Made by a program: the position numbers and the translations under genes. Below are positions 1 through 29,709 of a stretch of 29,709 nucleotides of DNA, piece by piece. How positions within the stretch are numbered: position 1 is the stretch's first letter; the number at the start of each line of letters is the position of its first letter. Source of the DNA: Nitrospinota bacterium (GTDB taxonomy: Bacteria; Nitrospinota; Nitrospinia; JACRGO01); assembly GCA_016212295.1 (NCBI GenBank), contig JACRGO010000008.1, positions 1-29,709 on the forward strand, written 5' to 3'. Below the pieces are notes generated by a model. The model was given only the letters and a program-made list of their open reading frames with translations. It was not told the DNA's origin and ran no database searches.

Positions 1-157
1 ATGGGACTGCTTCAAAATTGACAAGTTTATATTTACTGGTTTTCAATTTACCCATAGACCCTAAAATCCTAACTCATTGATTTTGTTGGGTTTTTTAAAA
101 TTGATTTGTTGTTTTTTAATTTATGCGTAGGCTCTATTAATCAAAAAAATCTTTTAA

Positions 158-397
158 AAGCTAAGGAATCGCCGCAAGCGGCGGGGTATTAACCCAAAGC
201 TGCGCAATAAATGCAATTTTTTGGATTTCTCTTTTTATGGTAGCGTTTCTGTATCCGCCGGGGCTTTAACTGTTATAAACCCTATAAATCTTGCTGGGTT
301 ATCGGGATATCCAAAAGATTTCTATGGTCAGTATAACCCTGTTGCCGGGGGTTGGGCGTGGGTAGGGCCTATTACTATTGCCTGGCCAGGACATTAA
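158..397 (+). pseudogene. Orphan C-terminal reading-frame tail
   Basis: An open frame runs from an in-frame TAA at 155-157 to TAA at 395-397. It has no ATG and no ribosome binding site; the only late start is TTG at 221. The readable part (about codons 221-394) is rich in Gly, Val, Pro and aromatic residues (for example AGLSGYPKDFYGQ) and looks like the end of a secreted or repeat-rich protein. The palindromic repeat at 171-211 lies inside the frame, so the upstream part was probably replaced by repeat insertion. I do not recognise the family. It could also be a chance frame. The remaining sequence from 1 to 157 and from 398 to 521 is AT-rich and shows no gene. Confidence 0.25.
171..211 (+). 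repeat. Dispersed palindromic repeat, copy 1
   Basis: It contains the stem-loop CGCCGCAAGCGGCG followed by GTATTAACCCAAAGCTGCGC. The same unit recurs at 14474-14515 with a single inserted A in the stem, so about 41 nt are shared by two unrelated intergenic sites 14 kb apart in the same orientation. This is a REP-like dispersed element. Confidence 0.75.
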
Positions 398-521
398 CTA
401 AATCATTACCGGTTAAAACAAAAATGGGGTTGGTTGCGCCTTGAATAGTGGACTAGGGGCATTGCGGATTTGTGAATGCGGATTGGCGATTTAAAATCCG
501 AAATCGAAAATGAACTGCCCC

Positions 522-857
522 CTACTTCAAAAATCCCTTAATAACTTCAGCCATCACGGGATTCATGAGGGTAAGGGCTATAATCATGAGGATAATCATA
601 AAGTTGAACTTCTGATTCAGTTTATCAACCTTCCCTTCCAGTTCAATCCTGAGGGTGTTAATTTTCTCCTCGAATAACTCCTTCGTTAAAAATTCCTTCC
701 TTATCGCGCCGAGCAGTTCATCCTTTGTAACCTTCCACTTATATTCCGTGAAATCGGAAATTACAGCTTCTAGCCCCTTGACAATCTTTCGCGCGCCTTC
801 CTTGCCAAGCCCTTTTTCAAATTCTTCGTATACATCCACGGGTATCGTTGCCGGCAT
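522..857 (-). CDS. Small coiled-coil protein with C-terminal membrane anchor
   Basis: The product has 111 residues. The ATG at 857 is chosen because a perfect Shine-Dalgarno (AAGGAGG) lies 7 nt upstream; a longer frame to 890 would place this site inside the gene. The N-terminal half is charged (DVYEEFEKGLGKEGARKIVKG). The middle (about residues 45-80) is Lys/Glu-rich with heptad character and is probably a coiled coil. It is followed by one hydrophobic helix (FMIILMIIALTLMNPVM) and a short tail. The layout resembles DUF1640/CCDC90-type proteins, which carry a coiled coil and a terminal membrane helix, but no catalytic motif is visible. It has its own sigma70-like promoter (896-924) and no operon partner. 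Role unknown. Confidence 0.7.
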   Translation of the reverse strand: MPATIPVDVYEEFEKGLGKEGARKIVKGLEAVISDFTEYKWKVTKDELLGAIRKEFLTKELFEEKINTLRIELEGKVDKLNQKFNFMIILMIIALTLMNPVMAEVIKGFLK

Positions 858-895
858 ATTATGTCCTCCTTGCAAGTATGTGTTTCCCAAATAAA

Positions 896-924
896 ATCGT
901 ATAGCAAAGCCCGTAAACTGTCAA
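896..924 (-). promoter_or_regulatory. Sigma70-like promoter of the small coiled-coil protein
   Basis: Read on the minus strand, a perfect -35 TTGACA (919-924) and a -10 TACGAT (896-901) are separated by 17 nt. The -10 lies about 38 nt before the ATG at 857, which leaves room for a short leader carrying the AAGGAGG site. Confidence 0.6.
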
Positions 925-1141
925 GTGAATCCAAAGTCAATTGACGATCGACAATGGGGAAGTTGCCGGGAACTGGATCGCGGAATGCGGATGCTTCGAC
1001 AGGGCACAGCACAGGTTTAAAATCCTAAATCGAAAATCTGAAATCAAAAATAATCATTGGCCACTTGCCATTTGGCCATTCGAAATTGACACTCGAAATT
1101 GACCATTGACATCCCTCTCATATTGCGGCTAAACTTTAGCC

Positions 1142-1561
1142 ATGAAGAAATCCTTTATCCTTATTCTATATCTTGCCTCCTTCATTCTGTATCCTCCTGC
1201 AATTATTTTCGCGGTGGAAGTCACCCCTCGCATATCCGACAGGGAGATTATTGAAGGGCTGGCGGATATTCGTGGTGATATTAAGGAATTAAGGGCAGAG
1301 ATAAAGGCAAATACAGAGGCTGTAAAACAACTAAGAGAAGACAATACAGATGCTACAAAACAACTAAGAGAAGATATTCGCTGGATGTTTGGGACACTTG
1401 TTACTATCGCTGTTGTTGTGCTTGGTTTTATGCTTTGCATGCAGTGGCAGATGTACAGGAGGCAGACCCAGATGGAGACAACCCTTGAGACCCGGAAAGA
1501 CGAACTTTCATTCTTAAAAAGCCTTATAGAAAAACTTTTACCTCCAAAAGGCGTATTATAA
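1142..1561 (+). CDS. Secreted or anchored coiled-coil membrane protein
   Basis: The product has 139 residues. Residues 1-24 form a signal peptide-like segment (MKKSFILILYLASFILYP, cleavage likely after FA). A Glu/Lys/Asn-rich coiled coil follows (about 32-82), in which the unit KQLRED occurs twice within 14 residues from a local DNA duplication. Next come a transmembrane helix (about 86-103, GTLVTIAVVVLGFML) and a charged C-terminus. The coiled coil therefore probably sits outside the membrane with a short tail inside. No catalytic residues are seen. There is no clear Shine-Dalgarno: a 7-bp inverted repeat (GGCTAAA/TTTAGCC, 1126-1140) abuts the ATG and could hinder initiation. Function unknown. 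Confidence 0.65.
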   Translation: MKKSFILILYLASFILYPPAIIFAVEVTPRISDREIIEGLADIRGDIKELRAEIKANTEAVKQLREDNTDATKQLREDIRWMFGTLVTIAVVVLGFMLCMQWQMYRRQTQMETTLETRKDELSFLKSLIEKLLPPKGVL

Positions 1562-1585
1562 CCATAACCTAATATCCTGTCTATC

Positions 1586-1882
1586 CTATCTCCCTCTAAA
1601 CCCGGCCAGCACCCAGTTAACGCCCCAGGCAAGGGCCACTGGGCCGAGTCCAAACACCAGAAACCTCGCCATGCTTTCCTTCCATGGCTCAAGATAGAGA
1701 GCGGCTGCGGAGAGCCAGAGGAGGGAGGCGGCGATTGCAAGCCGCATTGGACCCGAAATCCCAGGCTCCGTCCGCGCGAAGGCGTGCCTCGCTTCCCGTC
1801 CCCTCTCCGTGATGCGGGGCAGGATAAACAGGCCAGCGATTATCAGGGCAAGCATCAAAATTTCAGTTATTCCGGGAATCAT
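1586..1882 (-). CDS. Small two-helix membrane protein, unknown
   Basis: The product is 98 residues from the ATG at 1882. It has an N-terminal hydrophobic helix (TEILMLALIIAGLFILPRI), a basic loop, then two hydrophobic stretches (MRLAIAASLLWLSAAALYL and FLVFGLGPVALAWGVNWVL). The N-terminus resembles Sec-independent translocase or other single-helix leader proteins, but the later helices do not fit TatA. The MITE-like element begins at 1883, directly before the start codon, so no native ribosome binding site or promoter remains. The gene may now depend on the repeat for expression or be silent. A longer frame to 1900 uses repeat sequence as its N-terminus and is rejected. Confidence 0.5.
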   Translation of the reverse strand: MIPGITEILMLALIIAGLFILPRITERGREARHAFARTEPGISGPMRLAIAASLLWLSAAALYLEPWKESMARFLVFGLGPVALAWGVNWVLAGFRGR

Positions 1883-2033
1883 AGCGCAACGTTGACGCAA
1901 CCAAAATAAAATTTCTATCCATTAAAAAATTCGATGCTATTATTATGTTCAGAAATCCACGTTTTCCGCTTGAAATAAAACCAGCGTTGAATGCTTCAAA
2001 AGAAATTTATTTTGGTTGCGGCAACGCTGCGCT
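1883..2033. mobile_element. MITE-like element, copy A
   Basis: About 151 bp are bounded by imperfect terminal inverted repeats of about 31 nt (left 1883-1914, right 2003-2033), both containing CGCAACCAAAATAAA when oriented inward. The core 1939-1991 matches, in reverse complement, positions 25734-25786 of copy D over 53 nt with few mismatches. It has no coding capacity. A partial core copy (TCTGAACGTAATAAT, 2074-2088) lies just beyond, before the ftsK stop codon. Confidence 0.75.
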
Positions 2034-2097
2034 GTGCGGCTGACTTTTAAAATTTACGCGTAAAACGCAAATGTCTGAACGTAATAATGCCTTAATT

Positions 2098-4572
2098 TTA
2101 AATCTCCCTGGCATAGACTTCGCGCTGCTTCACGCCGTCGGATGGGCCCACTATCCCTTCCTTCTCCATCTTCTCGATCAGCCGCGCCGCGCGGTTGTAG
2201 CCTATGCGTAATTTTCTCTGGACCATGGAGATGGAGGCCATGCGCGTGGAGGTGACCAGGGCCACTGCCTCGTCGTAAACAGGATCGTAGTCATCTCCAT
2301 CCTCCCCTCCGGCGTCTTTCTCTTCCACCCTGGCCTTAAGGATGTCCTTGATGTACACAGGTTTTTGCTGGCGCTTGAGGAACTCCACAACGCGCTTCAC
2401 CTCCAGATCAGAGACCCAGCAGCCGTGTATCCTTTCCAGCTTTGAGGCCCCTGGCGGATTAAAGAGCAGGTCGCCCTTGCCCAGCAGCTTCTCCGCTCCT
2501 ATGTGATCCAGGATGGTTCTGGAGTCCACGCGGGATGCCACTTTGTAGGCGACCCGCGCGGGAAAATTGGCTTTGATAAGGCCCGTGAGGACATCCACGG
2601 ACGGCCGTTGCGTGGCGACGATCAAATGAATGCCTGCGGCGCGGGCCATCTGGGCCAGGCGGGCTATGGAAATTTCCACCTCCTTGGGAGCGGTCATCAT
2701 GAGGTCCGCCAGCTCATCGATAACGATGACAATGTAAGGCATTGCCTCGCTTGGAGGCTCCAGGGTTTTTTCATCCGGCAATTCCTCGTCCGAAGGCTCC
2801 GCGAACCGGTCCTTCAACTCATCGTCTTTTTCTCCAAGCGACCTGAAGAGCAGCTCCTCGCCCTCGTCTTCTTCCTCGCTCCCCCTTTCCTTCGTCTTCT
2901 TTTTTTCCTTGACAAGTTTGTTGTAGCCCTGGATGTTCCTAACGCTGTACTCGGACATGGCCTTGTAGCGCCTCTCCATCTCCTCCACCGCCCAACGCAG
3001 GGCGGCAGTGGCTTTTTTGGGGTCCGTGACCACAGGCGAGATCAGGTGCGGGATGCCTTCATAAGTTGAAAGCTCCAGCATCTTGGGGTCGATCATGATG
3101 AACTTCACCTCATCCGGCTTAGCCTTAAGGAGAATGCTGCATATCATTCCGTTCACGCCCACGCTTTTCCCGGAGCCGGTGGAACCGGCTATTAGCAGAT
3201 GAGGTATCTGGGCGAGGTCCGCCACAACCGGCTGGCCGGCGGTGTCGTGCCCGATGGCGATGGTCAGCTTGGATTTCGTGTTCTGGTACAGGCTGGAGGA
3301 GAGGACCTCCCGCAGGTAAACCGTTTCGCGGTGGCGGTTGGGAATTTCAATCCCCACAACCGCCTTGCCAGGCACAGGGGCGAGGATTCTTACCGTCGCG
3401 GCCCTCATGCTAAGCGCCAGGTCGTCTGAGAGGTTCATGATCTTGCTGACCTTGACTCCAGTGCCTGGCTCGTATTCATACAGCGTGATCACGGGTCCAG
3501 GCAGGACCTGGGTGACTTTTCCCTGGACCCCGAAGGCCTCGAGTTTCTTCTCCAGTATCTTTGCGTTTATGATAAGCTCTTCCTCGTTCTTTTTCTGGAA
3601 TTCTTCCTTTGGCGGCGGCTGTTCCAGGAGGGAAACCGGGGGGACTTTATACCTGCCGGTTTTTTCATAAAATGGAAAGGGCTCCTGCATTTCCTTTTTT
3701 CCTTCCCGGCGGGATTGCTTGTCCTGGGAGTCGTCAGTGTCCCGAATGATCCTTGGTCCGGACGCGGATTCTTCAAGTTTATCTATTAATTTGGAGGGAA
3801 GATCATCTTCCTCATCCAGGGAGCCGCCCTCTTCGCTCAGCCGCGCCCTCTCTTCTGTCCGATGTTTCCATTGCTCCCTCTTCTCCTCGATGATTGCCGC
3901 CAATCTCTCGGACCCGGTGGAGAAGATATCAAAAAACATCTCCTTTGCGGCAAGGAAAAAATGGCCGGCAATGCGAAGTAGCGCGAGCATGACCGTTTTT
4001 ATGACTTCCACGGTGACGTTGAGAGAGAGCCGCGTTGTCATCATCAGGGAAAGATAAAGAAGCGTGGCCACAAGGATGTAGGAGCCCGCCTTGTTCAGAT
4101 ACCCCACGAAGAGGGAGGAGAGGAAGAGTCCGGCCATGCCGCCCGGCTTGGCCCCCTTTCCGAAAAATGGGTCTTCCTGAAAATAAAGCGCGAACAGCGC
4201 GCAAATGGAAAAGGTGGTAAGGGTCCAGATAAGGCCGGAGCGAAGGAAGTAACCCAAGGACCTCAACCGGATAAATCCCCAGGAAAGGACCAAAAAGAAC
4301 GCGGCAGGGAGAAAGGACGCGCCCCCGAAAAATTGGACAAGGCTTTCAGATATATATGCTCCGATGATCCCGCCGTAGTTATGGACCTTTGCCTTGCCCG
4401 CTGAGGCAAGGCCCCGGTTAAAGGAAGGGTCGGAGGGGCTGAAGCTCGTGAGACTTACAAAGGCGAGCACCGCCGCGCCAAAAAAAAGCACGCCGAGAAA
4501 TTCCCTGAAAAGCTTCTTCTTGAAGGACGCGGTGTCGTCCCTGGGGGAAAGTATTTTGTTCCTTGGACGCAT
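2098..4572 (-). CDS. ftsK: DNA translocase FtsK
   Basis: The product has 824 residues, a normal length for short-linker FtsK/SpoIIIE proteins. About four N-terminal membrane helices (residues 25-190) anchor it at the division septum. A charged linker (about 225-330) is followed by the alpha/beta RecA-like motor: Walker A GSTGSGKS with Lys469, Walker B IVIVIDELADLMM with Asp619, and the ATQRPSVDV segment. The C-terminal gamma winged helix (about 755-820, DEAVALVTSTRMASISMVQ) reads KOPS-type polarity motifs. The protein pumps DNA toward dif and activates XerCD during chromosome segregation. An unusually acidic insert of about 49 residues (562-610) precedes Walker B. The gene appears monocistronic; its 3' end abuts MITE sequence and its upstream side abuts a repeat cluster. 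Confidence 0.97.
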   Translation of the reverse strand: MRPRNKILSPRDDTASFKKKLFREFLGVLFFGAAVLAFVSLTSFSPSDPSFNRGLASAGKAKVHNYGGIIGAYISESLVQFFGGASFLPAAFFLVLSWGFIRLRSLGYFLRSGLIWTLTTFSICALFALYFQEDPFFGKGAKPGGMAGLFLSSLFVGYLNKAGSYILVATLLYLSLMMTTRLSLNVTVEVIKTVMLALLRIAGHFFLAAKEMFFDIFSTGSERLAAIIEEKREQWKHRTEERARLSEEGGSLDEEDDLPSKLIDKLEESASGPRIIRDTDDSQDKQSRREGKKEMQEPFPFYEKTGRYKVPPVSLLEQPPPKEEFQKKNEEELIINAKILEKKLEAFGVQGKVTQVLPGPVITLYEYEPGTGVKVSKIMNLSDDLALSMRAATVRILAPVPGKAVVGIEIPNRHRETVYLREVLSSSLYQNTKSKLTIAIGHDTAGQPVVADLAQIPHLLIAGSTGSGKSVGVNGMICSILLKAKPDEVKFIMIDPKMLELSTYEGIPHLISPVVTDPKKATAALRWAVEEMERRYKAMSEYSVRNIQGYNKLVKEKKKTKERGSEEEDEGEELLFRSLGEKDDELKDRFAEPSDEELPDEKTLEPPSEAMPYIVIVIDELADLMMTAPKEVEISIARLAQMARAAGIHLIVATQRPSVDVLTGLIKANFPARVAYKVASRVDSRTILDHIGAEKLLGKGDLLFNPPGASKLERIHGCWVSDLEVKRVVEFLKRQQKPVYIKDILKARVEEKDAGGEDGDDYDPVYDEAVALVTSTRMASISMVQRKLRIGYNRAARLIEKMEKEGIVGPSDGVKQREVYAREI

Positions 4573-4652
4573 GGTATAAACCGGTCTGAAGGTGAGAGCA
4601 GCTCAATTACTAAGTTATTAGTAACTAATTTCCGTTGAAAAAGTCGATCTGG

Positions 4653-4682
4653 CATGGCGCGGCCTTTGGCCGCAACCAAAAT
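4653..4682 (+). repeat. 30-nt dispersed repeat, inverted copy at 18009-18038
   Basis: It contains the palindrome GCGGCCTTTGGCCGC followed by AACCAAAAT. All 30 nt are exactly repeated, in reverse complement, at 18009-18038. The AACCAAAAT end matches the inner edge of the terminal repeats of the MITE-like elements, suggesting a related family. Confidence 0.8.
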
Positions 4683-4683
4683 T

Positions 4684-4765
4684 TTTTAACCACAGATTCC
4701 GCAGACGGCACAGATTAAATTATTTTTTATAAAATCTGTGCCGTCTGCGGAATCTGTGGTTAAAA
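4684..4765. repeat. Perfect 33-bp inverted repeat
   Basis: Arms 4684-4716 and 4733-4765 are perfectly complementary over 33 bp with a 16-nt AT-rich loop. The stem contains ACCACAGATTCCGCAG and GGCACAGATT. As RNA it would form a very stable hairpin with A/T-rich edges, so it could stop transcription from either side between ftsK and the reductase operon. Length and perfection suggest a mobile repeat rather than an ordinary terminator. Confidence 0.9.
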
Positions 4766-4773
4766 ATGCTTTT

Positions 4774-4818
4774 AAAAACTTTGCTAAAAAAACAAAGTTT
4801 TATAAGTTTGCAGTACAG
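4774..4818 (+). repeat. 45-nt dispersed repeat, inverted copy at 17838-17881
   Basis: This A/T-rich unit (GTTTTATAAGTTTG in the middle) matches the reverse complement of 17838-17881 over about 44 nt with few differences. Together with the 30-nt repeat it forms the same two-module arrangement at both sites. Confidence 0.7.
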
Positions 4819-5125
4819 AAATGTAATTCTGTGCGGAGCGAAGAATCTCATAAAATCAACGATCTACGAGACCCTTCACTTCGCCCTGAGTTCCTATGCG
4901 CCTAAGCAGTTATATAATTATAGTATTACCGGCGCGAAAATCCAAGCCGCCAAGGTAAAAGGAAGGTGAAGGCCGCTTACAATTTTCGACACTTCCGGAA
5001 AAATCCATGGAGTCTGCGGCATTTCAACTGACATAACGGCCGGAATAAATCATTGCATGGGGCGTAAGCAACTGGGCCTGAATGGATTATCGGACCGCGG
5101 AAGGATCACCAGGCTTAATATACAC

Positions 5126-5155
5126 TTGACTTTCCAATGGGGTATCTCTTATATT
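5126..5155 (+). promoter_or_regulatory. Putative promoter of the reductase operon
   Basis: The -35 TTGACT (5126-5131) and the -10 TATATT (5150-5155) are 18 nt apart, about 60 nt before the first gene of the operon (ATG at 5214). No clear regulator site such as an FNR/NnrR palindrome (TTGAT-N4-ATCAA) was seen nearby. Confidence 0.5.
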
Positions 5156-5213
5156 TATAGCCTTCTCAAGAAATCGTCACCAAAATTTTTTATCAAGGCA
5201 CGGAGGTGGGCTC

Positions 5214-5384
5214 ATGATTGAGGAAAGCAAAAAAGCTGAAGAAAAGATACCTTACTGGCAGGTTTTTTATGACGACATCATGCTGCTCTTTTTTCTGAGC
5301 GCGGCCATCACCTTTATATCGTTCACGGTGTGGGGGCTCATGGAAATCGGCAACACGCCGGTAATGCCGGATTATACTTTTTAG
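5214..5384 (+). CDS. Small membrane protein at head of reductase operon
   Basis: The product has 56 residues, with ATG at 5214 preceded by a strong GGAGG (5202-5206). The N-terminus is charged (MIEESKKAEEKIPYWQ). One transmembrane helix follows (about 22-42, IMLLFFLSAAITFISFTVW) and a short tail ends in PVMPDYTF. It is immediately followed by the subunit II gene (15-nt gap). Its place before subunit II and its single helix resemble the small subunit IIa that accompanies B-type (ba3) heme-copper reductases. Sequence alone does not prove homology, so it is best described as a probable accessory subunit. Confidence 0.7.
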   Translation: MIEESKKAEEKIPYWQVFYDDIMLLFFLSAAITFISFTVWGLMEIGNTPVMPDYTF

Positions 5385-5399
5385 CAAGGAGACCAGTTA

Positions 5400-5924
5400 A
5401 TGGCAATCACGTCACCTGAGAGACTTTGGTGGAAGCAGCCGGTGTGCGGCCAGGAGAAGCTATGGATATCCATAGCCCTTGTATGGTGCATATTCATTAC
5501 AGCTATCATGCCTTACTGGCATTTTTTCGGGAAACAGAACCCTTCCCAGGAATACTACAGGGTCTCCCCGGTCAAATACGGCGCCATAGTGGATAAATTC
5601 ACCGCGAAGCACAAAGTCGGGGAAGAGGCCGGGATTCCAGTGGTTGATCCTCCGCCCGGGGACATCTTTATCGCCGGAAGCCAGTTCGTATGGCATCCTA
5701 TCCTAAAGCTCAAGTCAGGCAGGACTTACAGGCTGCACCTTTCCTCAACGGACATGGTGCACGGATTTTCAGTCTATCCAATGAACATGAACTTCATGGC
5801 CGTGCCGGACATGGATTATGTCCTGACGATCCAGCCGGATAAAGCCGGAGAGTTCTTCATAATTTGCAATGAGTTCTGCGGCGGCGGACACCACACCATG
5901 ACCGGAAAAATAATAGTGTCATAA
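5400..5924 (+). CDS. Heme-copper reductase subunit II with CuA site (NorS/CoxB-like)
   Basis: The product has 174 residues, short for a subunit II and typical of B-type enzymes with one N-terminal membrane helix (about 20-43, LWISIALVWCIFITAIMPYW). The rest is a periplasmic cupredoxin domain. The full CuA ligand set is visible: His121 (DMVHGFSV), then CNEFCGGGHHTM giving Cys156, Cys160, His164 and Met167 with the canonical C-x3-C-x3-H-x2-M spacing. The subunit should accept electrons from a soluble or membrane cytochrome c and pass them to subunit I. The start at 5400 has AAGGAG 13 nt upstream. Next gene is 14 nt downstream (AAGGAG before its ATG). In sNOR nomenclature it would be NorS; a cytochrome oxidase subunit II is the alternative. 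Confidence 0.9.
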   Translation: MAITSPERLWWKQPVCGQEKLWISIALVWCIFITAIMPYWHFFGKQNPSQEYYRVSPVKYGAIVDKFTAKHKVGEEAGIPVVDPPPGDIFIAGSQFVWHPILKLKSGRTYRLHLSSTDMVHGFSVYPMNMNFMAVPDMDYVLTIQPDKAGEFFIICNEFCGGGHHTMTGKIIVS

Positions 5925-5938
5925 GGAGATATAGCTAT

Positions 5939-7444
5939 ATGGAAGATTTTCGCGTATGCCCGGCCACCGGTTTGAAAGTCCATAAACCGGCGGAGCTTCT
6001 TATAAAAATAAACGCGGTCACAGCCATTGTCTTTATCCTGATAGGCGGACTGATGGCCTTGCTGCTGGCGCTGACGAAGATACCCGCCATTCACCTTCTC
6101 CCGTCCGATCTCTTCTACCGCTTCCTGACCCTGCACGGCATAGCCATGCTTGTGGCCTGGATAATCTTCTTCGAGGCGGCCATTCTTTATTTCACCTCCG
6201 CGGTGCTTTTGAACTGCCGTCTGGCCGCGGTGAAGGTGGCGTGGCTGGCCTATGGCCTGATGCTCGGCGGGGCGCTCATGGCCGCTGTTGAGATCCTCAT
6301 AGGAAACGCTGATTGCATGTTCACCTCCTATCCCCCGCTTCAAGCGCACCACCTTTATTATCTGGGGGTCATCCTTTTCGCGGTAGGGGCGATACTTGTT
6401 TGCTGCGTCTTCTTCGGGACGCTGGCGGTCGCGAAGCATGAAAAGACCTACGAAGGGTCCTTGCCTCTGGTGACCTTCGGCGCGGCAGCGGCGGCAATCA
6501 TAGCCATAGTCACCCTGGCCCACGGGGCCATTATATTCGTTCCCACCTGGCTCTGGGCCCTTGGGGTCATCCAGCATATCGACGCCCCGGCCTATCGCCT
6601 TATCTTCTGGGGCTTCGGCCATTCCTCACAACAAATTAACGTCTGCGCCATGGTTGCCGTGTGGTATTTAATCGCCGCTGTTACCGTGGGCGCGAAGCCG
6701 GTGAACCAGAGGGTTTGCCGCACGGCCTTTGTGTTGTACATTCTATTTATAGATATCGCGTCGGAGCATCACATCCTGGTTGACCCCGGATTCAGCGCAG
6801 CTCATAAGGCATGGAACACCGGGTACTTCATGCACCTTGCGGTCCTGGCCAGCATGATCCACGCCCTGGCCGTTCCATCGGCGATAGAGATCGCATTGAG
6901 AAAAAAAGGGCACACCCAGGGGTATTTCGAGTGGCTGAAAAAGGCCCCGTGGGGCAATCCCTCCTTTTCCGCCATGGTCTGGTCAATCGCGGGCTTCGGT
7001 TTTCTTGGAGGGATCACCGGCGTGACCTTCGGCACTGAGCAGATCAACATCATAGCGCACAACACATGGAGGATCACCGGGCATTTCCACAGCACGGTCG
7101 TGGCAGGCACCACAATGTCCTTCATGGGGCTTACTTATATAGTTCTGCCCCTCATCTTCAGGAAGGAGGTCGCTTTCCCTAAACTGGCGAAATTTCAGCC
7201 TCACGTCTTCGGGGTCGGCATCTGGACCATGGCCATCTTCATGATGTTCAGCGGCTCCTTCGGCATGCCGAGGCGGCATTGGGACATCACATTTTCCGAC
7301 GCGGCGTTCTCCATACCCTTTGATCAGACCGCCATGATGGCCCTGCATATATTCGGGGTCGGGGCCATAATAGCCGTGATCGGAGGGGGGATGTTCGTGC
7401 TTGTGTCAGTGGCGACCCTTTTAATCGGAAAAGATATCAAGTAG
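5939..7444 (+). CDS. B-type-like heme-copper reductase subunit I lacking the active-site Tyr (sNOR-like candidate)
   Basis: The product has 501 residues with about 12 predicted membrane helices. All metal ligands are present: His66 (LTLHGIAM) and His384 for the low-spin heme, His382 for the high-spin heme (ITGHFHSTV), and His228, His277 and His278 for CuB ([20 protein letters not shown]). The HHxxVDPG form is typical of B-type enzymes. In oxygen reductases of the A and B families CuB-His is followed at +4 by the cross-linked Tyr (HPEVY, HPIVY). Here +4 is Gln232, and there is no Tyr in that turn. Nitric oxide reductases derived within this superfamily (sNOR, bNOR/CuA-NOR, eNOR, gNOR) are known to lack this Tyr. 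With a CuA subunit II and a SenC gene nearby, as in the norSY-senC clusters of ammonia oxidisers, NO reductase is more likely than O2 reductase. This is an inference; activity is untested. Confidence 0.85.
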
Positions 7445-7491
7445 AATATAGCGATTCAAAAATTTCAACGAGAGAGGGGGTGGAAAAAGCA

Positions 7492-7623
7492 ATGGCAGGA
7501 AAAAACGGACATGAATTCGAAGCGCCTGGTTCATTTGTATTGATCATGACTTTTTTCGCGGTCTTCGTTCTGGTGTACCTCTTGAACTGGAAATACCTGA
7601 GCGACCTTTGGCCCATTAATTAG
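7492..7623 (+). CDS. Small single-helix membrane protein of the reductase operon
   Basis: The product has 43 residues (47 if the in-frame GTG at 7480 is the start, which sits closer to the purine-rich GAGAGAGGGG stretch). It has a hydrophilic N-terminus, one transmembrane helix ([19 protein letters not shown]) and a short end [10 protein letters not shown]. It lies 47 nt after subunit I and directly before the operon terminator, so it probably belongs to the complex as a small accessory subunit. It is too short for a family call. Confidence 0.65.
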
Positions 7624-7647
7624 TTTTCAGATAAATAGCTATTTATC

Positions 7648-7687
7648 GGGAGGGGGGGAAACCGGTTCCCGCCCCTCCTATTTTTTA
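7648..7687 (+). terminator. Rho-independent terminator of the reductase operon
   Basis: GGAGGGG (7649-7655) pairs with CCCCTCC (7672-7678), extended inside by GGGAA/TTCCC around an ACCGG loop, and is followed by a T-rich run (7680-7686). It lies 25 nt after the last small gene. A perfect 16-bp palindrome (ATAAATAGCTATTTAT, 7631-7646) precedes it. Confidence 0.85.
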
Positions 7688-7764
7688 ATACCGTTGGTCA
7701 ATGACTAATGACCAATGGCTTCGCCTGAAGGGCTATAAGGTTCTCTTCATTGGGTGAACACGCT

Positions 7765-8673
7765 ATGACCAAAATGTCTTTATTAAACGCAAAGGGCCGG
7801 TTCGACGACGTGATGCGGTATCTTACGCTTCTAAAGATCCGGATCGCCCTCCTCTTCGTGTTCACCGCCGAATCCGCGTATATCCTGACCGTCCGAAAGG
7901 ACGCTTCCCTGTCCGTTGCCCTCTTTCTTGCCTTGTCCACCATGCTTGCATCCATGGCCGGCGGGGCCTTGAACCATTATTTCGACCTCGATATCGACGG
8001 CAAAATGAAGCGCACCAGCCTTCGCCCCTTGCCCATGAAGATGGTGAAAAATCCCTCCCTGGTGCTGACCATTGCCCTGGCCCTGCTGGGCCTGTCAATG
8101 GGGATATCCTCTTATTTCCTTAATTACACGGTCTCCTTTCACCTTTTCGGCGGGGTGTTTTTCTACATTGTTATTTACACCCTGTGGCTGAAAAGGAGGT
8201 CATGGGTCAATATCATCGTCGGAGGACTGGCAGGCAGCTTCGCGGTTTTGGCAGGGGGCGCCTCCGCCACGCCTGACCTCTGCGTTCCACCGGCGCTGAT
8301 GGCGATAGTGCTTTTCCTCTGGACCCCGTCCCACTTCTGGAGTTTCGCCATAGTCCATAAGGAGGACTACCGGAGGGCTGGAGTGCCGATGCTCCCCTTG
8401 ATAGTGGGGGACCAAAAAACAGCGGTCTATATTTTCGTCAACACCCTTTTGCTCGTTTTCTTCTCCCTGCTCCCGGCGCTTATGGGATATCTCGGCTTCA
8501 TCTACTTTTTCGCCGCGCTTGGCGCCGGCGCTTTTTTTCTTTACAGAAACGTCCAGCTTCTGAGAGATACCTCTCCCGCGATCGCATGGTTGAATTTCAA
8601 GGCGTCCATGACCCACCTTTCCATCATTTTGATGGCGATCATTTTCGACATTTTCCTGCTGCCTTCAAAGTAG
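7765..8673 (+). CDS. ctaB: Protoheme IX farnesyltransferase (heme O synthase)
   Basis: The product is 302 residues from ATG 7765 (GGGTGA 7 nt upstream; a TTG at 7750 would add five residues). It is a UbiA-superfamily polytopic membrane enzyme with about nine helices. The prenyl diphosphate/Mg-binding motif is NHYFDLDID (residues 70-78), and the second conserved region is YTLWLKRRSWVNIIVGG. LWTPSHFWSFAI and EDYRRAGVPMLP are typical of CtaB/COX10. It adds a farnesyl group to heme b to give heme o for the heme-copper enzyme. No ctaA (heme A synthase) is present in the window, so whether heme o or a is used stays open. It follows the reductase terminator by about 80 nt and is probably transcribed with the SCO gene. 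Confidence 0.95.
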   Translation: MTKMSLLNAKGRFDDVMRYLTLLKIRIALLFVFTAESAYILTVRKDASLSVALFLALSTMLASMAGGALNHYFDLDIDGKMKRTSLRPLPMKMVKNPSLVLTIALALLGLSMGISSYFLNYTVSFHLFGGVFFYIVIYTLWLKRRSWVNIIVGGLAGSFAVLAGGASATPDLCVPPALMAIVLFLWTPSHFWSFAIVHKEDYRRAGVPMLPLIVGDQKTAVYIFVNTLLLVFFSLLPALMGYLGFIYFFAALGAGAFFLYRNVQLLRDTSPAIAWLNFKASMTHLSIILMAIIFDIFLLPSK

Positions 8674-8723
8674 ATACATACTCGCCTATTCCTATAATTT
8701 ATAAGATTGATGGAAACAGTATC

Positions 8724-9569
8724 GTGTTAAAAATAAAGGCCCTTTTGCCTGTTTTCCTGTCCGGCCTCCTCCTTTTCCTTGCGCCAAAGGAAGGATCAGC
8801 GGCTTTTTCCCGAGGAGACCAGAAAAAAATCTATCTAAACGCCCTCCGCGCCCCTAACGACGCCTTGGGAAAGAATATAGGCGATCATGGTTTCATCGAC
8901 CAGGACGGCAAGAATTTTGAGCTAAGTGAATTCATCGGGAAACCATTCATAGTGGCCTTCATCTACACCTCCTGCCCGGACGTCTGCCCGAACATTCTTT
9001 CAGCCCTGGTGGATGTGGTCCGAAAGGCGGGTGACCGGTTCGGCAGGGATTTCAGGATCCTGGCCATCGCCTTTGACGTGGAAAACGATAAACCGGAGGC
9101 GCTGAGGAATTATGGAGAAAGTTTCACCAGGGATTTCGACAACTGGAAATTCGCCACCATGAAAAGCAGCGCCGACATGCGGAACTTCGCGGACAGGTTC
9201 GGCTTTGTCTATGCCAAGACAAGCCGTGGATACGACCACCTGAGCATGGTTTCCGTGGTGGGCGGGGACGGGACCCTGATGGCGCATTTTTTCGGGGAGC
9301 AATTAAAACCGGAACCGGTCCTTGCGGCCCTGGATCTGAAGGTCCCGGTCAAACTGGATTTAAACGCGCTGTCTTTAATGGACAAGGTCCTCTTTTTCTG
9401 CTCTTATTACGACCCGGCCTCGGGAGACTACAAGGTGGATTATGTCCTCCTGGGGCAATTCGCGCTCCAATACATATTAATCACCGTGACTGTTATATTT
9501 TTCGCCCGGAAAAAGATATCCTGGGTTATTAAAAAATTGTTTTTCTTCAATGCGGGTAAAAAAATATGA
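8724..9569 (+). CDS. SCO1/SenC copper chaperone
   Basis: The product is 281 residues from GTG 8724, the start that puts a hydrophobic signal/anchor (LLPVFLSGLLLFLA) at the N-terminus. An open frame further upstream overlaps ctaB and gives no signal. The thioredoxin-like domain carries the copper-binding pair CPDVC (Cys84 and Cys88) and the conserved His172 (RGYDHLSMV). The C-terminus has the family's FFCSYYDPASGDY segment and an extra membrane helix (QYILITVTVIFFA). It inserts or reduces copper at CuA of subunit II. senC also follows the norSY genes in sNOR clusters. The stop overlaps the next gene by 4 nt (ATGA), so the two are translationally coupled. Confidence 0.9.
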   Translation: MLKIKALLPVFLSGLLLFLAPKEGSAAFSRGDQKKIYLNALRAPNDALGKNIGDHGFIDQDGKNFELSEFIGKPFIVAFIYTSCPDVCPNILSALVDVVRKAGDRFGRDFRILAIAFDVENDKPEALRNYGESFTRDFDNWKFATMKSSADMRNFADRFGFVYAKTSRGYDHLSMVSVVGGDGTLMAHFFGEQLKPEPVLAALDLKVPVKLDLNALSLMDKVLFFCSYYDPASGDYKVDYVLLGQFALQYILITVTVIFFARKKISWVIKKLFFFNAGKKI

Positions 9570-9883
9570 TCCATTCTTTTTTGTTGCCGTTCATCGGAAT
9601 CATTATGATGTTGGGGGCCGGTTTCATCGGGGGCTTTTATGAATATGCCACGGCGTATGATTTGGCCGGCAGCCACCCTTTGACTTCGGACAAGAAAAAA
9701 AGGTTTTTCGGGAAAATGCTGCAAATATCGCTGATAATGGGGGGGCTATACCTGATTGTGGCCTACATGGATATTCTTCTGGCGGCTTTGGCCTACTTCT
9801 ACGCGGAATACGGCTTCCCTAGGATAGTAAAATCCAGGTATGAGAAATTCTTCGCTGCCGCCAAGGAGCAAGGGAGCCAGTAA
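9566..9883 (+). CDS. Small membrane protein coupled to SCO gene
   Basis: The product has 105 residues. Its start ATG overlaps the SCO stop codon. There are two hydrophobic segments (FLLPFIGIIMMLGAGFIGGF and ISLIMGGLYLIVAYMDILLA) separated by a polar loop with DKKKRF, plus a basic C-terminal tail. Position makes it a likely part of reductase assembly or a further small subunit, but I recognise no family. No clear terminator follows. Confidence 0.65.
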   Translation: MIHSFLLPFIGIIMMLGAGFIGGFYEYATAYDLAGSHPLTSDKKKRFFGKMLQISLIMGGLYLIVAYMDILLAALAYFYAEYGFPRIVKSRYEKFFAAAKEQGSQ

Positions 9884-10035
9884 GTTATATTTAACCAAAG
9901 CTACAAAGAATAAACAAAAGTTATTTTGGACATTCAGCGCTTGTAGTTTGAAATTTATTTGTCATTTGCGATTTGTCATTTTGTTTTCTCTGCTGCCCCC
10001 TGATATCTGATCCCTGCCCCCTGCAGCATCACCTG

Positions 10036-10944
10036 TCAATCCTGCTCCTCCTCGCCGTTTTCCATGGACTCGTCTATGCGGGAAAGCCGCAAGAGGGCTA
10101 TCTGTTCCGATATCAGTCCCAGGGCGAAAATGAGAGAGGCCAGGCTTAAGGCCAGGACCATTGGATTGGTCAGGCTGTGCCTCTGAAAGACCACGCGCAG
10201 AACGGTATAGGCCAAGCCAGGGGCCAGGATGGCCATCCCCATGGGAAAAAAAACCTTCATCGGACTGAATAGGCTTATGATCTTGACCATGATGGCTAAA
10301 AACTGGGCTCCGTCCTTCATGATTTTAATCTTGCTTTGGCCCACGCGTTTATGCGCCGTGATGGGGACGTACTTGACTCCATAACCCGCTTTGAATAACG
10401 CCAGGGTAAGGGTGGAGGGCGATGAAAAACCATTTGGCAAAAGATAGGCGAAGCCAATGGCCAATTTGCGGTGTATGGCCCTGAACCCCGAGGTGAGGTC
10501 CTCCACCCGGCGGTCTACCAGATATGTCGCCAGAGCGCAATAAACCCTGTTTGCCAGGGACCGGTGGAAAGAGCCTTGCGTCCTGAAATTCCTTGCCCCC
10601 ACCACCATGTCGTATTTGTCCATCGGGGCCAGGAGAAGCGGGATTTCTTCCGGGTCGTGCTGCCCGTCCCCGTCCATGAAAACCAATCGCCGCCCCAGCG
10701 CCGCCCGTATTCCGGATTTGACCGCGGCCCCGTTTCCCCGGTTATATACATGGCTCACCACCCTGGCCCCTGCCTCTTCGGCAATCCGGCCTGAGCCGTC
10801 CACCGAGCCGTCATCCACCACCAGGACCTCGTATTCCGGGAATTTTTCCCTGACGGCCCGGACCACGGACCCTATCACCCCTGCCTCATTATAGACCGGG
10901 ATTACCACCGTGACTTCATATATGGACCGTTTTTGTTTCGGCAT
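10036..10944 (-). CDS. GT2 glycosyltransferase, DPM1-like (polyprenyl-phosphate sugar synthase)
   Basis: The product has 302 residues. A GT-A domain at 1-220 includes VVIPVYNE, the nucleotide-binding VVDDGSVDGS, and the metal-binding MDGDGQHDPEEI (DxD-like). The DLTSGFRAIHR and HKRVGQSKIK segments are characteristic of dolichol-/undecaprenyl-phosphate mannosyl- or glucosyltransferases. Two C-terminal membrane helices (about 232-290) follow, then an acidic tail. It probably moves a sugar from a nucleotide donor to undecaprenyl phosphate on the inner face of the membrane. It stands alone and convergent to the SCO gene cluster. The sugar specificity cannot be read. Confidence 0.88.
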   Translation of the reverse strand: MPKQKRSIYEVTVVIPVYNEAGVIGSVVRAVREKFPEYEVLVVDDGSVDGSGRIAEEAGARVVSHVYNRGNGAAVKSGIRAALGRRLVFMDGDGQHDPEEIPLLLAPMDKYDMVVGARNFRTQGSFHRSLANRVYCALATYLVDRRVEDLTSGFRAIHRKLAIGFAYLLPNGFSSPSTLTLALFKAGYGVKYVPITAHKRVGQSKIKIMKDGAQFLAIMVKIISLFSPMKVFFPMGMAILAPGLAYTVLRVVFQRHSLTNPMVLALSLASLIFALGLISEQIALLRLSRIDESMENGEEEQD

Positions 10945-11116
10945 ACGCTCTATCTTAACCTATTTTCCCGCCCCGGAAAATCCTCTATACTAAAGAACTT
11001 AGCGCCCTTCTGGCTATAAAAAGAAACCTACCACAACGTTAGGCAGTTTTGCTTCAGGCGGAATTGGAATTTCTCTCTTTGAAATAAGCTGCAATGGGTT
11101 TTTCAACGATTGTCCC

Positions 11117-11206
11117 CTGAATTTGGAGGATGCCAGACATATTGTGGGAGAATTTGTCGAGCATTACAATACGATCCGGTTGCATAGCGCAATAGGTTAT
11201 GCCTGA
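11117..11206 (+). pseudogene. IS3-family transposase C-terminal remnant
   Basis: The last 29 codons (LNLEDARHIVGEFVEHYN, then TIRLHSAIGYA and a stop) match the end of the OrfB/rve integrase domain of IS3-family elements, where this segment reads ...EHYNTVRLHSAIGYVTP. Everything upstream, including the DDE residues, is missing; the open frame continues upstream to about 11040 without homology. It is fused at GGTTATG (11195-11201) to the group II intron 3' end, so its stop codon is supplied by intron sequence. Confidence 0.75.
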
Positions 11207-11331
11207 GTTATCGTTTTGCTCCATCATTATGAACCGCCCTGTTAGTGCGTGACCGAAGGAAATCCCTTTAGGGAGAGCCGCATGCAGGGTGGTGCGGGGG
11301 CTGGGGGCCAAACACCCCCGGCTACCCGATT
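11195..11331 (+). mobile_element. Truncated group II intron 3' end (domain V/VI), copy 1
   Basis: 137 nt match 29213-29349 with two mismatches. The copy contains the last codons and stop of the intron maturase (GGTTATGCCTGA), a domain V stem GAACCGCCCTG...CAGGGTGGTG (from 11231), a G/C hairpin (GGGGGCTGGGGGCCAAACACCCCCG) and the 3' terminal CTACCCGAT. The following TAGGC equals the right part of an attC box (GT|TAGGC), as expected for a group IIC-attC intron. The 5' part of the intron and its reverse transcriptase are absent. The domain V apical loop is expanded. Confidence 0.8.
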
Positions 11332-11429
11332 AGGCGGCTTTTCGCTATGAAAGCACTGCCTGTTTATCTGCTTGCGCGCGATGTGCGCTGACAGCCAAAG
11401 TATCGTCCAGTTCTGGCACAATAATCTTG

Positions 11430-11857
11430 CTATGCCTGCCCGTAGGCTTTTGCCAAGAATTTCTCTTCCTGAATTATCTGGCAATGCAAACCAATGATTA
11501 CCACTGCCGCAAAAATCAAAAATATGAGCGCCCCATTTATCAGAAAAGTCCCAATGAAGTAAAGGTCAATGAAAATGAAAATCGGATTTCTGGAAACAGC
11601 AAAAATCCCAGTTGTGATGAGTTCACCCTGCGTTTTCTCGTCAATTCCTGCGCGCCAAGAATCTCTGAAAGAAACCAAAGCCATATGAAGATGATGAAGG
11701 CGATAATTACCGATGCAACCCCGGTGAGTTTTGCTGGCATTGTATCAATCAACTGCATATCTAAAGGCGTGGGGAAAAGCCGAAACTCTGTGTGGAGCGC
11801 ATACAAAAGCACTTCAACAATCCAGACTATCAGTCCCACGAAAAAGGAGAGTTCCAC
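11430..11857 (-). pseudogene. Frameshifted, truncated ICMT-family methyltransferase (integron cassette 4)
   Basis: From a GTG at 11857 the frame gives a membrane protein start (MELSFFVGLIVWIVEVLLY...). After IIFIW the homologous frame shifts by one base near 11685-11690, and the second frame gives ALVSFRDSWRAGIDEK, GELITTGIFAVSRNP and EEKFLAKAYGQA. This is the isoprenylcysteine carboxyl methyltransferase-like (ICMT/PEMT) fold with its conserved G-x-Y/F-x-x-x-R-x-P helix. Inserting one G near TATGG-CTTTGG restores the frame. The C-terminus ends early at a TAG and about 10-15 residues of the family are missing. The gene sits in cassette position with attC3 immediately upstream. Either it is dead or the shift is a sequence error. 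Confidence 0.75.
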
Positions 11858-11877
11858 GATGCGTTGGAGATCTTTCT

Positions 11878-11959
11878 TTCCAACGCCTGGTTCGCAAGCC
11901 GCCTTTGGCGGCGAAGCGAAACAGTGCGGAGGAACCGGAGGGTCAACTCGTTGTTAGCC
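11878..11959 (-). other. attC site 3 (end of DUF6326 cassette)
   Basis: Minus strand: R'' box GGCTAAC (11953-11959) to R' box GTTGGAA (11878-11884), 82 nt. Internal arms (CTGGTTCGC versus GCGGAGGAACC) can pair, with an internal hairpin GCCGCC/GGCGGC. The R'' box is complementary to the first bases of its own cassette (TTAGCC at 12370), as the circular cassette model requires. The DUF6326 stop codon overlaps the R'' box. Confidence 0.75.
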
Positions 11960-12340
11960 CGATTGCCTGGTGATTTTTTCCTGTTCCGTCCATTTCCACG
12001 CACACCAGATAATTAGAACCATACACGCGACTTCAATTGTTGCGAAAAATACATAAGAGACACTCGTGTTTCCACCGCCAATAACCCAAAGAATAGTTAT
12101 TGCGCCTGCGATGATATTTGCCCAGCGATTTGCTTTGTATTTCAGGAACCGGGACAGGACAATCATCGCAATCGGAATCTCCAGCAGTATTGAGAATACC
12201 AACAACATTCCTTGTGTTGGCTTCATCGCTATCATTTCCTCCAAGGTCCCAGGATTCAGAAACCCGACGATGTCCGCAAACACCATGTTAAACATTACGA
12301 ATACCCAGAGTGTTGAGAGCCTTACCTTTATGTCTTCCAT
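11954..12340 (-). CDS. DUF6326-type membrane protein (integron cassette 3)
   Basis: The product is 128 residues from ATG 12340, chosen because AAGGAA lies just upstream and the cassette boundary (12370) excludes longer starts. It has four predicted membrane helices: LSTLWVFVMFNMVFADIVGF; MLLVFSILLEIPIAMIVL; WANIIAGAITILWVIGG; and YVFFATIEVACMVLIIWCAW. The N-terminus MEDIKVRLSTLWVF matches the DUF6326 family as I recall it; no function is known. The gene fills its 487-bp cassette, leaving about 30 nt of leader, so it relies on a promoter outside the cassette. Confidence 0.8.
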   Translation of the reverse strand: MEDIKVRLSTLWVFVMFNMVFADIVGFLNPGTLEEMIAMKPTQGMLLVFSILLEIPIAMIVLSRFLKYKANRWANIIAGAITILWVIGGGNTSVSYVFFATIEVACMVLIIWCAWKWTEQEKITRQSG

Positions 12341-12364
12341 AAGAATTTCCTTTGTCACATGGAG

Positions 12365-12451
12365 GGCTAACGTTTCAACTAAGCCGCGCCGCCACGAACA
12401 CCACCACGAAGTGCGCCGCTGACCGGCGTCGGCTTGAGTGCATTGTTGGGC
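12365..12451 (-). other. attC site 2 (end of cassette 2)
   Basis: Minus strand: R'' GCCCAAC (12445-12451), L'' box CAAGCCGACGCCGG, L' box GCGCGGCTTAGTTG, R' GTTAGCC (12365-12371), 87 nt in total. The arm sequences closely resemble attC sites of classical aad-type cassettes (CAAGCCGACGCCG / GCGCGGCTTAA). R'' complements the first bases of cassette 2 (TTGGGC at 12830). This is the clearest attC of the array. Confidence 0.9.
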
Positions 12452-12830
12452 TGCGGCGTTAAACAAAACCCCGACCAGTAAACACACGGGATTCCCCACC
12501 AGCGGCACTACCAAACTGCATTGTTGCCCCAGACCTGGCGCGCCACTGGACGTTACGTTTTTATCAATGCCTTTGGCCGGGCTTGGTGCTGCCTGGCCGA
12601 AGCCACTGAACTTGATGAGTTGATGCTACTTGAACAAAGCGCACCAAGCCACACTTGCTCAACTCTTTTGTTGACCACCGTTTGGTCTATCGCCACAGCG
12701 GTGATGAACGGAGTTGCATTTGTTTAATTCACTCGTGGCCCTTGCCGAAGCAAGACCACACGCGAGCGCTACAACGTTGAATCACGCACTGCGCATGACA
12801 GAGAACTTATCTTTCGCTCTTGCCGCCCAA
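12371..12830 (-). other. Integron cassette 2 without a convincing gene
   Basis: The 460-bp cassette is defined by recombination points at attC1 and attC2. In cassette orientation the only frames are very short (about 20 codons from 12523). A 68-codon frame lies on the opposite strand (12521-12727, TTG start, no ribosome binding site). Two hairpins are prominent: CTTGC-TTCG-GCAAG with flanking CTCG/CGAG arms (about 12733-12767), and GGCTTGGTGC/GCACCAAGCC (12580-12651). It may carry a regulatory RNA, a promoter or nothing functional. Confidence 0.6.
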
Positions 12831-12911
12831 CGTAGAGGTGACCGGCGCTGCGCGGCTTCATCGCGCAGCGTCCAGAGAGCGAAGCGAACGAGGTCGACCG
12901 CCGGGTTATAC
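12825..12911 (-). other. attC site 1 (end of VOC cassette)
   Basis: Minus strand: R'' GTATAAC (12905-12911) to R' GTTGGGC (12825-12831), 87 nt. The inner boxes GGTCGACC and GGTGACC differ by one unpaired base, the usual extrahelical base that gives attC its polarity. The centre has CTGCGCG/CGCGCAG complementarity. R'' complements the first bases of the VOC cassette (TTATAC at 13323). Confidence 0.85.
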
Positions 12912-12912
12912 G

Positions 12913-13290
12913 TCACTGTTTGATTGGCTGCATTAGGTGGGCAATGGCACCGGTAGGGTCTGCAACAATGCAAACTCGGCCAACGTCGGGAACCTCATGC
13001 GGGGGTACTACAACAGTTCCACCAAGCAGAGGCGCCTGCTTCGCGCATTCATCGATGTCTTCCACGGCGATATAGGAATGCCAGAATGACTCGCGGCTTG
13101 GTGTCTCCGGTGTTGGATTCATCATTCCAGCAACATCCTGACCTTCCTTCTGAAACAACGTGTAGGTACCGAACTTCCCGGCATCTACTTCCTTGCGCGT
13201 CCAGCCAAAAAGCTGACTGAAGAATGCTCCACTTCTTTTCTGGTCTGGAGTGACTAGCTCGTGCCAGATAAATGGACTTTGGTCTGTCAT
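12913..13290 (-). CDS. VOC-superfamily (glyoxalase/bleomycin-resistance-type) protein, integron cassette 1
   Basis: The product has 125 residues; ATG 13290 has GGAGG 7 nt upstream. It is one vicinal oxygen chelate module with two beta-alpha-beta-beta-beta units: WHELVTPDQKRSGAFFSQLF with FGWTRKEVDAGKFGTYTLF, then FWHSYIAVEDIDECAKQA with GGTVVVPPHEVPDVGRVCIV and ADPTGAIAHLMQP. His10 and His71 are candidate metal ligands. Substrate unknown; members include glyoxalases, fosfomycin- or bleomycin-type resistance proteins and many orphans. It is the first cassette after attI, hence the best expressed in a typical integron. Confidence 0.88.
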   Translation of the reverse strand: MTDQSPFIWHELVTPDQKRSGAFFSQLFGWTRKEVDAGKFGTYTLFQKEGQDVAGMMNPTPETPSRESFWHSYIAVEDIDECAKQAPLLGGTVVVPPHEVPDVGRVCIVADPTGAIAHLMQPIKQ

Positions 13291-13317
13291 AGGGCCTCCG
13301 TCAGTGTGGATTGAGAC

Positions 13318-13395
13318 GTATAACAGGGCAATAAGTGGAAAGTTTCCATGATATTGCCCGCTATGGATGGAAAGATTTTCCGCTTATTGCGATAT
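13318..13395 (-). promoter_or_regulatory. Putative attI site and intI/cassette intergenic region
   Basis: The attI/cassette 1 junction is GTATAAC at 13318-13324 (minus strand G|TTATAC). Between this point and intI is an inverted pair CAATAAGTGGAAA (13329-13341) and TTTTCCGCTTATTG (13376-13389) with one mismatch, and a second pair GGGCAATA/TATTGCCC (13326-13333 and 13351-13358). These could be integrase-binding sites. A cassette promoter Pc is expected here or inside intI, but I could not pick a convincing -35/-10 pair, and no LexA box (CTGT-N8-ACAG) was found. Confidence 0.6.
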
Positions 13396-13407
13396 CAGGA
13401 GTAAAAA

Positions 13408-14406
13408 ATGGAAAATAAACGAAAATTCAAACCCAACACTTCCCTCAAACTCATGGACCAAGTTCGAGAGGTATTGCGTTACCACCATTACGCCATTCGA
13501 ACCGAGACCACCTACTGCCAGTGGATACTGCGCTACATCCATTTTTTCGGTGGAAAAACACACCCAAAAAAACTGGGCGCTACCGATGTGGAAAAATTTT
13601 TATCCCACTTGGCCACGCAGGGACAGGTCTCCGCGTCCACTCAGCGCCAGGCATTAAACGCCCTTATCTTTCTCTATCGCGAAGTCCTGGATATATCCCT
13701 TGAAGAAAAAATTGCTCCAGTCCGCGCAAAAAAGCAACCTCGTCCACCGACCGTACTGACCCAGGAAGAAACCCCGTTCCTTCTCCGTGAGATCAGCGGG
13801 ACCCACGCCCTTATGGCTAAACTACTTTACGGCTCCGGCCTTCGCCTCATGGAGTGCATAAGACTTCGCATCCAGGATATTGATTTCGGCCAAAACAACA
13901 TTTTTGTCCGTGCCGGCAAGGGCGGAAAGGACCGAACAACCATCCTGCCGAAAAACCTTCGCGAGGAACTTCAAATACACGTCAAGCGCGTTATTGAGCT
14001 GCACCATCGCGATGTGGATGAGGGCTTCGGGAAAGTGTATATACCTCCGGCTTTGGCCCGCAAATTTAAAAACGCGGAGAATGAAACCCGTTGGCAATAC
14101 GTCTTCCCCGCTAAAAAAAGGTCCGTGGACCCAAGATCAGACCGTGAAATGCGGCATCACGTATTGGAATCCGGGCTACAAAAAGCGGTCAAAGCCGCCT
14201 CGGACCGCGCTGGAATCCAAAAACGTGTGGGCTGCCATACTCTCAGGCACAGTTTCGCAACCCATATGCTGGAAAACGGCGTAAATATCCGGGTCCTTCA
14301 AACGTTGCTGGGGCACGCCGATGTCAAAACCACGGAAATTTATACCCATGTCATGCAACGCGATATTGATGGTCTTCAAAGTCCGCTGGACCGGTTGAAC
14401 GATTAG
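13408..14406 (+). CDS. intI: Integron integrase (IntI-type tyrosine recombinase)
   Basis: The product has 332 residues; ATG 13408 follows AGGAG. The N-terminal SAM-like core-binding domain is residues 12-100. The catalytic domain holds Arg146 (YGSGLRLME), Lys174 (GKGGKDRTTILP), His277-x-x-Arg280 (CHTLRHSFATH), His303 (LLGHADVKTTE) and nucleophile Tyr312 (IYTHV). Between patches II and III it carries the IntI-specific extra segment (about 212-262, including RWQYVFPAKKRSVDPRS and HVLESGLQKAV), which binds the extrahelical bases of attC and separates IntI from XerC/D. It is intact and divergent from the minus-strand cassette array, the normal integron layout. It inserts and excises cassettes at attI/attC. 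Confidence 0.96.
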   Translation: MENKRKFKPNTSLKLMDQVREVLRYHHYAIRTETTYCQWILRYIHFFGGKTHPKKLGATDVEKFLSHLATQGQVSASTQRQALNALIFLYREVLDISLEEKIAPVRAKKQPRPPTVLTQEETPFLLREISGTHALMAKLLYGSGLRLMECIRLRIQDIDFGQNNIFVRAGKGGKDRTTILPKNLREELQIHVKRVIELHHRDVDEGFGKVYIPPALARKFKNAENETRWQYVFPAKKRSVDPRSDREMRHHVLESGLQKAVKAASDRAGIQKRVGCHTLRHSFATHMLENGVNIRVLQTLLGHADVKTTEIYTHVMQRDIDGLQSPLDRLND

Positions 14407-14473
14407 GTAACGGGAAAAAAATATCTATCTCACCCCCCCTTCCGGGTAAATTATCCATCGGATGAACTACCCC

Positions 14474-14515
14474 GCCGCAAGCGGACGGGGTATTAACCCA
14501 AAGCTGCGCAATAAA
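14474..14515 (+). repeat. Dispersed palindromic repeat, copy 2
   Basis: It matches 171-211 over 41 nt with one extra base and is preceded by CTACCCC, which extends the stem to pair with GGGG. It lies downstream of intI and may act as its terminator. The rest of 14407-14615 is AT-rich and has no gene. Confidence 0.75.
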
Positions 14516-14615
14516 AAAAATAATAAAATACTCCCAAAAACAGGGGAAGTCAATAACAAAATAACATAACAAAATAAAAACAGCCGCCCATTGCGAAACG
14601 GCGTTAGCGAGTGCT

Positions 14616-15038
14616 TCATTGCGGGCAGTTTTTCATGTAGCCCATCACTTCATTCGTAAAAACAATAACGTCATCGAGGCGGCGCTCAATCACATCCTTC
14701 ATGACTCCAACATCAAACTCCTGATACTCGTGGACAAGGATATTGCGGAAACCGACCATCCCCTTCAGCTTGCCCGCAATCTCCCGCGTGATGACATGCT
14801 CCGCCTCAAGAATGCCGAAACTTTCCTTGCTCTCCTTGGGGAGTCCGAGTTTTCTCTTTTTAATGACATGATTCGCCAAATCAATCGCCTGCTCCGCTAT
14901 CCTTTGAAGATTGGCCGCGATGGCGTCCTGCTTCATGTAATCTTCCTCGAACGGCGCCTCGGAAGGCATTGCGTAATATAATCGTATCTGCCTGACGCAT
15001 CGTTCGATGCTCTCTTTTTTATTCAACACCACGTCCAT
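14616..15038 (-). CDS. hepT: HepT-like toxin (DUF86/HEPN RNase)
   Basis: The product is 140 residues from ATG 15038. It is an all-helical HEPN-fold protein of the DUF86 family. The catalytic R-x4-6-H motif is visible as GFRNILVHEY near residue 100, and the NLQRIAEQAIDLANHVI helix is typical. In characterised HepT/MntA pairs it is an RNase-type toxin silenced by AMPylation of the tyrosine next to the motif (the HEY tyrosine). The start overlaps the stop of the upstream antitoxin gene by one base (TGATG), indicating translational coupling. The pair lies next to the integron integrase but outside the cassette array. Confidence 0.92.
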   Translation of the reverse strand: MDVVLNKKESIERCVRQIRLYYAMPSEAPFEEDYMKQDAIAANLQRIAEQAIDLANHVIKKRKLGLPKESKESFGILEAEHVITREIAGKLKGMVGFRNILVHEYQEFDVGVMKDVIERRLDDVIVFTNEVMGYMKNCPQ

Positions 15039-15454
15039 CAACAGAGTATCCTCCCGCTCCGCATGACCTCCCGCAGAATGCCGGAGCGCTCTTCATTCAA
15101 CTTCTGGTATAGCGACATGGCCGTCATCTCGAAGCAATCCACAGGATAATCCCCGGTTTTGTATATAACCCTTCCTTCTTTGATAATTTCATGCTGGAAA
15201 ACAGTATTCGCCATCCGCAGGTTGACTAAATCGATGGTTCTTCGCAAGGCGGTTTCAAGGGCATGGCGGCATGGGCTCATCGCTAGGTTTTTAACGGATT
15301 TAGCCCCGTGAGGCGGCAAAAGAAGGGCAATGTCCACATCGCTGCCGCCGCCCTCCCCGGCCGTTCCGTATGTCCCGAAGAGATAAACCGCTTCCACATC
15401 GGAATAAAAATCCAGGATTATTTTCACTATAACGGTGGTCTCGTTAACATCCAT
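15038..15454 (-). CDS. mntA: MntA-like antitoxin (minimal nucleotidyltransferase)
   Basis: The product is 138 residues from ATG 15454, preferred over a frame reaching 15490 because AAAGGA precedes it closely. The nucleotidyltransferase signature is VEAVYLFGTYGTAGEGGGSDVDIALL, in two parts: FGTYG in place of the usual GSxARG, and the metal-binding SDVDIAL. The C-terminal half carries the RTIDLVNLRMANTVFQHEI segment common in this family. In the known system MntA adds AMP to HepT and neutralises it. Gene order antitoxin-toxin with overlap fits. The Ser-to-Thr change in the GS motif is mild and seen in relatives. Confidence 0.9.
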   Translation of the reverse strand: MDVNETTVIVKIILDFYSDVEAVYLFGTYGTAGEGGGSDVDIALLLPPHGAKSVKNLAMSPCRHALETALRRTIDLVNLRMANTVFQHEIIKEGRVIYKTGDYPVDCFEMTAMSLYQKLNEERSGILREVMRSGRILC

Positions 15455-15540
15455 TTCTTTTCCTTTTAAGAAATCGCAAAATCTTAGCATATCGCCATAC
15501 CTAAAGAAAGTTCAGTTTGAGTAAATCAATCCCCTTATAT

Positions 15541-15569
15541 TTTACACCCCTCCCGAATTCCTTTATAAT
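15541..15569 (+). promoter_or_regulatory. Sigma70-like promoter upstream of argS
   Basis: The -35 TTTACA (15541-15546) and a perfect -10 TATAAT (15564-15569) are 17 nt apart. The leader to the argS start would be about 300 nt, unusually long and interrupted by an inverted repeat. Confidence 0.65.
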
Positions 15570-15668
15570 AGGGCAGTCAGCTCTCTTCTCATTCCCTTTC
15601 GCGAGGCATTCAGGTTAATGTTCTTTTTTCCACGATTTCAGCTTCCAAATCTCAATTGCCAAATAACA

Positions 15669-15772
15669 CCTAAATTTTTCATTTACAATTACAAGGAAAA
15701 GGCGTAACCAAAAGATTCATATATTAGGAAGCCAGGAAGGCAGGAAAAAACTTTCTAAATGAAAAATTTAGG
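15669..15772. repeat. 17-bp inverted repeat in argS leader
   Basis: CCTAAATTTTTCATTTA (15669-15685) and its exact reverse complement (15756-15772) are separated by 70 nt. It could form a long-range hairpin in the argS leader RNA, or mark the ends of a small inserted element. Confidence 0.75.
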
Positions 15773-15876
15773 TAACAAATAAATCCCGATAACCAAAATT
15801 TCAAGGAACAAACAAGGAAACGGAATTGTTTTGGACATTCGGTAACTGTAATTTTTAATTTCATGGAGCTATCAGC

Positions 15877-17613
15877 GTGGTCTTTCAGGAACACCAGAAG
15901 AAAATAACAGAGCAAATCAGCACCGCCATCAAGGAGGAATTCCAGCAGGACTTTCCCCATGAATCCATGCGCCTGGAAACCCCGCCGGACCAGGAAATGG
16001 GGGACTTGGCCTTCCCTTGTTTCCCCTTGGCGAAAATTCTTAAACTACCCCCTCCAAAAATCGCTGCAAGGCTGGCGGACAGGATGGCCTCCAGTCCTGA
16101 AATCGAAAAGGCCGCCGCCCACGGCGGTTACCTTAACCTCTTTTACAACAAAAGCGGATTCATTGAAATGACCCTGCGGGAGATCCATGAAAAAAGGGAC
16201 GCATACGGGAACACGGCTATAGGGAACGGGCAAACCATCCTCATAGAATACTCCTCCCCGAACACCAATAAGCCCCTGCACCTCGGCCATTTAAGGAACA
16301 ACACCCTGGGCATGGCCTCCGCTAATCTGCTGGACGCCATGGGATATCGGGTCATCAAGGTCAATCTGGTTAATGACAGAGGGGTGCATATCTGCAAATC
16401 CATGCTGGCATACCAAAAATGGGGAGGAGGGGAAACCCCTGAGTCCACCGGGACCAAGGGGGACCATCTTGCGGGGAAATATTATGTTCTCTTTGAGACG
16501 AAATTGAAGGAAAATCCGGACCTTGAGGAAGAGGCCCAGGCGTTGCTGCATAAATGGGAGAGCGGCGACGAGGAGACTCTTTCCTTGTGGAGAAGGATGA
16601 ATGAATGGGTATACCAGGGTTTCAGGAAGACCTATTCCCGCATGGGGACGGCCTTTGACAAATGGTATTTTGAAAGCGACACCTACCGCCTTGGCAAGAA
16701 GCTCGTCCTGGAGGGGCTGGGAAAGGGCATTTTTTACAGGCGCGAGGACGGGGCGGTGGAGATTGATTTAACCGGGCATGGCTTTGACAAAAAGGTGCTC
16801 CTTCGGCCCAACGGCACGGCTGTGTATATGACCCAGGACCTGGGCACCGCTAAACTGAAATACGAGGATTACGCCTTTTCCCGTTCCCTCTATGTGGTGG
16901 CCAATGAACAGGACTACCACTTCAACGTATTGTTTAAAATCCTGGAACTGCTAGGATTCGAGTGGGCCAAGGGATGCGTCCATCTTTCCTACGGCATGGT
17001 GGAACTCCCGGAGGGAAAGATGAAGTCCAGGGAGGGGACTGTAGTGGACGCGGACGATCTCCTGGATGAGCTGAAGTCCCTGGCCAGGGAGGCCATCCTG
17101 GAGCGGCGCTCAGATTTTGAAGAAGGCGAGTTGGAACGCCGCGCGGAAGAGATAGGCCAGGGGGCGTTGAAGTTTTATCTTTTGAAGGTAAACCCCAGGA
17201 ACAACATCCAGTTCAATCCAAAGGAAGCCATTGCTTTTGAAGGGGCCACCGGGCCATACATCCAATATTCCCACGCCAGGATACAAAGCATTTTAAGGAA
17301 GGCCGGGGACCTTTCCTTCGATTCCCTGGACCTGTCCGCGCTTGGCAACAAGGAAGAGTTTTCCCTTGCCAGGCAGTTATATAATTTCCCGATGGAGATT
17401 CAAAAGGCCGCCGAGGAGTATAATCCAGCCAGGGTTTGTGAAGCCGCCCTGCAAATCGCCAGGGAACTGAGCAAATTCTATAAGGAGCGCCAGGTCCTGA
17501 AGGCCGAGAGTGATGAACTGCGGACCGCCCGCCTTTTTTTAATCCACTGCGTTGCCCTCGCGCTTAAAAAGGCCCTGACCCTTTTAGGCATCCAGGCGCC
17601 GGACAGAATGTAG
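15877..17613 (+). CDS. argS: Arginyl-tRNA synthetase
   Basis: The product has 578 residues, a standard bacterial ArgS length. The GTG start at 15877 has GGAGC 8 nt upstream. The N-terminal Add1 domain (1-110) recognises the tRNA D-loop. The class I catalytic core carries the HIGH motif as HLGH (135-138, within SSPNTNKPLHLGHLRNN). The KMSKS loop is degenerate, as in many ArgS proteins (EGKMKSREGTVV). The DALR anticodon-binding domain is C-terminal (about 455-578, TGPYIQYSHARI onward). The enzyme charges tRNA-Arg with ATP. It stands alone with its own promoter and is followed by terminator-like hairpins. Confidence 0.97.
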   Translation: MVFQEHQKKITEQISTAIKEEFQQDFPHESMRLETPPDQEMGDLAFPCFPLAKILKLPPPKIAARLADRMASSPEIEKAAAHGGYLNLFYNKSGFIEMTLREIHEKRDAYGNTAIGNGQTILIEYSSPNTNKPLHLGHLRNNTLGMASANLLDAMGYRVIKVNLVNDRGVHICKSMLAYQKWGGGETPESTGTKGDHLAGKYYVLFETKLKENPDLEEEAQALLHKWESGDEETLSLWRRMNEWVYQGFRKTYSRMGTAFDKWYFESDTYRLGKKLVLEGLGKGIFYRREDGAVEIDLTGHGFDKKVLLRPNGTAVYMTQDLGTAKLKYEDYAFSRSLYVVANEQDYHFNVLFKILELLGFEWAKGCVHLSYGMVELPEGKMKSREGTVVDADDLLDELKSLAREAILERRSDFEEGELERRAEEIGQGALKFYLLKVNPRNNIQFNPKEAIAFEGATGPYIQYSHARIQSILRKAGDLSFDSLDLSALGNKEEFSLARQLYNFPMEIQKAAEEYNPARVCEAALQIARELSKFYKERQVLKAESDELRTARLFLIHCVALALKKALTLLGIQAPDRM

Positions 17614-17778
17614 AGGCCATTGACAGAGCCCAACGCCTCGCGTCCGCGGGGCCATAAAGGCCTGAGTGTTCTATTGACGGATGATTTGGAAATCCATCAA
17701 TAACCACGAAATTCACGAAGCACACGAAAAAAAATTAATTGCTGAATAGGATCGTTTGAAGTGAATGCCGAAGGCCAG

Positions 17779-17832
17779 GACTCATTACTTTCCGCATCCT
17801 TCTTCGCGGAAAGAAATGAGTCTTTTCCCTTC
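17779..17832 (+). terminator. Terminator-like hairpin downstream of argS
   Basis: Arms 17779-17795 (GACTCATTACTTTCCGC) and 17806-17822 pair over 17 bp with one mismatch around a 10-nt loop, followed by TTTT. It lies 165 nt after the argS stop, so it is a plausible distal terminator, although it may also be a repeat element. Confidence 0.6.
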
Positions 17833-17837
17833 GTGTC

Positions 17838-17881
17838 CTGTGCTACAAACTTATAAAACTCTGTTTTTTAGCACAGTTTTT
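17838..17881 (-). repeat. 45-nt dispersed repeat, inverted copy
   Basis: This is the reverse-complement counterpart of 4774-4818. Its own ends (CTGTGCTA/TAGCACAG) can pair and are followed by TTTTT, so it may also terminate transcription. Confidence 0.7.
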
Positions 17882-18008
17882 CATGCAACGCATTGAAAAG
17901 TAAATTCGAAATCCGAACAGCGAAATCCTAAACAATATCAAAATCCAAAGGCTCAAATTTCAAAACCCAGGCCAACGTGGTTTGGTATATTGAAAGCTGG
18001 TTATTCGG

Positions 18009-18038
18009 ATTTTGGTTGCGGCCAAAGGCCGCGCCATG
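18009..18038 (-). repeat. 30-nt dispersed repeat, inverted exact copy
   Basis: This is an exact reverse complement of 4653-4682, with the same palindromic GCGGCC/GGCCGC core. Confidence 0.8.
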
Positions 18039-18114
18039 CATGAATATGTCAAAATATAAGTGTATTTCTAATTGACTTAATTATTATTTTGTGTTTGAGT
18101 AGAGAAAACCTGAT

Positions 18115-18194
18115 TATAATTTGCTAGCCTGGACAACAAAAGCACCAACAATAGACAAGGAGGAGCCGCAATGGGCTTTCTGAAAAATCTCTAA
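18115..18194 (+). promoter_or_regulatory. Promoter -10, strong RBS and 7-codon mini-ORF before the RHS gene
   Basis: A perfect -10 TATAAT (18115-18120) with only a weak -35 is followed by AAGGAGGAG (18158-18166), then ATG (18171) and seven codons (MGFLKNL) to TAA at 18192-18194. This looks like the surviving 5' end of a well-expressed gene whose body was lost or disrupted, or a short leader peptide. The RHS frame that follows has no start signals of its own. Confidence 0.4.
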
Positions 18195-18297
18195 TGTCCA
18201 TGAAAACAAAAGAAGGAGAACCTCTATTATTATTTTAATAAACCAATGTAAAAGCAAATTCCTATCAAGTTCTACTCCGTTCACCGTTCTACTTTCC

Positions 18298-20109
18298 TTG
18301 TCGAATGGCACCTACAACGTCGGTTATAGTGAGTCTACCAGCCTTGCTGGCATTGATCCCGGGAGCCTTCATGTCACCGTGACAGCTTATGATTGCATGC
18401 CCGGGGGAACAACCAGGACCTACACTAATACCGAGGGGCTGGGCTCGCGGAATGCCACAGCCTTGACCGGTACTCTTCCCGGCGCCGGCGCTGCCGGCAT
18501 GGCCCTTAAAGGAAGCCGGACCTATAATGCGGCGGGCCTCTCTGGCAACGATCCCACTCCTCACCAACTCGCGACCTGGACCGAAACCTGGGAGTTGCTC
18601 CCCACTTTCCAGGATGGCGCCACCGAAAAACCCAAGCCCAAGCTTGTTGAAAACGACTGTTCTTTTTCGCCACCGGCGCCAGGCTCGATCATTGGCTGCG
18701 AGAACCAGAGCCTGGGCACGGCCACCCCCTCGGCGGCTTCAGGCTTTCTGATTGCGTCGGAAGACGGCCGGTTGGTGTACGAATTCGATGCCGGCGGATT
18801 TCATGCCAGAACCCTCAACGCACTGACCGGGACGGCGGTGCTGAGCTTTACACACGACCCCAAAGGCGGATGGCTGCTCAGCGTGGCGGACGGCAGCAAC
18901 AACGTCACGACGTTCAACCGCAACGCACAAGGCAAACTCACTACCATTGCCGGCCCCTACGGACAAATCTCTGTGGCGACACTGAACAAGCAGGGCTACA
19001 TCACCAGCCTGAAAGACCCCGCAGGCAAATCCATCAAGGCCAAATACTCCCCCAAGGGCCTGCTCACTGCCTTCACCAACGCCCGTGGCATGGCTTCCAG
19101 ATTGACTTACGATGCCCAGGACCGTTTGCTGAGTTACGGCAATATCAAATACGGCTATAGCGCCAATGGCGAGGTGAATAGCCGCATAGTGGGCAGAGAT
19201 AAGATCACGTTCGAGTACAACCTCCGGGGCAACCTGGCAGCGGCCGTTTTCTGCCCTCGGGCGACCGCATTGACTATCTGGTGGATGGCTCCGGCAAGCG
19301 CGTCGGCAGGAAAGTCAACGGCCGCCTGCAACAGGCATTCCTGTACCAGAACAGCCTCAAGCCGATTGCGGAATTGGATGGCTCGGGCGCCATCGTCAGC
19401 CGCTTCGTTTACGCGACCCACGTCAATGTTCCCGATTACATGATGCGCAGCGGCATAACCTACCGCATCATCACCGACCGGCTTGGCAGTCCCAGGCTGG
19501 TGGTCAACGTGGCCGACGGGTCGGTGGCCCAGCGCCTGGATTACGACGAATTCGGCAACGTGCTGCAGGATACCCAGCCCGGATTCCAGCCGTTCGGGTT
19601 TGCCGGGGGCCTCTGTGACCGCGACACTGGACTGGTTCACTACGTCGCTCGGGAATTTGACACTAAAGCCGGCCGCTGGATGTCACGTGACCCTATCCTG
19701 TTCGCAGGCGGAAGTATGGTCCAATCGCTGGGAACGTGCTGCTGCTCACTTGGAACGTGCTGCTGACTGGGTAAAAGGCCAGATCACTTCAGTCAAAGTT
19801 GGCCCGGTATCGTTTTCAACCACTGACCCCAAGGCTACCATTGGTGCCGAGGTCGGAGTTGCTGGCGGAATCGAGGTTTCGGCTGAAGCTTCTGTCGAAG
19901 TCCTCACCACGGGTGGCACCGCGGACGACTTGCTTAAGTTTACTGTTTCGGGAGAGGTAAAACAGTCGTTCCTGTCCAAGCTCCCGTTCATTGGCGGGTG
20001 CTTTAGCAGGAAAATTGAGGAAGTGCATACCGCTGGGGTAAATCCAGAATTGGTTGACAGCATGAACACCAATGTAAATAAATATAACCTGGTAGCAGAA
20101 GATAACTGA
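18298..20109 (+). pseudogene. Broken RHS/YD-repeat protein with unknown C-terminal domain
   Basis: Three consecutive frames make one product. Frame 1 (18298 to about 19245) has YD-type repeats (for example NNVTTFNRNAQGKLTTIAGP and RLTYDAQDRLLSYG). The frame shifts near 19246-19250 (a run of T) into LPSGDRIDYLVDGSGKRVGR. The second frame continues with the RHS core: ITDRLGSPRLVV, LDYDEFGNVLQDT, PFGFAGGLCDRDTGLVHYVA and REFDTKAGRWMSRDPI. It ends at 19766. A third frame carries a C-terminal domain (about 19715-20109, WVKGQITSVKVGPVSF onward) of no recognised family, joined where the NLYGYVLNDPVNYVDPSG segment should be. Intact RHS proteins are large secreted shells delivering toxic tips. This copy lacks start signals and is decayed. 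GC and codon style differ from argS next door. Confidence 0.8.
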
Positions 20110-20261
20110 AAAAGGCTGACGGCAAGCCCATCGACTCCCAGGCGTTTTCATATAGCATTTATGGTGCGGCTGCTAAAGGGTAACGCCGTTCCTGGGCCAT
20201 TGGCCGGATTTCCGCGGCAAGGTGGAAGCGCGAATTTTTCAACCGTTTTCTGGAGCGCGGC

Positions 20262-21242
20262 ATGAAGGGAATGCTGATCCATACGGTCATGGTAATCGCC
20301 CAAGGCGTTGACCCCCACGCCCCGGCCGTGGCCCGCAAGGCGATGAAAAGCTCCCCGGGATATGATGAGTATTATCCGGATTTCCGGGTCGTGCGTGAGT
20401 GGGAGCCGTTCGTTTCCGGCGGCGTCCGGGGCGAGATACGGGTGAAGGGCTTAAGGGGAGAGTACGTCGTGGCGGAAGCCGCTGCCCCCTTCCATGGCGA
20501 AACCGCCGATGCCATTCTCTCCCTCAAGGCGTTATTGCACGAGTCCGCCATGGCCACGGTCGGGCGGTACGGCTCCCTTGACCTGAGGGAGGAGTTCACG
20601 TTTTATTGCGTCACCGAATATGGAGACCTTGAGCGGGAAGTCGACGAAAGCCGTTTGCTTATCACGCAGCTCGTCAAGGACGAGACGGCGACCCTTACGG
20701 ATTTTGAAACCGACAGCGCTTTCACCGGCTCTGTCAGGTACGAGCCTGACGATCTGGCGGTGATCGACTGGGACGGCGCCGTCCTTTTTGACCGCAATGG
20801 CGAGTTCGACGATGAAATCGCGCTTTTGGAACTTGCCAACGTCCAGCTTCTCTCCCTGCGTTCCCTGGACGGCACGTTGTCGCGGGAGATAGGCCGGTTC
20901 AGCACTGAGGTTGCGTGGGGGGCCGCCGGGGTGTGGAGGCTTTCCAGGACCCTGCGTTCAATTGTGGGCGTCCGCGCCAAAAGTCTGGTCGAGTTGGACG
21001 CCATAGGCGATTCCATGAGACTTTATGGAGAGTGGTACGACGCCAAGATGTACGCGCTGGCAGCGCGGAAGCTGTCCCTGGAGAAATGGAGGGCCACCGT
21101 TGCAGGGAAGCTGGCGACCCTTGAAAAGATATTCGAGATGGTGGCCACGCTGCAGGGGGAACTATACAATATCATCCTTGAGATCACCATCATTGCCTTG
21201 ATTGTCCTTGAAATCGTGCTGGCGCTGACAGGCCGCTCATAA
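20262..21242 (+). CDS. DUF155/RMD1-like protein with C-terminal membrane anchor
   Basis: The product is 326 residues from ATG 20262 (GGAG 6 nt upstream). A mixed alpha/beta N-terminal part (about 1-180) includes LAVIDWDGAVLFDRNGEFDD. A long helical region (about 195-300, LANVQLLSLRSLDGTLSRE through LEKIFEMVATLQGELYN) comes next, then one C-terminal transmembrane helix (ILEITIIALIVLEIVLAL) just before the end. This order, with a central acidic strand, long helices and a terminal LIxLEIVLAL helix, is that of the DUF155 (RMD1/YagE) family, whose biochemical role is unclear. Assignment rests on architecture and the C-terminus only. A stretch of in-frame codons upstream (about 20180-20261) may be remnant coding sequence. 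Confidence 0.6.
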   Translation: MKGMLIHTVMVIAQGVDPHAPAVARKAMKSSPGYDEYYPDFRVVREWEPFVSGGVRGEIRVKGLRGEYVVAEAAAPFHGETADAILSLKALLHESAMATVGRYGSLDLREEFTFYCVTEYGDLEREVDESRLLITQLVKDETATLTDFETDSAFTGSVRYEPDDLAVIDWDGAVLFDRNGEFDDEIALLELANVQLLSLRSLDGTLSREIGRFSTEVAWGAAGVWRLSRTLRSIVGVRAKSLVELDAIGDSMRLYGEWYDAKMYALAARKLSLEKWRATVAGKLATLEKIFEMVATLQGELYNIILEITIIALIVLEIVLALTGRS

Positions 21243-21280
21243 GAAATTGAGGGGCTTATTTTAACATAACATTCAGCGCC

Positions 21281-22336
21281 CTACTTCATTTCTTTTCTTG
21301 CCAGCTTTTTCATGAAGTCCTCAGAGTCGCGGCAAACAATCTCGGCCTTTTCATAAATCGGGCGCTGTTTCTGGATCATGCGGAAATGGCGGAAGGTGTC
21401 GATAATATTCCTGTAGTGAGGTAGATCAACCACCTTTCTGCGCTTCCGGCAGGTCGGGATCCCCTTGCAGGCGTCCCAAAAGGCGCGGAAAAAAACGGAA
21501 ATATCGGAAAGGGATTCCAAGGCGGTATTGCGGCGGCCTCGATACCTGCTGTCTATATAATAAGCGTCCTGGATATAAAAAAGGACATACAGCGGGGTGA
21601 AGAACAGGATGTTGCGCAGGCTATAAAACGTCCAGAGATTCCACAAATTGTTCCTCATGTTGAAGAAAAATCCCCTTCTCAGGCTGACCCTGACATTCTT
21701 GCTGCCCGGGGTGGCGTCCAGGTTGTGGAAAGTGGCGGCATTTTTTATCCTCTTCATCCGGTAGCCCATATTGATAATCCGCGCCGATATCTCCGGCTCC
21801 TGGGCGTAGAGAAAATAGTGGGGGGCGTAAAGGGTCTGCCCGGCCTCCTCGAAGACGGATTTTTTAACGGTGAAGACCCCGTTGGTGAAATGAAGATATC
21901 CGTTCTCGTCGCCGTCGTCCTCCCAATTGTAATACCCACCCTTGTCGTTATGGATATGCAGGAAGAGGGGGCAGACAAGGGCAAGGGAGGAATCCTCGCG
22001 AAAGGCGTCAAGTGTGGCCGCTACCCAATTCGGGGACAGGACCATATCGCTTTCGATGATCCCGACATAATCGCAGCCGCAGGTGGCAAAGCCGACATTG
22101 GCGGCCTGGCAAAGTCCGGCGTTCTCCGGCATTACTATGCACTTCACGAATGGAAAGTCCTTTTTCAGCATGGCCACCGTGCCGTCCGCTGAAAGGTTGT
22201 CCACCACTATGATCTCATCAGGCGGGGGTTGGAGCTTCAGCACGGAGTCCAGGCAAGCGCGAAGCTCCTCGCGTCTGTTCCACGTCACCAGAATCAGGCC
22301 TAAGGTCTCTTTTTTCGTTTCTTCTTGAGATGTCAT
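21281..22336 (-). CDS. GT2 family glycosyltransferase (rhamnosyltransferase-like)
   Basis: The product has 351 residues. The GT-A fold begins LGLILVTWNRREELRACLDS, followed by the nucleotide-binding IIVVDNLSADGT and the NAGLCQAANVGF segment typical of WcaA/rhamnosyltransferase GT2 enzymes. The acidic metal site is ESDMVLSPNW (E-S-D in place of DxD). A C-terminal region (about 225-260) has one or two hydrophobic stretches (NILFFTPLYVLFYIQ) suggesting membrane association. The start is 2 nt after the stop of the upstream glycosyltransferase, so the two are one operon. It likely builds a surface polysaccharide or glycan; donor unknown. Confidence 0.88.
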   Translation of the reverse strand: MTSQEETKKETLGLILVTWNRREELRACLDSVLKLQPPPDEIIVVDNLSADGTVAMLKKDFPFVKCIVMPENAGLCQAANVGFATCGCDYVGIIESDMVLSPNWVAATLDAFREDSSLALVCPLFLHIHNDKGGYYNWEDDGDENGYLHFTNGVFTVKKSVFEEAGQTLYAPHYFLYAQEPEISARIINMGYRMKRIKNAATFHNLDATPGSKNVRVSLRRGFFFNMRNNLWNLWTFYSLRNILFFTPLYVLFYIQDAYYIDSRYRGRRNTALESLSDISVFFRAFWDACKGIPTCRKRRKVVDLPHYRNIIDTFRHFRMIQKQRPIYEKAEIVCRDSEDFMKKLARKEMK

Positions 22337-22338
22337 TT

Positions 22339-23301
22339 TTATTCGTTATGCCTTTTTATCCGCTTCATGAAACCCGCCAGTATGCCGGCGGAATATCCCC
22401 AGATGATTATCCACCTCGTGAACCATCGCGGCAAGGTGTTGGAGACAGTGCGAAACATCCTGAGATTAAAAAGAAAGGTCAAGGCCAGGACGCTTGAGAT
22501 CAGGGCAAGGCCTATTTGGAATTTTCCCGCGGCCAAGGCGAAAACGCCTGCCAGGAGCCAAAGGGCCACCACCGGGATGATCATGGTGTAATAGTATAGA
22601 AAGGTCCGGATCCCCACTTCCCGCATCATCAGGGTGATGGCGTATCCGGACCTGTAGGTCTTCCTCAAGAAATCCGGCCACTCAGTTGCGTAATGGTGCG
22701 CCACCTGCACCCTTGGATCATGCCATAGTTTCATCCCGCGCTCAGTCAGTTTGTGGGCGATATAAACGTCTTCCGCGTTCCCGACCTCCAGATGAATCCA
22801 CCCGCCCACCTCCTCCAGGGCCGATTTCCTGAAGTAGCAATTCGCGCCGATGACCCCCTGTGTGTAACCGGCCTCCTTTACCCCTTCCACGATAAACCAC
22901 CATTTGTGGAGCTTGGAGACGAAATTTTTTTCCTCTAATCCCGGGTGGGAGCCTGTCCCGCCAACCACATCCGGATGCTCCTTGAATACCCTCATGATCT
23001 GCTCCACCCAGTCGGAACTAGGGACGCAATCCGCGTCCGTGAAGGCGACGATCTCGTTTTTCGCCAGGGACAAGACATGGTTCCGCCCGTCGAAGAGTCC
23101 CTTGCCATTGATATCGTGAAAGGAAAAGCCAAGCTTCGTGGCCGATTGAAAAATTTTTAAAATATTCTTGGTGCTGTCCGTGGAGTGGTCGTTTATCACC
23201 AGGACTTGGTCCGGCCGCACTGTCTGTCCTTCCAGGGCGCGCAAGGTTTCCATTATGTATTTAGCGCCGTTCCGGACGCAAATTCCTATGGTTATTCCCA
23301 A
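22339..23301 (-). CDS. GT2 family glycosyltransferase with C-terminal membrane domain
   Basis: The product has 320 residues. The TTG start at 23301 is supported by AAGGAC 7 nt upstream; no in-frame ATG exists nearby. GT-A motifs: TIGICVRNGAKYIMETLRAL, VLVINDHSTDSTKNIL, and metal-binding FTDADCVPSSDWVEQ (DAD). A GAN-x-x-FR acceptor region (GVIGANCYFRKSALEEVGG) and the catalytic ED (NAEDVYIAHKL) follow. C-terminal helices (about 235-315) include YYYTMIIPVVALWLLAGVF. This is typical of processive or membrane-linked GT2 enzymes. It sits upstream of and coupled to the second GT2 gene. Confidence 0.88.
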   Translation of the reverse strand: MGITIGICVRNGAKYIMETLRALEGQTVRPDQVLVINDHSTDSTKNILKIFQSATKLGFSFHDINGKGLFDGRNHVLSLAKNEIVAFTDADCVPSSDWVEQIMRVFKEHPDVVGGTGSHPGLEEKNFVSKLHKWWFIVEGVKEAGYTQGVIGANCYFRKSALEEVGGWIHLEVGNAEDVYIAHKLTERGMKLWHDPRVQVAHHYATEWPDFLRKTYRSGYAITLMMREVGIRTFLYYYTMIIPVVALWLLAGVFALAAGKFQIGLALISSVLALTFLFNLRMFRTVSNTLPRWFTRWIIIWGYSAGILAGFMKRIKRHNE

Positions 23302-23460
23302 TGTTTCGTCCTTTAGCAGATGGTTTGAATCCAGGGTTCAGGTGTCAGCATACAGGAAAAACTTTTTCATATCCGCTGGATCCATAGTGGCAAAGCGGCG
23401 TTAAGTTCTTCGATAAGTTACTAATGACTATTGACTAAGTGGCTACCCCGCTTGACTAAT

Positions 23461-24966
23461 TTACTTGATCGCGGTCCTCAAGGCCCGGAAAATTTTTTCC
23501 GAGAACAGCCTGTTCCCCTGGCCCTTCCTGAGTCTATTCAGGAGATATACCTGGCGCAGGACCCAACCGGGGTCCTTCAGTTTATGCCTCAGCCATTTTG
23601 TTGTGGCGGAGCGGCAGAACTCCTCCACCTCCTCGTGGGAAAGCCCCTCGAAGTCAACCACCGCGCTCCTGGACCCGTCGTACTTCCTCCATTCCCTGGT
23701 GGTGATGGTGTTTTGGGCCTCGCACTGGGAAAAATACCTGGTGCCCGGGAAGGGGGTGGTGATGCTGAACTGGACCGAATCAACGTCCAGTTCCTTGGCG
23801 AATTCCAGGGTCTCTTCCATTGTGTCCCTTGTTTCCCCGAAAAGCCCGAAGGTGAAGGTCGCGTGGGTCTTTATCTTATGTCCGGAGCATGCCTTGGCCA
23901 CCATTTTTATCTTGTCGAATTTCACCGGTTTCTTGATGTTTTTTAAAATTTGCTTGTTCCCGCTTTCCACGCCGAATTTCATCCCCACGCAGCCGCTTTT
24001 CGCCATCATGGAAATCATTTCAGCGTCGGTCACCATGGCGTCGCCCATGCACGACCAGGGTATCCGCAAATCCCGCCGGATGATCTCCCTGGTTATTTCC
24101 AGCACGTGTTTCTTGTTGCCGGTAAAGGTGTCGTCGTCAAAATATATTTCTCTTGCGCCGTAATTTCTCACCATCATCTCCATCTCGTCCACCACCCTGG
24201 CCGCGTCGAACATCCTGTATCTGCCCTCCCCGTACATCACCTGGTTCCATACGCAAAAATTGCAGTGGAATGGACAGCCGCGCGAGGCGTGCATCTGGAC
24301 CGCCGGGCGGTATTGGCAAAAACCGTCCCAGTAAATCGAGAGATCAGGCTTATCGTTGCTGGGGAAAAGGTCCCTGGCCGGCGGGGCCAGTTCAGACAGG
24401 TTGACCGGTCCGGCGGACGGCAGGGAAAGCACTGAGCCGTCCTCCCTCCTTAGGGAAAAGCCTTTCAGGCATTCAAGGTCCCGGCCCTCAGATAAAGCGG
24501 ATATCATGTTCCTGAAGCTGATCTCGTATTCATTTCTGAAAACGAAATCTATTTGGGCGGAACTAGTGAGAATTTCCTCGGCGAAGGTTGTGGCATGAGC
24601 CCCGGCGAGCGCTATTTTCGCCTTGGAAGTTTTCCTGATTTTTCTTGTGAGTTCGAGATCGTAGTCAATGGTGGGCGTGGTGGTTTCAAATAAAATAATA
24701 TCGGCCCGCAGCCTGGAGACATGATCAATAAAGCCGGCCTCGTCTTCGTTCAAGGCCACGGCGTCCACTACTTGGACGTCATGGCCGTCCTTTTGAAGAA
24801 GGGCGGCTAGGTAGGCCAGATAAAACGGGAAGGGTACGTAATTAAGAGGCCGGCTTCTTTCTTTTTTGTCGGAAAAAGGCCAGCGTGATCCGGCCCTCAC
24901 AAAGGAAAGCTCCATCCCTCCCCCCAACGGCAGAATGCAGGGTGGGTTAGCTAATAAGATTTTCAT
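23461..24966 (-). CDS. B12-binding-domain radical SAM protein
   Basis: The product has 501 residues. The N-terminal cobalamin-binding-like Rossmann domain (1-150, MKILLANPPCILPLGGG, HDVQVVDAVAL, IALAGAHATTFAEEIL) lacks the canonical DxHxxG histidine. The radical SAM core carries CPFHCNFC (C-x3-C-x2-C) near residue 233 for the 4Fe-4S cluster, then YFDDDTFTGNKKHVLEI and FGLFGETRDTMEETLEFA. Such enzymes do methylations or C-C rearrangements in lipid, bacteriochlorophyll, hopanoid or natural-product pathways. Its downstream neighbours are two glycosyltransferases, hinting at a modified glycan or lipid. The start lies 7 nt after the PIN gene stop, with GGCGAG inside that gene's end as the likely RBS. 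Confidence 0.9.
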   Translation of the reverse strand: MKILLANPPCILPLGGGMELSFVRAGSRWPFSDKKERSRPLNYVPFPFYLAYLAALLQKDGHDVQVVDAVALNEDEAGFIDHVSRLRADIILFETTTPTIDYDLELTRKIRKTSKAKIALAGAHATTFAEEILTSSAQIDFVFRNEYEISFRNMISALSEGRDLECLKGFSLRREDGSVLSLPSAGPVNLSELAPPARDLFPSNDKPDLSIYWDGFCQYRPAVQMHASRGCPFHCNFCVWNQVMYGEGRYRMFDAARVVDEMEMMVRNYGAREIYFDDDTFTGNKKHVLEITREIIRRDLRIPWSCMGDAMVTDAEMISMMAKSGCVGMKFGVESGNKQILKNIKKPVKFDKIKMVAKACSGHKIKTHATFTFGLFGETRDTMEETLEFAKELDVDSVQFSITTPFPGTRYFSQCEAQNTITTREWRKYDGSRSAVVDFEGLSHEEVEEFCRSATTKWLRHKLKDPGWVLRQVYLLNRLRKGQGNRLFSEKIFRALRTAIK

Positions 24967-24973
24967 TGGATGC

Positions 24974-25252
24974 TTACTCGCCTATTATGAAAGCCAGGAA
25001 ATCATCAGGGGACAATATATCAATTCCTCGAAAGGCTTTGAGATTAAGCAGGCGCTTATCGCCGGAGATAACGAAATCGACATTGCCGGATACCGCGCAT
25101 TCAATCACTCTATTATCCGAAGGTAATTTCCAGGAGAAGTTAAATTTTGGGTAGGCAATAACATTTTTGATAATCACTTCCGGCTTGCCATGCCAGCCGA
25201 ATGCGGATATAAGGACATTTGTGTCTATTACTACTCTTGCTTTCTTGCCCAC
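24974..25252 (-). CDS. PIN-domain toxin, apparently internally deleted
   Basis: The product is 92 residues from a GTG at 25252. The N-terminal strand VVIDTNVLISAF gives the first catalytic Asp, and the C-terminal part LPSDNRVIECAVSGNVDFVI and SGDKRLLNLKAFRGIDIL give the later acidic residues. Full-length proteins of this PIN family (VapC-like ribonucleases) have about 130-140 residues. Here the stretch between GKPEVIIKNVIAYPKFNFS and the DNRVIECA motif is too short by roughly 35-40 residues, including the helix that usually carries the second acidic residue. The start overlaps the antitoxin gene by 22 nt. The toxin may be inactive. The radical SAM gene follows directly. Confidence 0.75.
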   Translation of the reverse strand: MGKKARVVIDTNVLISAFGWHGKPEVIIKNVIAYPKFNFSWKLPSDNRVIECAVSGNVDFVISGDKRLLNLKAFRGIDILSPDDFLAFIIGE

Positions 25253-25458
25253 TCAACGGCTTCCTCAACAATCTTCGGGGTAAAGCCCTCTTTCCTGATA
25301 ACCCTCCTCGTCTTCGCAGCAACGTCCTCTAAATCGGGTTTTTTAAACAACCTCTTCAAAAAAGGGGTATCCATCAATTTCTTTATTTCCGTTGGAGATA
25401 GCTGTTCCAAGGCATTTAGCAATTGAGAATTTTCAACCTCTATTACTGCTTTCTTCAT
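25231..25458 (-). CDS. Antitoxin partner of the PIN toxin
   Basis: The product has 75 residues, largely helical and charged (VIEVENSQLLNALEQLSPTE, IKKLMDTPFLKRLF, FTPKIVEEAVEWARKQE). It directly precedes and overlaps the PIN gene, the usual antitoxin position. No DNA-binding fold is obvious, so it is named from context and size rather than from a clear family motif. No clear Shine-Dalgarno precedes the ATG at 25458. Confidence 0.7.
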   Translation of the reverse strand: MKKAVIEVENSQLLNALEQLSPTEIKKLMDTPFLKRLFKKPDLEDVAAKTRRVIRKEGFTPKIVEEAVEWARKQE

Positions 25459-25694
25459 AATTCAAGACCCCGCCATGAAGATATTCGCCAACGCAAGTAT
25501 AGCAAAAGCCTTATGAATTTAACAAATTTTGGTTACGGATTTGCATCCCCCCCCCTTTTATAACAAGAGATTACAAATCCCTTAAGAGCAATCGAGGCAA
25601 AAAATTTATGCCTTTGCTATTCCAGGCGGCCCCAAGTCTTCATGGTGAAAGAATTTCAAATATTTTTGGCTGGTTTTTTTGAGCCAGCCGCATA
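25459..25694. other. Intergenic region before MITE copy D
   Basis: No gene is seen. It holds a C-run followed by AT-rich sequence (25547-25575) and the likely promoter area of the antitoxin gene on the minus strand, which I could not resolve into a convincing -35/-10 pair. Confidence 0.4.
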
Positions 25695-25837
25695 ACGCGA
25701 CATGGCCGCAACAAAAAAATTTTATTTTAACCGCTCAACGCCGATTTTATTTCAAGCGGAAAAGACAAATTTCTGAACGTAATAATATCATAGAACGATA
25801 CATCGAAATTTTATTTTGGTTGCGGCCATGTCGCGCT
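25695..25837. mobile_element. MITE-like element, copy D
   Basis: About 143 bp have terminal inverted repeats (left 25695-25728, right 25806-25837) containing GCGACATGGCCGCAAC read inward. The core 25734-25786 matches copy A in reverse complement. It has no coding capacity. Its right end lies 10 nt from the fumC stop codon. Confidence 0.8.
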
Positions 25838-25847
25838 ATGAAAGTCA

Positions 25848-27239
25848 TTAAACCATGGTTTCCGGGTCCAATAATTTCGCAAGCTTCTCTTCGGGAATGG
25901 CGCCGCCTTCCATGGCTATTTCCCTGACGGTTTTATTCTCCAGATAAGCCTTCTTGGCCAGCCTGGCGGCCTCGTCATATCCGATTTCCGGGGCCAGGGA
26001 GGTCACCATTGCCAGGCTCCTTTCGATGCCTTCCTCGCATTTCACGGCATTGGCTTTCAGTCCTTCCAGCAGGCGCGCCCTGAAATTTATTGCCGACTTG
26101 GCCAGAAGATCGATGGACTGGAAAAGATTGTAAGCCATCACAGGCATCATGACGTTCAATTCAAAATCCCCCCTTTGTCCGCAACAGGTTATGGCCGCGT
26201 CGTTGCCGATGACCTGGGCGCATGCCTGGATCATGGATTCCGCGATAACAGGGTTTACCTTACCGGGCATGATTGAAGAGCCGGGTTGGGTGTCCGGCAG
26301 TATCAATTCCCCAAGGCCGCACCGTGGCCCGGACCCAAGCCAGCGTATATCATTGGCGATTTTCATAAGTCCCACTGCAATGGTCTTAAGGACCCCGGAA
26401 AGCTCCACTAACGAGTCCCTCGCCCCCTGGGCCTCGAAGTGATTCTTCGCTTCCATGAATTCGCAGCCGGTCCTTTTGTTGATGATCCGTATGCATTTTT
26501 GGGCAAAGCCCTTGGGAACGTTTATCCCGGTCCCTACAGCCGAGCCGCCAAGCGGGACCTCTGAAACGCGGGGAAGGACTGATTCCAACCGCTCGATCCC
26601 CAGTTCCACCTGCCTTGCATAGCCGGAAAACTCCTGTCCCAGGCGCATGGGAGTGGCGTCCTGCAGATGGGTCCTTCCTATTTTTATAACGGGAAAAAAT
26701 TCCCTGGCCTTTTTGTCGAGTTCCTCCCACAGGCCACTCAGGGACGGAATAAGGGACTCGTTAATCTCCACCACCGCGGCTATATGGATGGCGGTGGGTA
26801 TTGCATCGTTGCTGGATTGGCTTTTATTGACATGGTCGTTTGGATGAACCGGGCTTTTGCTCCCTATTTCTCCTCCCATGATTTCAATGGCGCGATTGGA
26901 AATGACCTCGTTCGCGTTCATATTGGTTGAGGTGCCTGACCCGGTTTGAAAAATATCCACAACGAATTCCGGGTCCCACTTTCCCTCCATCACTTCCAAG
27001 GCGGCTTTTTTAATGGCCTCCTCTATTTTCGGATCAAGAAGCCTCATTTGCCCGTTCGCTTCCGCTGCCGCGAATTTGATAAGACCAAGGGCCTTGATGA
27101 AGGGGCGCGGGAACCTGAGACCGCTTATCGGGAAATTCCCGGCAGCCCTCTGGGTCTGGGCGCCATAATAGACGTTCTTCGGGACCCTTACCTCTCCAAG
27201 GGAATCTCTTTCGATTCTAAAATTATTTTTTACGCTCAT
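25848..27239 (-). CDS. fumC: Fumarate hydratase class II
   Basis: The product has 463 residues, the usual FumC length; GGGAGG lies 6 nt before the ATG. The fumarase/aspartase fold is marked by SGTSTNMNANEV (103-112 region), HPNDHVNKSQSSND (132-145), GRTHLQDATP with catalytic-site His191, and the signature loop GSSIMPGKVNP (320-330). The Ser in GSSIMPGKVNP is the catalytic base. It interconverts fumarate and malate in the TCA cycle, is oxygen-stable and needs no iron-sulfur cluster. ArgH, PurB and AspA are excluded by the SSNDAIPTA and TGSGTSTNMN context. Divergent from hisF across a 185-nt AT-rich region; the MITE at its 3' end may provide termination. Confidence 0.96.
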   Translation of the reverse strand: MSVKNNFRIERDSLGEVRVPKNVYYGAQTQRAAGNFPISGLRFPRPFIKALGLIKFAAAEANGQMRLLDPKIEEAIKKAALEVMEGKWDPEFVVDIFQTGSGTSTNMNANEVISNRAIEIMGGEIGSKSPVHPNDHVNKSQSSNDAIPTAIHIAAVVEINESLIPSLSGLWEELDKKAREFFPVIKIGRTHLQDATPMRLGQEFSGYARQVELGIERLESVLPRVSEVPLGGSAVGTGINVPKGFAQKCIRIINKRTGCEFMEAKNHFEAQGARDSLVELSGVLKTIAVGLMKIANDIRWLGSGPRCGLGELILPDTQPGSSIMPGKVNPVIAESMIQACAQVIGNDAAITCCGQRGDFELNVMMPVMAYNLFQSIDLLAKSAINFRARLLEGLKANAVKCEEGIERSLAMVTSLAPEIGYDEAARLAKKAYLENKTVREIAMEGGAIPEEKLAKLLDPETMV

Positions 27240-27424
27240 CGGATGCCTCCCAAAAAAAACCTAAAAGAGATTAATCACTGCAAAGCCTGAAATCTTGCAT
27301 TTATTTTAAAGGTCTGAAAAAAATGGAATTTATCCGGCCTTACGTTTATTATATAGTAAATCCTTATTTTTTGGGATGTTTGCTCTTAAACGTTGGATGT
27401 TAATTTTTTTTGAGGTTAATCGCC

Positions 27425-28234
27425 ATGTTGGCGAAAAGAATAATTCCCTGTCTTGACGTAAAAAACGGCCGTGTCGTAAAAGGCGTTAATTTCTTGAACC
27501 TGGCCGATGCCGGCGACCCTGTGGAAAACGCTGAGGTTTACGACAGGGAAGGGGCCGATGAGTTGGTGTTCCTTGATATTACCGCGTCGCATGAAGAGAG
27601 GGACACAATCCTTCACGTGGTGGAAAGGACCGCCGAGAAGGTATTCATGCCCCTCACCGTGGGCGGCGGAGTCAGGACATTGGAGGATATCCGGAACCTT
27701 CTTCACGCCGGCGCGGACAAGGTGGCGATCAATACCGCCGCGGTCAAGGACCCTGAATTCGTTAAAAGGGCCTCCGCCCGGTTCGGGACCCAATGCATCG
27801 TGGTGGCGGTAGACGCCAAGAGGGTAAGGTCTTGCGAAGGCCCCTTTGACAAAAGCGGACTCTCCCCCGACGCCCTTGGCCGGACAAAATGGGAGGTCTT
27901 CACCCACGGAGGAAGAAACCCCACCGGTCTCGACGCCCTGGAATGGGTGAAGCGCATGGCTGATTACGGGGCGGGGGAGATTTTGCTCACAAGCATGGAC
28001 AGAGACGGCACCAAGGCAGGCTATGACATTCCCCTGACCCGGAGCGTGTCCGAGGCCGTTTCCATTCCGGTGATAGCATCAGGAGGAGTTGGAAACCTGG
28101 ACCACATGTGCGAGGGCTTGCTGGATGGAAAGGCGGACGCGGTCCTTGCCGCCTCGATTTTTCATTTCAGGGAATTCACGATCAGGGAGACCAAGGAGTT
28201 CTTAAAGGACAGGGGGATTTGCGTCAGGATTTGA
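27425..28234 (+). CDS. hisF: Imidazole glycerol phosphate synthase cyclase subunit
   Basis: The product is 269 residues from ATG 27425 (GAGG 9 nt upstream; an upstream in-frame start at 27410 lacks an RBS). It is a TIM barrel with catalytic Asp11 (CLDVKNG) and Asp130 (VVAVDAKR) at the textbook positions. The phosphate-binding loops are GGGVRTLED and [23 protein letters not shown] is the canonical strand 6 segment. HisF joins ammonia from HisH to PRFAR, giving IGP for histidine and AICAR for purines. No other his gene is in the window, so the pathway is scattered or the operon lies elsewhere. Complete and ordinary. Confidence 0.96.
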
Positions 28235-28242
28235 CGTTTTCA

Positions 28243-28482
28243 TTAATGGCCTTTTTTATGCCTTATTCCCTCATGCACACCTTCCCAATCCCTGAGTTTT
28301 AATTTTCCCTCTTTATATTCATGGTATCTTTTGTCTAATTCAGATTTTTGCCATTCCGGCATCGATAATTCGCCGCTATTTCGAGCGATTCCGTCCCATA
28401 TATCCTCTACTAATATCAATTTCTCTGATAGACCAAGCTTTTCTACCTCTTTCGCGATTTCTTCCGTTCGCAAAATAATCAC
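28243..28482 (-). CDS. Addiction-module antitoxin component (TIGR02574-like), orphan
   Basis: The product is 79 residues. IAKEVEKLGLSEKLILVEDI, WDGIARNSGEL, PEWQKSELDKRYHEYKEGKL and LRDWEGVHEGIR match the addiction-module component family that pairs with RelE/ParE toxins. Normally the toxin gene follows immediately. Here hisF ends 8 nt away on the other strand, so the toxin is missing. The start (28482) has a GGAGGTG-like site just upstream (CACCTCC on the plus strand), and the intron fragment begins only about 20 nt further, so its own promoter was probably removed. Confidence 0.75.
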   Translation of the reverse strand: MIILRTEEIAKEVEKLGLSEKLILVEDIWDGIARNSGELSMPEWQKSELDKRYHEYKEGKLKLRDWEGVHEGIRHKKGH

Positions 28483-28499
28483 CTCCCACTTGGTTTTTA

Positions 28500-29348
28500 T
28501 GTTTGGCGAAAGCCAACGGCGGGGCTCCAGGAGTTGATGGAGCCACCATTGAAGACTTTCCCGGCCTTATTCGCTCTCACTGGCCCCGAATCAGCCAAAC
28601 CCTGTTGGATGGGAAGTACGAACCCTCCGCCGTGAAACGGGTCATGATCCCGAAACGAAGTGGAGGGGAACGGCCCCTCGGGATACCCACGGTCCAGGAC
28701 CGGGTAATCCAGCAAGCCATCCAGCGCCTTGGGTTTACGTTTTACGCCAGGGGAAGGAAAGTCCGATGGCCGGATCAAGCCTTCCTGGACTTCAAGCATC
28801 GCGTCCGTAAATTGACGGGACGGAGTCGGGGAGCCTCCCTGAAATACCGGTTTCAAACTCTTGCCCGCTATGTCAGAGGTTGGATGACGATTCGTCAGGA
28901 CAGACGAATTGGACGGTGTTTTTAACCGCCCGGAGGGCGAGGCCCATGGACGGGCCGAGTCAACTATTTTGGAATTTCCGACTACTACAACCGGGAACGG
29001 AAAAAAAATCCCCGGATGGATATTTTTTCGCGCAAGCCCGAAGGGTAGCGGACAGGACGTCCGCTACAAAACGCCATGCGATTATGACGGGCCTTAGCGG
29101 CAAGAGCTACTGGCATCTGTCGAAAACCTTGGCCACTCAAACCGGAATGACCGATAGTTGGCTTAAAAGCCAGGGTTTGATCTCCGTGCGTGATCGTTGG
29201 ATGAAAGCGCATGGTTATGCCTGAGTTATCGTTTTGCTACATCATTATGAACCGCCCTGTTAGTGCGTGACCGAAGGAAATCCCTTTAGGGAGACCCGCA
29301 TGCAGGGTGGTGCGGGGGCTGGGGGCCAAACACCCCCGGCTACCCGAT
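28500..29348 (+). mobile_element. Decayed group II intron (IIC-attC type), copy 2
   Basis: The fragment begins abruptly inside the reverse transcriptase N-terminus near 28500, so domains I-III are missing. It runs through the broken maturase gene (to 29224) and ends with domain V (GAACCGCCCTG from 29249, partner CAGGGTGGTG), a G/C hairpin and CTACCCGAT at 29340-29348. The next bases TGGGC equal the right part of an attC box (GT|TGGGC). 137 nt of this end (29213-29349) equal 11195-11331 with two differences. Confidence 0.85.
28503..29224 (+). pseudogene. Group II intron reverse transcriptase/maturase, broken
   Basis: Piece 1 starts at RT block 0/1 (AKANGGAPGVDGATIEDFPG, KRVMIPKRSGGERPLGIPTV, QDRVIQQAIQR). 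It then jumps near 28725 to the thumb and maturase region (LGFTFYARGRKVR, FKHRVRKLTGRSRGASLKYR, LARYVRGWM). All palm motifs including YADD are deleted. An in-frame 72-nt insert (28887-28958) brings a stop codon, after which VNYFGISDYYN resumes. A frameshift then leads to the last part (KRHAIMTGLSGKSYWHLSKT, then LISVRDRWMKAHGYA and a stop). It cannot be active. The pieces match the class C-type RT that serves attC-targeting introns. Confidence 0.88.
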
Positions 29349-29420
29349 TGGGCCTCAGGCATATTAAGTTCGAGCCTGCTACCTGGAAGGTCTTGGCACG
29401 ACGATATTGTCGGCAACCCA

Positions 29421-29606
29421 TCATTCGAAGTTGCCAAATGAAAAACGGCGATCCAATTTATTGACGCGATCACTATTTCTCAAATCACAAATATATAGTG
29501 CCAGATCTTCGCCTCTATATGGCTTGGGCAGAATAGCGTTGATCGCCTTCGTGTCGAATCTTCGCTTGAATGCTTGCGTTGTCAAAACGTATGATAGTGT
29601 CAACAA
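29421..29606 (-). CDS. Hypothetical short protein in cassette-like position
   Basis: The product is 61 residues with a TTG start and no convincing RBS; the frame is open upstream to a TAA near 29640. The product is basic (TTQAFKRRFDTKAINAILPK, RNSDRVNKLDRRFSFGNFE). I recognise no family. It lies on the minus strand just before the attC-like TGGGC next to intron copy 2. If that site is a real attC, this could be the gene of the interrupted cassette. It could also be a chance frame. From 29607 to the end I see only AT-rich sequence with hairpins (29625-29652 and 29669-29695). Confidence 0.3.
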   Translation of the reverse strand: MLTLSYVLTTQAFKRRFDTKAINAILPKPYRGEDLALYICDLRNSDRVNKLDRRFSFGNFE

Positions 29607-29709
29607 TTTTGTGTAAATTCTCTTTCTTTTAATTGCTTAAAGAAAGGGAGGTTTGCATTCACCTTTCCAACTGGATTTGCTCTCCAAACCAGTTCCATCT
29701 TGAGGGATA

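Follow-up and report, generated by a model that had tools for sequence, protein, structure and literature searches.

Does a heme-copper enzyme of a Nitrospinota bacterium that carries glutamine in place of the active-site tyrosine reduce O2 or NO, and to which family does it belong? The window (the whole 29,709-nucleotide stretch of DNA that was analysed) encodes this predicted eNOR-type NO reductase subunit I at 5939..7444 on the forward (+) strand. The 501-aa product was a 12-helix heme-copper subunit I (Pfam COX1 match, 194 bits). Alignment with 116 related sequences assigned His66 and His384 as low-spin heme ligands, His382 as the high-spin heme ligand, and His228, His277 and His278 as CuB ligands. 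These six histidines were invariant or almost so across 86 Gln-type homologues (His384 was present in 84 of 86). Residue 232, four after the CuB ligand His228 (HSSQQ), occupies the position of the cross-linked Tyr of A- and B-family O2 reductases; it was Gln in the window protein and in 86 of 86 homologues, and Tyr in all 14 Tyr-type oxidases compared. The initial annotation had described six ligand histidines and a Gln replacing the cross-linked Tyr, and the alignment confirmed that this sequence observation is real. In the Gln-type eNORs on two Thermus thermophilus plasmids (L010 and L011), the low-spin heme ligand His384 was replaced by Lys (GHFK) in both copies.

Subunit I lies within a cluster of seven genes, all on the + strand. 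The first encodes a probable small subunit (5214..5384; 56 aa, single helix) placed like subunit IIa of ba3; its homologue precedes subunit II in most eNOR loci and was 82% identical in a same-genus genome. Subunit II (5400..5924), directly upstream of subunit I, has a complete CuA site, H..C-x3-C-x3-H-x2-M (VHGF ... CNEFCGGGHHTM), and aligning it with 7deg_B, the CuA chain of 7deg, bore out the earlier claim to this effect. Subunit I is followed by its detached C-terminal 13th helix (7480..7623; 43-47 aa, starting at ATG 7492 or GTG 7480), which was 71% identical to its counterpart in the same-genus genome. The next genes encode CtaB/heme o synthase (7765..8673; TIGR01473, 247.7 bits against a cut-off of 210.3) and an SCO1/SenC family CuA-assembly protein (about 8676..9569, start codon uncertain; PF02630, 69.4 bits against a cut-off of 22.8). 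The cluster ends with a 105-aa membrane protein (9566..9883) that had no family match in profile searches and was not found in the other eNOR loci compared; it was conserved in place, at 49% identity, in the same-genus genome. The ctaB gene, the SenC-type gene and the three small membrane proteins reported before were thus all present, and all seven genes occurred in the same order in the second genome of the genus, where subunit I was 84% identical. With 13 matches where 16 were expected, no FNR-type box stood out, nor did promoter-like sites exceed chance level. Elsewhere in the window were an integron integrase (13408-14403; TIGR02249, 439 bits), short ORFs at about 11-13.3 kb that may be integron cassettes, and a fragment of a group II intron reverse transcriptase/maturase (28503-28922).

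The eNOR family is reportedly due to Hemp and Gennis in 2008. According to the residue key in Table A4 of PMC8756737, the diagnostic position holds Tyr in O2 reductases, Glu in cNOR and qNOR, Asn in sNOR and CuANOR, Asp in gNOR and Gln in eNOR; under this key, Gln232 makes the window protein eNOR-like, not sNOR-like. That paper assigns eNOR to Archaea, Chloroflexi and Proteobacteria and describes it as often misannotated as cytochrome c oxidase. eNOR has been listed among the biochemically characterised NO reductases and as related to B-family oxygen reductases (PMC11388526, with Murali et al. 2024 on eNOR as cited there). The window enzyme has Gln at the Tyr position, the six His ligands, a B-family-like subunit I and a CuA cupredoxin subunit II immediately upstream, and it may also have the single K-type proton channel predicted for eNOR; its likeness to the eNOR family was judged by the residue key and published descriptions. 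It differs in that the 13th helix has a small gene of its own, as it also does in loci of other Nitrospinota, of Nitrospirota and of genomes labelled Myxococcota. Across the loci compared, this helix was fused to subunit I in 63 and a separate ORF in 18, the latter mainly in Nitrospinota, Nitrospirota, Myxococcota-labelled and Chloroflexota genomes. The cluster most likely encodes an eNOR-type NO reductase.

Several other identities did not fit. The bNOR (CuANOR) of Bacillus azotoformans is likewise a B-family-related NO reductase of the CuA type, but bNOR has Asn at the diagnostic position where the window protein has Gln232, and it has been reported from Bacillota only (PMC11388526). A gNOR would require Asp at this position. 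A cNOR or qNOR would require Glu and a C-family-like subunit, whereas the nearest solved relatives of the window protein were ba3 enzymes. The C-family (cbb3) O2 reductases have an alternative Tyr on helix VII, six residues ahead of the HH pair that binds CuB, counted from its first His. The window protein holds Ile271 there, and Leu or Ile was found in 86 of 86 Gln-type sequences, so that the Tyr from another helix raised as a possible objection was absent from the cbb3-type position.

A scan of genome contigs returned at least 553 relatives, of which the best 80 were retained. These best 80 were 55-68% identical to the window protein and came from Nitrospinota, Nitrospirota, Pseudomonadota, Gemmatimonadota and others. 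Copies from Defluviimonas, Thermomicrobium roseum and two Thermus plasmids were added, and the motif H-x-x-Q-Q-[IV]-N was present in these and in all of the best 80. Gln231-Gln232, Glu79, Tyr243, Tyr267, Asn293, Tyr296, Ser305 and His308 were kept in 86 of 86 Gln-type sequences. The Tyr-type B-family oxidases retained Tyr243 and a Ser or Thr at 305, had Thr at 308, and differed from the Gln-type sequences at 79, 293 and 296.

The Gln enzymes formed a single group in the tree (SH-aLRT 91), separate from the Tyr oxidases, and the window protein grouped with Nitrospinota copies (support 98). Placement inside the Tyr O2-reductase clade, which had been named as a possible refutation, was not what the tree gave. 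The tree includes Thermus and Chloroflexota Gln-type copies and was built without the assayed eNOR reference (Rhodothermus marinus); several long branches limit its deep branching order. In PMC8756737 the eNOR alignment contains Thermus and Rhodothermus sequences and the eNOR tree holds Thermus and Chloroflexi; the Gln clade found here also holds Thermus and Chloroflexota copies, with no accession shared between the two trees. The Gln group was spread across many phyla. The suggestion that the enzyme represents an unusual lineage was therefore not supported: it is an ordinary member of an already known, widespread kind.

An AlphaFold2 model of subunit I was built from 34 sequences (mean pLDDT 87.6). 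In Foldseek searches, the predicted fold best matched Thermus ba3 (4g7r, E 3.6e-19, TM 0.87), followed by Aquifex ba3 and A-family enzymes. VIA-align of the model gave Z 38-40 against A-family and B-family chains alike and so did not separate the two families. Sequence searches strongly favoured ba3, and the closest PDB sequences were ba3 enzymes; the best sequence and Foldseek matches thus agreed with the B-family-like derivation of eNOR. The window enzyme shares the fold, the six histidines and the CuA subunit with the ba3 O2 reductases of Thermus (1ehk, 1xme) and Aquifex (7deg), and its Tyr243 is the equivalent of Tyr248. It differs from them in having Gln232 for Tyr237, His308 for Thr312 and Val239 for Tyr244. 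In the sequence alignment, the K-channel-like residues Tyr243 and Ser305 are retained, with His308 standing for Thr312.

A NirK-like gene, NnrS, an Rrf2/NsrR-like regulator or a hemerythrin was encoded near subunit I in 42 of the 80 best relatives. Hemerythrin is not NO-specific. Locus counts among the 80 were 68 for cytochrome b-type genes, 34 for hemerythrin, 7 for Rrf2/NsrR-like regulators, 6 for NnrS and 3 for NirK-like genes; the count of NO-linked neighbourhoods is weakened because 34 of the counted loci have hemerythrin and only 3 a NirK-like gene. Profile searches placed NirK over its curated cut-off in one relative's locus (L028), identified NnrS in another (L029), and in a third (L059) found an Rrf2 protein whose best-scoring specific model was NsrR, at a score under that model's cut-off. 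Beside the Thermus plasmid eNORs lay genes for a ScdA_N/RIC-type protein, for an Rrf2 regulator and for a NirK-like protein that scored under the model cut-off. In Ardenticatena maritima, eNOR and NirK are encoded in one operon (PMC4653789).

Of the seven COX1 matches in the genome (90.5% complete), two were A-type oxidases with Tyr and one was the window copy; the others lay on contigs C98, C185 and C214. C98 carries a second Gln-type eNOR, 60% identical to that of the window, and beside it are encoded a divergent HCO and two CuA subunits; C185 carries a CuB-less HCO and C214 a fragment. A clade III lactonase-type NosZ-like protein (607 aa; 599 bits, below the cut-off of 700) was encoded on C59 (L129:2144-3964) upstream of cytochrome b genes. 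The statement that no other denitrification gene was in view holds for the window; it fails for the genome, given the NosZ-like gene and the second eNOR. Two type II molybdoenzymes (1164-1166 aa), with NarG model matches under the cut-off, are candidates for a nitrite oxidoreductase or a nitrate reductase; one was accompanied by an iron-sulfur subunit, an EB_dh subunit and a chaperone-like gene nearby. No NirK was found in the 90.5%-complete genome and NirS had no convincing match there, the weak matches being propeller-type proteins, among them the NosZ-like protein; this lack of a nitrite reductase counts against the eNOR reading.

Other heme-copper relatives were seen in this genome and elsewhere. 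The HCO paralogue beside the second eNOR (L128:5098-6540 on C98, and L025:5525-6949) retains the CuB His set but differs at two other sites: Asn stands where the cross-linked Tyr would be, and the proximal His ligand of the high-spin heme is replaced by Tyr (AILGYIHAT / AILGYVHAV). Of 77 genomes of the phylum, 2 encode it. With a CuA subunit gene close by, it could be a heme-copper reductase; that the C98 paralogue has a Tyr-ligated or no high-spin heme and partners eNOR on NO seems unlikely. The CuB-less HCO-like family (L132:6966-8402 on C185; L019-L023, L030, L039, L044, L063, L074, L082, L092 and L094) carries a G-x-GH[IV]LQ-like motif and retains both heme ligand sets, the CuB HH pair being lost in nearly all members. 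It occurred near eNOR in 13 other genomes, adjoined the Gln clade in the tree, and may be an electron-transfer or assembly paralogue. Both the Tyr-for-His paralogue and the CuB-less family are more unusual than the window eNOR. The C214 fragment (L007:1480-2499) joins a short transmembrane segment of HCO type to a pair of DUF1858 domains.

The cross-linked Tyr of O2 reductases is the source of the fourth electron for O-O cleavage, and because Gln232 replaces it, the active site of the window enzyme would suit two-electron NO chemistry. Its most likely function, as predicted from sequence, is the reduction of NO to N2O fed by cytochrome c or a cupredoxin. CuA in subunit II would be reduced by such a periplasmic donor, and electrons would pass by way of the low-spin heme (His66/His384) to the site formed by the high-spin heme (His382) and CuB (His228/277/278), which would convert two NO to N2O. 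Protons would probably enter by a K-type channel of Tyr243, Ser305 and the eNOR-specific His308, and with such a channel the reaction may conserve energy. CtaB would supply heme o or a heme a precursor and SCO would load CuA; the small proteins, including the detached 13th helix, would act as accessory helices. Energy conservation by eNOR has been proposed in PMC8756737 and PMC8114936, and NO reduction by the window enzyme is probably energy-conserving as well.

That the enzyme serves for NO detoxification only, without proton pumping, is a variant of the eNOR reading and not exclusive with it. It is a real, if lesser, possibility: neither nitrite reductase was convincingly present in the genome, and NsrR-like regulator and RIC-type genes adjoin some relatives, but the K-channel-like residues are retained and the two eNOR copies with the NosZ-like gene suggest a respiratory branch. 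A B-family O2 reductase variant that does without the cross-linked Tyr, drawing the electron from Tyr267 or the low-spin heme, is quite improbable. Its nearest relatives in fold and sequence are indeed ba3 O2 reductases. Tyr267, ten residues before the HH pair, was invariant in 86 of 86 Gln-type sequences and Phe in 9 of 10 Tyr-type B-family oxidases; it lies, with Tyr296 and Tyr243, on helices near the active site, and these invariant tyrosines count against the eNOR reading. For the related sNOR, moreover, a case has been made for O2 reductase function (PMC6967387). Against the O2-reductase variant stand the fixation of Gln throughout a large clade, the NO-linked neighbours of several relatives, the two A-type O2 reductases with Tyr already in the genome, and the report of eNOR as a characterised NO reductase (PMC11388526). 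An sNOR of the norSY-senC type (Nitrosomonas europaea), also a CuA-type B-family relative with an SCO/SenC gene, is extremely unlikely, since by the published key sNOR has Asn where the window protein has Gln. SCO proteins serve CuA assembly in general, so the SCO/SenC gene is not diagnostic of sNOR; nor is its position beside a CuA enzyme, because the A-type oxidase on C93 of the same genome has an SCO too. Of the initial annotation's reading, NO reduction is thus the best-supported part, and the analogy with sNOR falls away.

The eNOR-type assignment bears on how NO reduction is recognised. The plasmid copies of eNOR compared here were labelled 'cbb3-type' or 'b(o/a)3-type', and because eNOR genes routinely go under the name of cytochrome c oxidase subunit I, NO reduction is undercounted. 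The window adds a genus of Nitrospinia, whose two eNOR copies, together with a NosZ-like gene, make an NO-to-N2 branch possible in a genome where no nitrite reductase was found. The split 13th helix, together with Glu79, Asn293, Tyr296 and His308, provides simple sequence marks for spotting eNOR.

Follow-up and report, generated by a model that had tools for sequence, protein, structure and literature searches.

A small integron with three stacked cassettes and a decayed array end in a Nitrospinota draft genome

Organisation of the locus

The window, by which we mean the whole stretch of 29,709 nucleotides analysed here (contig JACRGO010000008.1 of the Nitrospinota assembly GCA_016212295.1), carries an integron integrase gene, intI, that encodes a protein of 332 aa on the plus strand (13408..14406) and is preceded by attI and the intI upstream region (13325..13407), recognised by alignment with 11 relatives. 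On the minus strand, divergent from the integrase ORF, lie three cassettes of 493, 460 and 487 bp (cassette 1, 12831..13323; cassette 2, 12371..12830; cassette 3, 11884..12370). They are followed by a frameshifted methyltransferase gene and, on the plus strand, by remains of an intron and of a transposase, which break the far end of what is a genuine integron of well-known kind.

Both the array end and the chromosomal placement depend on a draft assembly of 237 contigs, in which a search for 16S rRNA found none. Within this draft, housekeeping-type ORFs flank the integron on both sides, as in a chromosomal location; from their translations, inspected by eye, we take the window neighbours to be FtsK-like, ArgS-like, HisF-like, fumarase-like and haem-copper oxidase ORFs. 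Just downstream of intI (14616-15490) there is a HepT-like and nucleotidyltransferase (MNT-like) gene pair, which is a probable toxin-antitoxin module.

The integrase

The intI product scores 438.8 bits with TIGR02249, the integron integrase model (cut-off 265), about 290 bits ahead of the XerC and XerD models (136-146 bits). Its phmmer alignment with 2A3V (VchIntI4) is full-length (E 5.8e-92); the IntI-specific insert ALARKFKNAENETRWQYVFPA is present, the catalytic R, K, HxxR, H and Y are all aligned and the reading frame is intact, which bears out the initial annotation of an intact integrase with this insert. We also ran the tree with Xer outgroups that had been proposed as a check. Among its 34 proteins, including five Xer-like recombinases, IntI and Xer are separated with a support of 99/94, and the window protein falls on the IntI side, in a four-member clade (support 100/93) with integrases from MAGs of Scalindua, Troglogloeales and Thiodiazotropha. 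The Scalindua MAG belongs to the Planctomycetota, and its integrase is 81% identical to that of the window. The window integrase thus shares full-length homology, including the insert, with VchIntIA (IntI4, PDB 2A3V) and with IntI1 (45% identity over 97% of the protein), but it belongs to a different clade from these and its attI has repeated boxes of its own. That the enzyme might be an ordinary XerC/D-type recombinase lying beside chance inverted repeats has virtually no likelihood left: the Xer models match the product too, with a lower score, but the TIGR02249 margin, the alignment with 2A3V including the insert and the tree refute this identity, and the attC covariance matches and the cassette arrays of relatives also speak against it.

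Cassettes and their closure

Each of the three cassettes is closed, its first bases being complementary to the R'' box of its own attC: TTATAC and GTATAAC for cassette 1, TTGGGC and GCCCAAC for cassette 2, TTAGCC and GGCTAAC for cassette 3. The boundaries, R'' boxes and lengths given before were recomputed and are all exact, as are the attC lengths of 87, 87 and 82 bp. A search for R''/R' complementarity inside single sites did not recover the three attC sites; closure must be tested along the cassette, because in a tandem array R' belongs to the next cassette.

To estimate the chance of closure, the 29.7-kb strand was shuffled 100 times with a Markov model. A three-closure chain with these spacings was found somewhere on the strand in 9% of shuffles, which is about 0.0009 per 300-bp stretch, and a chain that starts at attI is well beyond chance. 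The earlier argument that chance would not produce such complementarity three times holds for this chain beside intI, and is weaker if closure is taken by itself at any place in the window. Chains of closed cassettes, on the strand that diverges from intI, are also present in several relatives.

attC sites

Rfam gave no attC or intron-end match in the window at gathering scores, and nothing relevant up to an E-value of 1. We therefore built our own attC covariance model from 15 sites of relatives' arrays and plasmids, from which the window sites were excluded; its structure was set by hand, as RNAalifold found no pairs and the central parts of the alignment differ in length. In a search of 119 kb, attC1 (12825..12911, minus strand, 87 bp) and attC2 (12365..12451, minus strand, 87 bp) reached 35.2 and 34.7 bits (E about 6e-6 and 8e-6); they are the only strong matches in the window and are within the top three over the whole 3.7-Mb genome. 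A second, box-and-stem score was trained on 23 sites from elsewhere, with 40 shuffles to supply maxima. It placed attC2 first and attC1 second in the window, both above all 40 shuffle maxima. Because one training sequence is similar to attC1, the scoring of this site is not wholly independent.

The covariance check that the initial annotation had called for thus upholds attC1 and attC2, while the atypical attC3 (11878..11959, minus strand, 82 bp) was missed by the model, even with filters off. In the box-and-stem scan attC3 ranked fifth in the window, with a score (23.8) within the range of the shuffle maxima. The main support for attC3 as a candidate site comes from its exact closure and from an attC-like relative on another contig (C199), which is 92% identical, has the same GGCTAAC R'' and directly follows an ORF that ends in it; the stop codon of the DUF6326 gene of cassette 3, which falls inside the R'' of attC3, is further support.

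Of the three attC sites of the window, attC3 alone belongs to a type that recurs in the genome. DNA resembling it, with 92-96% identity, occurs in five other contigs as part of a repeat of roughly 140-170 bp (C126, C127 twice, C159, C182 and C199). We rejected these repeats as copies of attC3, as an R'' with the pattern NNNNAAC is missing from four of the five contigs, and the C199 copy alone was used in support of the site. In several places AACTGTCTAATAACTTG-like sequence and ORFs lined up on one strand lie near the repeats, and these regions are possibly cassette clusters without an integrase.

Elsewhere in the window (4684-4765) there is a near-perfect palindrome of 82 bp with a fold of about -42 kcal/mol (DNA parameters); its weak Rfam matches to animal miRNAs were dismissed as chance hairpin matches.

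Cassette cargo

Cassette 1 encodes a VOC (glyoxalase-like) protein of 125 aa (12913..13290, minus strand; PF00903, E 9e-12) and cassette 3 a DUF6326 membrane protein of 129 aa (11954..12343, minus strand; PF19851, E 2.5e-18). Cassette 2 has short ORFs only and no convincing gene; with its good attC, it resembles in this the gene-less cassettes of Vibrio superintegrons. Gene-less Vibrio cassettes often act as promoters, an activity that has been shown for many of them (PMC11014356).

The 3' half of cassette 1, together with most of attC1, is 89% identical over 263 bp to a stretch of plasmid pAZKH of Azoarcus sp. KH32C; on the plasmid, the matching DNA ends beside an IS3 transposase gene and a line of genes that share a strand. 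By this match, cassette 1 is mobile and shared with a betaproteobacterial plasmid.

attI and its repeated boxes

The cassettes are joined to attI beside intI at a G^TT crossover, which lies on the minus strand between 13324 and 13323. In the alignment with 11 relatives, conservation runs from AACAG (13322 onward, plus strand) into intI, and the cassette side is unrelated; as conservation starts there, the alignment places the crossover independently of the closure argument made before.

Comparison with the relatives also revealed 13-bp boxes. In the window, box 1 (CTTTCCACTTATT, 13330..13342, minus strand) adjoins the crossover and box 2 (TTTTCCGCTTATT, 13376..13388, plus strand) lies 46 bp from it. 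Many relatives have TTTTCCACTTATT repeats upstream of intI, typically four, with spacings of about 47, 53 and 29 bp, where 0.06-0.46 box matches per region would be expected by chance; one box stands beside the crossover and the others are spread across the region upstream of intI. The window has only the first pair and lacks a second unit of roughly 82 bp that most relatives keep. The IntI clade with TTTTCCACTTATT boxes is represented in Planctomycetota, Nitrospirota, Pseudomonadota and former deltaproteobacterial MAGs. Gammaproteobacterial relatives have different boxes (AAGACTACCTATT, AAGGCGCCCTATT) near a common core, TATTNCGATATT, in a similar layout.

We infer from this pattern that the boxes may be integrase-binding direct repeats. 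The class 1 site attI1 has the repeats DR1 and DR2, and V. cholerae attIA is without such repeats (review, PMC8946536). Our tentative proposal, to which we give slightly less than even credence, is that in this IntI clade up to four 13-bp TTTTCCACTTATT boxes at fixed spacing, bound by the integrase, would form one unit of attI and intI control that travels with the enzyme, and that the window would have lost the second unit by natural deletion.

The decayed far end

Beyond cassette 3 lies a PEMT/ICMT-like methyltransferase gene (11430..11857, minus strand) split into two overlapping ORFs (11857-11540 and 11684-11430), of which only the C-terminal piece matches PF04191 (E 8.1e-12); the split gene is either a pseudogene or a sequencing error. 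We considered a fourth closed cassette at 11332-11883 and rejected it: its start, TTGGAA, has no TTCCAAC downstream, and the bases in the R'' position, AGGC (11332-11335), are a mismatch. The initial annotation had listed as cargo a VOC protein, a gene-less cassette, a DUF6326 protein and an ICMT-like methyltransferase; the first three stand and the last is frameshifted and outside any closed cassette. This end of the array is where that annotation needs its strongest correction.

The array is followed by a sequence that fits a group IIC-attC-type intron reduced to its 3' end (11195..11330, plus strand), opposite in orientation to the cassettes and with a 3' exon that opens with T-AGGC (11331-11335). 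It is 98% identical over 141 bp to another part of the window (29213-29353) and 92% identical to a stretch of a further contig (C128:16556-16619); the three intron ends all finish in CCCGAT, followed by T-AGGC, T-GGGC or T-AGGT (T-RRRY). Published introns of the group IIC-attC type target TTGT/T within the R'' box of attC and are oriented against the cassettes (PMC7923331). The remnant shares with them this orientation and a T-RRRY 3' exon that fits TTGT/T insertion, and differs in that only the 3' end is left, with the 5' exon missing and no reverse transcriptase at the site. The second group II intron remnant of the window (28503-29348) has the same 3' end, then T-GGGC; its reverse transcriptase is a fragment that lacks the core (28503-28925) and scores 102.7 bits with TIGR04416, below the cut-off of 300. 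As T-GGGC follows this remnant, there may be another attC-like target at the contig end.

Fused upstream of the intron end at 11195 is the C-terminal scrap of a transposase, seen in translation (11123..11194, plus strand, ending in ...EFVEHYNTIRLHSAIG), which we take from its motif, recognised by eye, to be IS3-like.

Relatives and origin of the platform

Chromosomal integrons of Smithella and other former Deltaproteobacteria share with the window a supported IntI clade, an intI divergent from minus-strand cassettes and a homologous attI, and a Smithella array contains an attC homologous to attC1, of the same length of 87 bp. Compared with these and other environmental chromosomal integrons, the window has no more than three verified cassettes, whose attC sites are unlike one another, an attI shortened to one box pair and an array end broken by the remnant of an intron. 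The hallmark of sedentary chromosomal integrons, a long array with mutually similar attC sites, is accordingly not seen in these three cassettes.

As the closest kin of the integrase are found in other phyla, the platform looks horizontally acquired, and horizontal movement of the integron platform is likely, with the caveat of binning errors in MAGs. The description of the integron as chromosomal, made at the outset, fits its neighbours and sits less easily with an integrase that is 81% identical to that of a Planctomycetota MAG; within its own genus, for which just one further genome was found, the nearest integrase reaches 56% identity. Such a distribution would also arise if the contig were misbinned and the integron came from another organism; we regard this as improbable, since five further contigs of this genome contain attC3-like DNA and the window begins with the same 135 bases as contig C50.

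The genome has three further integron integrase genes. Those on contigs C146 and C182 score 441 and 384 bits with TIGR02249, the latter with an N-terminal extension of roughly 146 aa, and a broken one is found on C50; DNA 93% similar to window 1-135 lies beside the C182 gene.

State of the integron and implications

The integrase, attI, the three closed cassettes, two canonical attC sites and the plasmid link of cassette 1 were all found in the sequence, and we hold it very probable that the locus is a small, chromosomally placed integron whose three stacked cassettes were assembled by the integrase and whose far end has decayed. On this model the integrase would be active and insert cassettes at attI, recombining attC, as a folded bottom strand, with attI at its G^TT (13324), so that the cassettes would be stacked with the newest adjoining attI and transcribed away from intI, presumably from a promoter in the intI/attI region. 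At the far end, the ICMT-like gene would have been frameshifted and its attC lost; beyond it, an attC R'' box would have been hit by a group IIC-attC-type intron, later reduced to its 3' end and fused to the transposase scrap.

It is also conceivable, though on balance unlikely, that the integron is dead and decaying, the intact ORF being barely expressed without the second attI box and promoter unit and the array being fixed. The missing unit of roughly 82 bp, kept in most relatives, would agree with this, as would the ICMT frameshift and the intron and transposase remnants; a promoter scan, which is weak evidence, found no sigma-70-like promoter, and hence no Pc, in 13300-14000. Against it stand the intact frame of the integrase with all its catalytic residues, and the clean attC sites and perfect closures of cassettes 1 and 2.

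The locus described here adds a verified small integron, one cassette of which is shared with a plasmid of Betaproteobacteria. It also links, at the end of a single array, an integron with an attC-targeting intron and debris of a transposase. The multi-box attI of this IntI clade is the most interesting lead and merits a further look, as the attI comparison offers a testable case of attI co-evolving with its integrase and of direct-repeat attI outside class 1. If the integrase binds the boxes, direct-repeat attI sites would not be peculiar to class 1 mobile integrons.
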